DNA of 64,000 bases from Leisingera sp. M658 (GTDB lineage: Bacteria > Pseudomonadota > Alphaproteobacteria > Rhodobacterales > Rhodobacteraceae). The stretch covers positions 1,814,501-1,878,500 of the forward strand of contig NZ_CP083546.1 of assembly GCF_025144145.1 (NCBI RefSeq), written 5' to 3'. The notes under the pieces were generated by a model. The model was not told the DNA's origin, made no database searches, and saw nothing but the letters and a program-made list of their open reading frames with translations. Position 1 is the stretch's first letter; each line of letters begins with the position of its first letter. Below, one piece after another: positions 1 through 64,000 of the stretch. Both the position numbers and the translations under genes were made by a program.

Positions 1-720
1 CGCAACCACCGCTGTCTGCACTGAGCCGCCGGCAATCAGCAGGTTGGTGTCATAGCTGCTGTCCACAGTATCGGCGACGCCGATCTTGAGGGTGTTGATC
101 TCCCCTGCATTCACCGGAGCGACAAAGGTCAGGGTGATGGTGAACCCGTCCATTTCGGTGTTGAACTGGTCGCCGGTGTTATCGACATAGACGTTTTCGG
201 TGCCATCGTTGATATTGCCGATCGAGGCGGTGCCGTTGCCGATGGAGACCTGGGCCTCGACCCCGTTCACCCATACGCCGACCACGTCATTGTATTGCGA
301 ATTGGCGAACTCGGGGTATTCCTCGGACGACAGCACAAAGTCGATGGTCAGCAAGTCGCCTGCAGGAGTGAAGTCGATCTCCAGAAACGAGGCATCGCGG
401 GTGGCGGCACCGGCCAGAGCGTTGAAATCCGCGTCGTTGTTGGCGCCGGTGGTATTGGTGCTGGTGTTGCCGCGGACGTTGGTGTTGGTGGTGCCGCTGC
501 TGTTGGTAAAGTCGCGGGCGTAACCGGTTGACAGGATCACGCCGGAATCTGCGGGCGCCACGCCAGGTGTGGTTGTATCAGCGCCGGAATAGATGCCCGA
601 TGACAGGGCATCGCCGCTGTAGCTGGCGTTTTCAACCGTGACGCCGTCGCCAAAAATTTCCTCCGCCATCTGGGTGGCAGTCGCAGAGGAGTTAATGTTC
701 AGTTCCGTTGCCGTGGCCAT
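1..720 (-). CDS. choice-of-anchor L domain protein (3' end outside window)
   Basis: This gene reads leftwards from an ATG at 718-720 and stays open for 240 codons to the window edge, so the C-terminus is missing. There is no classical signal peptide. The N-terminal region opens with a run (MAEEIFGDGVTVENASYSGD) that matches the start of choice-of-anchor L domains. Near residues 130-155 it carries the family hallmark FVLSSEEYPEFANS followed by QYNDVVGVWVNG. Proteins of this family are secreted or surface proteins with varied C-terminal anchors; in roseobacters they are often long and end in calcium-binding or Hint-type modules, but that part cannot be seen here. Secretion and adhesion are inference. 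Confidence 0.75.
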   Translation of the reverse strand, partial: MATATELNINSSATATQMAEEIFGDGVTVENASYSGDALSSGIYSGADTTTPGVAPADSGVILSTGYARDFTNSSGTTNTNVRGNTSTNTTGANNDADFNALAGAATRDASFLEIDFTPAGDLLTIDFVLSSEEYPEFANSQYNDVVGVWVNGVEAQVSIGNGTASIGNINDGTENVYVDNTGDQFNTEMDGFTITLTFVAPVNAGEINTLKIGVADTVDSSYDTNLLIAGGSVQTAVVA

Positions 721-866
721 AACAGACAGCGCGCCTCCGGGTGTGCGAGAATTTACGATCACTTACCGGAATGCTGGGGAACTGAGACAGAACTGTGGCG
801 GACTGGCGCCGAAATCCTGGAGTTTACTCGAATTTTAGGGATATTTTAAGAAAGCCGGATAGCAAG

Positions 867-889
867 AGGCGGCCCGGAACAGGCCGCCT
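867..889 (-). terminator. hairpin downstream of mmsB
   Basis: An 8-bp perfect inverted repeat (AGGCGGCC / GGCCGCCT) with a 7-nt loop lies 43 bp past the stop of the minus-strand dehydrogenase gene. The U-tract is poor, so this is a weak terminator or an mRNA 3' end stabiliser. Confidence 0.4.
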
Positions 890-931
890 GACAGGTCATT
901 TGTTCAAAGCCTGCGGTTGAGGAGGCAGGCC

Positions 932-1807
932 TCAGCCGTTGCGGCTGCGTGTCTCAAACCGGGGCAGCATGGCGGAAAAGTCCATGCCTTTGCCGTCTTC
1001 GTCCTCGACGAATTTCTTGTACAGCGCCATGGCCAGTTCACCCATCGGCGTGTCGGCGTCGGCGCTGGCCGCGGCTTGCTGGCTAAGGCCCAGGTCCTTC
1101 AGCATCAGCTCAGCCGCAAATCCGGGCTGGTAATTGTTGTCGGCAGGCGATTGCGGGCCGACGCCGGGGGCGGGGCAATAGGCGTTCATGGTCCAGCTAT
1201 AGCCGGAGGAGGTGGAGACCACATCGAACATCTTCTGCCGGTCCAGACCCAGCTTGTCCGCCAGCGCAAAGGCTTCGCAGGTGGCGATCATGGTGACGCC
1301 GAGGATCATGTTGTTGCAGATCTTGGCGGCTTGGCCAGCGCCGGCCTCGCCGCAATGCACAGCCTTCTGGCCCATGATATCAAACAGCGGTTCGGCGGCG
1401 GCAAAGGCATCAGCCGAGCCGCCGGCCATGAAGGTGAGCGTGCCGCCGGCCGCACCGCCGATGCCGCCGGAGACCGGGGCGTCCACGGACAAAAGACCTG
1501 CGGCGTCGGCCTGTTCGGCCACCGCGCGGGCCGAGTCCACATCAACGGTGGAGCAGTCGATGAAGGCAGCGCCCTTGGTCATCGCCGGGATGATCTCAGC
1601 GGCGACAAGGCGCAGGATGGCGCCGTTGGGCAGCATGGTGATGACGGCCTCTGCACCTGCCGCGGCCTCGGGGCCGGAGGCGGCCATGGTCACGCCTTCG
1701 ATGCTGACATCGGCCATATCAAAACCGGTGACCTCATGGCCTGCCTTGGCTAGGTTGGCGGCCATCGGCCCGCCCATGTTGCCAAGCCCGATAAATCCGA
1801 TTTTCAT
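932..1807 (-). CDS. mmsB: 3-hydroxyisobutyrate dehydrogenase
   Basis: NAD-dependent oxidation of 3-hydroxyisobutyrate to methylmalonate semialdehyde, a cytosolic step of valine catabolism. The 291-residue length is normal for the family. The N-terminal Rossmann motif GFIGLGNMGGPMAANL is at residues 4-19. The substrate-binding signature DAPVSGGIGGAAGG is at 109-122, and the catalytic lysine lies in GQAAKICNN (K162). The ATG overlaps the stop of the upstream hydrolase gene by 4 bp (ATGA), implying translational coupling. Its product is the substrate of MmsA, encoded at 13263-14762. The assignment is firm at family level and supported by the neighbours. Confidence 0.93.
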   Translation of the reverse strand: MKIGFIGLGNMGGPMAANLAKAGHEVTGFDMADVSIEGVTMAASGPEAAAGAEAVITMLPNGAILRLVAAEIIPAMTKGAAFIDCSTVDVDSARAVAEQADAAGLLSVDAPVSGGIGGAAGGTLTFMAGGSADAFAAAEPLFDIMGQKAVHCGEAGAGQAAKICNNMILGVTMIATCEAFALADKLGLDRQKMFDVVSTSSGYSWTMNAYCPAPGVGPQSPADNNYQPGFAAELMLKDLGLSQQAAASADADTPMGELAMALYKKFVEDEDGKGMDFSAMLPRFETRSRNG

Positions 1808-2850
1808 GAGAGTTCCTCCTCGAATGTCAGTGCATCAGCGCCCAAGGGCGCCAGCATGTCTTCAATCGCCTGGGCCGGCACCGGCTGGCCCGCATATTGC
1901 CATTTCGGATTGCGGTCCTTGTCAATGATCTGGGCGCGGATGCCCTCCAGGAAATCGCTCTGGTCCATGGCGCGGAAGGTGAAGCGGTATTCCAGATCCA
2001 GCGCCCGGCGGATGGCAGGGCCATCAGCACGCAGGCGGCGCAGCATTTCCAGCGTGCAGGCCATCGACAGAGGCGAGTTGCGGCTAAGAGGCTTCAGCGT
2101 CGCGGCGGCAAAATCGCTGCCCTCGGCCTGGAGGCTGGCTTGAATGTCTTCCAGTGAGTCCTTGGCGAAATGGCGGGTGATATCCGCCAGTGCCGGGCGC
2201 AGCTTTCCTTGCGGAGCGGGCAGGGCGGCGTCCTCCACCAGTTTGGCGCTGCCGGTTTCTTCCAGCGCGGATATCAGTGCGGGCCATTGCTCTTGCGGGA
2301 TGAAAAAGTCAGCAAAACCAGCCAGGATCGCGTCATCCGCGCCCATCCGGGCCGCGGTCATGCCAAGATATTCACCCAAATGGTCCGGCGCCAGCGCCAG
2401 CATCAGCGAACCACCCACATCCGGCACCAGGCCGATGCCGACCTCGGGCATGGCAATCTGACTGGTCTCGTTCACAACCCGGTGGGTGCCATGGCAGCCG
2501 ATGCCAACACCGCCGCCCATTGTGAAGCCCTGCATGAAGCTGGTCACCGGTTTCTTGTATTCGAAAATCAGCGCGTTCAGCCGGTATTCATCGCGCCAGA
2601 AGGTGCGGCCATAGCTGTAGTCGCCCTTGGTGCCGGTATCATACAGCTCGGCAATGTCGCCACCGGCGCAAAAGGCCTTGTCGCCCTCGGCGTCGATCAC
2701 CACCAGCTTGACAGTGTCATCCTGGGCCCAGCCGCGCATGGCGGCATCAATCGCCATGCACATCTCATAGCTCATCGCGTTCAGCGCCTTGGGGCGGGTA
2801 AAGGTGATGCGGCCGGCCTGGCCGGTCTTGCGGATATGGATATCACTCAT
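1804..2850 (-). CDS. 3-hydroxyisobutyryl-CoA hydrolase (enoyl-CoA hydratase superfamily)
   Basis: Crotonase-fold protein of 348 residues, the usual length for 3-hydroxyisobutyryl-CoA hydrolases and longer than the ~260 of plain enoyl-CoA hydratases. CAGGD at residues 61-65 and the glycine-rich FMQGFTMGGGVGIG build the oxyanion hole. AMPEVGIGLVPDVGGS carries the Glu and Asp expected of the hydrolase branch. It releases 3-hydroxyisobutyrate for MmsB, with which it overlaps by 4 bp, and sits 51 bp downstream of an acyl-CoA dehydrogenase gene. The order dehydrogenase, hydrolase, mmsB follows the valine pathway. A separate enoyl-CoA hydratase for methacrylyl-CoA is not in this cluster. Confidence 0.88.
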   Translation of the reverse strand: MSDIHIRKTGQAGRITFTRPKALNAMSYEMCMAIDAAMRGWAQDDTVKLVVIDAEGDKAFCAGGDIAELYDTGTKGDYSYGRTFWRDEYRLNALIFEYKKPVTSFMQGFTMGGGVGIGCHGTHRVVNETSQIAMPEVGIGLVPDVGGSLMLALAPDHLGEYLGMTAARMGADDAILAGFADFFIPQEQWPALISALEETGSAKLVEDAALPAPQGKLRPALADITRHFAKDSLEDIQASLQAEGSDFAAATLKPLSRNSPLSMACTLEMLRRLRADGPAIRRALDLEYRFTFRAMDQSDFLEGIRAQIIDKDRNPKWQYAGQPVPAQAIEDMLAPLGADALTFEEELS

Positions 2851-2901
2851 CCTGGGTGCTCCATCGTGGTGTTGCGCCGGTGTAATTCTGTCGGCTGCAG
2901 T

Positions 2902-4041
2902 TTACTCAGCTATCAGCTGGCGGGCGACGATCAGGCGCATGATCTCGTTGGTGCCTTCCAGGATCTGATGCACCCGCAGGTCGCGGACGATCTTCTCGAC
3001 ACCGTAGTCGGCCAGATAGCCGTAGCCGCCGTGCAGCTGCAGGCAGCCGTTGGCCACATCAAAGGCGGTGTCGGTGACCATCAGCTTGGCCATGGCGCAA
3101 AACTTGGAGGCGTCATGCGCGCCGGTATCCAGCTTCCACGCCGCCTGGCGCAGGAAGGTGCGGGCAGCCTGCAGGCGGGTTTCATATTCCGCCAGCCGGA
3201 ACTGCAGCGCCTGGAACTGGTTGATGGACTTTCCGAAGGCCTTGCGCTCGGACATATACTGCACGGTCTGGTCCAGCGCCGTCTGGGCGCCGCCCAGGGC
3301 ACCAGCCGAAATGTTCAGCCGCCCGCCGTCGAGGCCTGCCATGGCGTAGGAAAAGCCCTTGCCTTCCTCACCGATCAGGTTGTCCGCCGGGATCGCGCAA
3401 TCGTCGAATTGCACCTGCGAGGTGGGCTGCGCCTTCCAGCCCATCTTGTCCTCCAGCGCGCCGAACGACAGGCCCTGCGCGCCATCCTCGACCACCACAG
3501 TGGAGATGCCCTTGGGGCCATCCTCGCCGGTGCGGCACATCACGACATAGGCGTCGGAGTAGGAGCCGCCGGAGATGAACGCCTTGGTGCCGTTCAGCAC
3601 ATAGCCCTCATTGCTGCGCTCGGCGCGGGTTTTGAGGGCGGCGGCGTCGGAACCGGAACCGGGTTCGGTCAGGCAATAGGAGAAGATCTTCTCCATTGTG
3701 CAAAGCGCGGGCAGCCATTTCTGCTTGGTCTCTTCAGAGCCGAACTTGTCGATCATGCCGCCGCACATGTTGTGGATCGACAGGAACGATCCAATGGCGG
3801 GGTCCGCCATCGCCAGTGCTTCGAACACCAGAGTGGCATCCAGGCGCGAGAGGCCGGAGCCGCCGTATTCCTCGGACACATACAGCCCGCCAAATCCCAG
3901 CTCTGCCAATCGCGGCCACAGGGATTTGGGGATGGTGCCGTCTTTTTCCCACTGCCGGGAATGCGGCGCGATATTTTCCTGGCCGAACGCATGAGCCATA
4001 TCGAAGATGGCCTGCTGTTCCTCAGTCAGCGCGAAATCCAT
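2902..4041 (-). CDS. acyl-CoA dehydrogenase, probably isobutyryl-CoA dehydrogenase
   Basis: FAD-dependent acyl-CoA dehydrogenase of 379 residues with all three family domains. The helical N-terminal part starts MDFALTEEQQAIFDMA. The central beta domain contains CLTEPGSGSDAAALKTRA. The C-terminal domain has the conserved LHGGYGYLADYGVEKIVRD and the catalytic-base region QILEGTNEIMRLIVAR. It passes electrons to electron-transfer flavoprotein. Placement ahead of the 3-hydroxyisobutyryl-CoA hydrolase and mmsB genes points to isobutyryl-CoA, the valine branch, as substrate. Short branched-chain relatives cannot be excluded from sequence alone. This gene heads the three-gene operon; the repeat-rich region 4042-4693 lies upstream. 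Confidence 0.85.
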   Translation of the reverse strand: MDFALTEEQQAIFDMAHAFGQENIAPHSRQWEKDGTIPKSLWPRLAELGFGGLYVSEEYGGSGLSRLDATLVFEALAMADPAIGSFLSIHNMCGGMIDKFGSEETKQKWLPALCTMEKIFSYCLTEPGSGSDAAALKTRAERSNEGYVLNGTKAFISGGSYSDAYVVMCRTGEDGPKGISTVVVEDGAQGLSFGALEDKMGWKAQPTSQVQFDDCAIPADNLIGEEGKGFSYAMAGLDGGRLNISAGALGGAQTALDQTVQYMSERKAFGKSINQFQALQFRLAEYETRLQAARTFLRQAAWKLDTGAHDASKFCAMAKLMVTDTAFDVANGCLQLHGGYGYLADYGVEKIVRDLRVHQILEGTNEIMRLIVARQLIAE

Positions 4042-4158
4042 AAGCAGCTCCTCCCGTCGCTCAGATGAATTGAACAGTTGTTTATTTAATAGCGGGCACG
4101 CGGCGCTGAGGCAAGCTGCGCAAATGCAAAGCCACCGTGCAGTTTGTGGCGGTGTAGC

Positions 4159-4337
4159 GGGACACTTCGCGTTGCAGTGCGGGACACTTCCCGTTGCAGC
4201 AACTCATTTTTGCAATTCCCCTGATTTTTAGGCCTGAAACCGGGGTTTAGCCAGCCCGGATCTGCACCGGTTCCGGGTTTTGACGCCGGGATTTTGGGAC
4301 ACTTCGCATTGCAGTACGGGACACTTCCCGTTGCAAT
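4159..4337. repeat. paired 22-bp direct repeats in a 650-bp non-coding stretch
   Basis: The stretch 4042-4693 has no convincing gene. It holds four copies of GGGACACTTCSCRTTGCA, starting at 4159, 4181, 4296 and 4318. Each pair is spaced exactly 22 bp, and the two pairs are 137 bp apart, so a unit of about 40 bp is itself directly repeated with few mismatches. The second member of each pair also forms a small palindrome, CGGGA-N4-TCCCG. Such spacing suits multiple protein-binding sites, for example transposase sites at the ends of IS21-type elements or an operator array. The function is unknown. Confidence 0.6.
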
Positions 4338-4693
4338 ACCCGGCAATCCGCCGCCCAAACCGTAAAAAAACGCCGGGCGGCAGAGGGTTTTAAAGGGTGT
4401 TTAAAGGGCTGTTGTAGGGGTTGGCGGGACTATCCGGTCATTCGCCGCTGGTGCAGAATGGAAAGTACGGCGCGCCCGGTTTGCGCGCCAAGCGGGCATT
4501 GCAAAGACAAATGAACGGTCCAAAAGCAGGGGCGCCAAGGGAAAATGCCGAGGTACTGCAAGGGCGACTGAGGCATTTACCCGGTCTTGGATTGAGCTCT
4601 GACTTCAAGGGTGCTGACGGAAGCCTTCAGAATGTCGCAAATTACATTGCAAACAGGCACGCCCGGGTCGGGTCGGCCTGCGTGGCGGGCTCT

Positions 4694-6625
4694 TCATTGT
4701 AGTCCGTGTGCGGACCCCGCCGTCGAGAGAATCAGCTTTGCCAGTTTAGTTGAATAGGTCTTCGTGATGTGGTTCTGGTCAAAGATAACCAGTTTCCCTT
4801 CGCCATCGACTGACGGGCAATTCTCTGGCCCGCAAAAGAAGTCAACGGTGCCGACAAAGCTGTCGAACTCGTTGGCCAGCCGGTGCGTCGGGGTGGTCCT
4901 GGCTTCCTGCACGGTCCGTGGAATGGATTGCGGTTCAGTCAGATTGCTCCGCAATCGTTGAAGCTCATACGCTGCAACGGGCTCGTCAAAGATCGGGCCT
5001 TCCTGGATCAATACTGTCTGCAGACCCGCTTCTTTGAATGTTTCCAAGGCCAGGCGGATTTTCTGACGGACAGCTCCGGGAGACACGCCCTGCCCGTCAA
5101 TCAGAACATTTCCCGCGGAGGAGGCGACAGACAGGTTTCCAGTGATCAATACAGTCTTGGCATCCGGAAGATTCATGATCCGTTTCATGGCCTCTTCATG
5201 GGTTTTGGCCGAGCAGGTTGATACACTGGTGTTGCGAAGTCCCAGCACTGGAGGGCAGGCATCGGAAACAAAGGCCATGCCGGCGATGCCGTTTTCATCA
5301 GCAATCAGATCCATCCCGTGCAACAGCGCCCCGGCCAGGCTGTCTCCCCACAATACCAAGGTCACTGGCTGGTCTACGGCACCAAACCGGCAGTATTTCA
5401 ACCCGACGTTTGCCACAGAATCTGCGCAATCCTGCCAATGGCCGGATTGTCCGCTGTATTCAACAAGGTCAGCCGGCGCGTGGTCCAGCGCCCATTTGTA
5501 GGAGGGAATGGCCAGATGATTGTGCCGCACAGTCACCATCAAAGCCGCGGTAGCCCCTGCTGTCAGGACGAAACAGGCTGACATGCAAGCGGTGAATTGT
5601 TTCAGAGAGGCTGTGCGGCGGAACGGCTTCTCAACCACCCAGTAGCTGAAAACAGCCAGTAGAAACGTCAGTGTAATCAGCTCAAAAACATGCTGATCGA
5701 AAGACGCCGAACCGAAGCGGTGCTTAAAAAATGCGAAGATCGGTTGATGCCACAGATAGGCACTGTATGAGATCAAACCAACTGATATCATCGGCTTGGC
5801 GGAAAGCAGCCGGTGAACCAGGCTTCCCGGTGCTGCAAAAAGTATGATCAGTACGGTACCCAACACGGGAGGCAAAGCATAAGCGCCTGGAAACCTGGTT
5901 GTTTCCGTGTAGATGAACACCGGAGCCAGGATCATCAGCAGCCCCATCGCTGCAAGCATCCCGGCATGGCTTGCCCCTGGAACAGCGCCATCGCGGCGCA
6001 GGAGCATGGCCGCAAATACGCCGGCCAAGAGTTCCCAGCCCCGGGGCGGGAGCAGGAAAAAGGTGGCCGAAGGGTGGTGCGAAAGCCCCCAGTGCGACAG
6101 CGCCAGGCTGATGGCAAACAGCAGTGCCAAAGCTCCCGTCACGGCTCGCCCGCCAAGGGGCATCAACAGCATCAGCAGCAGTGGATAGATAACGTAATAC
6201 TGCTCTTCAACCGCAAGGCTCCAGGTGTGGAGCAGGGGCTTGAGCTCGGCTGCAGTATCAAAATACCCCGCTTCCGACCAGAAGTGGAAATTCGACAAGA
6301 AAAACAATACCCCAACCAGGCTTTCCAAAAAATCCTTGAGGTCGCGCGGCATCAGCCAGCTCCAGGCGAAAGGCAGACTTGCCAGCACCACGAAGAACAG
6401 AGCCGGCAGAATGCGGCGCGCACGGCGCTGATAGAACCGAAGGACAGAGAATTCCCCGCGCTCAAGCTCGTTAAAGATGATTGAGGAAATCAGGTAACCG
6501 CTAATGACAAAAAACACATCAACACCGATGTAGCCGCCCCCAAACGGCGCAATGCCGGCATGGAACAGGATAACGGGTACGACCGCTAAGGTCCGGAGGC
6601 CATCAATTTCGCTGCGGTATTTCAT
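4694..6625 (-). CDS. acyltransferase 3 with C-terminal SGNH domain (O-acyltransferase)
   Basis: Membrane O-acyltransferase of 643 residues. Residues 1-370 form a multi-pass acyltransferase-3 domain: YRSEIDGLRTLAVVPVIL at the start, GVDVFFVISGYLIS near 34-47, the RRARRILPAL loop near 67-76 and SLAVEEQYYVIYP near 136-148. The C-terminal half is an extracytoplasmic SGNH domain with the nucleophile motif LWGDSLAG (GDS at 427-429) and a catalytic DxxH pair at D616 and H619. Proteins of this OafA/OatA architecture acetylate O-antigen, capsule or peptidoglycan sugars. No polysaccharide cluster is adjacent; the gene stands alone in an accessory patch and its substrate is unknown. Confidence 0.88.
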   Translation of the reverse strand: MKYRSEIDGLRTLAVVPVILFHAGIAPFGGGYIGVDVFFVISGYLISSIIFNELERGEFSVLRFYQRRARRILPALFFVVLASLPFAWSWLMPRDLKDFLESLVGVLFFLSNFHFWSEAGYFDTAAELKPLLHTWSLAVEEQYYVIYPLLLMLLMPLGGRAVTGALALLFAISLALSHWGLSHHPSATFFLLPPRGWELLAGVFAAMLLRRDGAVPGASHAGMLAAMGLLMILAPVFIYTETTRFPGAYALPPVLGTVLIILFAAPGSLVHRLLSAKPMISVGLISYSAYLWHQPIFAFFKHRFGSASFDQHVFELITLTFLLAVFSYWVVEKPFRRTASLKQFTACMSACFVLTAGATAALMVTVRHNHLAIPSYKWALDHAPADLVEYSGQSGHWQDCADSVANVGLKYCRFGAVDQPVTLVLWGDSLAGALLHGMDLIADENGIAGMAFVSDACPPVLGLRNTSVSTCSAKTHEEAMKRIMNLPDAKTVLITGNLSVASSAGNVLIDGQGVSPGAVRQKIRLALETFKEAGLQTVLIQEGPIFDEPVAAYELQRLRSNLTEPQSIPRTVQEARTTPTHRLANEFDSFVGTVDFFCGPENCPSVDGEGKLVIFDQNHITKTYSTKLAKLILSTAGSAHGLQ

Positions 6626-7040
6626 TGTACAATCCGGCTTGGTTCCGCGGCGATATACATGTGCAACCCACCTGCCGCGAGCAAAAATTACCGGTCGGCC
6701 AGCGCCTCAACACTGTCTTCGACTAAACGAGCATACCAATTGTAGTAGGTACGTGACCGTCCGGTCAGGGCGCTCTGGCGCAATGGTGAGGAACGTTGCT
6801 ACGCTGCGATGGCAGCGTTTCCCACCCATTAGGTAGGGTTCTCCGGGCGGACATCATTATTGCGCCGCGGCTTGAGTTCATTTTGCGGCGTCCTGAAAAT
6901 CTGCTTAGCGCCGTACGTGGCGTACTACACATGCGTGGAAATGCTGGGGGGCCAATGACTTCAATGGGCTCAAAATGACAGCCCGCGCCGTTAGCCGCGG
7001 CTGCCGCCTTTCCTGGCCCAGCTTGTGTCTGGCAGTTTGG
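6626..7040. other. intergenic stretch between acyltransferase and phage remnant
   Basis: No gene is supported here apart from a 17-codon reading frame at 6991-7044, which overlaps the end of the phage D gene and probably represents the cut start of the next tail-region gene. A small palindrome (TGACC-N4-GGTCA, 6754-6767) is present. The prophage/host junction is probably near 6990. Confidence 0.4.
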
Positions 7041-7044
7041 TCAT
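6991..7044 (-). pseudogene. truncated start of a phage gene downstream of D
   Basis: Seventeen codons (MTKLPDTSWARKGGSRG) open at an ATG that overlaps the stop of the D gene as ATGA, the arrangement expected for the next cistron of a phage tail operon. The frame then stops. The short length and the loss of any further phage-like sequence suggest that this is the remnant of a gene cut at the prophage edge. Confidence 0.35.
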
Positions 7045-8021
7045 GAATTGGCCTTCTCGTTATCGCGTTCGGCTTGGAAACTTGTCGTCAATGTGCCCGC
7101 CAGTGTGTGGGTGACGCTTGTAATCAGCCATTCCCCCTCCAGTTCGGGCTTGATGCCGGTCAGGTTCACTTTGGCCTCGGCCATCAGGTCACCCCAAAAG
7201 CCGCCCAGGTTGATATTGACGGTGCCGCTGGCCCGGCCGCTGCGTTCCAGGGCGGCGTCGGCCGCGCGCTGTGCTTCGTTCTGGGACGGGTAGCGGTGGC
7301 GCAGCTTCAGCTTCGGGTCTTTGTCTCCGGCTTTGCAGGTCTGCACCTTGGCGGTGCCCAGGTCGGTCCATTCCACAATAACGCAGCCGTATTTGCCGCG
7401 TCCGTTGATCTGCCAGTCACCGGAGGCAATCTGGCTGCGGTGGACGTCAAAGACAGGCAGGTCGGAACCGTCAGCGCCTTTGTTCTCGCCGCGTTTGGCA
7501 AACACCAGGGCACCGCCTGCGGGCTTGGAAACGGCGTCCAGGTCCTGGGCCAGGCGGGTGAGGAAGTTCAGGTCGCTCTCGCTGGTTTGCGCCAGATAGG
7601 CGTAGACGTGGGCCTTCAGGCTGTCGCTGATGACGGCTTTCAGCCCATGCTCCCCAGCGATTTTGCCCACCAGCTCCTCCACGGTGACCTTGTGCCAGGA
7701 GCGGGTTTTCTTGGCGCGGATCCCGCCCAGCATATCGGCGGCCTTGGCTCCGATCGTCATGGTGTCCGGTGCCAGTTCGCCGCTGATTTCATCGACGGTG
7801 AATTGCCCCAGTTCGACCAGGTCGCCGGTGAAGCCCAGGGCAATGTCCAGCTTGGCGCCGGTCGCGGGTAGGGCGACCGCATAGTCGCGGTCGTCAACCT
7901 GGATCTCGGCGCGGTCTGACTTGCTGCCCGCCTCATCGACAATGGTCAGCCCGATAAGCCGGTCGGCAAAGTTGCCGGTGACGTCGGAGCCGTCAGCAAT
8001 GATCCGGAAGGCAATTTTCAT
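7041..8021 (-). CDS. phage late control gene D protein (P2-like tail protein)
   Basis: This 326-residue protein is a complete P2 gpD-type (VgrG-fold) tail hub protein. Landmarks are the N-terminal MKIAFRIIADGSDVTGNFADRL, the beta-rich region IGAKAADMLGGIRAKKTRSW, and the family motif YLAQTSESDLNFLTRLAQDLDAV near residues 145-168. In myovirus tails this hub sits between tube and spike. It follows a cut tail X gene by 3 bp, the order tail X then D seen in many alphaproteobacterial P2/Mu-like prophages. No other tail, head or integrase gene is present, so it is part of a decayed prophage or tail-like particle rather than a working phage. Confidence 0.85.
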   Translation of the reverse strand: MKIAFRIIADGSDVTGNFADRLIGLTIVDEAGSKSDRAEIQVDDRDYAVALPATGAKLDIALGFTGDLVELGQFTVDEISGELAPDTMTIGAKAADMLGGIRAKKTRSWHKVTVEELVGKIAGEHGLKAVISDSLKAHVYAYLAQTSESDLNFLTRLAQDLDAVSKPAGGALVFAKRGENKGADGSDLPVFDVHRSQIASGDWQINGRGKYGCVIVEWTDLGTAKVQTCKAGDKDPKLKLRHRYPSQNEAQRAADAALERSGRASGTVNINLGGFWGDLMAEAKVNLTGIKPELEGEWLITSVTHTLAGTLTTSFQAERDNEKANS

Positions 8022-8024
8022 GAC

Positions 8025-8211
8025 TTACCCCCAAAGCCGCACAGGCTTGCGCACGGTTGCGGGCTGCGTGGCGGGCAGGGTGATTTCCAGCCCTTTCGGC
8101 AAATCCGGGCCAAGCTGGGCCAGACCCGGATTTGCCTCATAGACAGTCACGGCCATATCTTCGCGGCCGTAGTGATCCTTGCAGATCTCATCGATCATAT
8201 CGCCTTCACTA
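8025..8211 (-). pseudogene. phage tail protein X, 5' end cut by an IS5-family element
   Basis: The frame encodes the core of a LysM-like P2 tail X protein (SEGDMIDEICKDHYGRED, then VYEANPGLAQLGPDLPKG and ITLPA). About half a dozen N-terminal residues normally precede EGDMID. The left terminal repeat of the insertion sequence begins at 8212 and replaces them. The only ATG in frame, at 8214-8216, is supplied by that terminal repeat, so any product would start with an IS-derived codon. It is called a pseudogene because its own start, ribosome-binding site and promoter are gone. Confidence 0.75.
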
Positions 8212-8572
8212 GGCATTGTTGCAGAACTCTGACCGCTAAGGATTCACATCACGAATCCATGCGGTTAGACGGGTTAGATGAGCAAGCCCGCACCTGCCCG
8301 CTACCGCACGACGAATTGGTCCAGCTACAACGATGCGCTCAGGAAGCGCGGGTCGCTTCTGATCCGGTTGGACAAAGAGATGACCTGGCTCGCGCCGCAT
8401 GAAGGGCGACCGGGGCGTCCACCAGTCTTCTCGAACTCGGCGATCCAGTTCTGCCTGTCGATCAAGGTTCTGTTCAAGTTGCCACTCCGGCAGACCGCCG
8501 GGATGGTCGCCAGCCTTTTGCACCTGTGGACTGGCCCGTTCCCGATTTCTCTACACTGTGCCGCCGGCAGAG

Positions 8573-8615
8573 TGAGATGGGACCGTGGCCCCAGTGGGGC
8601 CGCGTAAGCCCATAG
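8573..8615. repeat. palindromic insert B in the IS5 transposase
   Basis: About 43 bp interrupt the transposase between CRRQ and TLAVQIPYRRAD. The insert is a nested palindrome. The outer arms are ATGGG (8577-8581) and CCCAT (8609-8613). The inner stem is GGCCCC (8587-8592) and GGGGCC (8596-8601) around an AGT loop. Its flanks differ from those of the four neighbouring elements. Confidence 0.6.
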
Positions 8616-8670
8616 AACGCTGGCCGTCCAGATCCCGTATCGCCGCGCCGATGGTCCGTTGAACCTGCGT

Positions 8671-8709
8671 CCCCTCTCGGGACATTGCTATGCAATGCCC
8701 TGCCGGGCA
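8671..8709 (-). repeat. small palindromic element A, copy 1
   Basis: A 39-bp net insertion in the IS5 transposase. It has CCCCTCTC at one end, TGCCGGGCA at the other and a stem CATTGC/GCAATG with loop TAT, extended by GGG/CCC. Orientation is reversed relative to copies 2 and 3. It keeps the reading frame open. Confidence 0.75.
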
Positions 8710-8791
8710 ACGGACAGCACCGGGATCAAGTTCCTTGGCGATGGTGAGTGGCAGGCCCGCAAGCACGGCGTTCAGGGGCGACGCCAATCGC

Positions 8792-8829
8792 TGCCCGGCA
8801 GTTGATTGCAGAGCAATCAATGAGAGGGG
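8792..8829 (+). repeat. small palindromic element A, copy 2
   Basis: TGCCCGGCAG at 8792-8801, a perfect 8-bp stem TTGATTGC/GCAATCAA with loop AGA at 8802-8820, then GAGAGGGG at 8822-8829. The net insertion is 39 bp, in frame but with two TGA stops, between codons for RRQ and WRKVHLAMD of the transposase. Confidence 0.78.
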
Positions 8830-8883
8830 CGCAAGGTGCATCTTGCGATGGATGCTGCCACGTCTGACATCCGTGCTGTCCCT

Positions 8884-8923
8884 TGTCCGGCAGGCGATTT
8901 GCAAAGCAAATCTGACGAGAGGG
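8884..8923 (+). repeat. small palindromic element A, copy 3
   Basis: TGTCCGGCAG at 8884-8893, a 7-bp stem GATTTGC/GCAAATC with loop AAA at 8896-8912, then GAGAGGG at 8917-8923. The net insertion is about 42 bp, in frame and without stops, between codons for DIRAV and EFTPSRDG of the transposase. Confidence 0.75.
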
Positions 8924-8945
8924 AATTCACCCCCAGCCGCGACGG

Positions 8946-8985
8946 CCCCTCTCGTGGTTATGCTGCGCAAACCACTGCCGGGCAG
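8946..8985 (-). repeat. small palindromic element A, copy 4
   Basis: CCCCTCTC at 8946-8953, a stem GTGGTT/AACCAC continued by TGC/GCA with one bulged A, loop TGC, then TGCCGGGCAG at 8976-8985. It is in the same orientation as copy 1. The net insertion is about 41 bp, so it shifts the transposase frame. Confidence 0.75.
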
Positions 8986-9460
8986 TGGACAGCCCGGTCC
9001 TGCCGGAACTGCGCGACCAGAGTCCGAAGGACGAAGAGATCGGCAGCGTGACTGCAGACGGGGCCTATGACACGCGCCGTTGCCACTCCGCCATCATCAA
9101 GCGTGGGCCGTCCCGATTATCCCTATCCGCAAGAATGGCCAGCCGTGGAAAGAAAACTGCCCGGCGGCACAGGTCAGAAACGAAACCTTGCGCGCCACCC
9201 GGCACTACGGCCGGGCCTTCTGGAAACGCTGGACAGGATACCACGCCCGGAGCCGGGTCGAGGCAAAGATGCGCTGCTTGAAGGCATTCGGCGAACGCAT
9301 CGCCGCAAGAGACCCTGGTAGCCAAACCGCTGAAATCCACATCCGCATCGCCCTCATCAATCGCTTCAATGCACTCGGCACCGCCGAGATCGTCCGCGTC
9401 GCCTAAGTTCAGAGGGGAAAGGGGTAGTCAGGCCTCAAGAGGGAGTTTTGCAACAACGCC

Positions 9461-9849
9461 GCGGCAATGCACGAAGTCATATGACCAGACATGGTTGCGC
9501 CGTTGTGGCCGAAGACGCGCACACGATCCATCGTTCAGCCAGAGCCGTCCCTTTTTCGGCTGTTTCATTGGTACTTTCAGCCCCTCTCGCCGCCACAGCC
9601 TTTCGACCCGCTTGTCATTCACATGCCAGCCAGCGTCCCTCAGCAAAGCCGCAATCCGACGATAGCCATATCGACCGTATTGTCCCGCCTGCTCGATCAT
9701 GCCGGCAGCCAATCGTTCTTCATCAGCGCGGCCTACTGGCACTTTGCGCTGCGTGGATCGATGCTGTCTCAGAACCCGGCATGCCCGGCGCTCCGGGCTG
9801 TGCAGTTCAGCACGAACGCGATCAATGCAAGCGCGGCGGCGAGCGGGGC
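9461..9849 (-). pseudogene. IS3-family transposase orfB, 3' part deleted
   Basis: The reading frame gives the N-terminal part of an IS3 orfB: YGRYGYRRIAALLRDAGW, VNDKRVERLWRREGLKVP, then RNHVWSYDFVHCR, the entry to the DDE core. At this point the IS5 terminal repeat begins. The catalytic Asp-Asp-Glu residues are missing, so no active transposase can be made. In intact elements orfB is expressed by frameshifting from orfA. Confidence 0.8.
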
Positions 9850-10166
9850 TTAGAAGTTTCCCTTCGCAGCTTCCGCCAAAATCAACTTGTCCAGCGTCAA
9901 GTCAGACACCGCCTTTCTCAGCCGTTCATTTTCCTTCTGAAGACGCTTCAGTTCTTTCAGCTGGTCCGTGCCCATTCCACCGTACCCTCAGCATCACGCT
10001 TGAACCAATGGCGCTGCGATGCTTCGATCTTCCAGCGATAAGACGTCTGTTCAGTCACACCAATCTGACGGATCGCATCCAGACGCGGCATACCTTGCCC
10101 AGTCAGAACCTCAACTTGCCGTAACTTCGTGACAATCTCCTCGGGCTTTGGCCGTTTGTTGGCCAT
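9850..10166 (-). pseudogene. IS3-family orfA with a palindromic insert
   Basis: The start MANKRPKPEEIVTKLRQVEV and IRQIGVTEQTSYRW are the helix-turn-helix part of a common IS3 orfA. After YRW the frame runs into foreign residues and a stop. The expected continuation (YGGMGTDQLKELKRLQKENE, ending AAKGNF) resumes in another frame. The disturbance is a ~44-bp palindromic sequence replacing about 6 bp near 9985-10028. The gene is therefore frameshifted. Confidence 0.8.
9985..10028. repeat. palindromic insert C in IS3 orfA
   Basis: About 44 bp replace the expected six bases of orfA. Outer arms AGCATC (9990-9995) and GATGCT (10018-10023) pair, with CGC/GCG inside and a longer apex. The CCCTC at one edge faintly recalls the CCCCTCTC flank of element A, but relatedness is not shown. 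Confidence 0.5.
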
Positions 10167-10224
10167 GGTATTCCGCCGTTTTCCTAAACATAGCGGAGGA
10201 CCACTTCAGTGGGGGAAGACCAGC

Positions 10225-11180
10225 ATGGCCGACAAAGAAAACAGTGAAATTGCAGAAATCGCGCGAAAGGACGGGCTGGATATTGCCGTGGATTTGAAGG
10301 GGTATACAAAGGACAACCGCCTGAACATCTTTAATGAACGGCTGGCTCCTTTAATGAACGGCTGGCTCCTGTGCATGTTACATATCTGGGGTACCCTGGC
10401 ACCTGCGGTGTCAAGGAAATGGACTACATGGTTGCTGATCCCGTCACGATACCGACTCAATTGCGAAAGCACTATACCGAAAAAATCCTTTATATGCCCG
10501 ACTGTTATCAGCCAAATGACGACAAACGCTCCGCATCAGCGAACAATCCATCCCGTTCCGATGTTGGACTGCCGGAGGATGCGTTCGTATTTTGCTCCTT
10601 CAATAGTCCGTACAAGGTTTCACCTGAAGAGTTCGATATTTGGATGAAACTCCTGAAGAAGGTACCGGGCAGCGTCCTTTGGTTCTATTGCAATGAAAGT
10701 GAAGCTCAGAAAAACATTGTCAAAGAAGCTAAGAAGCGAGGTGTTTCCGCCGACCGGATAGTTTTCGCCGGATTTGCAGATCAAAGTGATCACTTGGCCC
10801 GCTTGCCTCTTGCAGATATCTTTTTGGATACTTTTGCAGTGAACGCGCATACCACCGCAAGCGACGCCTTGTGGGCCGGGGTGCCTGTTGTCACCAAAAT
10901 TGGCAAACAGTTTGCGGCGCGTGTCGCTGCCAGTCTACTCCACAACGTTGGAATGCAGGAACTTGTAGCCAGTTCGCCTCAAAAATACCAGGCTCTTGCA
11001 CTCAAACTGGCACGGGATCAAAAGCATCTTGCCGATGTGAAAGCAAGGGTCAAACAGGGGATCGCAGAAGGGCCTCTGTATGACACTCAAAAGTTTACTC
11101 GTAATTTCGAGGCCTTGATGGAAAAAACCCTTGAGAGGGTCAATGCAGGTCTGAAGCCGGAACACATCAGCTTGACCTGA
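10225..11180 (+). pseudogene. GT41 O-GlcNAc transferase-like protein, 5'-truncated and frameshifted
   Basis: What remains is the catalytic C-terminal half of a SPINDLY/OGT-type glycosyltransferase: DLKGYT, PVHVTYLGYPGT, FNSPYKVSPEEFDIWMKLL, and LADIFLDTFAVNAHTTASDA followed by LWAGVPVVTKIGKQFAARVA. The tetratricopeptide N-terminus normally present is gone, cut by the IS3-family element. A perfect 20-bp tandem duplication (10330-10349 and 10350-10369) shifts the frame. Removing one copy restores NERLAPVHVTYLGYPGT. Base composition is lower in GC than the surrounding core genes. In intact form such enzymes add sugars to proteins such as flagellin or surface proteins; the original target is unknown. 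Confidence 0.85.
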
Positions 11181-11201
11181 TCTCGGGTCAGCGGAATGCA
11201 A

Positions 11202-11236
11202 CGGAGCGTAGTCACGTCTGCGCTCCGCTTGTTTTG
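11202..11236 (+). terminator. rho-independent terminator of the GT41 gene
   Basis: CGGAGCG (11202-11208) pairs with CGCTCCG (11221-11227), followed by CTTGTTTTG. It lies 22 bp after the glycosyltransferase stop. Confidence 0.6.
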
Positions 11237-11259
11237 AAATTTTGAACCCGGTCTTCTGG

Positions 11260-11862
11260 CTACAGCAACCGGACCTGGGTGCCGATCTGCACCATTTCAA
11301 ACAGTTCCTCGGCGTGCTGATTGTATAGGCCGATACAGCCGGAGGAGCTTTGCCGTCCGATCTTGCGGGTGTCGTGGGTTCCGTGCACCAGATAGGCCGG
11401 CCAGTCCAGATACATTGCCCGGGTGCCCAGCGGGTTGCCGGGAACGCCGCCCTCGATCCGGACCGGCAGGGTCGGATCACGCTCGCGCATGGAGGCGGTT
11501 GGGGTCCAGCTTGGGTTTTCCCGTTTGCGCACCACTTTGGTGTAGCCGCGTTTGGTCAGATCCTCGGTCATCGGCACAGAGGAGGGGAACAGCCGGTAGG
11601 TTTCCCCATCCGGCCCCCAGTAATGCAGCGCGCGGGAACTGATATCGGCGAGCAGGCAACCGGCGCCAAGCGTGTCGAAATGATCCTGCCAGTTCTGCTG
11701 GGTAAAGGCGGACAGGTTGCGCTGAACCGGCACTTCCTCACGGATTGCGGGTTCGTTTTGCGGAAAGGCGTCGGTGGATTGCGCGCGCAGGATGGCCGGG
11801 GTGGCCAAAGAGGCGCCGATGCCAGCCAGGGCGGCGCGGCGGGTGATGCGGAGTTTGGTCAT
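11260..11862 (-). CDS. L,D-transpeptidase (YkuD domain), Tat-type signal
   Basis: This 200-residue periplasmic enzyme should cross-link peptidoglycan or attach proteins to it. The N-terminus MTKLRITRRAALAGIGASLA with a following ILRAQ resembles a twin-arginine signal. The catalytic region at the C-terminus has H160 in VHGTHD and the nucleophile C176 in SSSGCIGLYNQH. In many family members the cysteine is followed by Ile-Arg; here it is Ile-Gly, a variant whose effect is unclear. It stands alone, between the accessory patch and a desaturase gene. Confidence 0.85.
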   Translation of the reverse strand: MTKLRITRRAALAGIGASLATPAILRAQSTDAFPQNEPAIREEVPVQRNLSAFTQQNWQDHFDTLGAGCLLADISSRALHYWGPDGETYRLFPSSVPMTEDLTKRGYTKVVRKRENPSWTPTASMRERDPTLPVRIEGGVPGNPLGTRAMYLDWPAYLVHGTHDTRKIGRQSSSGCIGLYNQHAEELFEMVQIGTQVRLL

Positions 11863-12017
11863 TTTTCCTCTGCCAAGCTGCTCGAAAACTCCGCAGAAAG
11901 ATAAGCAAGCGGACGGGTTTTCCTAGGGGCGGCATACTGGAATTGCCGCGCCTCACAAGCTTGTGTTGGGAAAAGCGGCGGAAGACCGCCGCCGGGGTCC
12001 GGGTTTCCCGCCTGGCT

Positions 12018-13052
12018 TTAGGCTTGCAGTTGGCGGGCCTGGGCGAAGGACAGCAGGCGTTTGCTGTCTTCATCCCACAGGTGCAGCCGCGCATTGGCCA
12101 GGCTTTCGCGGATGGTCATCCGGTTGCCTTCGGACAGTTCCGCATGATCGCGCAGCACTTCGGTCAGGCGGTAGAACGGGATGCGGCTGTAAAGGTGATG
12201 CACATGGTGGATGCCGATATTGGCGCTGATCCACTGCAGAACCGGCGGCAGCACATAGTGCGAGCTGCCATGCAGGGCGGCGTCATGCAGCTGCCAGTCT
12301 TCTTCCTGTTCCCATTGCGTGGTCTCAAACTGGTGCTGCACATAGAACAGCCACATGCCTGCTGTTGCGGCGACCAGTGTTGCCGGCACAAAGATCAGCA
12401 GAAGCGGCATCAGACCGCCAAAGTACCAGATAATGCCGACAGCTGCGAGGATCACCGCATTGGTGCCCATCGCGCTGATCCAGTAGCGGGCCTGGTTCAT
12501 CAGACCGTAGGGAATGCGGTTTTGCAGGAAGAACAGGTAGCCGGGGCCAAAGCCGAACAGGGTCACAGGGTGGCGGTAGATCCGGTACATCAGCCGGTCC
12601 CAGCGTCCCAGTGCCCGGTATTCGGCCACCGTCATCGTGTGGATGTCGCCCATGCCGCGCTTGCCCAGGTTGCCATGGGTGCTGTGATGGATCGAATGCG
12701 TGCGGCGCCAAACGTCATACGGGGTGAGGGTCAGAACGCCGATGATGCGGCCGACCCAGTCGCTGACATGGCGGTTGCGGAAAAAGGAACCGTGCCCGCA
12801 ATCATGCTGAATGGTGAACAAGCGCAGCAGGAAAGCCGCGATCAGAATGGAGATCGCCAGCGTCAGCCAGTAGCTGACCGACAGCGACCACCAGGCCAGA
12901 GCCCAGAGCAGGAGAAAGGGGACAACCGTGACCGCCAGTTCAAACGCGCTGCGCCTGTGATCGGGTTCCCGGTACTGCGCGAGGACCTTCACCCAGTCGC
13001 GCGCCGTTTTCTCGGCCGCCTGCGGCCTGGTGGGGTCTGGGGAGTTGCTCAT
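12018..13052 (-). CDS. membrane fatty acid desaturase (delta-12/omega-6 type)
   Basis: Di-iron integral-membrane desaturase of 344 residues. All three histidine boxes are present: HDCGH near residue 94, HSIHH about 35 residues later, and HHVHH (IGIHHVHHLYSRIP) near residue 268. Hydrophobic hairpins lie before box 1 and between boxes 2 and 3. It inserts a double bond into membrane acyl chains using oxygen and reductant. Substrate and position are inferred from resemblance to DesA/delta-12 enzymes; a ketolase-like role is less likely. It is in its own transcription unit, upstream of the L,D-transpeptidase gene. Confidence 0.85.
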   Translation of the reverse strand: MSNSPDPTRPQAAEKTARDWVKVLAQYREPDHRRSAFELAVTVVPFLLLWALAWWSLSVSYWLTLAISILIAAFLLRLFTIQHDCGHGSFFRNRHVSDWVGRIIGVLTLTPYDVWRRTHSIHHSTHGNLGKRGMGDIHTMTVAEYRALGRWDRLMYRIYRHPVTLFGFGPGYLFFLQNRIPYGLMNQARYWISAMGTNAVILAAVGIIWYFGGLMPLLLIFVPATLVAATAGMWLFYVQHQFETTQWEQEEDWQLHDAALHGSSHYVLPPVLQWISANIGIHHVHHLYSRIPFYRLTEVLRDHAELSEGNRMTIRESLANARLHLWDEDSKRLLSFAQARQLQA

Positions 13053-13203
13053 ACGCCTGCCGTTTTATTTGTCTGATGCAGACCGGATAGACTACCAGAC
13101 GCGTGGGGCAAGTGAAATTCTGCCGCAGGCCCGCCAAAACAGGGTCAATTCAGCCTAAACCGCAAAATAGTGATCGATTGGCCCCGGATTTTCGAAGTCT
13201 GAT

Positions 13204-13236
13204 CAAAAAAATGAGGCCCCGGAAATCCGGAGCCTC
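13204..13236 (-). terminator. rho-independent terminator of mmsA
   Basis: A long stem between 13213 and 13236 (GAGGC-CCGGA against TCCGG-GCCTC with one mismatch) is followed on the minus strand by ATTTTTTTG. It lies 27 bp past the mmsA stop. Confidence 0.8.
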
Positions 13237-13262
13237 TGATTGTTTCCGGCCTGGCCGGAAGG

Positions 13263-14762
13263 TCAGTCCATCGCTTTGAAGTTGAACTCGCCGCCTTCTT
13301 TGATGCCCGAGGGCCAGCGTGAGGTCACGGTCTTGGTGCGGGAGTAGAACTTGAAGCTGTCGGGGCCGTGCTGGTTCAGGTCGCCGAACATGGACTTCTT
13401 CCAGCCGCCGAAGGTGTGATAGGCCAGCGGCACCGGGATCGGCACGTTGATGCCGACCATGCCGATGTTGACGCGGCTTGCGAAATCACGCGCGGTGTCG
13501 CCGTCACGGGTAAAGATCGCGGTGCCGTTGCCATATTCGTGATCCATCGCCAGCTTCAGCGCGTCCTCGTAAGTTTCCGCGCGGACGGTGGACAGAACCG
13601 GGCCAAAGATCTCCTGCTTGTAGATCTCCATGTCCGGGGTCACCCGGTCAAACAGATGGGCGCCGACAAAGAAGCCGTCCTCGTAGCCCTGCAGTTTAAA
13701 GTCGCGGTTGTCGACCACCAGTTCCGCGCCCTGATCGACGCCGGACTGGATCAGGCCCAGGATGCGCTCCTTGGAGGCCGCGGTCACAACCGGACCCAGA
13801 TCCACGTCGTCGCCTGCGGTATAGGGGCCGACTTTCAGTTTTTCGATGCGCGGGATCAGCTTTTCGATCAGCTTGTCGGCGGTTTCCTCACCCACCGGAA
13901 CCGCAACCGAGATTGCCATGCAGCGTTCGCCTGCTGCACCGAAGCCTGCACCGACCAGCGCGTCTGCTGCCTGGTCCAGATCGGCGTCGGGCATCACGAT
14001 CATGTGGTTCTTGGCGCCGCCAAAACACTGCGCGCGCTTGCCGTTGGCGGTGGCGCGGGAATAGATGTACTGCGCAATCGGGGTGGAGCCGACAAAGGAC
14101 ACGCCTTGGATGATCTCGCTGTCGAGCAGGGTATCAACCGCTTCTCGGTCGCCGTTCACCACCTGGAACACGCCTGCGGGCAGGCCGGCCTCGACAAAGA
14201 GTTCAGCCAGCATCAGCGGCACCGAGGGGTCGCGCTCGGAGGGCTTCAGCACCACCGCGTTGCCGCAGGCCAGGGCCGGGCCGACGTGCCACAGCGGCAT
14301 CATCGCGGGGAAGTTGAACGGCATGATCGAGGCAACCACGCCCAGCGGCTGACGCATGGAATACATGTCGATGCCGGGGCCTGCGCTGTCGGTGAATTCA
14401 CCCTTCAGCATCTGAGGTGCGCCAATGCAGTATTCGATCACTTCCAAACCGCGCTGCAGGTCGCCCTTGGCGTCGGGGATGGTTTTGCCGTGCTCGCGGC
14501 TCAGCGCTTCGGCCAGCTTGTCCATGTCGCGGTTCATCAGGCCGACCATGGCCATCATCACGCGGGCTCGTTTCTGCGGGTTGGTGGCGCCCCAGGCGGG
14601 CTGCGCAGCGGCTGCTTTTTCAATGGCGTCAGTGGTTTCCGCAACGCTGGCCATCGGGCAGAGATACTGCACTTCGCCGGTTGCAGGGTTGAAGATATCG
14701 TCAAAGCGGCCCGAGGTGCCGGAGACCAGTGCGCCGTTAATAAAATGGCCGAGTTCTTTCAT
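13263..14762 (-). CDS. mmsA: methylmalonate-semialdehyde dehydrogenase (CoA-acylating)
   Basis: Aldehyde dehydrogenase of 499 residues that converts methylmalonate semialdehyde, NAD and CoA to propionyl-CoA and CO2, the end of valine catabolism. IMPFNFPAMMPLWHVGPALA (146-165) and the cofactor loop FVGSTPIAQYIY (223-234) are typical. The catalytic cysteine is C281 in AGERCMAISVAVP, and the QCFGGAKNHMIVMPDAD segment is characteristic of MmsA. It is divergent from a LysR gene, probably its regulator. The other valine genes lie 9 kb away at 932-4041 with an accessory patch between. Confidence 0.95.
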   Translation of the reverse strand: MKELGHFINGALVSGTSGRFDDIFNPATGEVQYLCPMASVAETTDAIEKAAAAQPAWGATNPQKRARVMMAMVGLMNRDMDKLAEALSREHGKTIPDAKGDLQRGLEVIEYCIGAPQMLKGEFTDSAGPGIDMYSMRQPLGVVASIMPFNFPAMMPLWHVGPALACGNAVVLKPSERDPSVPLMLAELFVEAGLPAGVFQVVNGDREAVDTLLDSEIIQGVSFVGSTPIAQYIYSRATANGKRAQCFGGAKNHMIVMPDADLDQAADALVGAGFGAAGERCMAISVAVPVGEETADKLIEKLIPRIEKLKVGPYTAGDDVDLGPVVTAASKERILGLIQSGVDQGAELVVDNRDFKLQGYEDGFFVGAHLFDRVTPDMEIYKQEIFGPVLSTVRAETYEDALKLAMDHEYGNGTAIFTRDGDTARDFASRVNIGMVGINVPIPVPLAYHTFGGWKKSMFGDLNQHGPDSFKFYSRTKTVTSRWPSGIKEGGEFNFKAMD

Positions 14763-14898
14763 CGGATCCTCCTCTGTTCATCTTGCCTTAATCCTAGGCT
14801 TGCAAAAATCATCGGAAAAGAGGAAAGATTTCAAAGAGGCTTTGCAGGAACGCAAAAGGTTAACAGAACGTTAGCAGCAAGACGGAGGACCCGGGCCA

Positions 14899-15795
14899 AT
14901 GGATCCGCAGTGGGATGATATGAAAGTGTTTTTGGCGGTGGCACGGGAGGCGAGCCTGTCGGGCGCCGGCCGTATCCTGAAAATGGACCCTGCCACGGTG
15001 GGGCGGCGGGTCGCCCGGTTTGAGGCCGCACTGGAAACGCCGCTGTTTGTGAAATCGCCGCAGGGCTATGCGCTGAGCGCTGCGGGCGACCGTCTGCTGG
15101 TCCATGCCGAAGCGGCCGAACAGGCCATGCGGGCCGGGACCGAAGCGCTGAGCGGACCCAGCGACACCATGTCCGGGCAGATTCGCATCGGCGCCCCGGA
15201 TGGCAGCGCCAATTATCTGTTGCCGCAGGTCTGCGCCCGGATCGCTGAGGAGAACCCGGATCTGGACATCCAGATCGTGGCGCTGCCGCGGGTGATCAAT
15301 CTCAGCCGCCGCGAAGCGGATATGGCAGTGACCGTCAGCGCGCCGACAGCGGGCAAGCTGCTGGTGCAGAAGATCTGCGACTACCGGCTGCATCTGGTCG
15401 CCTCGCGCCATTACCTGAAGAACCATCCGCCGATCAACGGGCTGGCGGATCTGAAGGGCCACAAGATGATCGGCTACATCCCGGATATGATTTTCGACAA
15501 GGAACTGGACTACCTCAACGACATCGGCGTCGAGCGGGTGGCGCTGGCGTCGAATTCCGTGTCAGTGCAGATCAAGATGGCAGCGCAGGGCACGGCGATC
15601 TGCATCGCCCATGATTTCAGCCTGCCGGCCCACCGGATGCTGCGCAAGATCCTGACCGACAAGGTCAGCCTCAGCCGCAGTTTCCATCTGGTGCGCCACC
15701 AGGGCGACCAGCGCAGCGAGCGGTTGAACCGCTTTGCCCAGGCGTTGTCGAAAGGCATCCGCGACGAGGTGGCCCGGCTGGAAGCCTTGACTTAA
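14899..15795 (+). CDS. LysR-family regulator, divergent from mmsA
   Basis: This 298-residue protein has an N-terminal winged helix-turn-helix (residues 5-64: DDMKVFLAVAREASLSGAGR to VARFEAALETPLF) and a C-terminal periplasmic-binding-like effector domain. An ATG at 14899 with a GGAGG ribosome-binding site was chosen. The 136-bp space to mmsA should contain the shared control region. By LysR custom it would respond to a pathway metabolite and control mmsA. That role is inference from position only. Confidence 0.85.
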   Translation: MDPQWDDMKVFLAVAREASLSGAGRILKMDPATVGRRVARFEAALETPLFVKSPQGYALSAAGDRLLVHAEAAEQAMRAGTEALSGPSDTMSGQIRIGAPDGSANYLLPQVCARIAEENPDLDIQIVALPRVINLSRREADMAVTVSAPTAGKLLVQKICDYRLHLVASRHYLKNHPPINGLADLKGHKMIGYIPDMIFDKELDYLNDIGVERVALASNSVSVQIKMAAQGTAICIAHDFSLPAHRMLRKILTDKVSLSRSFHLVRHQGDQRSERLNRFAQALSKGIRDEVARLEALT

Positions 15796-15850
15796 AGCTG
15801 CGTTGCGGCACACTTAATTGAAACGCGCCAATATTATGGAGGTCTGCAAC

Positions 15851-16285
15851 GTGCTCGTTCAGGTCATTTTGAAGTCCAAAGCCACCAACGGTGTGGTCAC
15901 GATCAAGCCGGATGCCAGCGTGTCGGAAGCAGCAAAGCTTTTGGCCGAGAACAAATTCGGTTCCGTTGTAGTTTCCGCGGATGGAGAAAAACCCGATGGC
16001 ATTCTGTCTGAGCGCGATATTGTCCGCGAGCTTGCCGCCACCGGGTCCGGCTGCCTGAGCAAACCTGTCAGCGAATACATGACGCGCAAGCTGGTGACCT
16101 GCACCAGCCAGTCGAATGTCGGCGGTGTGCTGCAGCAGATGACCGAAGGGCGTTTCCGCCATATGCCGGTTGTCGAAGACGGAAAACTTGTTGGGATCGT
16201 AACGCTTGGCGATCTGGTCAAAGCGCAGCTGGCGCAGGTGGCGATGGAGAAAGATGCCCTGCAAGGCATGATCATGGGGCACTAA
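15851..16285 (+). CDS. CBS-domain protein
   Basis: Two CBS motifs make up almost all of this 144-residue cytosolic protein: the first around ATNGVVTIKPDASVSEAAKL to ILSERDIVREL, the second around VSEYMTRKLVTCTSQSNVGG to GIVTLGDLVK. Such stand-alone Bateman modules bind adenine nucleotides and regulate partner proteins. The GTG at 15851 is preferred because GGAGG at 15838-15842 lies 8 nt before it and the product then starts MLVQVILKSK like its relatives. An ATG at 15836 would place that ribosome-binding site inside the gene. The partner is unknown. Confidence 0.8.
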   Translation: MLVQVILKSKATNGVVTIKPDASVSEAAKLLAENKFGSVVVSADGEKPDGILSERDIVRELAATGSGCLSKPVSEYMTRKLVTCTSQSNVGGVLQQMTEGRFRHMPVVEDGKLVGIVTLGDLVKAQLAQVAMEKDALQGMIMGH

Positions 16286-16380
16286 GCCGCAGCGGCGGCG
16301 TCCGTATTTCTGCCCTCTTGCAATGATGGCCGCAAATATGTTTGCCTGTGCAAAAATTCTGACAAGGCAGGAGGCCGCCC

Positions 16381-16881
16381 ATGCGTGTGGGTCTGTATCC
16401 CGGCACATTTGACCCGATCACCATCGGGCATATCGACATTATCCGCCGCGCCAGCGCGATGGTGGATAAACTGGTTATCGGCGTGGCAATCAACCGCGAC
16501 AAGGGGCCGCTGTTTGACCTGGAAGAGCGGGTTGAGATGATCGAGGCGGAATGCGCCAAGCTCAGCACCGAAACCGGTACCGAGATTGTTGCGCATCCGT
16601 TTGAAAACCTGCTGATCAACTGCGCCCGCGATGTCGGCGCGCAGATCATCGTGCGCGGTTTGCGGGCGGTTGCCGATTTCGAATATGAGTTTCAGATGGT
16701 CGGTATGAACCGGGCGTTGGACAGCTCGATTGAGACCGTGTTCCTGATGGCAGAGGCTCGGCACCAGGCGATTGCATCCAAACTGGTCAAGGAAATCGCC
16801 CGGCTGGACGGCGACGTGTCGAAATTCGTCACCCCGCTGGTCAACGACAAGCTGCTGGAACGTCTGGGCAAGACCGCCTGA
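16381..16881 (+). CDS. coaD: pantetheine-phosphate adenylyltransferase
   Basis: Joins 4'-phosphopantetheine and ATP to dephospho-CoA, the penultimate step of CoA synthesis. At 166 residues it is full length. The nucleotidyltransferase start MRVGLYPGTFDPITIGHIDI holds the TxGH motif (GH at residues 17-18). VRGLRAVADFEYEFQM and FLMAEARHQAIASKLVKEIA are the later conserved blocks. No operon partner; the CBS gene upstream is separated by 95 bp. Confidence 0.95.
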   Translation: MRVGLYPGTFDPITIGHIDIIRRASAMVDKLVIGVAINRDKGPLFDLEERVEMIEAECAKLSTETGTEIVAHPFENLLINCARDVGAQIIVRGLRAVADFEYEFQMVGMNRALDSSIETVFLMAEARHQAIASKLVKEIARLDGDVSKFVTPLVNDKLLERLGKTA

Positions 16882-16971
16882 ACCGGCGTGGCGCAATCCC
16901 GCTGCACAGAGTGGACCGCAAGCTGACGCGGGAGGGGCGCTGCCCCTCTTGGCCGCAGGCCAATTCACCCC

Positions 16972-16996
16972 GGGGTATTTTGCACCAGAAAGAAGC
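16972..16996 (+). repeat. dispersed intergenic repeat, copy 1
   Basis: GGGGTATTTTGCACCAGAAA and the following GAAGC, preceded by a G/C hairpin (GGAGGGGC..GCCCCTC, around 16930-16949). A close copy lies at 56330-56353 and a looser one at 49811-49835. All are in gene-free gaps after an operon end. Confidence 0.55.
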
Positions 16997-17021
16997 AAAA
17001 CCGGCACGGGCGGCCGCGAAA

Positions 17022-17042
17022 CCTGTGGCAGGCGGCCACAGG
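17022..17042 (-). terminator. hairpin after the 47-residue gene
   Basis: CCTGTGGC (17022-17029) and GCCACAGG (17035-17042) form a perfect 8-bp stem with a 5-nt loop, starting 5 bp past the stop of the small gene. A short TTTC follows on the minus strand, so termination may be weak. Confidence 0.5.
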
Positions 17043-17046
17043 CCGG

Positions 17047-17190
17047 TCAGCGCCAGAAGGCGACCCAGTCGATCAGGGTAAACAGTTTCTTGCCCAGGAA
17101 GATCATGTGCTGATCGCCGAACATGGCAATGTCGATCACCGCGGCGGCAATCAGGAACACGCCGAGGGCAATGGCAATCCGGTTAGTCAT
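17047..17190 (-). CDS. 47-residue membrane peptide
   Basis: The frame from the ATG at 17188-17190 gives MTNRIAIALGVFLIAAAVID and then IAMFGDQHMIFLGKKLFTLI, ending DWVAFWR. It has one clear transmembrane helix (residues 5-23) and a second amphipathic, aromatic segment. A ribosome-binding site (GGAG, about 6 nt upstream) precedes the ATG, and a hairpin follows the stop. It lies just beyond the gap terminator on the same strand. I recognise the pattern of small hypothetical proteins of Rhodobacteraceae, but no function is known to me. Confidence 0.65.
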   Translation of the reverse strand: MTNRIAIALGVFLIAAAVIDIAMFGDQHMIFLGKKLFTLIDWVAFWR

Positions 17191-17212
17191 CGGGGCTCCG
17201 CCGCAATAGAAA

Positions 17213-17241
17213 ACGCCCGCCCAGATAACCTGAGCGGGCGT
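17213..17241 (-). terminator. terminator of gap
   Basis: ACGCCCGC (17213-17220) and GCGGGCGT (17234-17241) pair around a 13-nt loop, with TTTC beyond on the minus strand. It begins 26 bp after the gap stop. Confidence 0.7.
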
Positions 17242-17266
17242 GAAGTCTCAAGGGGTTAGACTGAGA

Positions 17267-18268
17267 TTAGCCCAGTTTGCCCATGGCAACGGCCACATCA
17301 GCCATGCGGACCGAGAAACCCCATTCATTGTCGTACCAGGCCAGCACCCGCACCATGCGGCCGTCCAGCACCCGGGTCTGATCCGGCGCAAAGATCGAGC
17401 TTTCCGGCGAGTGGTTGAAGTCGCAGGAGACCAGCGGCGCCGGCTCATAGCCCAGAACGCCCTTCATCGGGCCTTCGGCGGCTTCCTTGACGGCGGCGTT
17501 GATCTGCTCGGCGGTCACATCGCGGCCTGCACGGAAGGTCAGGTCCACGGCGGAGACATTCGGTGTCGGCACGCGGATGGCGGAACCGTCCAGGCGGCCT
17601 TTCAGGTTCGGCAGTACTTCACCAAGCGCTTTGGCGGCGCCGGTTGAGGTCGGGATCATCGACATGGCAGCGGCGCGGGCGCGGTACAGATCGCTGTGGC
17701 GGCGGTCCAGGGTCGGCTGGTCGCCGGTATAGGCGTGGATGGTGGTCATGATGCCATGCTCGATGCCAAACGCCTCGTCCAGCACCTTGGCCAGCGGCGC
17801 CAGGCAGTTGGTGGTGCAGGAGCCGTTGGAGATCATGGTGTCGGCAGCGGTCAGCTGGTCGTCGTTGACACCGAACACGATGGTCTTGTCGACGTTTTTG
17901 CCGGGGGCGGACAGCAGCACTTTCTTGGCGCCGCGCTCAAGGTGCGCCTTGGCTTTTTCACCGTCGTTGAACTTGCCGGTGCATTCCAGAACCACGTCGC
18001 AGCCCGACCAGTCCAGCGCGCCCAAGTCGTAGGTGGAGAACATCTGCATGTCGCCGCGGCCCAGGTTCATGGTGCCCTCGCCGATGGTGACCTCGCCGGG
18101 GAAACGGCCATGCACGCTATCGTATTTGATCAGGTGGGCTGCGGTCTCCAACGGGCCGGTTGCGTTCACCTTGATCACTTCGATGTCGTCGCGGCCCGAG
18201 GCGGCGATATGCGACAGGGTGCAGCGGCCGATGCGGCCAAAACCGTTGATCCCGACTTTGATGGTCAT
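17267..18268 (-). CDS. gap: glyceraldehyde-3-phosphate dehydrogenase, type I
   Basis: Interconverts glyceraldehyde 3-phosphate and 1,3-bisphosphoglycerate. Residues 4-16 (KVGINGFGRIGRC) bind NAD, the catalytic cysteine is C151 in ISNGSCTTNCLAPLAKVL, and DRRHSDLYRARAAAMSMIPT is the phosphate-binding region. At 333 residues it is full length. In many Rhodobacteraceae gap and tkt are near each other, as here. The 245-bp gap before the divergent DUF808 gene holds a cluster of GCGCTAAC half-sites that may carry its control. Confidence 0.96.
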   Translation of the reverse strand: MTIKVGINGFGRIGRCTLSHIAASGRDDIEVIKVNATGPLETAAHLIKYDSVHGRFPGEVTIGEGTMNLGRGDMQMFSTYDLGALDWSGCDVVLECTGKFNDGEKAKAHLERGAKKVLLSAPGKNVDKTIVFGVNDDQLTAADTMISNGSCTTNCLAPLAKVLDEAFGIEHGIMTTIHAYTGDQPTLDRRHSDLYRARAAAMSMIPTSTGAAKALGEVLPNLKGRLDGSAIRVPTPNVSAVDLTFRAGRDVTAEQINAAVKEAAEGPMKGVLGYEPAPLVSCDFNHSPESSIFAPDQTRVLDGRMVRVLAWYDNEWGFSVRMADVAVAMGKLG

Positions 18269-18360
18269 GAGTTACGTCTCCAAGCGAGCAAAAACCTTTG
18301 ACCGCCATATAGACCGGGGCTGATGTGGTCTAAAGAGGTAAAAGCGTCATTAAATGAAAC

Positions 18361-18448
18361 TGTTAGCGCAAAAAGCGAGCGGTGGCGCTAACGGTTTGCG
18401 GCGGTGGCGTTAACGGAAATCTGCGGTTCGGCGGCGGTGGCGCTAACG
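18361..18448. promoter_or_regulatory. cluster of GGCGYTAACG half-sites upstream of gap
   Basis: Three direct copies of GCGGTGGCGYTAACG lie at 18379-18393, 18401-18415 and 18434-18448, with one inverted half-site TGTTAGCGC at 18361-18369. GTTAGCGC and GCGCTAAC are the two arms of a LacI-type palindrome such as those bound by central-carbon regulators in alphaproteobacteria. The related GGCGTTAACA occurs before tkt at 22592-22601. Binding by any named regulator is inference. Confidence 0.5.
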
Positions 18449-18513
18449 CTTGTGCTGCGGCGCGGAAGCGGGCAGATTGCCCCCGAACGCGGACAGGATT
18501 TGAGGGATTTGGC

Positions 18514-19482
18514 ATGAGCGGTTTGCTGGCACTTCTGGATGATGTTGCAGGGATTGCCAAGGTTGCGGCGGCCTCGGTCGATGATGTGGCGGCGGCGGCG
18601 GGCAAGGCCGGCGCCAAGACGGCCGGCGTGATCATTGACGACGCGGCGGTGACGCCCAAGTACCTGCAAGGCTTTGCGCCTGCGCGCGAGCTGCCGATCA
18701 TCTGGCGCATCACCCGCGGTTCGCTGTTCAACAAGTTGATCCTGTTGATGCCGGTGGCGATGCTGCTGGCCAATTTTGCGCCTTGGGCCATCACGCCCTT
18801 GCTGATGCTGGGCGGGAGTTACCTGTGCTTTGAGGGGGCCGAGAAGGTTTTTCACGTGCTGTTCCCACACGCGAGCCACGCCATTGATGAGGATATGAGC
18901 GTCAAGGATCCCGGCCATCTGGAGGAGCAGAAAATCAAGGGGGCGATCAAGACCGATTTCATCCTGTCCGCCGAGATCATGACCATTGCCCTGGCCGCTA
19001 TCGAGGCGCCGAACGTCTGGATGCAGGCGGCCACGCTGGCTGTGGTGGCGATTGGTGTAACGCTGGCGGTCTATGGTTCTGTCGCGCTGATCGTGAAGAT
19101 GGATGATGTTGGCCTGTATCTGGCGCAAAATGCCCCGACACCCATCGGCCGCGGGCTAGGGCACGGGCTGGTGAAATTCATGCCGGTGCTGATGAAGATC
19201 CTGTCGGTGGTCGGCACCGCTGCGATGCTGTGGGTTGGCGGCTCCATCATCATCCACGGGCTGGAGGTGCTGGGCTTTGGTTGGCTGGGCCATCTGATCC
19301 ATGACTGGGCCTATGCCGTGGGTCATACTGTGCCTGCCGCCTGGACCGGCTTTGCCGAATGGACCGCTAAGGCGGCAATGGACGGGGTGTTTGGCGTCGG
19401 GCTGGGACTGTTGCTGATCCCACTGGCGACCAAGGTGATCGGGCCGGTTTGGGGGACGATAAAGACGGAGAAGAAAATGTAG
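18514..19482 (+). CDS. DUF808 (YedI-like) inner-membrane protein
   Basis: This 322-residue protein matches the DUF808 family throughout: MSGLLALLDDVAGIAKVAAA, then VIIDDAAVTPKYLQGFAPAR, GSLFNKLILLMPVAMLL, and GGSYLCFEGAEKVFHVLFPH. Four to six membrane segments follow. The ATG at 18514 was chosen because conserved family residues begin there; the upstream extension to 18382 runs through the repeated half-sites. The function of the family is not established. It is divergent from gap. Confidence 0.85.
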   Translation: MSGLLALLDDVAGIAKVAAASVDDVAAAAGKAGAKTAGVIIDDAAVTPKYLQGFAPARELPIIWRITRGSLFNKLILLMPVAMLLANFAPWAITPLLMLGGSYLCFEGAEKVFHVLFPHASHAIDEDMSVKDPGHLEEQKIKGAIKTDFILSAEIMTIALAAIEAPNVWMQAATLAVVAIGVTLAVYGSVALIVKMDDVGLYLAQNAPTPIGRGLGHGLVKFMPVLMKILSVVGTAAMLWVGGSIIIHGLEVLGFGWLGHLIHDWAYAVGHTVPAAWTGFAEWTAKAAMDGVFGVGLGLLLIPLATKVIGPVWGTIKTEKKM

Positions 19483-19501
19483 TCGCGAAACTGCCCAGGT
19501 T

Positions 19502-20401
19502 CTAGATACGCATCAAGCCTTCTCTTGGTGGAGCGGAGTCTGGCAGCTTTACGTTCCAAACGAATCCGATGCGTTCAAGTATGGTAATCAGCCAAAAGCC
19601 CGGATCGGTTTGACCTTTTTCGATGCCAAGCCGCGCGGAATGCGGAAAAGCATGATGATTGCCGTGCCAGTTTTCCCCAAAGGTGATCAAACCAAGACGG
19701 GGCAGGTTAAACCCTTGAACGGGAAGGCCTGCTATCCGCCATCCTTGTTGGCCACGCTTATGTGCGAAATGACCAACCATCCAGTGACCGACCAGAGATA
19801 CAAAGATCCTGAGCGAACATCCCCAGAAAACCCAAGCTATTCCTCCAAGTCCGAAGAGAGCAAGGGCAAGAGGAACTTGCTGAAGCATCCAAGTTCTCTC
19901 CATGACTGAGTACATTCTGCTAAAGTGGACACGGTCCTCCAAGATAAACTGTGGAGGTCTTTCAAGTTTGAATTCACAGCACAGTTGCCACCATGCATCC
20001 CTAATAAAATGCGTGTCATGAGAGGGGTGCGGAGGACAATCCTTTTGCCGTTGGTGCCAGTCCCGCATGTCATGGGTTTTTATCATGCCTATCGGGCCAG
20101 CCATGCCGACCAAAGTTCCTAGCCATACTAGCAAAAATTCGATTGCTTTAGTGGTTTCGAAGCTGCGGTGTATAAGCAAACGATGCATGCCAACAGAATG
20201 TCCGGCGCAAATTGTCACTGCTGTGAGGATTAAGAAAACAGTAAACGCGTCAATTGCGGGGAAGAAGACCATGCCCGTAAGGCCCAAAACACCGTGAAAC
20301 AATAGCCAGACTGCTTTGCTCGGAACAACGTGGATCTTACCGCAAGTTGCAGACGTGACACTTGAAGACAGATACCGTTCAGTTGAAACCAGCGAGTTCA
20401 T
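19502..20401 (-). CDS. acyl-CoA/phospholipid desaturase (stearoyl-CoA desaturase type)
   Basis: This is a 299-residue membrane di-iron desaturase of a different branch from the one at 12018-13052. Its histidine boxes are HRLLIHRSF, HDMRDWHQRQ and WHGNHHAFPHS, the order and spacing of delta-9 type enzymes. The ATG at 20401 was chosen over the upstream TTG because GGAG lies 11-12 nt before it. The gene is visibly less GC-rich than tkt and the DUF808 gene on either side, which suggests later acquisition. Substrate is not known. Confidence 0.82.
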   Translation of the reverse strand: MNSLVSTERYLSSSVTSATCGKIHVVPSKAVWLLFHGVLGLTGMVFFPAIDAFTVFLILTAVTICAGHSVGMHRLLIHRSFETTKAIEFLLVWLGTLVGMAGPIGMIKTHDMRDWHQRQKDCPPHPSHDTHFIRDAWWQLCCEFKLERPPQFILEDRVHFSRMYSVMERTWMLQQVPLALALFGLGGIAWVFWGCSLRIFVSLVGHWMVGHFAHKRGQQGWRIAGLPVQGFNLPRLGLITFGENWHGNHHAFPHSARLGIEKGQTDPGFWLITILERIGFVWNVKLPDSAPPREGLMRI

Positions 20402-20501
20402 AGTGCGCAAACTTCTCCATTGCGTGTAAGCCCTGATAACGCTCTCCCTTGGCGTGCTATCGCAGTGCGACCGAAAGCAAAATCGGAAAGAGCTGTTGCC
20501 A

Positions 20502-20530
20502 AAGAAAAAGGGGCGCCCGCAGGCACCCCT
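20502..20530 (-). terminator. terminator of tkt
   Basis: On the minus strand GGGGTGCC pairs with GGCGCCCC around a short loop and is followed by TTTTTCTTT. It begins 25 bp past the tkt stop. Confidence 0.85.
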
Positions 20531-20554
20531 CCGTAACGTGAATTTGGGATAGGC

Positions 20555-22576
20555 TTAGCCCAGCAGCTCTTTTACCTTGGCCACTGTGCCCTCAGCCGTG
20601 ATGCCGAAGCGTTCGAACAGCTCGCCTGCTGGTGCAGACGCACCGAAGCGGTCCATGCCGACGAAACCGGCTTTCTTCTCCTGGCCGCGCTCGCCCAGCA
20701 GCCAGCGGTCCCAGCCGCCGGCGCGCATGGCGGCCTCAATACCCACACGCACCGGGCCTGCGGGCAGGACCTTGCGGCGGTAGGCTTCGTCCTGCTGCGC
20801 AAACAGCTCCATGCAGGGCATGGAGACGACGCGGGTGCCGATGCCTTCCGCTTCCAGCTTGGCCTTGGCTTCCATCGCGACGGATACCTCGGAGCCGGTG
20901 GCGATCAGGATTACCTGACGCTTACCCTCGGCCTCGGCCAGCACATAGGCGCCTTTTTCGACCATGTTGGTCAGCTTGTGTTCGGTCCGCACGGTCGGCA
21001 GGTTCTGACGGGTGAGCGTCATCACCGACGGGGTGTCCTTGGACGTCAGGGCGATTTCCCAGGCCTCGGCGGTTTCCACGGTGTCGGCGGGGCGGAACAC
21101 ATAGGTGTTCGGGGTCGCGCGGCAGATTGCCAAATGCTCCACCGGCTGGTGGGTCGGGCCGTCTTCGCCGACGCCGATCGAGTCGTGGGTCATCACAAAC
21201 ACGGTTGGGATCTTCGACAGAGCGGCCAGACGCATCGCCGGGCGGGCATAGTCGGTGAAGCAGAAGAAGGTGCCGCCGTAAGCCCGCACGCCGCCGTGCA
21301 GCACCATGCCGTTCATCGCCGCAGCCATGCCGTGCTCGCGGATGCCCCAATAGACATAGCGGCCCTTGCGGTTGTCGGTGTCAAAGGTGCCGAGATCACC
21401 GGTCTTGGTGTTGTTGGAACCGGTGAGGTCAGCCGAGCCGCCCACGGTTTCCGGCATCAAGGGGTTGATGACGGCCAGCGCCATTTCCGAGGACTTGCGG
21501 GTGGCAACCGATGGCTGCTCTTCGCTCACCTGCTTTTTCAGCGCCTTGATGGCGGCGGACAGTTTCTTGGGCGCGTCCAGCGCATAGGCGCGGTTGAAAC
21601 GGTCCTGCTTTTGCGACGACAGCTCAGCAAAACGGGTTTCCCAGGCTTCACGCTCGGATTTGCCGCGCGCACCGATTTCTTCCCACTGGGACTTAATCTC
21701 GCTCGGCACCTCAAACGCGCCGCCGGTCCATCCATAGGCGTCTTTTGCCGCCTTCAACTGGTCCGCGTCGGTCAGGGCACCGTGGCCCTTGGAGGTGTCC
21801 TGCGCGGCGTGGCCTAAGGCGATATGGGTCTTGCAGGCGATCATCGACGGTTTCTTGGACTTCTTGGCGGCCTCGATGGCCTCGTTGATGGCCTTGGGGT
21901 CGTGGCCGTCGATTTCCAGCACCTGCCAGCCCGAGGCCTTGAAGCGCTGCACCTGGTTGGTACGGTCGCTGAGTTCAACAGTGCCGTCGATGGTGATGTT
22001 GTTGTTGTCCCAGAACACAATCAGCTTGCCCAACTGGTGGCGGCCGGCAAGGCCGATGGCCTCCTGGCTGATACCTTCCATCAGGCAGCCGTCGCCGGCG
22101 ATGACATAGGTGTGGTGATCCACGACCTTCTTGCCGTAATGTGCGCGCTGCATTTCTTCTGCCATGGCAAAGCCGACGGCGTTGGAGATGCCTTGGCCCA
22201 ACGGGCCGGTGGTGGTTTCAACCGCGTCCAGCAGGAAGTTTTCCGGATGGCCCGCAGTCAGCGCGCCGGTCTGGCGGAAATTCTTGATCTGATCCAGGGT
22301 CACCTGGCGGTCGCCGGTAAGATACAGCAGCGAATAGATCAGCATCGAGCCGTGGCCCGCCGACAGGATGAACCGGTCGCGGTCCGGCCACTGCGGGTTG
22401 GATGCATCGAATTTGAGGTGCTTTTCGAACAGCACGGTCGCTACATCGGCCATGCCGATCGGCATTCCGGTGTGGCCGGAATTGGCGGCGGCGACGGCGT
22501 CCAGTGCCAGCGCGCGAATGGCGGCGGCCTTGTTCCAATGGTCGGGATTGGCGGTGCGCAGGGCTGTCAGGTCCAC
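20555..22576 (-). CDS. tkt: transketolase
   Basis: Thiamine-diphosphate enzyme of the non-oxidative pentose phosphate pathway, 673 residues. The TPP/Mg motif is [20 protein letters not shown] to [32 protein letters not shown] and the central [20 protein letters not shown] are typical of transketolases. The start is a GTG at 22574-22576 ([13 protein letters not shown]) with AGGAC about 8 nt upstream; no ATG fits. The half-site GGCGTTAACA at 22592-22601 overlaps the promoter region. It is divergent from the coiled-coil/zapA pair. Confidence 0.96.
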
Positions 22577-22591
22577 TTGGATCGTCCTTTG

Positions 22592-22601
22592 GCGTTAACA
22601 G
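22592..22601. promoter_or_regulatory. GGCGTTAACA half-operator before tkt
   Basis: This 10-mer lies 16 bp upstream of the tkt start and matches the GGCGYTAACG series in front of gap. Co-regulation of two sugar-phosphate genes by one repressor is a reasonable inference but rests on short matches. Confidence 0.4.
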
Positions 22602-22819
22602 GCAATTGCTGCGCTCAATAACAGCGATGCCGCAAAGATCAAGCATGGTTGCGCCTATGTCTGCTATGTTGCGCGAAGTTGGCGCGGCAAGTGGTTGAAA
22701 GACAAGGGGGGGTGTTTTATCCCTGAAAGGGAAGAACTGGCCCATGTCGGCGGCAGATGCGCGATTCGCGCGGGCGCCGGAATGAATATGGCACTGATGT
22801 GGACGGGTGAGGGACAGGC

Positions 22820-23653
22820 ATGAACCAGATTGAAGAATTGCAAGGCCGCATCCAGGCGGCGCTGGAACGTATCGGCACCGGCACGGCTGCGCTGCAAGAG
22901 GCGCGCGAAGCGGATAAGGTCAAGGCCGCAGAGGTTGCTGCCGAGGCCGCTAAGGCGGCGGAAGCGGCTGCTGCCGGGGCTGCGACGGCTGAGATTGAAC
23001 AGGCGCTGGAAGAAGAAAAGCTCGCCAATGCCCAGCTTGAAGAGCGGGTGAAGGTGCTGCGCGCACGGCTGCAGGAAGCCGGAAACCAGGCTCCCGCCGC
23101 AAATGAAGATATTGCGGCGATGGAAGCCGAGCTGCAGTTGTTGCGCAACGAAGCTGGCGATCCGGCGGAAAAGGAAGCCCTGCGCGGTGAAGTTGCGCGC
23201 CTTAAGGGCGAGCTGGAGGCCGCGGCAAATACCGCCGCCAGTGACAAGGAAGCGCTGGAAGACCAGCTGTCTGAGGCCCAGGCTGCCAATGACAGCCTGA
23301 AGGCCCAGCTGGAGGAGGCGTCGGCTGCTGCGGCAGCACCGGCGGAAGCGGCCCCGGCCCAGGACAGGGGCGCCGAGATTGAACGCCAGAATGACACCCT
23401 GCTGCGGCTTGATACCGAACTGCAGCAGTTGCGCCAGGCCAACGAGGAACTGCGGGCCTCCAACACCGCGCTGCGCGATGCAAATGCCCAAAGCCTGGGC
23501 GATGCCGGGTTGATCAACACCGCCATGGAAGCCGAGATCGTGGGCTTGCGCGCGGCGCAAGCCAGCGACCAGGCCCAGGTTAACGCGGTGCTGGCCAAGC
23601 TGGAACCGCTCTTGGCCAATGCCCGCAACCTGCCGGAAGGGGAGGAAGTCTGA
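22820..23653 (+). CDS. Ala/Glu-rich coiled-coil protein upstream of zapA
   Basis: This 277-residue protein is almost entirely predicted coiled coil, with heptad-rich runs such as EEEKLANAQLEERVKVLRAR and LLRLDTELQQLRQANEELRA, broken by an Ala/Pro-rich hinge near residues 170-185. There is no signal peptide or enzyme motif. The stop overlaps the zapA start (TGATG at 23651-23655), so the two are co-translated. In Rhodobacteraceae this pair is commonly found divergent from tkt. A role with ZapA in cell division is inferred from that coupling. Confidence 0.7.
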   Translation: MNQIEELQGRIQAALERIGTGTAALQEAREADKVKAAEVAAEAAKAAEAAAAGAATAEIEQALEEEKLANAQLEERVKVLRARLQEAGNQAPAANEDIAAMEAELQLLRNEAGDPAEKEALRGEVARLKGELEAAANTAASDKEALEDQLSEAQAANDSLKAQLEEASAAAAAPAEAAPAQDRGAEIERQNDTLLRLDTELQQLRQANEELRASNTALRDANAQSLGDAGLINTAMEAEIVGLRAAQASDQAQVNAVLAKLEPLLANARNLPEGEEV

Positions 23654-24054
23654 TGCCCGAAGTAACGATAATGATCGGCGGCCGCGGCTTTGAGGTGTCC
23701 TGCCAGGAGGGTGAGGAAAGCTATCTGCATTCTGCTGCCAAGATGCTGGACGACGAGGCGCAGGTGCTGTCGGACCAGATCGGCCGGATGCCCGAGGCGC
23801 GGATGCTGCTGATGGCCGGGTTGATGCTGGCCGACAAAACGGCGGCGGTTGAGGACCGGATCAAGGAAGTCGAGGCCGTCCTGGCTGAGCGTGACCAGGA
23901 GCTGGCGGATCTTCGCGCCATGCCTGCACCGGAACCGGAGCGGATCGAAGTCCCGATCGTGCCGCCGCAGGTCGCCGAGAGCCTGGCCGAACTGGCCGCC
24001 CGGACCGAAGCGCTGGCACAGGAAATCGAAGAAAAAGCCCAACCGGCAGGCTAA
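23653..24054 (+). CDS. zapA: cell division protein ZapA
   Basis: ZapA bundles FtsZ at mid-cell. The N-terminal part (PEVTIMIGGRGFEVSCQEGE, then YLHSAAKMLDDEAQVLSDQI) is the ZapA globular head, and MLLMAGLMLADKTAAVEDRI leads into the C-terminal coiled coil. The final ~40 residues are an acidic, Ala/Pro-rich tail. At 133 residues it is slightly longer than E. coli ZapA (109). It is coupled by a 1-nt overlap with the coiled-coil gene. Confidence 0.85.
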   Translation: MPEVTIMIGGRGFEVSCQEGEESYLHSAAKMLDDEAQVLSDQIGRMPEARMLLMAGLMLADKTAAVEDRIKEVEAVLAERDQELADLRAMPAPEPERIEVPIVPPQVAESLAELAARTEALAQEIEEKAQPAG

Positions 24055-24270
24055 GAGCCCGCAGGCTGGGAACCGGCAGGCCAGGAACTGGCGCGCGCCT
24101 GTGCAGAGGCGGAGGAAAGCGGCAAAATATTGTTCGTTTTCCGGCCTTTGCCGGACCCGCCGGAAACACTGTTTTTCATGTAATCAGGCCGCCCGATGCT
24201 CGTCTGCGGCGGGTGTTTGCGGTAGCTTCACCGCAGGGGAAGAAGTCCTGACGCAGTGGAGCAGCACAGA

Positions 24271-25161
24271 ATGTACGAAGCATTGATCCTGGGAGTCTTG
24301 TTGCTGGCCGGCGCCTCGGCAAGTGCTTATGACTTTGACCTGCCGCTGCCGGAAGAAGAGCAGCCCGATACAGAACCCACGGAAAATTCCGACCGCCTGC
24401 AGCTTGGCGATGAGGCGGACAGCATTGATGCCGGCAGCGGCAATGACCAGGTGCGTGCCGGTGGCGGCGATGATACGGTCTCCGGCGGCCTGGGGCTGGA
24501 CATCCTGCAAGGTGAGGGCGGCGCAGATCTTCTGTCTGGTGGCGAATTCCACGACATTCTGCTGGGCGGTGCGGGCGCGGATGTGCTGGACGGCGAAGGC
24601 GGCAAGGATATCCTGTTCGGCGGCACCGGCGACGACACGCTGATCGGCGGGGATTGGGATGATGTGCTGGCAGGCGGGGAAGGTTCGGACGACTTGTCCG
24701 GCGGGCGTGGCAACGACAATCTCTTTGGCGTCAGTGTTGACCCGGAGCCGGACGCCGGGACGCTGAAATCCCTGCGCGACGGCAAGGTGCTGGCAGAGAA
24801 TATTTTTGCCCTGTCCGCGGATGATGAGGCTGACACGCTGGACGGCGGAGATGGCAACGACTTCCTGGCCTTGGGGGCAGGGGATACCGCCATTGGCGGC
24901 AGCGGCAAGGATGTGTTTGAGCTGCACCGTGATCCGGATGCAAACGGCGTAATCACGATTAAGGACTTTGAGGCCGGCACCGATACCGTTCGGGTCGCTG
25001 GCGGCAATACCGGCGGTTTCAGCATCCAGCGGGAGGAAGACAGCGGCGATGCGCTTGTCCTGGAGAACGGCAAACTGGTTGCAAGGCTGCTGGGGGCCGG
25101 CGACAGTTTTGCCTTGGAAAACCTGGGCTTTTTGGGCAATGCATCCGCGAATGCAGGCTGA
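24271..25161 (+). CDS. short RTX-repeat calcium-binding protein, paralogue 1
   Basis: This 296-residue protein has an N-terminal hydrophobic segment (MYEALILGVLLLAGASASAY) and an acidic linker. Then come about ten glycine-aspartate nonapeptides (GGxGxDxLx) at residues 50-150, a spacer, a second short block (DTLDGGDGNDFLALGAGD), and the C-terminal module GDALVLENGKLVARLLGAGD. The ATG at 24271 was chosen over an upstream GTG because GGAG lies 9 nt before it and the paralogues start at the same point. It is likely exported; no type I secretion genes are nearby. Paralogous to 25344-26513 and 42900-43706. Confidence 0.8.
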   Translation: MYEALILGVLLLAGASASAYDFDLPLPEEEQPDTEPTENSDRLQLGDEADSIDAGSGNDQVRAGGGDDTVSGGLGLDILQGEGGADLLSGGEFHDILLGGAGADVLDGEGGKDILFGGTGDDTLIGGDWDDVLAGGEGSDDLSGGRGNDNLFGVSVDPEPDAGTLKSLRDGKVLAENIFALSADDEADTLDGGDGNDFLALGAGDTAIGGSGKDVFELHRDPDANGVITIKDFEAGTDTVRVAGGNTGGFSIQREEDSGDALVLENGKLVARLLGAGDSFALENLGFLGNASANAG

Positions 25162-25343
25162 CCCGGCCTGAATAGCCACCGGTTTCGCGGCTGTGATTGC
25201 AGACCTGATTTCACTGTTTCTCTATGGGGAACAAACCGTTTACGGCAATTTTTAGGCAAAATAACAACAAAATCTGGACCAATTTGAAGAATTCCCGTAG
25301 CTGAGTTGTGATGTATTTCTGCTTTCTACTTTTGGGGGACTAA

Positions 25344-26513
25344 ATGATTGGCGCACTTGTTCTAAGCACATTGGCAGTTGCCGGCCTGGCGATCAGCTTT
25401 GATGACGGCGATGATAACGCGCCCGAGCCGGATCCCATTGACGAAAACCCTGAACCTGTTCTGCCGGGGACCCTTCCTACGGATGGGCCGGACGATCTGA
25501 TCCTGGGGGATGAAGACGATGTTCTGGACGCAGGAACCGGGGCCGACCGGGTGCAGTCCGGGGGCGGCAATGATCAGATCTCGGGCGGCGAGGGCAAAGA
25601 CACAGTTCTGGCAGGCGACGGCAGCGACACGGTGTCCGGCGGCGCGTTTCATGATCTGATCTACGGTGGCAACGGCAATGACCTCCTGTCCGGCGACGGC
25701 GGCCTCGACACGATTTTCGGTGAAGGCGGCAACGATACGCTGGACGGCGGCGACTGGAACGACTCGCTGGTTGGCGGCCTGGGCTATGACAGTCTGACAG
25801 GCGGCATCGGAAACGACGTGCTGATTGCCGGCGCCGGAAAAGACGTGGCCTATGGCGGCGAAGGCAATGACACCATCTCCGGCGGCGAATTTCACGACAT
25901 TGCCTACGGCGGTGCCGGAAATGACTCGATTTCCGGCGATGGCGGCATCGACGTTCTGTTCGGCGACGGCGGCGACGATACGCTGGACGGCGGTACCTGG
26001 GATGACGACCTGATCGGCGGCGACGGCGCGGATGTTTTGAATGGCGGCGCCGGCAATGATGCCTTGAGCGGGGTAAACCTGACGCGGGACCTGACACCGG
26101 AAGAGATTGCCAGCCTGCGCGACCAGGATGAGGGTGCAACGCTTGAGGGCGTCGGCTTCTCCAACGCGGCAGATGGCGCGGATACGCTGGATGGCGGTGC
26201 CGGCAATGACTTCCTGCTGATGGGCGCCGGCGATACCGGAACCGGCGGCGAAGGTCAGGATAACTTCGGCCTGTATATGTCGCAGGACGCAACCGGTGTC
26301 ATCACCATCACCGATTACACGCCGGGCGAAGACGTGGTCCAGCTGGTTTTTGACAATGGCAGCGAAACCGTGAATGCCGACGACTACAGCGTTGAAAACG
26401 ATGCGGAAACAGGCGATGCGCTAATCCTGCAGCAGGGCGAGATTGTGGCCCGGTTGCAGGGGGCCGGCGATACCTTTACCGCCGATGACCTGGTGCTGAT
26501 CGACGCAGCGTAA
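25344..26513 (+). CDS. short RTX-repeat calcium-binding protein, paralogue 2
   Basis: At 389 residues this is the longest of the three paralogues. A hydrophobic N-terminus (MIGALVLSTLAVAGLAI) is followed by an acidic Pro-rich linker and some 18 nonapeptide repeats up to about residue 235. A spacer (LTRDLTPEEIASLRDQD) and a further repeat block precede the C-terminal module GDALILQQGEIVARLQGAGD. It contains two copies of a 36-residue FHD to W(D/N)D unit against one in paralogue 1, suggesting internal duplication. The preceding 182 bp are AT-richer and probably hold its own promoter. Calcium binding is expected from the repeats; the biological role is unknown. Confidence 0.8.
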   Translation: MIGALVLSTLAVAGLAISFDDGDDNAPEPDPIDENPEPVLPGTLPTDGPDDLILGDEDDVLDAGTGADRVQSGGGNDQISGGEGKDTVLAGDGSDTVSGGAFHDLIYGGNGNDLLSGDGGLDTIFGEGGNDTLDGGDWNDSLVGGLGYDSLTGGIGNDVLIAGAGKDVAYGGEGNDTISGGEFHDIAYGGAGNDSISGDGGIDVLFGDGGDDTLDGGTWDDDLIGGDGADVLNGGAGNDALSGVNLTRDLTPEEIASLRDQDEGATLEGVGFSNAADGADTLDGGAGNDFLLMGAGDTGTGGEGQDNFGLYMSQDATGVITITDYTPGEDVVQLVFDNGSETVNADDYSVENDAETGDALILQQGEIVARLQGAGDTFTADDLVLIDAA

Positions 26514-26535
26514 AACCCCGCATCCGTCACGAAAC

Positions 26536-26572
26536 AAAAAAGGCCTGCCGCAACAGAATGCGGCAGGCCTTT
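26536..26572. terminator. bidirectional terminator between the RTX gene and grxD
   Basis: A perfect 13-bp stem (AAAGGCCTGCCGC at 26539-26551 and GCGGCAGGCCTTT at 26560-26572) with an 8-nt loop lies between two convergent genes. A-rich and T-rich edges allow use from both sides. Confidence 0.9.
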
Positions 26573-26595
26573 GTGATGAAAAGAGCCTTCAGCTT

Positions 26596-26958
26596 TTAAC
26601 CGTTGGCTTCGCGGATCTTGTCGGCAGCATCCTTGTCAAAAGCGATGCTGTTCTGTTCGAACATGCCATCCAGCTCGCCTGACAGGGTCATCTCGGTGAT
26701 GATGTCGCAACCGCCGACGAATTCGCCCTTGATGTAAAGCTGCGGAATGGTCGGCCAGTCGGAGTATTCCTTGATGCCGGAGCGGATGTCCTCATCCGCC
26801 AGCACGTTCACATCGGTGTAGTCAACGCCGATGTAGTTCAGAACCCCAGCCACGCGAGAGGAGAAGCCGCACTGGGGCATTTCCTTGGTGCCCTTCATGA
26901 ACAGCACCACGTCGCTGGCTTTGACGGTTTCGTCGATGCGGTTTTTTACGTCGGTCAT
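26596..26958 (-). CDS. grxD: monothiol glutaredoxin, Grx4 family
   Basis: This 120-residue protein has the CGFS active site (C30 in [11 protein letters not shown]) and the later glutathione-binding blocks [20 protein letters not shown]. Monothiol glutaredoxins of this class carry [2Fe-2S] clusters and pair with BolA proteins in iron regulation and cluster delivery. A BolA gene follows 145 bp upstream on the same strand, which supports that role. Confidence 0.94.
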
Positions 26959-27103
26959 TGGTTCATGTCCTTTTCGTCGTGCCGTCGTGGGTGGACCGGC
27001 AGAAAGTCGTTGAGCGCGAGATATGCCACAATTGGCAGCAATAAAAGGGCCGCGGCCGGAGAAACTTGATTTCCCGCAAATTCAAGCAGCCAGCCCAGGC
27101 GGA

Positions 27104-27340
27104 TTACTCTGGTGCTTTTGTCGTCAGGGCCAGGGCGTGCAACTCACCATCGGGGCCGTCCATCTTGCCTTTCAGCGCGGCATAGACGGCGCGCTGCTGC
27201 TGGACGCGGTTCTTGCCGCGGAAGCTTTCGTCGACGACCATGGCGGACATATGCACCCCGTCGGTGCCGGCCACTTGGATTTCAGCGTCGGGGAAGCTCT
27301 CGCGCAGCAGTTCTTCGATTTCATGGGCTTGCATGGGCAT
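27104..27340 (-). CDS. BolA-family protein
   Basis: This 78-residue protein contains the BolA fold throughout: EIEELLRESFPDAEIQVAGT, then HMSAMVVDESFRGKNRVQQQ and RAVYAALKGKM. It is of the short IbaG/YrbA-like type. Partner of the CGFS glutaredoxin encoded next to it. The first ATG was used because AAGGA is about 9 nt upstream; a second ATG lies two codons in. Confidence 0.88.
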   Translation of the reverse strand: MPMQAHEIEELLRESFPDAEIQVAGTDGVHMSAMVVDESFRGKNRVQQQRAVYAALKGKMDGPDGELHALALTTKAPE

Positions 27341-27405
27341 CCGGGGAAGTCCTTTGTCTTGTTTGGTAAAAATGTAGGTTGGTGCCGGGGGCTGTGCAAG
27401 CGGGA

Positions 27406-27924
27406 TTAACCGCGGTCTTGTGCAAAGGGCGCGATTGTCTCGACGAATTCCGGCACTGCCGCCAGGGCGTCCTGTACGGCCTCTTCCTCAAATTCCCAGA
27501 TGGAGGAAGCCTCATCCGGGCACATTGCGGCAGTCAGTTCGTTGCAACGGTTGCGCAAGTCCTGGGGCAGCAGCAGCGCAGCGGCCTCCTGCAGCACCAG
27601 AAGCGCTTCGTGGATGGGCCGCAGCACCCGCAGGGCGTGGGTCATATGGGTCAGCAGGTCCGGGTCATCCTGCCAGGTTTCGCCGTCAAACAGCACTTGC
27701 GTAACCCTCTGGCCGGCCCCGGCGCAAGAATAGGCGACGCAGCCGCCAAAGCCGCAGGCAGCCAGGCTGGAGTGAATGCTGCATCGGAAATCCGGAGCGA
27801 GGTTGGGGCAGGGGGTATCTGTCTGTTTCAGCAGGCCAAAGTCCTCATGCGCCTCAAACGGATAGGCCACACAGCACAGACCTGCGCAGCGGCTGCAATC
27901 CTCTGTCAGCTCAGGAAGGGTCAT
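27406..27924 (-). CDS. cysteine-cluster (YkgJ-like) protein of unknown function
   Basis: This 172-residue protein begins with a cysteine-rich region: CSRCAGLCCVAYPF at residues 10-23, CPNL and CSIH near 39-50, then GFGGCVAYSCAGAGQ. The CxxCxxxCC pattern resembles YkgJ-type putative zinc/iron-binding clusters. The C-terminal half is helical and acidic, without known motifs. It lies between bolA and purL on the same strand, an arrangement that hints at a link with iron-sulfur metabolism, though that is inference. Confidence 0.6.
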   Translation of the reverse strand: MTLPELTEDCSRCAGLCCVAYPFEAHEDFGLLKQTDTPCPNLAPDFRCSIHSSLAACGFGGCVAYSCAGAGQRVTQVLFDGETWQDDPDLLTHMTHALRVLRPIHEALLVLQEAAALLLPQDLRNRCNELTAAMCPDEASSIWEFEEEAVQDALAAVPEFVETIAPFAQDRG

Positions 27925-28025
27925 GGGCCGGTCCCCGGTTCAAAACAAAGGGCGGGACGGCTGTGCCACCCCACCCTAAGCATCAGTCTGCTGCGGCGCC
28001 GGATCAAAGGCGCCGCGTGTTTCCA

Positions 28026-30191
<2,166 letters not shown>

Positions 30192-30573
30192 CCGTAAACG
30201 TCCCCAATGGCTGCGATTGCGCGCCTTTTAGGGCAAGGAGGGGCGCGGGGGAAGCGGAATTAGACGAATTCCGGCCAGATGCCGGCCAAGGCGTCTTTGC
30301 GCCGCAGCGGCTGGCCTGCTGAACAGGGTTAAGCTTTAGTCTTTTCAAAGCGGTAGAATTGCGGGCGCGGAGCCGGACGGGCGCTGAAATTACAAGCATG
30401 ACGAAAGTCCGCACTGGTTGGAAAAAGAAAGGAAAAGACTTTGTTTTTTTCGTGCTGCTATCCAAGGGCATGTCCGGACCCAATGGCGGGCCGCCGCAAG
30501 CTGTCAGGATCAGGGCACGCTTATCCAGACCGCCTGTCGATCAATACCCCTTTGGGACCAATGTGTTACGGCC

Positions 30574-30602
30574 AAAAAAAAGGCCGAGCACTAAGCTCGG
30601 CC
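30574..30602 (-). terminator. strong rho-independent terminator of the LysR transcript
   Basis: GGCCGAGC (30582-30589) and GCTCGGCC (30595-30602) form a perfect 8-bp stem with a 5-nt loop. Eight As at 30574-30581 give a U8 tail on the minus strand. It is about 220 bp past the LysR stop. Confidence 0.9.
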
Positions 30603-30700
30603 GAAGTCCAACAGGGAGGTATGAAGGGGGGCGAAGCCGCCGCCTCCATGAGCTTCATTTAGGGCGCCGGGCCTGCCCCTTCAAGGGGATTAATGCCAAA
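30574..30700 (-). ncRNA. candidate 3'-UTR small RNA ending in a strong terminator
   Basis: On the minus strand a hairpin CCCCTTGAAGGGG (about 30676-30692) is followed by a stem around GGCGGCGGCTTCGCC. Then comes a pyrimidine-rich single-stranded stretch with CATACCTCCCTG, anti-Shine-Dalgarno-like, and a perfect terminator. The layout resembles Rhodobacteraceae stress RNAs with CCUCC motifs that are processed from 3' ends. No sequence match is claimed; the boundaries are guesses. Confidence 0.3.
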
Positions 30701-30824
30701 GATGGGTCAATGCTGGTATGCGGAAATTGCATGGCTTGGGGTGCTGCACCGGTTCAAACAATTCAAAACGGGCCACGCCGCTGCATTGCAGCGCGAATTT
30801 AGCCCGTTGATGCGCTGGCGCGGT

Positions 30825-31730
30825 TCAGAGTTTGCCCAGCTCTTTCATGTGTTTCCGGTGCGCCATGATTTCGGATTGCACAAAGTCGCGGAACGCGCCG
30901 ACCCGCTGCGAATGGCGCAGTTCTTCGGGATAGGCGAGGTAGACCGGAACGCTGTGCTGATCCTCTTCCGGCAGCACCTCGACCAGTTGCGGGAATTCCT
31001 CGGTCACATAATCCGGCAGGATACCAACACCCAGATTGTGCAGCACGCCCTGCAGCACGCCGAAGTAATTGTTCACCGTCAGCAGCGATCCCGGGTTATG
31101 CGCCATCAGCATTTTGCCCAGCACCGCGGCTGAGCCCACTTGGGCGGACCGCTGGTTCTGGCAGATCAGCCGGTGCTGGGAAATATCTTCAACGGTTTCC
31201 AAGGTGCCGCGCTGTTCCAGATAAGACGGCGAGGCATAAAGCCCCATCCGCACCGTCATCAGCCGTTTGCGCACCAGATCTGCCTGGCTCGGCTCCTTCA
31301 TGCGGATGGCCACATCAGCCTCGCGCATCGGCAGGTCCAGCACACGTTCCTCCAGCATCAGGTCGATCTTCAGATTGGGGTATTGTTCATACAGTTTGGT
31401 CAGCCGCGGCGCCAGCCACAGGGTACCGAACCCGACAGTTGTAGTGACACGCAGTTCGCCGAACACTTCCTCCTCGCTGTCGCGGATGCGGGCAGAGGCG
31501 GCTTCAAGCCGGGTGGACATGGATTGGGTGGCGTCAAACAGCAGCTCACCCTGTTCGGTAAGAATCAGTCCGCGCGCATGGCGGTGGAAAAGCGTCGCAT
31601 TCAGGCTTTCCTCCAGTGCCCGGATCTGGCGGCTGACCGCCGATTGCGACAGATTCAGCCTGTCACCGGCATGGGTCAGGCTGCCCGCATCGGCCACCGC
31701 GTGAAATATTCTGAGCTTATCCCAATCCAT
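30825..31730 (-). CDS. LysR-family regulator, divergent from the indolepyruvate oxidoreductase
   Basis: This 301-residue protein starts MDWDKLRIFHAVADAGSLTH with a LysR winged helix-turn-helix (AGDRLNLSQSAVSRQIRALE) and continues with the effector domain (GELRVTTTVGFGTLWLAPRL). It is divergent from the ior gene with 169 bp between, so control of that gene is possible. Its long 3' region ends at the strong terminator at 30574-30602. The effector is unknown. Confidence 0.85.
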   Translation of the reverse strand: MDWDKLRIFHAVADAGSLTHAGDRLNLSQSAVSRQIRALEESLNATLFHRHARGLILTEQGELLFDATQSMSTRLEAASARIRDSEEEVFGELRVTTTVGFGTLWLAPRLTKLYEQYPNLKIDLMLEERVLDLPMREADVAIRMKEPSQADLVRKRLMTVRMGLYASPSYLEQRGTLETVEDISQHRLICQNQRSAQVGSAAVLGKMLMAHNPGSLLTVNNYFGVLQGVLHNLGVGILPDYVTEEFPQLVEVLPEEDQHSVPVYLAYPEELRHSQRVGAFRDFVQSEIMAHRKHMKELGKL

Positions 31731-31832
31731 ATGCGTTACTTTCTGTGCGTTTGGGGCCGACTGTATGAAATCTTAGTTATGTATCAGTTTCGCTGACGCA
31801 AGCGAGCAAAAACGAAAAAAAAGCAGCTATTC

Positions 31833-31851
31833 AGGTCAGTAATTATGACCT
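31833..31851. promoter_or_regulatory. AGGTCA-N7-TGACCT palindrome before the ior gene
   Basis: A perfect 6-bp inverted repeat (31833-31838 and 31846-31851) with an AT-rich centre lies about 50 bp upstream of the ior start, in the space shared with the divergent LysR gene. Arm length and spacing fit a dimeric regulator site. Which protein binds it is not known. Confidence 0.45.
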
Positions 31852-31899
31852 ATTCTTGGGGTCAGAAAGTGCAAGCTAATCCCGGTTGAGGAGGCCACG

Positions 31900-34800
31900 A
31901 TGAGCACGCCGAAAATCTCACTTAATGACAAATACGACCTGACGAAATCGCCGGTGCTGCTGAATGGCACCCAGGCGCTGGTGCGGCTGATGCTGATGCA
32001 AAAGCACCGCGACCAGGCGGCAGGTCTCAATACCGCCGGGCTTGTCACCGGCTACCGCGGTTCGCCCTTGGGGGCGGTCGATTTGCAAATGAGCAAGGCC
32101 GAAAAGCATCTGAAGGCAGCGGATGTCACCTTTCAGTACGGGCTGAACGAAGACCTGGCCGTGACCGCCCTGTGGGGTTCGCAGCAGGCCGAGGTCCGCG
32201 GCGAAGGCAAATACGACGGTGTCTTTGGCCTGTGGTACGGCAAGGGGCCGGGTGTTGACCGCTCGGGCGATGCGATCCGCCATGCCAATATGGCCGGCTC
32301 GTCAAAACACGGCGGCGTGCTGTTGGCGATGGGCGATGACCACACCGGCGAAAGCTCCACCGTGCTGCACCAGTCGGAATGGTCGCTGCTGGACTGCTAC
32401 CTGCCGATCGTCAGCCCGGCGGGTGTTCAGGAAATCCTGGACTACGGCATCTATGGCTATGCGTTGTCGCGATTCTCGGGCCTGTGGACCGGCCTCAAAA
32501 CCATGAAAGACACGATTGAGGTCACCTCGGTTGTGGATGCAAACCCGGACCGGATGCAGCTGGTCACGCCGGAATTCGATATGCCGGCCGACGGGCTGAA
32601 CATCCGCCTGGACGACGACCGCTTCCGCCAGGAAGACCGGATTATCGACTACAAGCGCTTTGCGGCAGAGGCCTTCAGCCACGCCAACAAGATGGACAAG
32701 CGCATGTGGGGCAAGCCCGGCGCCAAGATCGGCTTTGTGGCCGCCGGCAAGAACTGGCTTGATCTGGTGCATGCGCTGAAGCTGCTGAACATCGACGAAA
32801 ACATGGCCGAACGGCTGGGGCTGACCACCTATAAGGTGGGTCAAACCTGGCCGATGGACATGAAGGGTTTCCACGATTGGGCCGAAGGGCTGGATCTGAT
32901 CGTTGTGGTCGAGGAAAAGCGCAAGCTGATCGAGATCCAGATCAAGGAAGCGATCTTTGACGACCGCCAGGGCCGCCGGGTCTATGGCTGGTACAAGGGC
33001 GGCGCCGGCAGCATGCACCGCGAGGAGCTGTTCCCGACCCGCTATGCGCTGGATCCGATCATGATCGCCGAAAAACTGGGCGGCATCCTGATTGAGGAAG
33101 GCCGCGAGACCGAGGCCATCCGTGCCGGCCTCGAAAACCTGTCAGAGGCCCGCCGCGCCGACAACGCCGAGGAAATCGCAACCCGCTTGCCCTACTTCTG
33201 TTCCGGCTGCCCGCATAACTCGTCAACCAAACTGCCGGACGGTTCCCGCGCCTATGCTGGCATCGGCTGCCACTTTATGGTGCAGTGGATGGACCGCGAG
33301 ACCACCGGTTTCACCCATATGGGCGGCGAAGGTGTCAACTGGGTGGGCGAGGCGCCGTTCTCCAACCGCAAGCATGTGTTTCAGAACCTGGGCGACGGCA
33401 CCTATAACCACTCCGGCGTACAGGCGATCCGGGCCGCATTGGCCGAAGGCACCAACATCACCTACAAGATCCTCTATAATGACGCGGTGGCGATGACCGG
33501 TGGCCAGCAGGCCGAAGGCGGGCTGACCGCGCAGCAGATCGCGCATGAGCTGACCGCGATGGGCGTCAAGACCATCGCGGTGGTCTATGACGAAAAAGAG
33601 GATGTGGACGCGTCCCTGTTCCCGGCGGGCATGCGGATGCATGAACGCGCCGAAATGATGAAGATCCAGCGCGAGTTCGAACAGGTCGAGGGCGTTTCCG
33701 CCATCATCTACATCCAGACCTGCGCCGCCGAAAAACGCCGCCGCCGCAAGAAGGGCCAGTTCCCGGACCCGGACCAGCGGGTGTTTATCAACACCGACGT
33801 CTGCGAAGGCTGCGGCGATTGCGGGGTGCAGTCGAACTGCGTCTCCATCGTGCCCAAGGACACCGAACTGGGCCGCAAACGGGCGATTGACCAGTCGTCG
33901 TGCAACAAGGACTTCTCCTGCGTCAACGGCTTCTGCCCGTCCTTCGTGACAGTCGAGGGCGCTAAGATCCGCAAGGAGGCGACGGCCGACATCGACCTGC
34001 CGCATCTGCCAAAGCCGGAACTGCCGGCCATTGACGGCACCCACAACGTGGTAATCACCGGCGTCGGCGGAACTGGCGTTGTGACCATCGGCGCCATTCT
34101 GGCGCAAGCCGCACAGATTGACGGCAAGGGTGCCGGGCTGATGGAAATGGCCGGCCTAGCCCAAAAAGGCGGCGCAGTGCATATCCACTGCCGGATTGCC
34201 AATTCACCCGATGATATCTCGGCGATCCGCGTCGCCACCGGCGAGGCGCATGCGCTGATCGGCGGTGACCTGGTGGTGAGTGCGGGGGCCAAGACCCTTG
34301 GCCTAACCTCTACCGGCCGGACCGGCGCAGTGGTGAACAGCCATGAAATCATCACCGGCGAGTTCACCAAGAACACCGAGTTCAAGGTGCCTTCGGACCG
34401 GTTGGAAGTGGCGCTGCAGGCCCGCCTGCGCGACCGGGTCGATTTGTTCGACGCGTCCGAACTGGCCCGCGCCACCATGGGGGATTCGATCTTCTCCAAC
34501 ATGATGGTGTTCGGCGGTGCCTGGCAGCGCGGCCTGGTGCCTGTCAGCCATGAAGCGGTCGAGCAGGCCATCACGCTGAACGGCGCTGCTGTTGAGCGCA
34601 ACCTGCGCGCCTTTGACATCGGCCGCTGGGCGGTGCTGCACCCTGAAGACGCAGCCCGTCTGAGCCAGCCGGACGCATCAGAAAAGCCGAAAACCCTCGA
34701 GGAGAAGATCGCTTTCCGTGCCGATCATCTGGTCGCATATCAGGGCAAAGGTCTGGCCAAGCGTTATGCCAAGCTTCTGGAGGGCGTCAACGATCCCGCG

Positions 34801-35319
34801 CTGAAAGAGGCGGTGGCAAAGGGCTATCACAAGCTGTTGTCCTATAAGGACGAATACGAAGTCGCCCGCCTGCTGCTCGACAGCCGCGCCAAGGCGGAGG
34901 CGGAGTTTGAAGGCGATCTCAAGCTGTCCTATCACCTGGCACCGCCGATGCTGGGCGGCACCGATGCGGACGGGCGTCCGAAAAAGCGCAAGTTCAGTGC
35001 AAGCATGGAGCACGGGTTCCGCCTGCTGGCCAAGCTGAGATCCTTGCGCGGCACACCGCTCGACATCTTCGGCTACACCGAGGAACGCAAGATGGAGCGC
35101 GCCCTGATCAAGCAATATGAAGCGGACATGATGGAGTGGCTGCCGAAAGCGGCGCCGGACATCATGGAGCCTCTGCTGGCATTGGCTGAATTGCCGCTCT
35201 CGATTCGCGGTTTTGGTCCGGTGAAGATGGCAAATGAGCAGAAAGCCGCGAAGCGCCGTGAGGAGCTGCTGGCAGCCCTGCGCCAGGGCGGCGTGCCGCT
35301 GAAACAGGCGGCAGAGTAA
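31900..35319 (+). CDS. indolepyruvate ferredoxin oxidoreductase, fused alpha-beta form
   Basis: Fused 1139-residue enzyme that oxidatively decarboxylates aryl pyruvates (from Trp, Phe, Tyr) to aryl-acetyl-CoA, reducing ferredoxin. The N-terminal pyruvate-binding domain begins near LVTGYRGSPLGAVDLQM. A cysteine block CSGCPHNSSTKLP precedes the TPP domain (AVAMTGGQQAEGG). A 4Fe-4S-like cluster region has DVCEGCGDCGVQSNC. The gamma domain is VVITGVGGTGVVTIGAILAQ to MEMAGLAQKGGAVHIHCRI. The C-terminal ~280 residues match the extra domain typical of alphaproteobacterial forms. An ATG at 31900 with GGAGG upstream is the start. Confidence 0.92.
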   Translation: MSTPKISLNDKYDLTKSPVLLNGTQALVRLMLMQKHRDQAAGLNTAGLVTGYRGSPLGAVDLQMSKAEKHLKAADVTFQYGLNEDLAVTALWGSQQAEVRGEGKYDGVFGLWYGKGPGVDRSGDAIRHANMAGSSKHGGVLLAMGDDHTGESSTVLHQSEWSLLDCYLPIVSPAGVQEILDYGIYGYALSRFSGLWTGLKTMKDTIEVTSVVDANPDRMQLVTPEFDMPADGLNIRLDDDRFRQEDRIIDYKRFAAEAFSHANKMDKRMWGKPGAKIGFVAAGKNWLDLVHALKLLNIDENMAERLGLTTYKVGQTWPMDMKGFHDWAEGLDLIVVVEEKRKLIEIQIKEAIFDDRQGRRVYGWYKGGAGSMHREELFPTRYALDPIMIAEKLGGILIEEGRETEAIRAGLENLSEARRADNAEEIATRLPYFCSGCPHNSSTKLPDGSRAYAGIGCHFMVQWMDRETTGFTHMGGEGVNWVGEAPFSNRKHVFQNLGDGTYNHSGVQAIRAALAEGTNITYKILYNDAVAMTGGQQAEGGLTAQQIAHELTAMGVKTIAVVYDEKEDVDASLFPAGMRMHERAEMMKIQREFEQVEGVSAIIYIQTCAAEKRRRRKKGQFPDPDQRVFINTDVCEGCGDCGVQSNCVSIVPKDTELGRKRAIDQSSCNKDFSCVNGFCPSFVTVEGAKIRKEATADIDLPHLPKPELPAIDGTHNVVITGVGGTGVVTIGAILAQAAQIDGKGAGLMEMAGLAQKGGAVHIHCRIANSPDDISAIRVATGEAHALIGGDLVVSAGAKTLGLTSTGRTGAVVNSHEIITGEFTKNTEFKVPSDRLEVALQARLRDRVDLFDASELARATMGDSIFSNMMVFGGAWQRGLVPVSHEAVEQAITLNGAAVERNLRAFDIGRWAVLHPEDAARLSQPDASEKPKTLEEKIAFRADHLVAYQGKGLAKRYAKLLEGVNDPALKEAVAKGYHKLLSYKDEYEVARLLLDSRAKAEAEFEGDLKLSYHLAPPMLGGTDADGRPKKRKFSASMEHGFRLLAKLRSLRGTPLDIFGYTEERKMERALIKQYEADMMEWLPKAAPDIMEPLLALAELPLSIRGFGPVKMANEQKAAKRREELLAALRQGGVPLKQAAE

Positions 35320-35642
35320 CCAGGGGCAGGGCGGGGACACTCCCGCCCGCTCCGGACCATCCGCAGGATGGTCCTTCCCGGTTGGGCCCGGCGCCGCGCT
35401 GACGCGCGGCGTTTGCCGTTCCGCCGCTTCTTTCTGGTCCTGAATACCCCGGGGTCCGGGGCAGCGCCCCGGTCTGGCTTTGCAGCAACGATACTTGCGG
35501 CGTTCTGGCGCCAATGGCCAAAGACACAAAAGCACTTATGGATTTCTTTCGCAAAGCGACGTATGAGCTTTCTTCAGTACCGCTCAAATCCTACGGGTAC
35601 GGGGTTGAGTTCGAAGAGAAACACCACGCGTGAGAAGGCGAC
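35320..35642. other. gap between the ior gene and murI
   Basis: 323 bp without a supported gene. It holds G/C-rich inverted repeats (CCCCGGGGTCCGGGGC near 35448-35463) and a doubtful 31-codon frame at 35538-35633 lacking a ribosome-binding site. The murI promoter is probably here. Confidence 0.4.
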
Positions 35643-36452
35643 ATGGCTGTAGGCATCTTTGATTCAGGACTGGGCGGGCTGACCGTCCTTGACGCCGTGC
35701 AGAAACGTCTGCCGGATTTGGATTTCCTTTATTACGGCGACAACGCCCGCGCGCCCTACGGTGTGCGCGATGCCGAGGATGTCTATCAGCTGACCAGGGC
35801 TGCGGTCGAAGATATGTGGAGCAAAGGCTGCGATCTGGTGATCCTGGCCTGCAACACGGCCTCTGCGGCGGCGCTGCGCCGGATGCAGGAGGGCGGGCTG
35901 CCCAAGGGTAAACGGGTGCTGGGGGTTTTTGTCCCTCTCATTGAAGCGCTGACAGAGCGGCAGTGGGGCGACAACTCGCCACCGCGCGAAGTCGAAGTGA
36001 AACACGTTGCGCTGTTTGCCACGCCTGCAACTGTCGCCAGCCGCGCCTTCCAGCGGGAATTGGCGTTCCGCGCCATCGGCGTCGATGTCGAGGCCCAGGC
36101 CTGCGGTGGTGTGGTGGACGCAATCGAGGACGGCGACATGATCCTCGCCGAGGCCCTGGTGCGCTCCCATGTGGATGCCCTGAAACGTAAAATGCCGCAT
36201 CCGCAAGCTGCCATTCTGGGCTGCACCCATTACCCGCTGATGGAGCAGACTTTCCAGGCGGCATTGGGGCCGGGGGTCAAAGTGTTCAGCCAGGGCAATC
36301 TGGTTGCGGACAGTCTGGCGGATTACCTGGCACGGCATCCCGACATGCACGGTACTGGTGCCGGCGGTTTCTTCACCACCGGAAACCCGGGCCGTGTCAG
36401 CGACCGGGCGACCCAGTTTCTCCGACGGGAAATCACCTTTCAGGCCGCCTGA
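35643..36452 (+). CDS. murI: glutamate racemase
   Basis: Makes D-glutamate for peptidoglycan. At 269 residues it is full length. The two catalytic cysteines are C70 in [13 protein letters not shown] and C194 in [10 protein letters not shown], and the N-terminal [17 protein letters not shown] is the family signature. The ATG at 35643 gives the expected start. It is followed by argC after 113 bp. Confidence 0.94.
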
Positions 36453-36565
36453 GACCAGACCGTTCGGAACCTTGTTCCAGGTCAAAGTGCACGGGCGCAT
36501 TTCCACCTAATTCTCTCCGCAGATGGCTGCGGAACGGCATATCACATCGAAAGACGAGGTCTGAC

Positions 36566-37594
36566 ATGACCCATAAAGTGGCTATTCTTGGCGCTTCCGG
36601 CTACACTGGCGCCGAACTGGTGCGGCTGATCGCCCAGCATCCGAACATCGAAATTGCGGCGCTCTCTGCCGACCGCAAGGCCGGCATGACGATGGCGGAA
36701 GTTTTCCCGCATCTGCGCCATTTGAAACTGCCGGTACTGTGCAAGATCGGCGAGATTGACTTCTCCGGCATAGATCTGTGCTTCTGCGCTCTGCCGCATA
36801 AGACCAGCCAGGAAGTGATTGCGGCACTGCCCGCAAACCTGAAGATCGTGGATCTGTCGGCTGACTTCCGGCTACGTGATCCAGCGGAGTATGAGAAATG
36901 GTACGGTAATCCCCATTCCGCGTTGGAACAGCAGAAAGAGGCTGTCTATGGCCTGACCGAGTTCTACCGGGATGAGATCAAGTCCGCGCGTCTGGTGGCC
37001 GGCACCGGCTGCAACGCAGCCACCGGTCAGTTTGCCCTGCGCCCGTTGATTTCGGCTGGGGTCATTGATCTGGACGACATTATTCTGGATCTGAAATGCG
37101 CCGTCTCAGGCGCCGGCCGGTCGCTTAAGGAAAATCTGCTGCACGCAGAGCTGAGCGAGGGCTATAACGCCTATGCCATCGGCAGCACCCACCGGCATCT
37201 GGGCGAATTCGATCAGGAGTTCAGCAAGATCGCGGGCCGCCCCGTAAAGGTGCAATTCACCCCGCATCTGCTGCCGGTCAACCGGGGCATTCTGGCGACC
37301 GTCTATGTAAAAGGTGACGCGCGGACGATCCATGAGACCTTTGCCAAGGCTTACGCAGATGAGCCCTTTATCGAACTGCTGCCCTTTGGCGAGGCCCCCA
37401 GCACCCACCATGTGCGCGGCTCCAACTTCTGCCATATCGGTGTGGCACAGGACCGGATCGAAGGCCGGACCATTGTGATCGCCACACTGGATAACCTGAC
37501 AAAAGGTAGCAGCGGCCAAGCCTTGCAGAACGCAAACCTGATGTTAGGTGAGACTGAGACCGAAGGTCTGATGATGGCGCCGCTGTTCCCCTGA
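36566..37594 (+). CDS. argC: N-acetyl-gamma-glutamyl-phosphate reductase
   Basis: NADPH-dependent third step of arginine synthesis. The Rossmann motif [18 protein letters not shown] is at residues 4-21 and the catalytic cysteine is C149 in [12 protein letters not shown]. The C-terminal [17 protein letters not shown] is also typical. Length 342 is normal. It precedes ccmE by 42 bp and may be co-transcribed with it. Confidence 0.95.
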
Positions 37595-37636
37595 TCCGGG
37601 GGGCGGCGCAGGCAGGGACCTTGAAATGAGGACACC

Positions 37637-38080
37637 ATGAAGAACCTGAAGAAACAGCGCCGGATCCAGGTCATTGCCGTTGCCGCAGTGGCTTTGGTGG
37701 TTGCAACCGCCCTGATCGGCTATGCCATGCGTGACGGGATCAACTATTTCCGCTCGCCCAGCCAGGTGGCCGAGGCGCCGCCGAAACCCTCCGAAGTGTT
37801 CCGCATCGGCGGGCTGGTTGAGGAAGGCACGCTGCAGCGCGGCCAGGGTGAAACCGTGCGCTTTGCGGTCACTGATGGCGGCGCGACGGTGCAGGTCGCC
37901 TATACCGGTGTGCTGCCGGATCTGTTTGAAGAGAACCAGGGCATGGTCGGCACCGGGCGTTACGTGAATGGCGTCTTTGAAGCCTCTGAGATTCTGGCGA
38001 AACATGACGAGACCTATATGCCCAAGGAAGTCATGGATGCGCTGAAGGCGCAGGGGGTCTATCAGGAGCCTGAAACCTGA
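37637..38080 (+). CDS. ccmE: cytochrome c maturation protein CcmE
   Basis: Periplasmic heme chaperone anchored by one N-terminal membrane helix (IQVIAVAAVALVVATALIGY). The OB-fold domain contains FRIGGLVEEGTLQRG and the heme-binding histidine H123 in ILAKHDETYMP, covalently linked to heme in the family. It is 147 residues. Its partners ccmF and ccmH lie 1.5 kb downstream, after the endolysin/holin pair; the intervening terminator at 38117-38140 separates the units. Confidence 0.95.
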   Translation: MKNLKKQRRIQVIAVAAVALVVATALIGYAMRDGINYFRSPSQVAEAPPKPSEVFRIGGLVEEGTLQRGQGETVRFAVTDGGATVQVAYTGVLPDLFEENQGMVGTGRYVNGVFEASEILAKHDETYMPKEVMDALKAQGVYQEPET

Positions 38081-38116
38081 GACCGGTCTCTGACCAAATG
38101 GCTCCCGCCCCAAATG

Positions 38117-38140
38117 CGCCTCCCTTCGGGGAGGCGTTTT
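38117..38140 (+). terminator. terminator after ccmE
   Basis: CGCCTCCC, loop TTCG, GGGAGGCG, then TTTT: a stable UUCG-type hairpin with a U-tract, starting 37 bp past the ccmE stop. It insulates the lysis genes from the argC-ccmE transcript. Confidence 0.9.
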
Positions 38141-38251
38141 GCGTTGGGCCGGGCGCCGCTCGGTGCGCGGCGCGGCAGCGTTCCTGAGGCGGTGTTGCGC
38201 AGTATGCGTACGCCGCTGTCAGGAGTTCTTTTCGTATTTTCACGATGATTG

Positions 38252-38272
38252 CCTCACCAGAAAAGGGTGAGG
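38252..38272 (+). promoter_or_regulatory. hairpin covering the endolysin ribosome-binding site
   Basis: CCTCACC (38252-38258) pairs perfectly with GGTGAGG (38266-38272) around a purine-rich loop. The right arm is the Shine-Dalgarno sequence, 4 nt before the ATG at 38277. Folding would hide the ribosome-binding site, so translation of the lysis enzyme may need a trigger. The sequence feature is direct; the control is inference. Confidence 0.5.
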
Positions 38273-38276
38273 TTCG

Positions 38277-38888
38277 ATGCAGAGTGTAAAGGAAATCGCC
38301 GCTGAGATTGTGGCGCGGGAAGGCGGCTTTGTGAATGATCCGGATGACCCCGGCGGCGTCACCAAATACGGTGTGACCATTGGAACCCTGCGGCGGCTGG
38401 GGCTGGATGTGACCGGCGACGGGGATGTGGACGCCGGGGATGTGAAGGCGCTGACCCGCGCGCAGGCCGTGGCCATTTTCATCCGCCACTATTTCGAAGC
38501 GCCCCGTATCGCCAGCCTGCCGGAGTGCCTCCAGGCCACGGTCTTTGATATGTATGTGAATGCCGGCAGCAACGCGGTGCGCATCCTGCAGCGATTGCTG
38601 CGCGATATGGGGTACAGGGTTGCGGTGGACGGCACAATCGGACCGCAGACGGCAGGCGCCGCCGCTGATGCTGCCACCGTTGATGCGACGGGCCTGCGCG
38701 ACGCCTATGGCATCGCGAGGCGCAATTATTATTTCCGTCTAGCGGACCGTCGGCCGGCCAGCCGGAAATATGCCCGCACCCGTGCCGGCGGCAAAGGCGG
38801 CTGGATCAAACGGGCCGAGGAATTCATCTCGCCGAACTACCATCTGAACCAGCAGGCCTTTCAGGAAAGGATCGCGGCATGGGGATGA
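38277..38888 (+). CDS. GH108-type endolysin (N-acetylmuramidase)
   Basis: This 203-residue phage-type muramidase starts with the family motif EIVAREGGFVNDPDDPGGVT followed by KYGVTIGTL, the EGG glutamate (about residue 16) being the expected catalyst. The C-terminal peptidoglycan-binding part contains LPECLQATVFDMYVNAGSNA and VDGTIGPQT. A short calcium-binding-like loop (DVTGDGDVDAGDV) lies between. It overlaps the holin gene downstream. Similar endolysin/holin pairs release gene transfer agents in Rhodobacterales, and this is a plausible role; no GTA structural genes are visible here. Confidence 0.85.
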   Translation: MQSVKEIAAEIVAREGGFVNDPDDPGGVTKYGVTIGTLRRLGLDVTGDGDVDAGDVKALTRAQAVAIFIRHYFEAPRIASLPECLQATVFDMYVNAGSNAVRILQRLLRDMGYRVAVDGTIGPQTAGAAADAATVDATGLRDAYGIARRNYYFRLADRRPASRKYARTRAGGKGGWIKRAEEFISPNYHLNQQAFQERIAAWG

Positions 38889-39454
38889 TCTCAGACATTC
38901 TGGGGCTTGTTTTTGGCAGCCAGCGTAATGTCTTGCGGGAAACTGCCGAAGTCTTTCGCGAAAACGCCGAAGCCGGCGCCGGTCGCGCACATGAGGTGCA
39001 GATTGCAGCGCTTGGCCAGTTTGGCACCGAATTTCAGCAGCCCGCGAAAGGCTGGTTTGACCGCCTTATGGATGGGGTGAACCGGTTGCCGCGCCCTCTG
39101 CTGGCGCTGGGGACGCTGGCGCTGATGGTGTCTGCGCTGAGCGACCCGGTGTGGTTCGCCGCCCGGATGCAGGGGCTCGCGCTGGTGCCGGAACCGTTGT
39201 GGTGGCTGCTGGGCGTTATTGTCTCCTTTTATTTCGGGGCGCGGCATCAGGTGAAGGCACAGGAGTTTCAGCACGGTCTGGCGGCCAGCATGGCCCGGGT
39301 TCCCCAGGCCGTCGAAAACATCGCCGCGCTGAACAGGCTGCGGGCCGCTTCACCCGCGGCGGCCTCCACCGGAACTGACGCCGCAGCGCGGCTTCAGGCC
39401 ACGGGCGCAGAGGAGAATCCGGCGCTGGAAGCCTGGAAAGCCCGTCGCGGCTGA
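38879..39454 (+). CDS. holin-like protein (3TM type)
   Basis: This 191-residue protein has an amphipathic start (MGMISDILGLVFGSQRNVLR) and a helical linker. Two or three membrane segments follow: PRPLLALGTLALMVSALSDP, VWFAARMQGLALV, then WWLLGVIVSFYFGARHQVKA. The soluble C-terminus ends in EAWKARRG. These features match 3TM holins. The start overlaps the end of the endolysin gene by 10 bp (or 4 bp if the ATG at 38885 is used). It probably lets the endolysin reach the cell wall. Confidence 0.8.
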   Translation: MGMISDILGLVFGSQRNVLRETAEVFRENAEAGAGRAHEVQIAALGQFGTEFQQPAKGWFDRLMDGVNRLPRPLLALGTLALMVSALSDPVWFAARMQGLALVPEPLWWLLGVIVSFYFGARHQVKAQEFQHGLAASMARVPQAVENIAALNRLRAASPAAASTGTDAAARLQATGAEENPALEAWKARRG

Positions 39455-39532
39455 TCACATTTTAGCGGCTGCGGCGGCATGGCGCGGCGAATGCCATTGG
39501 CGCCCGCAACAGACAGGCGTATAGGAAAATAC

Positions 39533-41497
39533 ATGATTACAGAGCTTGGCCACTTCGCCCTTATCCTCGCCTTCATGATTGCCATCGTGCAGGCCGTTAT
39601 CCCCTTGATCGGCGCGCATAAGCGCTGGCCCGGCTGGATGGCCGTGGCGGAACCAGCGGCACAGGCGCAGTTCCTGTTCACCGCCTTTGCCTTTGGGGCG
39701 CTGACCTGGGCGTTCATCACCTCTGATTTCTCGCTGAAGCTGGTGACGCTGAACAGCCATTCGGCCAAGCCGATGCTGTACAAGATCTCCGGCACTTGGG
39801 GAAACCACGAGGGATCGATGCTGCTGTGGGTGCTGATCGTTGCCCTGTTCGGGGCCATGGCCTCGGTGTTCGGCGGCGGGCTGCCGCCGACGCTGAAGGC
39901 GCGGGTTCTGGCGGTGCAGGCAGCGATTGGCGTGGCGTTTTATGCCTTTATCCTGTTCACGTCGAACCCGTTCCTGCGACTGGCGGTGCCGCCGTTTGAC
40001 GGGCAGGATCTGAACCCGCTGCTGCAGGATCCGGGCCTCGCCTTCCATCCACCGTTTCTCTACCTTGGCTATGTCGGGCTGAGCATGGCGTTTTCCTTTG
40101 CCGTGGCCGCCCTGATCGAAGGCCGCATTGATGCCGCCTGGGGCCGCTGGGTGCGGCCCTGGACGCTGGCGGCCTGGATCTTCCTGACCATCGGTATCGG
40201 GCTGGGCTCCTGGTGGGCCTATTACGAGCTGGGCTGGGGCGGCTTCTGGTTCTGGGACCCGGTTGAGAATGCCTCGTTCATGCCCTGGCTGCTGGCGGCT
40301 GCGCTGCTGCATTCCGCCATCGTGGTGGAGAAACGAGAGGCACTGAAGAGTTGGACCATCCTGCTGGCAATCCTGGCCTTTGGGTTCTCGCTGATCGGGA
40401 CATTTATCGTGCGCTCGGGTATCATCACCAGCGTGCACGCCTTTGCCAATGACCCGGAACGCGGCGTCTTCATTCTGTTCATCCTGGCCTTTTTCACCGG
40501 CGGCGCGCTGACGCTGTTTGCGGCCCGCGCACAGGCGATGGAGGCCAAGGGCGTCTTTGGCATGGTCAGCCGCGAAAGCGCGCTGGTGGCCAATAACATC
40601 CTGCTGGCGGTCAGCTGCTTTGTGGTCTTCTTCGGCACTGTCTGGCCGATCCTCGCGGATATGCTGCTGGACCGCAAGCTGAGCGTCGGCCCGCCGTTCT
40701 TCAATTCTGCCTTCACCCCCTTCATGATCGCGCTGGGGCTGATCATGCCGGTTGGCGCCATGCTGCCGTGGAAACGCGGCCGGATCGGGCGCACCGCTTC
40801 GCAGCTGCGCTATGTTTTTGTTCTTGCGGTGTCGCTGGGCGTGCTGGCCTGGGCGATGCAGACAGGCAAGTCCGCGCTGGGGCCGGTCGGGCTGTTCCTC
40901 GGATCCTGGATGGTGTTCGGGGCGCTGGCCGACCTGTGGCTGCGCAGTGGCAAATCGGGCCGACTGCAACGGATGCTGCGGCTGCCGCGCGCCGATTGGG
41001 GCAAGGCCGTGGCCCATGGCGGGCTGGGCATTACAATCTTTGCCATCGCCGGCCTGACGGCCTGGGAGCAGGAGGATATCCGCGTGGCCCGCATCGGCGA
41101 ACCCTTTGACGTCGGTGCCTTTACCCTGATGCTGACGGATGTCAGCCGCGAACAGGGGCCGAACTATTTCACAACCAAAGGCCGGGTCGAGGTGACGCGC
41201 AACGGCCAGCCCGAAGCGGTGATGTTCCCGGAAAAGCGCGACTATCCGGTCAGCCGGATGCCAACCACCGAGGCTGCGATTGATTACCGTGTCACCCGTG
41301 ACCTTTATGTGGTGCTGGGCGATCAGCAGGCCGATGGCAGCTGGACCATGCGCACCTATATCAAACCCCTTGCCAACTGGATCTGGGGCGGCTCGATCCT
41401 GATGGCGCTTGGCGGGCTGCTGAGCCTTAGCGACCGGCGCTTCCGCGTCGCCGCCGGTGCGCGCAAATCACCCGGAGCAGGAGTGCCGGCAGAATGA
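39533..41497 (+). CDS. ccmF: heme lyase CcmF
   Basis: Multi-pass membrane protein of 654 residues that joins heme to apocytochrome c with CcmH. The WWD domain is complete: GSWWAYYELGWGGFWFWDPV followed by ENASFMPWL. The conserved TWGNHEGSMLLWVL lies near residue 90 and a periplasmic beta-domain near the C-terminus. The ATG at 39533 (MITELGHFALILAF) is chosen over the upstream extension because it has AGGA just before it and matches family starts. It overlaps ccmH by 4 bp. Confidence 0.95.
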   Translation: MITELGHFALILAFMIAIVQAVIPLIGAHKRWPGWMAVAEPAAQAQFLFTAFAFGALTWAFITSDFSLKLVTLNSHSAKPMLYKISGTWGNHEGSMLLWVLIVALFGAMASVFGGGLPPTLKARVLAVQAAIGVAFYAFILFTSNPFLRLAVPPFDGQDLNPLLQDPGLAFHPPFLYLGYVGLSMAFSFAVAALIEGRIDAAWGRWVRPWTLAAWIFLTIGIGLGSWWAYYELGWGGFWFWDPVENASFMPWLLAAALLHSAIVVEKREALKSWTILLAILAFGFSLIGTFIVRSGIITSVHAFANDPERGVFILFILAFFTGGALTLFAARAQAMEAKGVFGMVSRESALVANNILLAVSCFVVFFGTVWPILADMLLDRKLSVGPPFFNSAFTPFMIALGLIMPVGAMLPWKRGRIGRTASQLRYVFVLAVSLGVLAWAMQTGKSALGPVGLFLGSWMVFGALADLWLRSGKSGRLQRMLRLPRADWGKAVAHGGLGITIFAIAGLTAWEQEDIRVARIGEPFDVGAFTLMLTDVSREQGPNYFTTKGRVEVTRNGQPEAVMFPEKRDYPVSRMPTTEAAIDYRVTRDLYVVLGDQQADGSWTMRTYIKPLANWIWGGSILMALGGLLSLSDRRFRVAAGARKSPGAGVPAE

Positions 41498-41973
41498 TGC
41501 TGCGAATAATGATCCTGGCCGTGGCCGCGTTGCTGACCGTCTCGGTGCTTGCACCGGCGCCTGCACTGGCGGTGGAGCCGGATGAGGTCCTGTCAGACCC
41601 AGCGCTGGAAAGCCGTGCGCGGGAGCTGTCCAAGGACCTGCGTTGTCTGGTTTGCCGCAATGAAAGCATTGATGAATCCAATGCCGAACTGGCCCGTGAT
41701 CTGCGTGTCCTTGTACGCGAGCGGCTGGTGGCGGGTGACAGCGACGACGAGGCGATGAGTTTTATCGTCGACCGTTATGGCGAGTATGTGCTGCTGCGCC
41801 CCACCACCGGCGGCGCCAACTGGCTGTTGTGGGCTGCTGGCCCGCTGATGCTGCTGGCCGCCCTTGTGATCGCCGTCTTTTATGTGCGGGGACGCGCCCG
41901 CGCGCCCAAGGCCGCCGAGCAGGGGCTGAGCGCTGACGAGCAGGAGCGGCTGCGGAAAATCCTGAAGGATTGA
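41494..41973 (+). CDS. ccmH: cytochrome c maturation protein CcmH
   Basis: This 159-residue thiol-redox partner of CcmF has a signal peptide (MMLRIMILAVAALLTVSVLA) and the CxxC motif LRCLVCRNESIDESNA at about residues 50-65. A C-terminal membrane helix follows (WLLWAAGPLMLLAALVIAVF). It is of the short (CcmL-like) form without a TPR domain. ATGA overlap with ccmF shows translational coupling. Confidence 0.93.
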   Translation: MMLRIMILAVAALLTVSVLAPAPALAVEPDEVLSDPALESRARELSKDLRCLVCRNESIDESNAELARDLRVLVRERLVAGDSDDEAMSFIVDRYGEYVLLRPTTGGANWLLWAAGPLMLLAALVIAVFYVRGRARAPKAAEQGLSADEQERLRKILKD

Positions 41974-42078
41974 CGCCGGGTCCGGCTTTCCGGCAGGCGG
42001 GCTTTCCGTCACCATACCGGCAAACGGCCAGGCACACGCGTTTCTGGCCCCTGAACGCAAGTTACGTGAGGCACTCCG

Positions 42079-42858
42079 ATGGACTATAAGGAAATCCTGT
42101 TTTCTCTGCAGGACGGGTTGGCGGTTGTCACCCTGAACCGCGAAGCGCGCAAGAACGCGCTTAACAGCCGGATGCGGTCAGAGATCACCCATGCGATGCG
42201 CATGGCGTCTTCCGAGGCCCGCGCTGTGGTGCTGACCGGGGCAGGCGATGCGTTCTGCTCGGGCCAGGATCTGAGCGACGCAGGCAGCAATGGCGGCCAG
42301 TTGGATCTGGAGCGCACGCTGCGCGACGAATACCTGCCGATGCTGCAGGCGATTTATGACTGCCCGGTGCCGGTTGTGGCAGCCGTCAATGGCGCCGCTG
42401 CCGGGGCGGGCGCCAATCTGGCGCTGGCCGCGGATGTGGTGATCGCCACTGAAAGCGCGTTTTTCATGCAGGCTTTCAGCAAGATAGGCCTGATCCCCGA
42501 TGCCGGCGGCACCTGGTTTCTGCCGCGGCAGATCGGCCTGGCAAAATCGATGGGGGCAGCGCTGTTTGCCGACCGCGTCAGCGCCCGGCAGGCCTGCGAC
42601 TGGGGGATGATCTGGGAAGCGGTGCCGGACGCCGAGTTCGATGCCCATTGGCGCGCCCGCGCGGATTATCTGGCCAGCGGCCCCAGCAAAGCCTTTGCCG
42701 CCACCAAATCCGCCCTGCGCGAAAGTTTTGGGCGCACTTTGGCAGAGCAGCTGTCGGAAGAAGCGCATCTGCAGGGCCAATGCGGCAAGACCCGGGATTT
42801 CCTGGAAGGGGTGACTGCCTTCATGGAAAAACGCCCCGCGAAATTCGAGGGGCGCTGA
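42079..42858 (+). CDS. enoyl-CoA hydratase/isomerase family protein
   Basis: This 259-residue crotonase-fold protein contains AFCSGQDLSDAGSNGGQLDL (oxyanion loop), AVNGAAAGAGANLALAADVV and FSKIGLIPDAGGTWFLPRQI. This arrangement fits PaaG-like or 2-enoyl-CoA hydratases, with Asp rather than Glu in the second catalytic position. Substrate is open. It lies 105 bp after ccmH on the same strand, a neighbourhood that does not explain its role. Confidence 0.82.
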   Translation: MDYKEILFSLQDGLAVVTLNREARKNALNSRMRSEITHAMRMASSEARAVVLTGAGDAFCSGQDLSDAGSNGGQLDLERTLRDEYLPMLQAIYDCPVPVVAAVNGAAAGAGANLALAADVVIATESAFFMQAFSKIGLIPDAGGTWFLPRQIGLAKSMGAALFADRVSARQACDWGMIWEAVPDAEFDAHWRARADYLASGPSKAFAATKSALRESFGRTLAEQLSEEAHLQGQCGKTRDFLEGVTAFMEKRPAKFEGR

Positions 42859-42899
42859 AGGGGCTGGGGGACCTGGGGCGTTCGGCCCCGGTCCGCTCC

Positions 42900-43706
42900 T
42901 TACTCGATTATCCGAACCTGGACTGAATTCTCTGAAACCAGCCCGCCAGCACCTTGCAGCCGGGCAAAAACCTCGCCATTGGCCAGCAACAGCGCGTCCT
43001 GCGTGTCGCTGGTTTCGTCCTGTTCGGATGCAACGGTGATTTCGGGCGCTGGTCCAACCCCATCGTGATAGTAGACGATCATGTCGTGATCGCGGTCATA
43101 GTCGGTCAAAACCACAGGCTCATCCCCGGCTTCGATCCAATCACCCAGGGCCAGATCATCATAACCTTCGCCCAGGGTTACGGTATCGCCTCTGCCTGCG
43201 ACAACGTTGTCGTCGCCGAACCCAGCCCGGATAACATCGGGGGCCTCGTCTATATCCTGGCTGACGTCGTATTCCAGTATGATGCGGGCGTCCGGGTCGT
43301 CGTTGGCGGCCCATTCTCTGCCGGCTTCCAATACATTGTCCGGATCAAAGGCGCTGGTCGACACAATGAAGTCGTTGCCTGCATCCCCAATCAAGGTGTC
43401 GCTGCCCTTGCCGTCAATGATCGTGTCATGGTCGGAGCCACCCCGCAGGAAGTCGTCGCCTTCACCGCCAACCAGCAGATCCTGTCCGTCCTGGCCGAAT
43501 AGCCGGTCATCCCCGCCATTGCCAGCCAGAATGTCGTGACCGTCTTTGGCAAAGATCGTGTCATCCTTGGATGCACCGGAAAGGTCGTCGTTGCCCTTGG
43601 TTGCATCTGCGGACGTGTCGGCGGCAGGTTCTGAATCGTCATCCGAGTCCAGAACTGCAAATGTGCCCGCGGCTAGGGACAAGCCAAGCAAAACCAGTAG
43701 TTCCAT
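42900..43706 (-). CDS. short RTX-repeat calcium-binding protein, paralogue 3
   Basis: This is a 268-residue relative of the two proteins at 24271-26513. It has a hydrophobic N-terminus (MELLVLLGLSLAAGTFAVLD), an acidic linker, seven or so nonapeptides (DGHDILAGNGGDDRLFGQDG and following), then a divergent acidic spacer. The shared end is DALLLANGEVFARLQGAG. The ATG at 43706 is chosen because the paralogues start the same way. The FHD to WD supermodule is absent. An AT-rich stretch upstream carries a possible promoter. Confidence 0.75.
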   Translation of the reverse strand: MELLVLLGLSLAAGTFAVLDSDDDSEPAADTSADATKGNDDLSGASKDDTIFAKDGHDILAGNGGDDRLFGQDGQDLLVGGEGDDFLRGGSDHDTIIDGKGSDTLIGDAGNDFIVSTSAFDPDNVLEAGREWAANDDPDARIILEYDVSQDIDEAPDVIRAGFGDDNVVAGRGDTVTLGEGYDDLALGDWIEAGDEPVVLTDYDRDHDMIVYYHDGVGPAPEITVASEQDETSDTQDALLLANGEVFARLQGAGGLVSENSVQVRIIE

Positions 43707-43791
43707 TCCGTGAATCCCGTTTTTCTTTAGCGCGCAGCCTGGAGCATTCCGCTTGCATGCCATTCCGCCAAAGCGTGAAATTTGTTAAAAA

Positions 43792-43820
43792 TAAATATTT
43801 AATTGAGGATTATTAGTCAA
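43792..43820 (-). promoter_or_regulatory. possible promoter of RTX paralogue 3
   Basis: On the minus strand TTGACT (43820-43815) is followed after 17 nt by TATTTA (43797-43792), in an AT-rich stretch about 85 bp before the start codon. The -10 match is modest. Confidence 0.3.
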
Positions 43821-43967
43821 TATTTTCAGGGTATTGTGCGATTTATGCAAAAAATTGGGCAGAATCTCCAGCATTGTCGCCCCTCACGGAAGAATTCTAC
43901 TGACAAGCAGGCGGTGCCAGGCCGGGATCAAACCTTGTCAGCCGCCAGTTCAGAAACAGTTCAGAAA

Positions 43968-43994
43968 AAACGCCCCGCAAAATGCGGGGCGTTT
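43968..43994 (-). terminator. terminator of gltA
   Basis: CGCCCCGCA (43971-43979), loop AAA, TGCGGGGCG (43983-43991), flanked by A and T runs; on the minus strand a TTTTTT tail follows. It begins about 22 bp past the gltA stop. Confidence 0.9.
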
Positions 43995-44016
43995 GGACGT
44001 TCATTGCAACTGGCGG

Positions 44017-45312
44017 TCAGCGCTTTTCGATGTCAATGTAATCGCGCATGGTCTCGCCCAGGTACAGCTGGCGCGGGCGGCCGATCTTGTTCTGAGGGTC
44101 AGCGATCATCTCTTTCCACTGCGAGATCCAGCCGACAGTGCGCGACAGCGCAAAGATCGGGGTGAACATCGACGTCGGGAAGCCCATCGCCTCAAGAATG
44201 ATACCCGAGTAGAAATCGACGTTGGGGAACAGTTTCTTCTCGATGAAGTAGGGGTCGTTCAGCGCGGTCTGCTCCAGCTCTTTGGCAACCTGCAGCAGCG
44301 GGTTGTCCTCGACGCCGAGCAGATCCAGAACCTCGTCCGCGGATTGCTTCAGCACGGTCGCACGCGGGTCGGTGTTCTTATAGACGCGGTGGCCGAAACC
44401 CATCAGGCGGAACGGATCGTTCTTGTCCTTGGCGCGTGCGATATATTCAGGGATACGGTCGACCGAGCCGATTTCCTTGAGCATTTCCAGGCAGGCCTGG
44501 TTGGCGCCGCCGTGGGCCGGGCCCCAGAGGCAGGCAATGCCGGCCGCGATACAGGCAAACGGGTTTGCGCCCGAGGAAGAGGCCAGACGCACAGTGGAGG
44601 TTGAAGCGTTCTGTTCGTGATCCGCGTGCAGGGTCAGGATGCGGTCCATCGCCCGGCTCAGAATCGGGTTCACATGGTATTCCTCAGCCGGAACCGAGAA
44701 GCACATGTGCAGGAAGTTGGCTGCGTAATCCAGATCGTTCTTCGGATACACAAACGGCTGGCCGATCGAGTATTTATAGGCCATCGCGGCAATGGTCGGC
44801 AGTTTGGCGATCAGACGCACGGCGGCAACTTCGCGCTGCCACGGATCGGTGACGTCCAGTGAGTCGTGGTAGAAGGCCGACATCGCGCCGACCACGCCAA
44901 CCAGCGTCGCCATCGGATGCGCATCGCGGCGGAAGCCTCGGAAGAAGTTGTGCATCTGCTCATGCACCATGGTGTGACGGGTCACACGGGTCTCGAAATC
45001 CTCCAGCTGGGTGACGGTCGGCAGTTCGCCGTAAAGCAGCAGATAGCAAACCTCCAGATAATGGGATTTCGATGCCAGCTGGTCGATCGGGTAGCCGCGG
45101 TGCAGCAGTTCGCCCTTGTCGCCGTCAATATAGGTGATGGTGCTGTCGCAGCTGGCGGTCGAGGTGAAGCCCGGGTCATAGGTGAACACACCTGCCTTCG
45201 CGTAGAGCTTGCGGATGTCGAGAACATCGGGCCCGGCCGTTGGCGAGAAAATGGGCAGCTCGTAGGTTTCGCCATTCAGGCTGAGCGTGGCAGATTTCTG
45301 TGTCTCGGTCAT
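44017..45312 (-). CDS. gltA: citrate synthase
   Basis: Type II citrate synthase of 431 residues. Catalytic blocks are [35 protein letters not shown] and [20 protein letters not shown], holding the two His and the Asp of the active site. The N-terminal domain ([20 protein letters not shown]) is typical of the hexameric, NADH-regulated type. It is preceded by gltX on the same strand, 127 bp away. Confidence 0.97.
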
Positions 45313-45439
45313 GGATGTCCCTTCCTGTTACAGGCACGAGAGCGGCCGTGCAGGCGTCTTCATGCGGGGCAGCGCCTGCGCGGAGTCGCGCAGGGGTTGT
45401 GTTATCAAAACAGGCTTACCCGGGAGTTAAGGACCGGTC

Positions 45440-46840
45440 TCAGCCTGTTGCGTCTTGGAGCCGGGCAATGGTTTCATCGCGGCCCAGAATCAGCATCATA
45501 TCGAACACCGAAGGCGTTACCGCCCGGCCCGCCAGTGCTGCCCGCAAAGGGCCTGCCAGCTTGCCGAACTTGGTATCATGGGCTTCTGCAAATGCGTTCA
45601 GAAGCGCCTCCAGATCGTCACGGACCCAGCTAGCATTTTGCAGCTGCGGCGTCAATTCACCCAGTATACCATCGGATACAGAAGATAGCGCCTTTTCCGC
45701 CTTCGCATCCCGGTCAATTGGCCGTGAGGTAAGGATAAAATGCGCTTTTTCAAGCAGTTCAGGGAAGGTACGCGCCCGGTCCTTGAGGCAATACATCGCA
45801 GCCTCCAAACCCTGTGACTGCGCGTCATTCAGGGCAGTTTCTCCGGCTGCGTCCAGATAAGCGCTGATTTCATGCCGCAGTGCGGCGTCGTCGCTAACGG
45901 CGATATGCTGACCGCTGAGATTCTCCAGCTTCTTGGTGTCGAACCGGGCCGGGCTTTTGCCGATACCGTCAAAGTTAAACCACGCCTTGGCCTGATAGTC
46001 CGTAAAAAATTCGTCATCGCCATGCGACCAGCCCAAACGGGCCAGATAGTTGCGCATGCCGGCCGCCGGATAGCCCATCGCCTGGTATTCCTGCGCGCCC
46101 AAGGCACCATGACGTTTGGACAGTTTTTTGCCGTCCGGCCCGTGGATCAGCGGGATATGCGCCCAGACCGGCACGTCCCAGCCCATCGCCTCATAGATCA
46201 TCATCTGGCGGGCGGCGTTGTTCAGGTGGTCGTCGCCGCGGATCACATGGGTGACGCCCATATCGTGGTCGTCGACTACAACCGCCAGCATGTAAACCGG
46301 GGTGCCGTCCGAGCGCAGCAGGATCATGTCATCAAGCTGATCATTCCTGATGGTGACGTCGCCCTGAACCTCATCTTTGATAACGGTAACGCCGCTTTGC
46401 GGCGCTTTGATGCGGATCACAAAAGGTGCATCCGGGTGGCTGGACGCATCGGCGTCGCGCCAAGGTGAACGGTAGAGGGTGGATTTGCCTTCGGCCTTGG
46501 CTTGTTCACGGAAGGCGGCAATTTCATCCTGGCTGGCAAAACACTTATAGGCTTTGCCTTCGGCCAGCAGCTGTTTCGCCACTTCGGCGTGGCGCGCAGC
46601 ACCTTCAAACTGGCTGATCACCTCGCCGTCATGGTCCAGGCCCAGCCATTCCATTCCCTGCAGGATGGCGGCGGTTGCCTCGGGGGTGGAGCGTTCGCGG
46701 TCGGTATCCTCGATCCGCAGCAGGAACTTGCCGCCGCGGCCGCGGGCATACAGCCAGTTGAACAGCGCAGTGCGGGCGCCGCCAATATGCAGAAAGCCGG
46801 TGGGAGACGGCGCGAAACGGGTGACAACCGGTTGGGTCAT
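45440..46840 (-). CDS. gltX: glutamyl-tRNA synthetase
   Basis: Class I aminoacyl-tRNA synthetase of 466 residues. The HIGH motif is [14 protein letters not shown] (11-24) and the KMSKS motif is KLSKR at 239-243. The C-terminal anticodon-binding domain follows. Many alphaproteobacteria have a second gltX copy, so this could charge tRNA-Gln as well. Divergent from comEC with 79 bp between. Confidence 0.96.
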
Positions 46841-46919
46841 GAGCAGGATTTACCTTTTGGAAACCATGTGAGGTTTAGAGTTTCAGCCTGTCTACCGGGC
46901 CAGAAGGCGGGGGGCAAGC

Positions 46920-48986
46920 ATGCGGCCGACCACAGCCATCGCAGACCTGCTGCAGGCGCAGCGGGGACATCTGTTCCCCTGGACCCCGGTGTTTCTAGGG
47001 GCTGGGATCGGAGCCTATTTTTCTTTGAAGTTTGAGCCAGGCGCCGCCGCGTTTGCCGGGCTGGCGATCTGTGCGCTGCTGATGGCAGCCGGTGCTATGT
47101 CCCGGCGGCCGCTGGCATTTTTGCTGTGGGCGCCGGCACTTGCAGCGGCGGGGCTGTGCCTGGCCGGGGCACGGGCGCACCGGGTGTCGGCTCCGGTCCT
47201 GGATTTCCGCTATTACGGGGCGGTGGAGGGACGTGTCGTGGCTGTCGACCGCTCGCCGACCGACGCCCTGCGGCTGACCCTGGATCAGGTTCGGCTGGAC
47301 CGGGTGGCGGCGGAAGATACGCCGGCCCGTGTCCGCATATCATTGAAAGCGCTGGAACAGGTGCCGCCGCCCGGCGCCAGGGTCATGACCACCGCGCATT
47401 TGCTGCCGCCGCAGGGACCTGCCGAGCCCGGCGGGTTCGATTTCCGCCGCCATGCCTGGTTCAAGCAGCTGGGCGGTTTGGGATACACAAGGGTTCCGGT
47501 GCTGCTGGCAAAGGCGCCCGGCCAAGGTCTGCCAGTGGACCGCCTGCGCCGGAATATGGCGCAGGGCTTGCAAGACCGTATAGCAGGAGAGACGGGCGGG
47601 TTTGCAGCCGCAATTACCACCGGCGACCGCAGCGGCGTGGGGCAACAGACGCTGACTGCCCTGCGGCAAAGCAACCTGGCGCATCTGCTGGCGATCTCGG
47701 GATTGCATATGGGGCTGCTCACCGGATTTGTCTTTGCTGCGCTGAGAGTTGCGTTCAATCTGATACCTGTCCTGGCCCTGCGCTGGCCGGTCAAGAAACT
47801 GGCAGCGCTTGCGGCGCTGATTGCCGGCGCGGGGTATCTTGCCTTATCAGGCGGCAATGTGGCGACAGAGCGGGCCTTTGTCATGGTGGCGGTGATGTTC
47901 GGGGCTGTGCTGCTGAACCGGCGTGCGATTACCCTGCGCGCGGTGGCGGTTGCCGCATGGATAGTGCTGCTGCGGCGGCCGGAAAGCCTGCTGAGCCCTG
48001 GTTTCCAGATGAGTTTTGCCGCGACGGCAGCACTGGTTGCGGTCTTTGCAGTGCTTCGGGACAGGGAAATTCCGCTGGGGCCGCGATGGCTGCGGCCGGT
48101 TCTGGCGCTGGTGATTTCCTCTGCGGTGGCCGGCGCGGCAACAGCCCCCTTTGCTGCGGCGCATTTCAACACGGTGCCGCATTACGGGCTGCTGGCGAAC
48201 CTGTTGTCGGTGCCGGTCATGGGGTCGGTCGTCATACCGGCTGCGGTTCTGGCGCTGTGCCTGGCGCCGTTCGGCCTGGAAATGATCGGGCTGACAGTTA
48301 TGCGATGGGGGCTGGACTGGATCCTGGCAGTTGCGCAGGCCGTCTCGGAATTTGAAGGGGCGCTGTCGCATGTGCCTGCGCCCAGCCACTGGGTGCTGCC
48401 GCTGTTTGCTGCGGGCATGTTGTTTGCGGTGATCTGGCAAGGGCGGCTGAGGCTGGCAGGGCTGCTGCCGGCAGCATGCGCGCTGCTGATGTGGAGCGCG
48501 GCAGAGCGTCCTGTTGTCCTGATTGCGGATTCCGGCGGGCTGATTGGCGTGATGGCGCCGCAAGGCCGGGCCTTGTCCCGGGCCAAAGGGCAGGGGTTTA
48601 CTGCGAAAATCTGGCTGGAGAATGATGGCGACCCGGCAGGACAGATCGCCGCCGCAGCGCGCTGGAGGGGTGAAACAGAGGCTTTGCCGATTTGGCAAGG
48701 GCTGGGATTCCGGCTGGTACATGCGCCTGGGAAACGTAAGCTCGCGCAGGCAAATGCCTGTAAAAAGGGAGATATCATCGTTTCCACGGTCACGGTGCAA
48801 ATGCCGGAAAACTGTCTACTTCTGACACCGGCAGTGATGCGTCAAACAGGCAGCATCGCCGTGACCGCAACAGGCGGCTTACAGACATCCCGCAGTGTGT
48901 CGGGACAGCGGCTGTGGACAGGATGGCGGCCGGAGGGGGCTGAAATCAGCCGCCTCCGGAGGATTCTTGGCCAGGAAAACCCTTAA
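46920..48986 (+). CDS. comEC: ComEC/Rec2 DNA-uptake channel
   Basis: This 688-residue inner-membrane protein would take single-stranded DNA into the cytoplasm. An N-terminal DUF4131-like domain ([20 protein letters not shown]) is followed by the competence domain with [19 protein letters not shown] and [20 protein letters not shown]. The C-terminal beta-lactamase-like region ([20 protein letters not shown]) is short and lacks the metal-binding histidines, as in many Rhodobacteraceae forms. The stop overlaps the convergent lexA stop by 4 bp. Confidence 0.9.
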
Positions 48987-49690
48987 TAAGTGCGGATCAG
49001 CCCAACCAGCTGGCCCTGGATCTGCACCTGATCTTCCGGGTAGCGCCGGGTTTCATAGGCCGGGTTGGCGGCTTCCAGCGCGATCATGCTGCCCTGGCGC
49101 TGGTAGCGTTTCAGCGTGGCCTCGTGCCCCTCGACCAGTGCAACAACGATATCGCCGTTATCTGCAGTACCGGTTTCACGGATCACCACGATGTCGCCGT
49201 CATTGATGCCGGCCTCGATCATCGAGTCACCCTTTACCTCCAGCGCGAAATGCTGGCCGTTTGGTGCGATCATGCCGCCCGGAACCGCCACCTGGTGTGA
49301 CACTTGGCTGATCGCCTCTATTGGCACACCTGCGGCGATGCGGCCCATAACGGGCAATTCCACCGCAGCCAGGCGCATTGGGTCTGCGGCGGCAGGGGCA
49401 GGCGCCGCGGGCTGCGCTTGGCCGCCGTCGATCACCTTTGGTGCAAAGCCTTGCGGGTCCGGCCCGCCGCCCAGGCTTTCCGGCAGGCGGATAATCTCAA
49501 TCGCGCGGGCACGGTGCGGCAGGCGGCGGATGAAGCCGCGTTCTTCCAGTGCAGTGATCAGCCGGTGAATGCCTGATTTCGATCTTAGGTCCAGTTCGAC
49601 CTTCATTTCATCGAAACTGGGCGGCACACCGTCACGCTGCAGGCGTTTGTGAATGAATTCCAGCAGTTGCAGTTGCTTTTTTGTGAGCAT
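48983..49690 (-). CDS. lexA: LexA repressor
   Basis: SOS regulator of 235 residues. The winged helix-turn-helix DNA-binding domain is residues 1-65 ([20 protein letters not shown]). The self-cleavage site is A120-G121 in [12 protein letters not shown], and the catalytic pair is S156 (KGDSMIEAG) and K194 (ATLKRY). A 40-residue Ala/Pro linker joins the domains. An SOS box lies upstream at 49723-49737, so it is self-regulated. It follows moeA on the same strand. Confidence 0.96.
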
Positions 49691-49722
49691 CGCCGCTCCC
49701 TCCGCGCCTCGGGTTTTCTTTT

Positions 49723-49737
49723 GTTCTACGCATGTTC
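49723..49737. promoter_or_regulatory. SOS box of lexA
   Basis: GTTC-N7-GTTC, the alphaproteobacterial LexA site, 33 bp upstream of the lexA start codon. It is an exact match to the consensus arms. Confidence 0.9.
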
Positions 49738-49810
49738 CCGTTTTGTGTCAATATCGCAGTCCCTGGCGTGGTGCAGAAGAGAACGCGCCTGGGGCGCGTG
49801 CCTCCGGCGG

Positions 49811-49835
49811 GAGTATTTTTGCAAAGGTGAAGGGG
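49811..49835 (+). repeat. dispersed intergenic repeat, copy 3 (diverged)
   Basis: GAGTATTTTTGCAAAGGTGA after a CCTCCGGCGGG hairpin edge, in the moeA-lexA gap. It is a looser relative of the copies at 16972 and 56330, in the same orientation. Confidence 0.4.
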
Positions 49836-49837
49836 AG

Positions 49838-51013
49838 TTAGATCGGCAAGTATTGCACAGTATCGCCTATCCTGCGCGCGCCGTCCTTGGGCGGGCGGAC
49901 CAGCAGGGCGTTGGCCTCAGCCAGAATGGTGAGCAGGGAGCTGTCCTGGTTGTCAAACGCTTGCAGCTGGCCGTTTTGCACATTTGCGCGCATGTAATGC
50001 TCGCGCGGGCCATTGGCCGTCAGGGGGGCGCAAAGGGTGGCCGTCAGCAGCTGTTCCTGCGCCGGTGCAGGCAACCCCAGCATGGATCGCACCATCGGGG
50101 CCAGAAACACGTGGCCGCAGACCATGGCCGATACTGGGTTGCCGGGCAGGCCAACCATAGCAGCGCCATTCATCCGGCCGGCCATCAGCGGTTTGCCGGG
50201 GCGCATCGCAACCTTGTAGAAACTGCGCTCCATCCCAAGATCCTGCGCCACCTTGCCGACCAGATCATGATCGCCAACCGAGGCGCCGCCGATGGTGACA
50301 ACCAGATCAGCGCCCTCGGCCAGTTCAAAGGCTGTGCGCAGCGAGCTTTCGGTGTCACGGGCGATGGGCAGGATGCGGGCACGGGCGCCAATGTCTTCGA
50401 GCATCGCTTTGAGGCCAAAGGTGTTGGAGGCGATGATCTGGTCCGGTCCAGGCGTGCCGCCGGGCATCACCAATTCGTCGCCAGTGGAGATCAGGGCAAT
50501 CTCCGGGCGGCGGGTGACGGGTATCGCGGGGATGTTCATAGCGGCCAGCAAAGCAATGTCAGCCGGTGTCAGGCGCTTGGGGGCCGTGACGGTCTGGCCA
50601 TCGGTGAAATCACCGCCGCGGGGACGGATGTTATGGTTGCTGCCGGGGGCGCCGGTGATGGTGATAAGGTCCCCGTTGCGGGTTGTATCTTCTTGTATAA
50701 CAACGAAACTTGCGCCTTCAGGCACCGGTGCACCGGTAAAGATACGCACGGCCTGGCCCGCGCCCGCGCGGCCCTGAAATGCGTGACCGGCGGCGGCTTC
50801 GCCGATCACCTTGAACATGGCGTGCAGCTCGACCTCAGCGGCGTTCACAGCGTAACCGTCCATTGCGGAGGCGGAGAACGGCGGCTGATCACGGCGCGCT
50901 TGCAGATCGGCCGACAGCACCCGGCCTGCAGCCTGTGCCAGCGGCACCTGTTTGGTTTCAAGCTGTTGAACAAGCGATAAAAGATGCGCGCGGGCTTCGC
51001 TGACCGGAATCAT
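49838..51013 (-). CDS. moeA: molybdopterin molybdotransferase
   Basis: This 391-residue enzyme inserts molybdate into molybdopterin. LISTGDELVMPGGTPG and the SVGDHDLVGKVAQDLGMERS block are family hallmarks. PPFSASAMDGYAVNAAEVEL is the N-terminal motif. The start abuts the moaC stop, so the two are one operon. Gephyrin-type enzymes need MogA or MoaB, not seen here. Confidence 0.95.
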   Translation of the reverse strand: MIPVSEARAHLLSLVQQLETKQVPLAQAAGRVLSADLQARRDQPPFSASAMDGYAVNAAEVELHAMFKVIGEAAAGHAFQGRAGAGQAVRIFTGAPVPEGASFVVIQEDTTRNGDLITITGAPGSNHNIRPRGGDFTDGQTVTAPKRLTPADIALLAAMNIPAIPVTRRPEIALISTGDELVMPGGTPGPDQIIASNTFGLKAMLEDIGARARILPIARDTESSLRTAFELAEGADLVVTIGGASVGDHDLVGKVAQDLGMERSFYKVAMRPGKPLMAGRMNGAAMVGLPGNPVSAMVCGHVFLAPMVRSMLGLPAPAQEQLLTATLCAPLTANGPREHYMRANVQNGQLQAFDNQDSSLLTILAEANALLVRPPKDGARRIGDTVQYLPI

Positions 51014-51484
51014 TTACGCCTCGTACTTACCTGATTTTCCGCCATCTTTCAGCGTCACGCGGATACCGCCGATCTGCATCGCCTTGTCCACGGCCTTGGC
51101 CATATCATAGACGGTGAGCGCGGCAGTGGAGACGGCGGTGAGCGCCTCCATCTCAACCCCGGTCTGGCCGGTAGTCTTGACCGTCGCCTCAACCCGCACG
51201 CCGGGCAGGTCCGGGTCCAGCGTCAGCTCTACCGCAACCTTGGTGACCGGCAGCGGATGGCAGAGCGGGATCAGATCCGGCGTCTTCTTGGCGCCCATGA
51301 TGCCCGCCAGGCGGGCCACGGACAGAACATCGCCCTTCTTGGCACGGCCTTCGGCAATGATATCAAAGGTTTCCCGAGCCATGGTAATGTGGCCCTCAGC
51401 GGTGGCGATGCGCGAAGTTACCGCCTTGTCCGAAACATCAACCATATGGGCGTCGCCCTTGGTGTCGAAATGGGTGAGGCTCAT
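51014..51484 (-). CDS. moaC: cyclic pyranopterin monophosphate synthase accessory protein
   Basis: This 156-residue protein acts with MoaA to make cyclic pyranopterin. [20 protein letters not shown] and [20 protein letters not shown] are the conserved blocks. It is coupled to moeA (zero spacing) and lies 12 bp after trpC, so it belongs to the trp-mo operon. Confidence 0.95.
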
Positions 51485-51496
51485 TGCGGTCCTCCT

Positions 51497-52324
51497 TTAC
51501 ATCATACCTGGCATCAAGGGATTGGCGAGCAGCGCACGGGTGGCACCGGCGACATCGTCCTGCCGCATCAGGCTTTCGCCGATCAGGAAAGTGCGCGCAC
51601 CATAACGGGCCATGTCGCTGAGGTCCTCAGGCGAGGACAACCCGCTTTCGCAAACGATGGTGCGGTCGGCTGGCACCATGCGCGACAGTTCCCGGGTGGT
51701 GTCCAGCGTGGTCTCGAAGGTCTTGAGGTTGCGGTTGTTGATGCCCATCAGCGGCGATTTCAGGTTGCAGGCGCGTTCCAGCTCCTCGGCGTCATGCACT
51801 TCCAGGAGCACATCCATACCCCAGTCAAAGGCGCTTTGCTCCAGTTCCTGCGCTTGCGCGTCCGAGATGGAGGCGAGGATGATCAGGATGCAGTCCGCCC
51901 CAAGTGCGCGGGCCTCGGCCACCTGATAGGTGTCGTACATGAAATCCTTGCGCAGCGCGGGCAGCGAACAGGCGGCGCGGGCCTGGGTCAGGAACTCCTT
52001 GGCGCCTTGGAAGCTGGGGGTGTCGGTCAGGACGGACAGGCAGGTTGCGCCGCCGTCCTCATAAGCCTTGGCCAGTGCCGCCGGTTCAAAATCAGGGCGG
52101 ATCAGGCCCTTGGAGGGGCTGGCCTTCTTGATCTCGGCAATCAGACCGTAACCGCTGCGGTTGGCCTGCATCAGGCTGTCGGCAAAGCCGCGCACCGGGG
52201 AGGCTTCGCGCGCCTCGGCCTCGACCGCCTCCAGCGGTTTGGCGGCCTTGTCTGCGGCGACTTCCTCAAGCTTGTAGGCCTTGATCTTGTCGAGCACGTT
52301 TTTGGTCATGCCAGTTTCACTCAT
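51497..52324 (-). CDS. trpC: indole-3-glycerol phosphate synthase
   Basis: Ring-closing step of tryptophan synthesis, 275 residues, TIM barrel. Conserved blocks are [57 protein letters not shown] and [13 protein letters not shown]. The ATG at 52324 follows GGAGG by 8 nt and overlaps the ung stop by 4 bp. It is not fused to trpF. Confidence 0.95.
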
Positions 52325-52992
52325 GCCTGGGCCTCCGTTGCTGCGTTCCAGTCTATGGCAGTTTCACCGCGGGCGGCGAGCCAATTGTTTACTTGTGAAA
52401 AGGGCCGGGACCCGAAGAAGCCGCGCCGCGCCGACAAGGGCGAGGGATGGGCGGTTTTCAGGATCAGGTGATCGCCCGGTTTGATATGTTTTTCAAGCTT
52501 TTGTGCAGCATTTCCCCAGAGAATGTACACGGTCGGGCGCGCGGAGGTCAGTTCCAGCACCTGATGCACCAGATGGTGCCAGCCAAAGTGCTTGTGGCCG
52601 TTTGCCTCGCCTGCGGGAACTGACAGTGCTGTGTTCAGCAGCAGCACGCCTTGACGCGCCCAGCCGCGCAGGTCTGCATTCGGACGGGTGACACCAAGAT
52701 CATCCTCCAATTCCTTGTAGATATTGGACAATGAGCGGGGAAGGGGGCGGACGTCCGGCTCTGCTGAGAAGGCGAGCCCATGGGCGTGGCCCGGCGTCGG
52801 ATAGGGATCCTGGCCCAAGATCACAACGCGGGTGTTTTCCGGTTGGGTTAGCGCCAGCGCAGCGAACCGCTGGCGAGCGGGCGGCAGGATGGTCCGGGGA
52901 TCTTCAGAAATTGCGGCTGATATCCCGGGCCATTGGTTGGTGAAAAAGGGCAGGCTGGACCAGGCGCCCAGCCCTGGCGGAAGATCGGTCAT
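52321..52992 (-). CDS. ung: uracil-DNA glycosylase (family 1)
   Basis: Removes uracil from DNA. At 223 residues it is full length. The catalytic Asp is D62 in [20 protein letters not shown], and H182 is in the [18 protein letters not shown] loop. It overlaps trpD before it and trpC after it by 4 bp each, so it is translated as part of the tryptophan operon, an unusual place for a repair enzyme. Confidence 0.95.
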
Positions 52993-54008
52993 GCGGCTGA
53001 GGTGATCCGCGCCAGTGCCTCGACCTTGGATTTGGCCGCGCCGCTGTCGATGGACTCGGCCGCGCGCGCGACACCTTCCTTGAGGTCGGCAGCCTTACCC
53101 GCGACAACCAGCGCAGCGGCGGCATTCAGCAGTACCGCATCCCGGTAGGCAGAGGGCGTGCCTTGCAGCAGCACCCGGAAGGCCATTGCGTTTTCTTCAG
53201 GGCTGCCGCCGATAATCTTGTCAAAACCGTGCACCGGCAGGCCTGCGTCCTCGGGGTGGAGTTCGACATCGCGGATGCTGCCATCCTCCTCCAAAGCGGA
53301 GACCCAGCTGACGCCGGTAATTGTCAGCTCATCCGTGCCGTCGGAGCCATGCACCAGCCAGGCGCGCTCGGACCCCAGGGCTTTCAGCGTTTCCGCCATC
53401 GGCCGGATCATCGCGCGGCTGAAGGCGCCGGTCAGCTGGCGTTTCACGCCGGCCGGGTTGGTCAGCGGGCCAAGGATGTTAAAGATAGTGCGGGTGCCAA
53501 GCTCGGACCGGGTGGGCATGACATGCGCCACCGCCGGGTGATGCATAGGCGCCATCATGAAGCCGATACCGGCCTCATTTATCGCCTTTTCAACCACTTG
53601 CGGGCCGACCATCACGTTAATGCCCATCTGGGACTGCATGTCGGCAGTGCCGGATTTGGAGCTGAGGTTGCGGTTACCGTGTTTGGCAACCACCACGCCT
53701 GCGCCGGCCGCCACAAAGGCAGTGGCGGTGGAGATGTTGAGAGTGTTCTTGCCGTCACCGCCGGTGCCGACGATGTCCATGGCACCTGCCGGAGCTTTCA
53801 CCGGATTGCATTTCGAGCGCATCACGGCGGCGGCAGCTGCGTATTCATCCACGCTTTCGCCGCGGGTGCGCATCGCCATCAGCAAGCCGCCGATCTGGCT
53901 GGGCGTGGCCTCACCCTCAAACAGCAAGGTGAAAGCGGTTTCAGCCTCATCGCGGGTCAGCGACCGTTCCGCCGCGGCGCCGATAAGCGGTTTCAGGCGG
54001 TCGCTCAT
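52989..54008 (-). CDS. trpD: anthranilate phosphoribosyltransferase
   Basis: Second step of tryptophan synthesis, 339 residues. The phosphoribosyl-pyrophosphate loop is [20 protein letters not shown], and [20 protein letters not shown] and [20 protein letters not shown] are typical. It overlaps trpG upstream and ung downstream by 4 bp each. Confidence 0.96.
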
Positions 54009-54586
54009 GCGGACACCTGCATCACGTCGAGAAAGTTTTTCAGCAGCGCGTGGCCGTGCTCAGACGCAATCGATTCCGGGTGGAACTGCACACCGTGAAT
54101 CGGCAGCTCCTTATGCTGCAGGCCCATGATAGTGCCGTCTTCCAGTTCAGCGGTGATTTCCAGGCAATCCGGCAGGCTGTCGCGCTCAACCACCAGAGAA
54201 TGGTAGCGGGTTGCGTCAAAAGGCGTTGGCAAGCCTTTGAAAACACCGGTATCCTTGTGGTGCATCTTACCCATCTTACCGTGCACGATCTCGTGGCAGC
54301 GGATCACCTTGCCGCCAAACACCTGGCCGATGGTCTGGTGGCCCAGGCAGACACCCAGCAAGGGGGTGCCGGTTTCAGCTGCGGCTTCGGTCAGCGCCAG
54401 GCAGATGCCGGCCTGATCCGGGTCGCAGGGACCGGGCGACAGCAGAATGCCTGAGGGCTTCATTGCCATGGCTTCCTGCACGTTGATGGCGTCGTTGCGG
54501 CGGACTTCCATTTCCGCGCCCAGCTCACCCAGATAATGGACGAGGTTGTAGGTAAAGGAATCGTAGTTGTCTATCAGCAGCAGCAT
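54005..54586 (-). CDS. trpG: anthranilate synthase component II (glutamine amidotransferase)
   Basis: Supplies ammonia to TrpE. The catalytic cysteine is C80 in [17 protein letters not shown] and the His/Glu pair is in [13 protein letters not shown]. The ATG at 54586 ([20 protein letters not shown]) is the usual start; a 22-codon extension upstream is not family-like. The gene is 193 residues and leads trpG-trpD-ung-trpC-moaC-moeA. Confidence 0.94.
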
Positions 54587-54775
54587 CGTAGCGGGCTCTT
54601 TTAAGGGTGGCGGGCCGGGGCCGCGCCGCAGTATAGTGGTCGAAACATACATGTTCAGGGATACGGGGCAGCGTCAAGGGCAGGATAGGCGAATGCCGGA
54701 GTGAACAGAAACAGGGTTCGCTCAGGCACGCTGGTAAGGCACGGCACCGAAAACGGATTGAGAGGCAAAACAGGC

Positions 54776-56293
54776 ATGCGTGGATTTCTGGGCGGCGTGA
54801 GTGTTGGGGCATTGCTGGCCGCGGGCGGGCTGGCGATGCTGTCTTTGTCGGTGCCCTTGCCGGACAGCAGTGTTGATACCGCAGCGGTGCCGGCACCTGC
54901 CGCACATGATCCTGGCGATGCGCCGCAGATGCCAAACGGCGGCGCGGACGCCGCCACGGACGCCGCCGGAGCGCCCGCCAGCAGCCAGGGACGTGATGCA
55001 GATCTTGTTGAGGCACAGCCGGCCGCGCCGGCCGAAACCGGTGGCAGCGATGACCTGAACGCGCTTGCAGGGGCGGATACCGCGCCGGCCGGCAAACCTG
55101 AGGTCGGGCAGTCAGCGGCGCTTATCGCTTCCGGCGATCCGGAAACGGCGGCAGCACCCGGTTTGGCAAAGGGGCCAGATGCGCCTCTGCCGCAGGCCGT
55201 TCAGCCGGCGGCGCCGCCGGCCCCGGGCGCTGAGGCTGCCGTAATAGCCGCCACTGAACCAGCACCGGAACCCGCGCCCGAGGCGCCCGGCAATGCACAA
55301 GAGGATACGGCAGAGTCTGCGCAGCCTGAGGCCAAGGCGGTTCCGGTTGAGACACCGGAGTCCGCTGCTGTTCTGGCGCCGGATATCGGCAGCGCGCCGC
55401 AGGCAATCACGCTGCCGGTAATCGGTGCGGCACCGGTTCTGCCAGAGGCTGGCAGCGACAGAGGTGAGAGTATTTCTGACAGCGAAACTGTTCCGGAATC
55501 TGCGGTTGCAGGGCAAGAGGCTTTGGCACCAAGCATCGGCACACCTGTTGTTCCGCTGACTGACCGGGACAAGCCGCAGGACGCCGGGTTTACCACTGCG
55601 GGGGTATCCGGCCAGCCGCCGTTTACCGCCTATGCCGAACCTTTTGACAATCCGGAAGACCGGCCGCTGATGTCGATTGTACTGATCGACGACGAGGGGG
55701 CGGTCGGGGCCGAGGCGTTGGCGGAATTCCCCTATCCGTTGAGTTTTGCCATTGATCCGGAAGACCCGCAGGCTGCATCCAAGATGGCCGCGCGCAGGGC
55801 GGCGGGGTTCGAGGTTCTGATGCTGGCGGATCTGCCGCGATCTGCGTCGCCGCAGGACGCGGAGACCGCGCTGGAGGTTTGGCGCGGCAAACTGCCGGAA
55901 GCCATGGCGATCCTCGAAGGGATCGGGACCGGGGTGCAGGGCAACCGGGCGCTGGCGGATCAGGTTGCAGCAGTTGCGGCCTCGGCCGGCTATGGGCTGG
56001 TGACCCAGGACAGCGGGTTGAACACGGTGCAGAAACTGGCGCTGCGCGACGGCGTGCCGGCCGGTGTTGTGTTCCGCGACTTTGACGGCGCCGGTCAAAA
56101 CCCGCGGTCGATCCGGCGGTTTCTGGATCAGGCGGCGTTCCGGGCCGGGCAGGAAGGCGCGGTGATCATGCTGGGACGGTTGCGCCCGGATACGATTTCA
56201 GCGCTGCTGATCTGGGGCCTGCAGGACCGGGCTGCCCGGATTGCACTGGCGCCGGTCTCGGCCAGTTTGGAAGCAAACCTGCCGGCTAAGTGA
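54776..56293 (+). CDS. divergent polysaccharide deacetylase family protein (YibQ-like)
   Basis: This 505-residue protein has one N-terminal membrane helix (GFLGGVSVGALLAAGGLAML), an Ala/Pro/Glu-rich linker to about residue 280, and a C-terminal PF04748-type domain. Conserved parts are MSIVLIDDEGAVGAEALAEF, PYPLSFAIDPEDPQAA and FRDFDGAGQNPRSIRRFLDQ. The catalytic function is not settled, and the domain is often non-catalytic. It is on the opposite strand between trpG and trpE, splitting the tryptophan genes. The ATG at 54776 is preferred to an upstream extension because the membrane helix begins there. Confidence 0.78.
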   Translation: MRGFLGGVSVGALLAAGGLAMLSLSVPLPDSSVDTAAVPAPAAHDPGDAPQMPNGGADAATDAAGAPASSQGRDADLVEAQPAAPAETGGSDDLNALAGADTAPAGKPEVGQSAALIASGDPETAAAPGLAKGPDAPLPQAVQPAAPPAPGAEAAVIAATEPAPEPAPEAPGNAQEDTAESAQPEAKAVPVETPESAAVLAPDIGSAPQAITLPVIGAAPVLPEAGSDRGESISDSETVPESAVAGQEALAPSIGTPVVPLTDRDKPQDAGFTTAGVSGQPPFTAYAEPFDNPEDRPLMSIVLIDDEGAVGAEALAEFPYPLSFAIDPEDPQAASKMAARRAAGFEVLMLADLPRSASPQDAETALEVWRGKLPEAMAILEGIGTGVQGNRALADQVAAVAASAGYGLVTQDSGLNTVQKLALRDGVPAGVVFRDFDGAGQNPRSIRRFLDQAAFRAGQEGAVIMLGRLRPDTISALLIWGLQDRAARIALAPVSASLEANLPAK

Positions 56294-56329
56294 AAACGGC
56301 GCCCAAGGCGGGCGCCGTGCCTTCGGCGA

Positions 56330-56353
56330 GGGTATTTTGAACCAGAAAGAAGC
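56330..56353 (+). repeat. dispersed intergenic repeat, copy 2
   Basis: GGGTATTTTGAACCAGAAAG with AAGC, preceded by hairpin GGCGCCC/GGGCGCC (56298-56316), just after the deacetylase stop. It is near-identical to the copy at 16972-16996. Confidence 0.55.
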
Positions 56354-56379
56354 CGCAGCGCAGTCCTGCACTGCAAGTC

Positions 56380-57891
56380 CTAGCGGTTGCCGTTGCCGGT
56401 AAAACGGGCAGCGTCCGCTGCCGCGCGGCGGATGGCATTGGATTTATGGACGGTCTCCATGTACTCCGCCTCTGGGTCGCTGTCATAGACCACGCCGCCG
56501 CCGGCCTGGATATAGAGGGTCTGATCCTTGACGATGGCGGTACGCAGCGCGATGCACATATCCATGTCGCCGCCTGCCGAGAAATAGCCGACACCGCCGC
56601 CGTAGACGCCGCGTTTCTCCGGCTCCAGCTCGTCAATGATTTCCATCGCCCGCACCTTGGGGGCGCCGGAGACGGTGCCTGCGGGCATCCCGGCAAAGAA
56701 GGCGTCGAGCGCATCCTTGTCCTCTGCCAGCTCACCCACGACGTTTGAGACGATGTGCATTACATGGCTGTAACGCTCGATGATGAATTTCTCGGTCGGA
56801 CGCACGGTGCCGATTTTGGCGACCCGGCCGGTGTCATTGCGCCCCAAATCCAGCAGCATCAGATGCTCGGCCAGTTCTTTTTTGTCGGCCAGCAGGTCTG
56901 CTTCCAGCGCTTTGTCCTCTTCGGGCGTGGCGCCGCGGGGGCGGGTGCCTGCGATCGGGCGGATGGTGACCTCTTGTCCAAACACGCGGACCAGGATTTC
57001 CGGGCTGGCGCCCACCACCTGAAAGCCGCCGAAGTTGAAGTAGAACATGAACGGCGACGGGTTGGTGCGGCGCAGGCTGCGGTAGAGCGCGAAAGGCGGC
57101 TGGCGGAAGGCTTGCGTCCAGCGCTGTGCCGGCACCACCTGAAAGATGTCGCCTGCACGGATGTAGTCCTTGGCCTTCTCCACCGCGGCCATGTAGCCGT
57201 CCTTGGTGAAGTTCGACACGGGCGGTGCGACCTCATCCGCGTCACCCAGATCGCGGCTTTCGGCAGGCATGGCACGTTCCAGATCGCGCACCGCGTCCAT
57301 CACCCGCTCGGCGGCTTGGGCATAGGCGGCCTTGGCGGTCTGGCCGTCGCTGGACCAGACCGGCGACACCACGGTGACCTCGCCCTTGACCCCGTCCAGG
57401 ACGGCAATCACCGAGGGGCGCAGCATCAGCGCGTCGGGCAGGCCGAGCGGGTCGGGGTTCACATCCGGCAGGTGCTCAACCAGGCGGATCATGTCATAGC
57501 CAAGGTAGCCGAACAGGCCGGCCGCAGCCTGCGGCAGATCGTCTGGCAGGTCGATCCTGCTTTCGGCAATCAACGCCCGCAGGTTGTCCATCGGGTTGCC
57601 GTTCTGCGGGGTGAAGTCATCCGCATCAAACCGGGCCGAACGGTTGAGGCTGGACTGCTCCCCATGGCAGCGCCAGACCAGATCCGGTTTCATGCCGATG
57701 ATCGAATAGCGCCCGCGCACCTCGCCGCCGGTGACGGATTCCAGCATGAAGGCATCCTTTTGGGCGCCGGTCAGCTTGAGCATCAGCGACACCGGCGTGT
57801 CGAGGTCGGCGGCAAGGCGGGTATAGACGACCTGGTTCTTACCGGCCTCATACGCCGTGGAGAATGTGTCGAAATCGGGGGTCAGAGCCAT
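56380..57891 (-). CDS. trpE: anthranilate synthase component I
   Basis: Chorismate-using subunit of 503 residues. The N-terminal LMLKLTGAQKDAFMLESVTG block (feedback site region) and the C-terminal catalytic signature PIAGTRPRGATPEEDKALEA, ELAEHLMLLDLGRNDTGRVA and GTVSGAPKVRAMEIIDELEP are all present. Its partner trpG lies 1.8 kb downstream past an oppositely oriented gene. A PpiD-like gene is 15 bp upstream on the same strand. Confidence 0.96.
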   Translation of the reverse strand: MALTPDFDTFSTAYEAGKNQVVYTRLAADLDTPVSLMLKLTGAQKDAFMLESVTGGEVRGRYSIIGMKPDLVWRCHGEQSSLNRSARFDADDFTPQNGNPMDNLRALIAESRIDLPDDLPQAAAGLFGYLGYDMIRLVEHLPDVNPDPLGLPDALMLRPSVIAVLDGVKGEVTVVSPVWSSDGQTAKAAYAQAAERVMDAVRDLERAMPAESRDLGDADEVAPPVSNFTKDGYMAAVEKAKDYIRAGDIFQVVPAQRWTQAFRQPPFALYRSLRRTNPSPFMFYFNFGGFQVVGASPEILVRVFGQEVTIRPIAGTRPRGATPEEDKALEADLLADKKELAEHLMLLDLGRNDTGRVAKIGTVRPTEKFIIERYSHVMHIVSNVVGELAEDKDALDAFFAGMPAGTVSGAPKVRAMEIIDELEPEKRGVYGGGVGYFSAGGDMDMCIALRTAIVKDQTLYIQAGGGVVYDSDPEAEYMETVHKSNAIRRAAADAARFTGNGNR

Positions 57892-57906
57892 GGGTGCTTG
57901 CCTTGA

Positions 57907-59748
57907 TTACTGGAAGTTTGCCTGCGCTGCATTCAGCGCCTGCTGGTCGACACGGGGTTCGGCGCGGGCCTGGACGTCCTGCACAAAGGCCTGGAACAGC
58001 TCTTGTGCCAGCGCCTGGTCCAGCTGCGCCTGCAAAGCCTGGGTGAGCAGGTTCATGTCTTCGCTGGCTTCTGGCGGCAGGATACCGTCAAGGCGGACGG
58101 CCACGGCTGACTCCGCATCCTGCACCAGGCGGAAGTTTCCGACCTCCATTTCGAACACCTGGGTGACCAGGTCCGCCGGTACTGTGTCGATGTAGGCGGT
58201 GCGGGTCAGGCCAGTCTCGGTTTTGACCTCTGCGCCTTCGGCAAAGCTGCCAGCGGTTTTAGCCTGGGCCAGCAGCGCCTCGCCCTGCTCACGCAGCGCG
58301 GTGGTCAGGCGGTCGGCCTGCCATGCGGCGAGGACCTTGTCCTTGGCATCGGCAAAGGGTTCCGGACGTTCCGGCAGAACCTCGTCCAGGCGCAGGGCGA
58401 ACAGGCTGCCATCGTCCAGAAAGTCCACAGCCGGGAAGTCCTCGGCGGTGACGGCGGCGGCGGCGGTGCGGAAGCCTTCATAAGCGGCGATGCCATCGCT
58501 GGTATTGTCTGTCCAATGGATCTGAACCAGCTCCAGCCCGCTTTCGGTTGCCAGCTCTTCGAGCGTAGCACCACCGGCCAGAAGGTCGTCGATGTCTTCG
58601 GCCTGGGCCTCTACCAGACGGCGGGTGCGGTCTGAGGCCAGTTCCTCGCGCAGCTCCGGCGTCGCCTGTTCAAAGGTGGTGATCTGTGCCTCCAAGCGGC
58701 CGTTCACACGGTACAGTGCCGGGCCAAGATCCGAGGGCAGGGGGCCGGCCACATCGCCGACCTGGGCGGCAAACACATCGGTGCCTGCGGCGCCGAGAGC
58801 GCCCATGGTCACGTCGCCCATGTCAATGTCCTGCAGGGTCAGGCCGCGAGCATCAACCAGGCTTTCGAACGTCGCACCGCCGGTTTCCAGCTGTGCCTTG
58901 GCGCTGGCAGCAGCATCGTCATCGGCAAACACCAGGCGTTCCACCAGACGGCGCTCGGGCACTTGGTACTGGCTGGAGCGGTCATTGAACAGCTGGCGCA
59001 GGGCGGCCTCGTCGATCTCCACTTCATCCAGCAGCATCGAGGGGCGCAGCGCGGCGTAGGTGATCACCTTGGTTTCCGGCAGCATGAACTGGTCCTGTGC
59101 GGCCTCGTAGAAGGTTTGCAGTTCGGCATCCGCAGGAACCTGGGCGGTCAGGGCAATGTCAGCGGCATTGATCTGCACATAGGAAAAGCTGCGGCGCGCG
59201 CCGATGAAACCGGTCAGGGTTTCGGTCAGGATCCCCGGCATTTCAGTGCCGGACAGAACCGCGTTCTGGACGATGGTGCGGGCGGCTTCGCGGCGCAGAT
59301 CGTCCTCGAATTCCTTTTCAGACAGGCCTGCGTTGCGAAGGGCAAAACTATAGGCTTCGCGGTCGAAGGCACCGTTCACGCCCTGGAAGGCATCAATGGC
59401 GCCCAGTTCTTCGATCAGGTTTTCGTCACCGATCGACAGGCCCAGGCCCTTCGCCTCGTGATCGAGCGCGGCCAGCGAGATCAGGCGGCCAAGAACCACC
59501 CGGTCCAGACCAAAGGCGCTGAGCTGCGCCATGGAGATGGCCTGGCCGGTTTGCGCCTGCAGGCCGCGCTGCTCGCGCTGCAATTCGCGCACATAGGTGC
59601 CGATGCTGACTTCCTCGTCGCCGACACTGGCAACCGAGGAGGCGGAGCTGGTGAAATTTACCGCGCCAAATCCGGCAAGGCCGACGATCAGCATCCCCAT
59701 CAGGATCCAGACAAAGGTTTTGGATAGCTTTTTCATGCCTGCGGCCAT
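57907..59748 (-). CDS. PpiD/SurA-like peptidylprolyl isomerase (membrane-anchored chaperone)
   Basis: This 613-residue protein has an N-terminal membrane anchor (FVWILMGMLIVGLAGFGAVN), a SurA_N-type region (VASVGDEEVSIGTYVRELQR) and a parvulin-like domain in the C-terminal half. It would help fold exported proteins in the periplasm. The ATG at 59748 is chosen because GAGG precedes it by about 6 nt and gives MAAGMKKLSK, like its relatives. It precedes trpE by 15 bp and may share its transcript. Confidence 0.85.
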   Translation of the reverse strand: MAAGMKKLSKTFVWILMGMLIVGLAGFGAVNFTSSASSVASVGDEEVSIGTYVRELQREQRGLQAQTGQAISMAQLSAFGLDRVVLGRLISLAALDHEAKGLGLSIGDENLIEELGAIDAFQGVNGAFDREAYSFALRNAGLSEKEFEDDLRREAARTIVQNAVLSGTEMPGILTETLTGFIGARRSFSYVQINAADIALTAQVPADAELQTFYEAAQDQFMLPETKVITYAALRPSMLLDEVEIDEAALRQLFNDRSSQYQVPERRLVERLVFADDDAAASAKAQLETGGATFESLVDARGLTLQDIDMGDVTMGALGAAGTDVFAAQVGDVAGPLPSDLGPALYRVNGRLEAQITTFEQATPELREELASDRTRRLVEAQAEDIDDLLAGGATLEELATESGLELVQIHWTDNTSDGIAAYEGFRTAAAAVTAEDFPAVDFLDDGSLFALRLDEVLPERPEPFADAKDKVLAAWQADRLTTALREQGEALLAQAKTAGSFAEGAEVKTETGLTRTAYIDTVPADLVTQVFEMEVGNFRLVQDAESAVAVRLDGILPPEASEDMNLLTQALQAQLDQALAQELFQAFVQDVQARAEPRVDQQALNAAQANFQ

Positions 59749-59866
59749 GATGCCCTCTTTATTGTTCTGCCGTGCAAGGGGTCGCCTTGCAGCGGGAAAT
59801 GCCGCTGACTGAATACGCGGCTGCCCGCAGAGGGGCAAGATGGTTGCGGATCAAACTGCTGCGTGA

Positions 59867-61042
59867 TCAGGGATTAAAGGCGGCCAGCCGGTCAAACAGC
59901 GTCTGGATGCTTGTCCGGTCCACATTGGCAAAGGCGATGCGGAACTGGCGCGCGCCGGCCGGATCATCTTCGGGCATGAACATGGAGCCCGGCAGCATAA
60001 GAACAGAAGCCTCTGACACCAGCCGTTTGGCGACCTCCCCGGACGGCAGGTCGAACGGATGCGCGACATAAGCAAAATAGGCGCCGCAACCGAGCAGCTT
60101 CCAGCCCTTGGCGGCCAGAACCGGAAACCCGTCTTCGATTGCTGCGCGGCGGTCAAGGATTTCCTGCCGCTCTCCGGCCAGCCAGTCCTGCAGGTTTTCA
60201 ATCCCCCAAAGAGCGCCAGCCTGGCCAAGCTGCGAAGGGCAGATGGTGACGGTGTCTAGAAACTTCTCCATTTCGAACATCTTATCCGGCGAAGCAGCAA
60301 CAGCGCCGACCCGGTGGCCGGTCAGCCGGTAAGCCTTGGAGAAGGAATAGAGGTGGATCAGGGTCCGGTCCCAGCCGTCCTGCTGGAACAGCCCATGCGG
60401 GGCGCCTTCGCGGCTGTCAAAATCGCGGTAGGTTTCGTCCACGATCAGGGCAATGCCCCTGGCGCGGGCCAGATCAAAGAAAGCCTGCACCAGCCCGGAA
60501 GGGTACTCCACGCCGCAGGGATTGTTCGGAGTGACCAGCACAATGGCGCGGGTGCGTGGGCTGATCAGCGCCTCAGCCGCGGCAAGCTCTGGCAGCATTC
60601 CGCCGCCAACCGGGAGCGGCACGGCAGTGACGCCGGCCATGTCCAGCCACATCTTGTGGTTGAAGTACCAGGGCACGGGGATGATCACCTCATCCCCCTC
60701 GCCGCAGAGCGCGGCAATCGCAGCGGCAAAGGCCTGGTTACAGCCGGAGGTGATGCCAACCTGCTCTGCCCGCACGTCTGCCTGGTAGTGGCCGGAGATC
60801 TGCCGCGCCAGCGCCCTGCGCAATGGGTCATTGCCCAGAACGGGCCCGTATAAATGCGCCTCAACGTCATTGAGCGCAGCATCCGCGAGTGCCTGGCGCA
60901 GACCTTGGGGCGGCGCTTCTGCCGGCGCGGCCTGGCTGACATTCAGCAGCGGGCGCTCTGGCGGGAATTCAACCCCGGCCACCCAGCGGCGCGATTCGAC
61001 GATGGGCGAGACAAAGGTGGCATGGGTGCGGGGAAGGGGCAT
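59867..61042 (-). CDS. class I aminotransferase
   Basis: PLP enzyme of 391 residues. The cofactor lysine is K236 in YSFSKAYRLTGHRVG; VTPNNPCGVEYPSG and IALIVDETYRDFD are the other hallmarks. It resembles aspartate/aromatic-type aminotransferases; the substrate is open. The ATG at 61042 (MPLPRTHATFVSPIVESRRW) has GGAG 7 nt upstream and replaces a longer, unlikely frame. No operon partner is evident. Confidence 0.82.
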   Translation of the reverse strand: MPLPRTHATFVSPIVESRRWVAGVEFPPERPLLNVSQAAPAEAPPQGLRQALADAALNDVEAHLYGPVLGNDPLRRALARQISGHYQADVRAEQVGITSGCNQAFAAAIAALCGEGDEVIIPVPWYFNHKMWLDMAGVTAVPLPVGGGMLPELAAAEALISPRTRAIVLVTPNNPCGVEYPSGLVQAFFDLARARGIALIVDETYRDFDSREGAPHGLFQQDGWDRTLIHLYSFSKAYRLTGHRVGAVAASPDKMFEMEKFLDTVTICPSQLGQAGALWGIENLQDWLAGERQEILDRRAAIEDGFPVLAAKGWKLLGCGAYFAYVAHPFDLPSGEVAKRLVSEASVLMLPGSMFMPEDDPAGARQFRIAFANVDRTSIQTLFDRLAAFNP

Positions 61043-61159
61043 GAAAGGCTCCGGGCGGCAGCAGATAATGTCAGGTGCGCCGGACCGGGCGCCGGCACAT
61101 GTCTGGCACGGCGGCATGGACAGCTCAAGCGGTAACGGCTGGTGCCGCCATGGCCAAAG

Positions 61160-61188
61160 AAAAAGGCGCGCTGTAACGCGCGCCTTTA
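61160..61188 (-). terminator. terminator of the gpt-type gene
   Basis: AAAGGCGCGC pairs with GCGCGCCTTT around a short loop, with TTC on the minus strand, about 22 bp past the stop of the phosphoribosyltransferase gene. Its A and T edges could also stop transcription from the other strand. Confidence 0.8.
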
Positions 61189-61210
61189 AATTCTTTCTGT
61201 CCGGGCGGGA

Positions 61211-61714
61211 TCAATCCTTGCCGCGATAGGGCTCCACATATTGCAGCGCCATGTCCCAGGGGAAGAAAATCCAGGTGTCCTGGCTGACTTCGGTGATGAA
61301 AGTGTCCACCATCGGCCGCCCCTTGGGCTTGGCATAGACGGTGGCAAAATGCGCCTTGGGGTACAGCTGGCGCACCAGATCCAGGGTTTTGCCGCTGTCG
61401 ACCAGATCGTCGATGATCAGGATCCCTTCGCCATCGCCCATCAGACCGGCATCCGGGGCCTTCAGCACTTCGGCCTCACCCTGGGACTGGTGATGGTAGG
61501 ACCGCACCGAGATGGTATCCACGGTGCGGATGTCCAGCTCGCGGCTGACAATCATCGCCGGCGCCATGCCGCCGCGGGTGATCGCCACGACTGCGCGCCA
61601 TGCGCCTTCATCAGGGCCTTGCCCGTCCAGCCGCCAGGCCAGGGCGCGGCTGTCGCGGTGGATCTGGTCCCAGCTGATGTGAAAGCCCTTTTCGTGCGGC
61701 AGACGATCGGTCAT
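61211..61714 (-). CDS. gpt: xanthine/guanine phosphoribosyltransferase
   Basis: Salvages xanthine and guanine with PRPP. At 167 residues it is close to the family size. The PRPP loop is [20 protein letters not shown], and the N-terminal [18 protein letters not shown] and C-terminal [17 protein letters not shown] match Gpt. The ATG at 61714 ([17 protein letters not shown]) is preferred to one seven codons upstream. Confidence 0.88.
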
Positions 61715-61786
61715 GTTATTTGCTCCCCGCAAAGTCGCGTCAGCTTGCCGGAGCCCGGACAGCGGTCCGGGCGTCCATGTTTTCAG

Positions 61787-62590
61787 TTACTTGGAGATGT
61801 CCGGCGCATCCACCGCCTTCATGCCCACCACGTGATAGCCGGCATCCACATGCAGGTTCTCGCCAGTCACGCCCGAGCTGAGGTCGGACAGAAGGTAAAG
61901 CGCGGATTTGCCGACGTCATCAGTGGTCACGTTGCGGCGCAGCGGTGAATTGTACTCGTTCCACTTCATAATGTAGCGGAAATCACCGATGCCCGAGGCG
62001 GCCAGGGTCTTGATCGGGCCGGCCGAGATTGCATTGACGCGGATGCCGTCCTTGCCCAGATCCTCGGCCAGGTATTTGACCGAAGCCTCCAGCGCCGCCT
62101 TGGCTACACCCATCACATTATAGTGCGGCATCACCTGCTCGGCACCGTAATAGGTCAGGGTCAGCAGCGAGCCACCCTCGCTCATCATCTTCTCAGCACG
62201 GTTTGCCACCGCGGTGAACGAGAATACCGAGATGTCCATGGTCATCTGGAAATTGCTGCGGCTGGTGTCGACATAGCGGCCGCGCAGCTCGTTCTTGTCG
62301 GAAAAGCCGATGGCGTGGACAACAAAGTCCAGCTTGCCCCATTTGGCCTCAAGCCCGGCGAACAAGGCGTCAATGGACGCTTCGTCCGAGACGTCGCACG
62401 GCAGCACGATATCGCTGCCCAGCTGCGCCGCCAGCGGGGCGACCCGCTTTTTCAGTGCGTCGCCCTGATATGAAAAGGCAAGCTCGGCGCCGGCATCGGC
62501 GCAGGCCTTGGCAATCCCCCAAGCGATGGATTTGTCATTGGCCAGGCCCATGATGAGGCCGCGCTTGCCGGCCATCAGGTGATTAGACAT
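61787..62590 (-). CDS. fabI: enoyl-[acyl-carrier-protein] reductase
   Basis: Final reduction of each round of fatty acid elongation, 267 residues. The N-terminal GLIMGLANDKSIAWGIAKAC binds NAD(P). The active-site tyrosine/lysine pair is Y157-x6-K164 in MPHYNVMGVAKAALE. The family usually confers triclosan sensitivity. Divergent from pdxH with 132 bp between. Confidence 0.96.
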   Translation of the reverse strand: MSNHLMAGKRGLIMGLANDKSIAWGIAKACADAGAELAFSYQGDALKKRVAPLAAQLGSDIVLPCDVSDEASIDALFAGLEAKWGKLDFVVHAIGFSDKNELRGRYVDTSRSNFQMTMDISVFSFTAVANRAEKMMSEGGSLLTLTYYGAEQVMPHYNVMGVAKAALEASVKYLAEDLGKDGIRVNAISAGPIKTLAASGIGDFRYIMKWNEYNSPLRRNVTTDDVGKSALYLLSDLSSGVTGENLHVDAGYHVVGMKAVDAPDISK

Positions 62591-62722
62591 GCAGGTTCTC
62601 CGCCTGTGATCTGTGAATTAGAGGGTGTTTAGTATGCCGCGCGGGCCGCTTCAAGGGTGCACGCCCTTGTCGCGGCGCCGGAAGCTGCATAGGTTGCTGC
62701 CAAATCCGCAAAGAGGTGCCCG

Positions 62723-63328
62723 ATGACCGACCGTACAGGTATATTTGCAGGTGACGATCCGTTTGCCATCGCCCGGTCCTGGCTGGGAGAGGCGGAACAG
62801 GCCGAACCCAACGATCCCAACGCCATTGCCCTCGCCACGGTGGATGAGACCGGGTTGCCGAACAGCCGCATGGTTCTGCTTAAGGAAATCGAAGACGGCG
62901 CCTTTGTGTTCTACACCAATTACGAGAGCGCCAAGGCGCAGGAGCTGGATCAGGCCGGCAAGGCTGCCTTTGTGGTGCATTGGAAATCGTTGCGCCGCCA
63001 GATCCGGGTGCGCGGCACGATCACCCGCGAAGACGGGCCGCAGGCGGATGAATACTACAAGTCCCGCTCGCTCAAAAGCCGGCTGGGGGCCTGGGCCTCA
63101 AAGCAATCACAGCCGCTGGACAGCCGCGGCACGCTGATGGCCGAGGTGGCAAAGGTCACAGCCATGAAGGGTCCGAACCCGGACCGTCCGCCGTTCTGGG
63201 GCGGTTTCCGCCTGGTGCCGGTTGAGATAGAATTTTGGGCAGATGGCGCATTCCGGCTGCATGACCGGTTTCGCTGGCGCCGCAAGAATGCAGCTGCAGA
63301 ATGGGAAATCCTGCGGCTTAATCCATGA
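62723..63328 (+). CDS. pdxH: pyridoxamine 5'-phosphate oxidase
   Basis: FMN enzyme of 201 residues making pyridoxal 5'-phosphate. Conserved blocks are [35 protein letters not shown] and the C-terminal [17 protein letters not shown] with RLHDRF and WEILRLNP. The start [20 protein letters not shown] is at the first ATG. Confidence 0.95.
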
Positions 63329-63463
63329 GCGGAAATGGCAAAGGCTTACCTAGGGTCAAGAGTAATTTCATGACAATTTCTAGACTTTTTAGCTTGAAAT
63401 CCAAGGTCAGAATCGCGCATCAGGGCACCATCAAAATAAAAAAAACGCGGTAGGGAAAAGTAC

Positions 63464-64000
63464 GTGGCAGAAGATCTGAGCAGCTTGCAGCAAATCCAGG
63501 GGCTGGTGAAGTGGTTCGATCCCGCCAAAGGATACGGATTTGTCGTATCTGACGAGGGCGGCGCGGACATTCTGCTCCACGTGAATGTATTGCGTAATTT
63601 CGGCCAAAGCTCTGTCGCGGACGGCGCCAGGATCGAGATTGTCACCCATCAGACCGACCGCGGTGTCCAGGCCGTTGAAGTGATCTCCATTCAGCCGCCC
63701 GAACGTGATGATACTCCGGTGCTAAGCGATTTTGCCGAACTGGACATGACCAGCCTGCAGAACGAACCGCTGGAGCCTGCCCGGGTCAAATGGTTCGACA
63801 AGGGCAAAGGGTTCGGCTTTGCCAATGTCTTTGGCCGCGGCGAGGATATTTTCCTGCATGTCGAAGTGCTGCGGCAGTCCGGGCTGGCGGATCTGCAGCC
63901 GGGGGAAGCCTTGGCAATGCGGGTGATCGACGGCAAACGCGGCCGCATGGCGGTAGAAGTGCTGGCCTGGGAGGCTGCGATGCTCCCCGGCGACGAGGAC
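63464..64000 (+). CDS. double cold-shock domain protein (stop lies beyond the window)
   Basis: Two cold-shock OB folds are in one chain. The first is GLVKWFDPAKGYGFVVSDEG to DILLHVNVLRNFG, the second ARVKWFDKGKGFGFANVFGR to DIFLHVEVLRQSG. RNP-type residues (KGYGF, KGFGF and LLHV, FLHV) are present, so it should bind single-stranded RNA or DNA. The GTG at 63464, with AGGGA upstream, is the start. The frame is open to base 64000 and has reached the usual family length (~180), so the stop is expected just past the edge. The AT-rich 135-bp leader may hold cold-shock control. Confidence 0.8.
   Translation, partial: MAEDLSSLQQIQGLVKWFDPAKGYGFVVSDEGGADILLHVNVLRNFGQSSVADGARIEIVTHQTDRGVQAVEVISIQPPERDDTPVLSDFAELDMTSLQNEPLEPARVKWFDKGKGFGFANVFGRGEDIFLHVEVLRQSGLADLQPGEALAMRVIDGKRGRMAVEVLAWEAAMLPGDED

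Follow-up and report, generated by a model that had tools for sequence, protein, structure and literature searches.

A large, apparently unnamed family of ~40-base palindromic mobile elements, mainly of Rhodobacterales, whose recognisable sites lie nearly always inside transposase and recombinase genes of insertion sequences

Hairpin-forming inserts in coding sequence include the bypassing elements (byps) of yeast mitochondria, which lie in one orientation and in working genes. In alphaproteobacteria, the CGTC repeats are common short palindromes for which no dedicated transposase is known, and the Rickettsia RPE occur in varied genes and are partly translated (PMC3733652); Rhodobacter and Roseobacter are not mentioned in the main text of the paper on CGTC repeats (PMC3733652). 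Here we describe what is apparently a large, unnamed family of mobile elements of ~40 bases, found mainly in Rhodobacterales. An earlier note on this DNA named no family for them and, likewise, no description was found in the open-licence PMC literature.

In the window, that is, the whole stretch of 64,000 nucleotides analysed, that note had reported four flank-hairpin-flank copies, in both orientations, within one IS5 transposase gene. All four were found where it had placed them (Table 1), and comparison with uninterrupted copies gave net insert sizes of 39, 39, 42 and 41 bp. Four instances of CCCTCTC-N18-34-CTGCC are present in the 64-kb window, where 0.36 would be expected, and 100 shuffled versions never contained as many as four. 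On either side of the inserts, the transposase fragments match NF033579 (left, E 5.2e-21; right, E 1.4e-26), in each case under the model's whole-protein cut-off, as is expected for fragments. An Rfam scan of window positions 8100-9700 (E up to 1) gave a single match, far under the cut-off and outside the elements.

Table 1. The interrupted IS5-family gene of the window and its hairpin inserts; element coordinates run from CCCTCTC to GCARYG or the equivalent
Feature	Position in window	Strand	Remarks
IS5-family insertion sequence, broken transposase gene, hairpin host	8212..9461	+	ends GGCATTGTTGCARAACTC-like, by eye
Hairpin element 1, 41 nt	8672..8712	+	stem GGG-a-CATTGC / GCAATG-CCC, loop TAT; net +39 bp vs uninterrupted copies
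Hairpin element 2, 40 nt	8789..8828	-	stem TTGATTGC / GCAATCAA, loop TCT; net +39 bp vs Pseudosulfitobacter
Hairpin element 3, 43 nt	8881..8923	-	stem GATTTGC / GCAAATC, loop TTT; net +42 bp
Hairpin element 4, 41 nt	8947..8987	+	stem GTGGTT-a-TGC / GCA-AACCAC, loop TGC; seamless, GACGGC^GACAGC
Hairpin insert of other type, 43 bp, same IS5 gene	8571..8613	+	GTGAGATGGGAC-stem-AGT-stem-GTAAGCCCAT

The note had further stated that removing the four inserts and repairing two small deletions restores the gene. The interruption itself was borne out, but the gene contains a further hairpin of 43 bp (Table 1) and the deletions are polymorphic among copies. Seven near-complete copies of this IS, 99-100% identical and including that of the window, are present in the host genome; a deletion of 7 bp or of 1 bp is present in every one of them, two having both deletions, and the four hairpins are found in 7 of 7. 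No hairpin-free copy occurred among the 52 matches listed (40 of 73 candidates scored). These copies, although broken several times, have multiplied, which points to a transposase supplied in trans.

Next to the window IS lies a minus-strand, truncated IS3-like gene (window 9462-10166), and genes resembling phage tail genes lie to its left (window 7041-8216), both identified by eye from the ORF list. A rearranged copy at G000:C1:3405558-3406398 (L150-L152) has adjoining segments in opposite orientations and one breakpoint at or beside hairpin 2; the hairpins may promote inversions. The additional 43-bp hairpin represents a second kind of insert, ATGGGCTTACGC-stem-ACT-stem-ACGGTCCCATCTCAC, which was seen in the window IS and in genome G024 (L355). 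In the latter (about 1500-1547 and 1725-1765) it lies within what is, by eye, an IS3 transposase gene, and another copy of this kind and a further palindrome appear nearby. The exact pattern of the second kind was detected in 4 of 149 genomes, in two of them without the hairpin.

The elements of the main family are laid out as a fixed CCCTCTC, a variable complementary stem with a 3-nt loop in the commonest class, and the fixed 13-nt 3' segment CTGCCGGGCARYG, in which a small second hairpin is possible; the right end of window element 3 has diverged to GGACAAGG. Among 183 distinct exact-pattern elements, lengths range from 34 to 50 nt with 41 nt as the commonest (82/183), and 63 of the 69 distinct 41-mers have one unpaired A in the 5' arm. 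The stems, read in the earlier note as compensated between fixed flanks, do covary across a wide set of elements. In an alignment of 22 elements both sides change in 7 of 9 pairs, and the covariation score is 0.491 as compared to 0.156 for shuffled and at most 0.080 for slid alignments, element kinship being ignored; the number of further pair types in this test was not above that of the shuffles (106 of 500). The 69 distinct 41-mers were aligned in register by length in order to avoid alignment bias. Watson-Crick pairs occupy 93.6% of their cells, compared to 69.2% (maximum 74.4%) after exchange of the right arms, again ignoring element kinship, and at most 25.6% are paired when the arms are slid out of register. 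G-T cells amount to 2.3%, a proportion that does not tell DNA from RNA. Folding of window elements 1-4 individually yielded z values of -1.9, -4.0, -1.1 and -1.0, so that the case for structure rests on covariation. Between the two options left by the note, a mobile element or a structured nucleic acid under selection, mobility is upheld by the comparisons below, whereas selected structure is not, as some single elements fold no better than many of their shuffles. These freely varying yet paired stems constitute a natural data set on hairpin diversification.

The inserts were suggested in the note to be later arrivals, and copies in relatives agree with this: on alignment, all four are missing from the Pseudosulfitobacter counterpart of the window IS, and in that of Leisingera M527 p3 only insert 2 is present, with 1, 3 and 4 absent. 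The comparison of empty sites and target duplications that it had proposed revealed empty sites in close relatives and no duplication. Alignment with three relatives shows insert 4 as a clean gap of 41 bp, flanked by GACGGC and GACAGC and free of duplicated bases; at inserts 1-3, the junctions are a few bases off a clean 41 bp. No IS copy known to be functional and carrying the same segments was found among the relatives compared; the M527 p4 copy, itself interrupted, carries all four and an additional 41-bp element. In P. turbinis (L033, about 2000-2041) the site of insert 2 is occupied by a similarly organised hairpin, 39 bp long, whose stem differs and which leaves the frame open by eye.

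An IS5 of the host genome that contains one element (L002) is 98.2% identical in its matched part to a Phaeobacter inhibens plasmid copy that is without exactly the 41 bp of the element, at GTGATGATC^GACGCAACT. The copies of Leisingera NJS204 (97.7%) and S132 (97.3%) are also empty at this site and have elements elsewhere in the same IS, the NJS204 insertion measuring 40 bp, and in other copies (L040, L086, L268, L312) the site contains other stems. Such empty and differently filled copies indicate seamless entry into recently diverged copies, with some sites favoured; part of the site sharing may be due to recombination rather than to fresh insertion. Insertion is precise, of 40-41 bp, in both orientations and without target duplication.

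A covariance-model search, also proposed in the note, returned hundreds of matches with covarying stems. The model, built from 22 distinct elements, detected at least 95 matches in the host genome at E up to 0.001 (150 of 7335 candidates scored), in which the pattern CCCTCTC-N18-34-CTGCCGG occurs 65 times and a reversed-pattern control once. In a draw of Rhodobacterales, 73 of 149 genomes and 43 of 72 genera had matches, and of 192 genomes drawn class-wide, 7 had matches, three of them from the family of the host and the others representing 4 of 189, with one of these four flagged as 10% contaminated. A pattern scan of named genomes found at least 119 stretches, and 71 of the 80 titles listed are, by their names, presumably Rhodobacterales. 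Among the nine other titles listed, Acidobacteria, Pleomorphomonas, Nocardioidaceae, Rothia and Synechococcus fail the hairpin score, and Vreelandella and Labrenzia pass it. This score removed 18 of 144 sites, some of which look real; 106 of 150 matches were carried forward, obvious duplicates having been removed by hand. A phage origin was considered and rejected; viral contigs contained 13 pattern stretches, 8 of them above the hairpin score, and their genes were counted in the pooled tally only. In genome G075, copies of one repeated sequence (L334-L341) hold three or four elements each, including some with short stems such as TGTATTTTCAATACA.

The most surprising part, which lay beyond the view of a single-window reading, is the near-confinement of the elements to transposase genes. 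Sites whose gene is identifiable nearly always interrupt an IS transposase or recombinase; many unrelated families are represented, and in some IS several elements occur together. For 98 sites, the longest open piece touching each element was scanned against NCBIfam and Pfam, the pooled tallies giving members per family and not their union. At the top of the NCBIfam tally (25 of 46 families listed) are IS3 (17), IS481 (14), IS1182 (8), two IS5 models (7 and 7) and IS256 (6), and it also contains IS21, IS66, IS110 and one integron-integrase/XerD-like piece; that of Pfam (25 of 42 families listed) includes DUF6527 (2 members), a name that does not denote a transposase. When pieces were scanned singly, a transposase or recombinase was identified in 8/10, 7/10 and 4/10, the rest having no useful match except L117. 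In a second site set, 124 pieces match 24 NCBIfam families: TraG and 23 others, which comprise transposases, IS accessory proteins and an IS repressor. Control pieces from the same contigs, more than 2.5 kb from the elements, match 341 families with one IS family of one member among the 25 listed, and the pieces from random host stretches (39 used out of 100) match 49 families, with no transposase among the 25 listed.

Homology labelling seeded with 22 pieces identified 138 of 219 sites and 8 of 244 control positions; the seeds come from element sites themselves, and in two or three cases the label was assigned by eye or from a pooled match (L036); without the seed loci 104 of 185 sites were labelled. 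Pieces from the 81 unlabelled sites (110 of 125 pieces used) match 17 NCBIfam families, all of them transposases, and 19 Pfam families that correspond to transposase and helix-turn-helix domains, with one marginal YscW match. The many pieces without matches are tentatively attributed to wrong frames and decay. Ten long ORF pieces were considered as possible host genes and rejected, as 8 have no match and 2 match transposition genes. The site L117 (1539-1575) neighbours an rmlD-like gene and appears to be in a spacer. Both L117 and L186 (about 560-640) have GGCGGC...GCCGCC hairpins; they have the same right end, CTGCCGGGCAGCGGGACGGG, with TATTT-like sequence after it, and are possibly a related or older spacer repeat. 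In practical terms, the presence of the elements disrupts transposase genes and complicates the annotation of IS.

The target is weak: 219 distinct sites give approximately GYC^GAYG (73% C at -1, 79% G at +0, 69% A at +1 and 84% T or C at +2), with YC^GAY present at 61 of the 219 as compared to 0.56% of background positions. On the bottom strand, the element comes after a loose CRTC, which belongs to the target and not to the element, and terminates in GAGAGGG. A dyad in the target was rejected, as covariation was not consistent and a single z of 4.1 stood isolated, and so was a guide pairing between element and target, for which associations were weak (z up to 6.3 at small effect) and subfamilies explain them at least as well. 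At the median site score, the motif occurs 11.7 times per 1000 positions in IS flanks and 11.6 times in random genome (52.1 and 48.5, respectively, at a laxer score). Since it is about equally dense elsewhere, local sequence alone cannot explain the IS confinement. Confinement despite ordinary motif density would mean either that transposon DNA is marked for insertion or that selective filtering is unusually sharp, and both alternatives are testable in culturable marine bacteria.

That a mobile, IS-nested family exists appears to us very probable. For the whole of these observations we lean slightly towards a family of non-autonomous palindromic mini-elements that are moved in trans via their hairpin and use the IS as vehicle and refuge. 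The enzyme would recognise the hairpin shape together with the fixed flanks, which would let the stems drift while staying paired, and it would presumably act on single-stranded DNA; a single-strand transposition step is a guess, which we offer tentatively. This reading has against it the host's lack of Y1_Tnp, which serves the closest mechanism, the imperfect junctions of inserts 1-3, possible recombination at shared sites, the 81 unlabelled sites, L117 and the weakness of element-target associations. Y1_Tnp (PF01797; REP/IS200 transposase) is absent from the host genome and, in the same draw of 149, it is not associated with the elements (9/73 element-bearing and 8/76 element-free genomes), and therefore some other, candidate hairpin-recognising enzyme is proposed. 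Both results also make improbable a REP/REPIN-like system moved by a Y1 HUH enzyme (RAYT or IS200-type), as do the lack of a GTAG or CGTC tag and the fact that the sites are not extragenic, even though the element-rich genomes G075, G034, G097 and G117 do carry Y1_Tnp and a tagged, single-strand-competent hairpin with an unpaired base and no target duplication would suit such a system (compare PMC8266576). The palindromic arms could also correspond to old terminal repeats, in which case the elements would be footprints, the fused ends left behind by a longer inserted element. However, 72 of the 84 exact right ends in the host coincide with model matches, and the other 12, of which 3 are element-like and 9 are without adjoining tag and hairpin, revealed no longer form by eye, so that we give this origin very little credit.

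With respect to the IS preference only, and not to the existence of a mobile family, the chief rival to transposition in trans with IS copies as vehicle and refuge is survivorship, by which elements would insert wherever the weak motif occurs, be purged from host genes and working spacers and be left in dispensable, horizontally spread IS genes. The low information of the motif, about 4 bits, is in line with it, and group II introns likewise accumulate in IS, as described for RmInt1 in ISRm2011-2 (PMC5894124). We nevertheless find survivorship rather unlikely, since it predicts many spacer elements, whereas among the sites annotated only L117 and perhaps L186 look so, and since IS genes make up a small share of random positions (8/244). 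We are as doubtful of a hyperparasite or anti-transposon insertion system that would place hairpins in more than 10 unrelated IS families by a cue beyond local sequence. Confinement to transposase genes over many families would also be expected of a host defence silencing transposons through hairpins placed in their genes, but four elements in the window IS, and up to four in the G075 copies, exceed the needs of silencing, and hairpin-bearing IS copies still multiply, which renders a defence most improbable. Finally, the transposases might still work, the hairpins being tolerated via ribosome bypass or removal from RNA: in a permissive test, 184 of 219 sites have flanks that read open in a single consistent frame, and where an IS3 copy contains two elements, IS3-like pieces lie on either side. 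We consider this scarcely credible, as the elements occur in both orientations (114 and 70 of 184), even within one gene, and window-IS copies with extra frame-breaking deletions multiplied too, so that supply in trans suffices.

Among known systems, the REP/REPIN resemble the present family as short, tagged, multi-copy and non-autonomous hairpins with an unpaired or mismatched stem position, as described in PMC8266576 and PMC3733652. They differ in having GTAG beside the palindrome in place of the CCCTCTC and CTGCCGGGCARYG flanks, in being mostly extragenic, whereas the sites recognised here are in transposition genes, and in their link to a RAYT-type Y1 enzyme, which the host genome is without. 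The CGTC repeats have a CGTC tag beside the stem, which is not part of the element consensus, 4-5-nt loops and a location mostly downstream of genes. The RPE are likewise palindromes inside protein genes, but the lengths found here mostly break the frame (41 nt in 82/183) and the genes are transposases. The absence of duplication, the stem that keeps its pairing and has an unpaired A, and the fixed flanks are reminiscent of the single-strand transposition of IS200/IS605 and REP elements (PMC8266576); a CRTC is preferred on the bottom strand, but loosely, and the Y1 HUH enzyme of IS200/IS605 is absent from the host genome. The nearest IS-dwelling precedent is RmInt1, a mobile element with its natural target in an IS, ISRm2011-2 (PMC5894124), which is however a full ribozyme with a reverse transcriptase and has one main IS target, as opposed to gene-free 40-mers in many IS families. 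MITEs are also short, non-autonomous and multi-copy, but here there is no target duplication and the terminal CCCTCTC and GCARYG do not form inverted repeats, and byps are likewise hairpins in coding sequence, from which the present elements differ by their two orientations. To our knowledge, an IS-gene habitat has no precedent at a size of ~40 nt. While the features that define GTAG REPs, CGTC repeats, RPE and MITEs were absent as far as tested, the family belongs to the broad kind of short palindromic mobile repeats.
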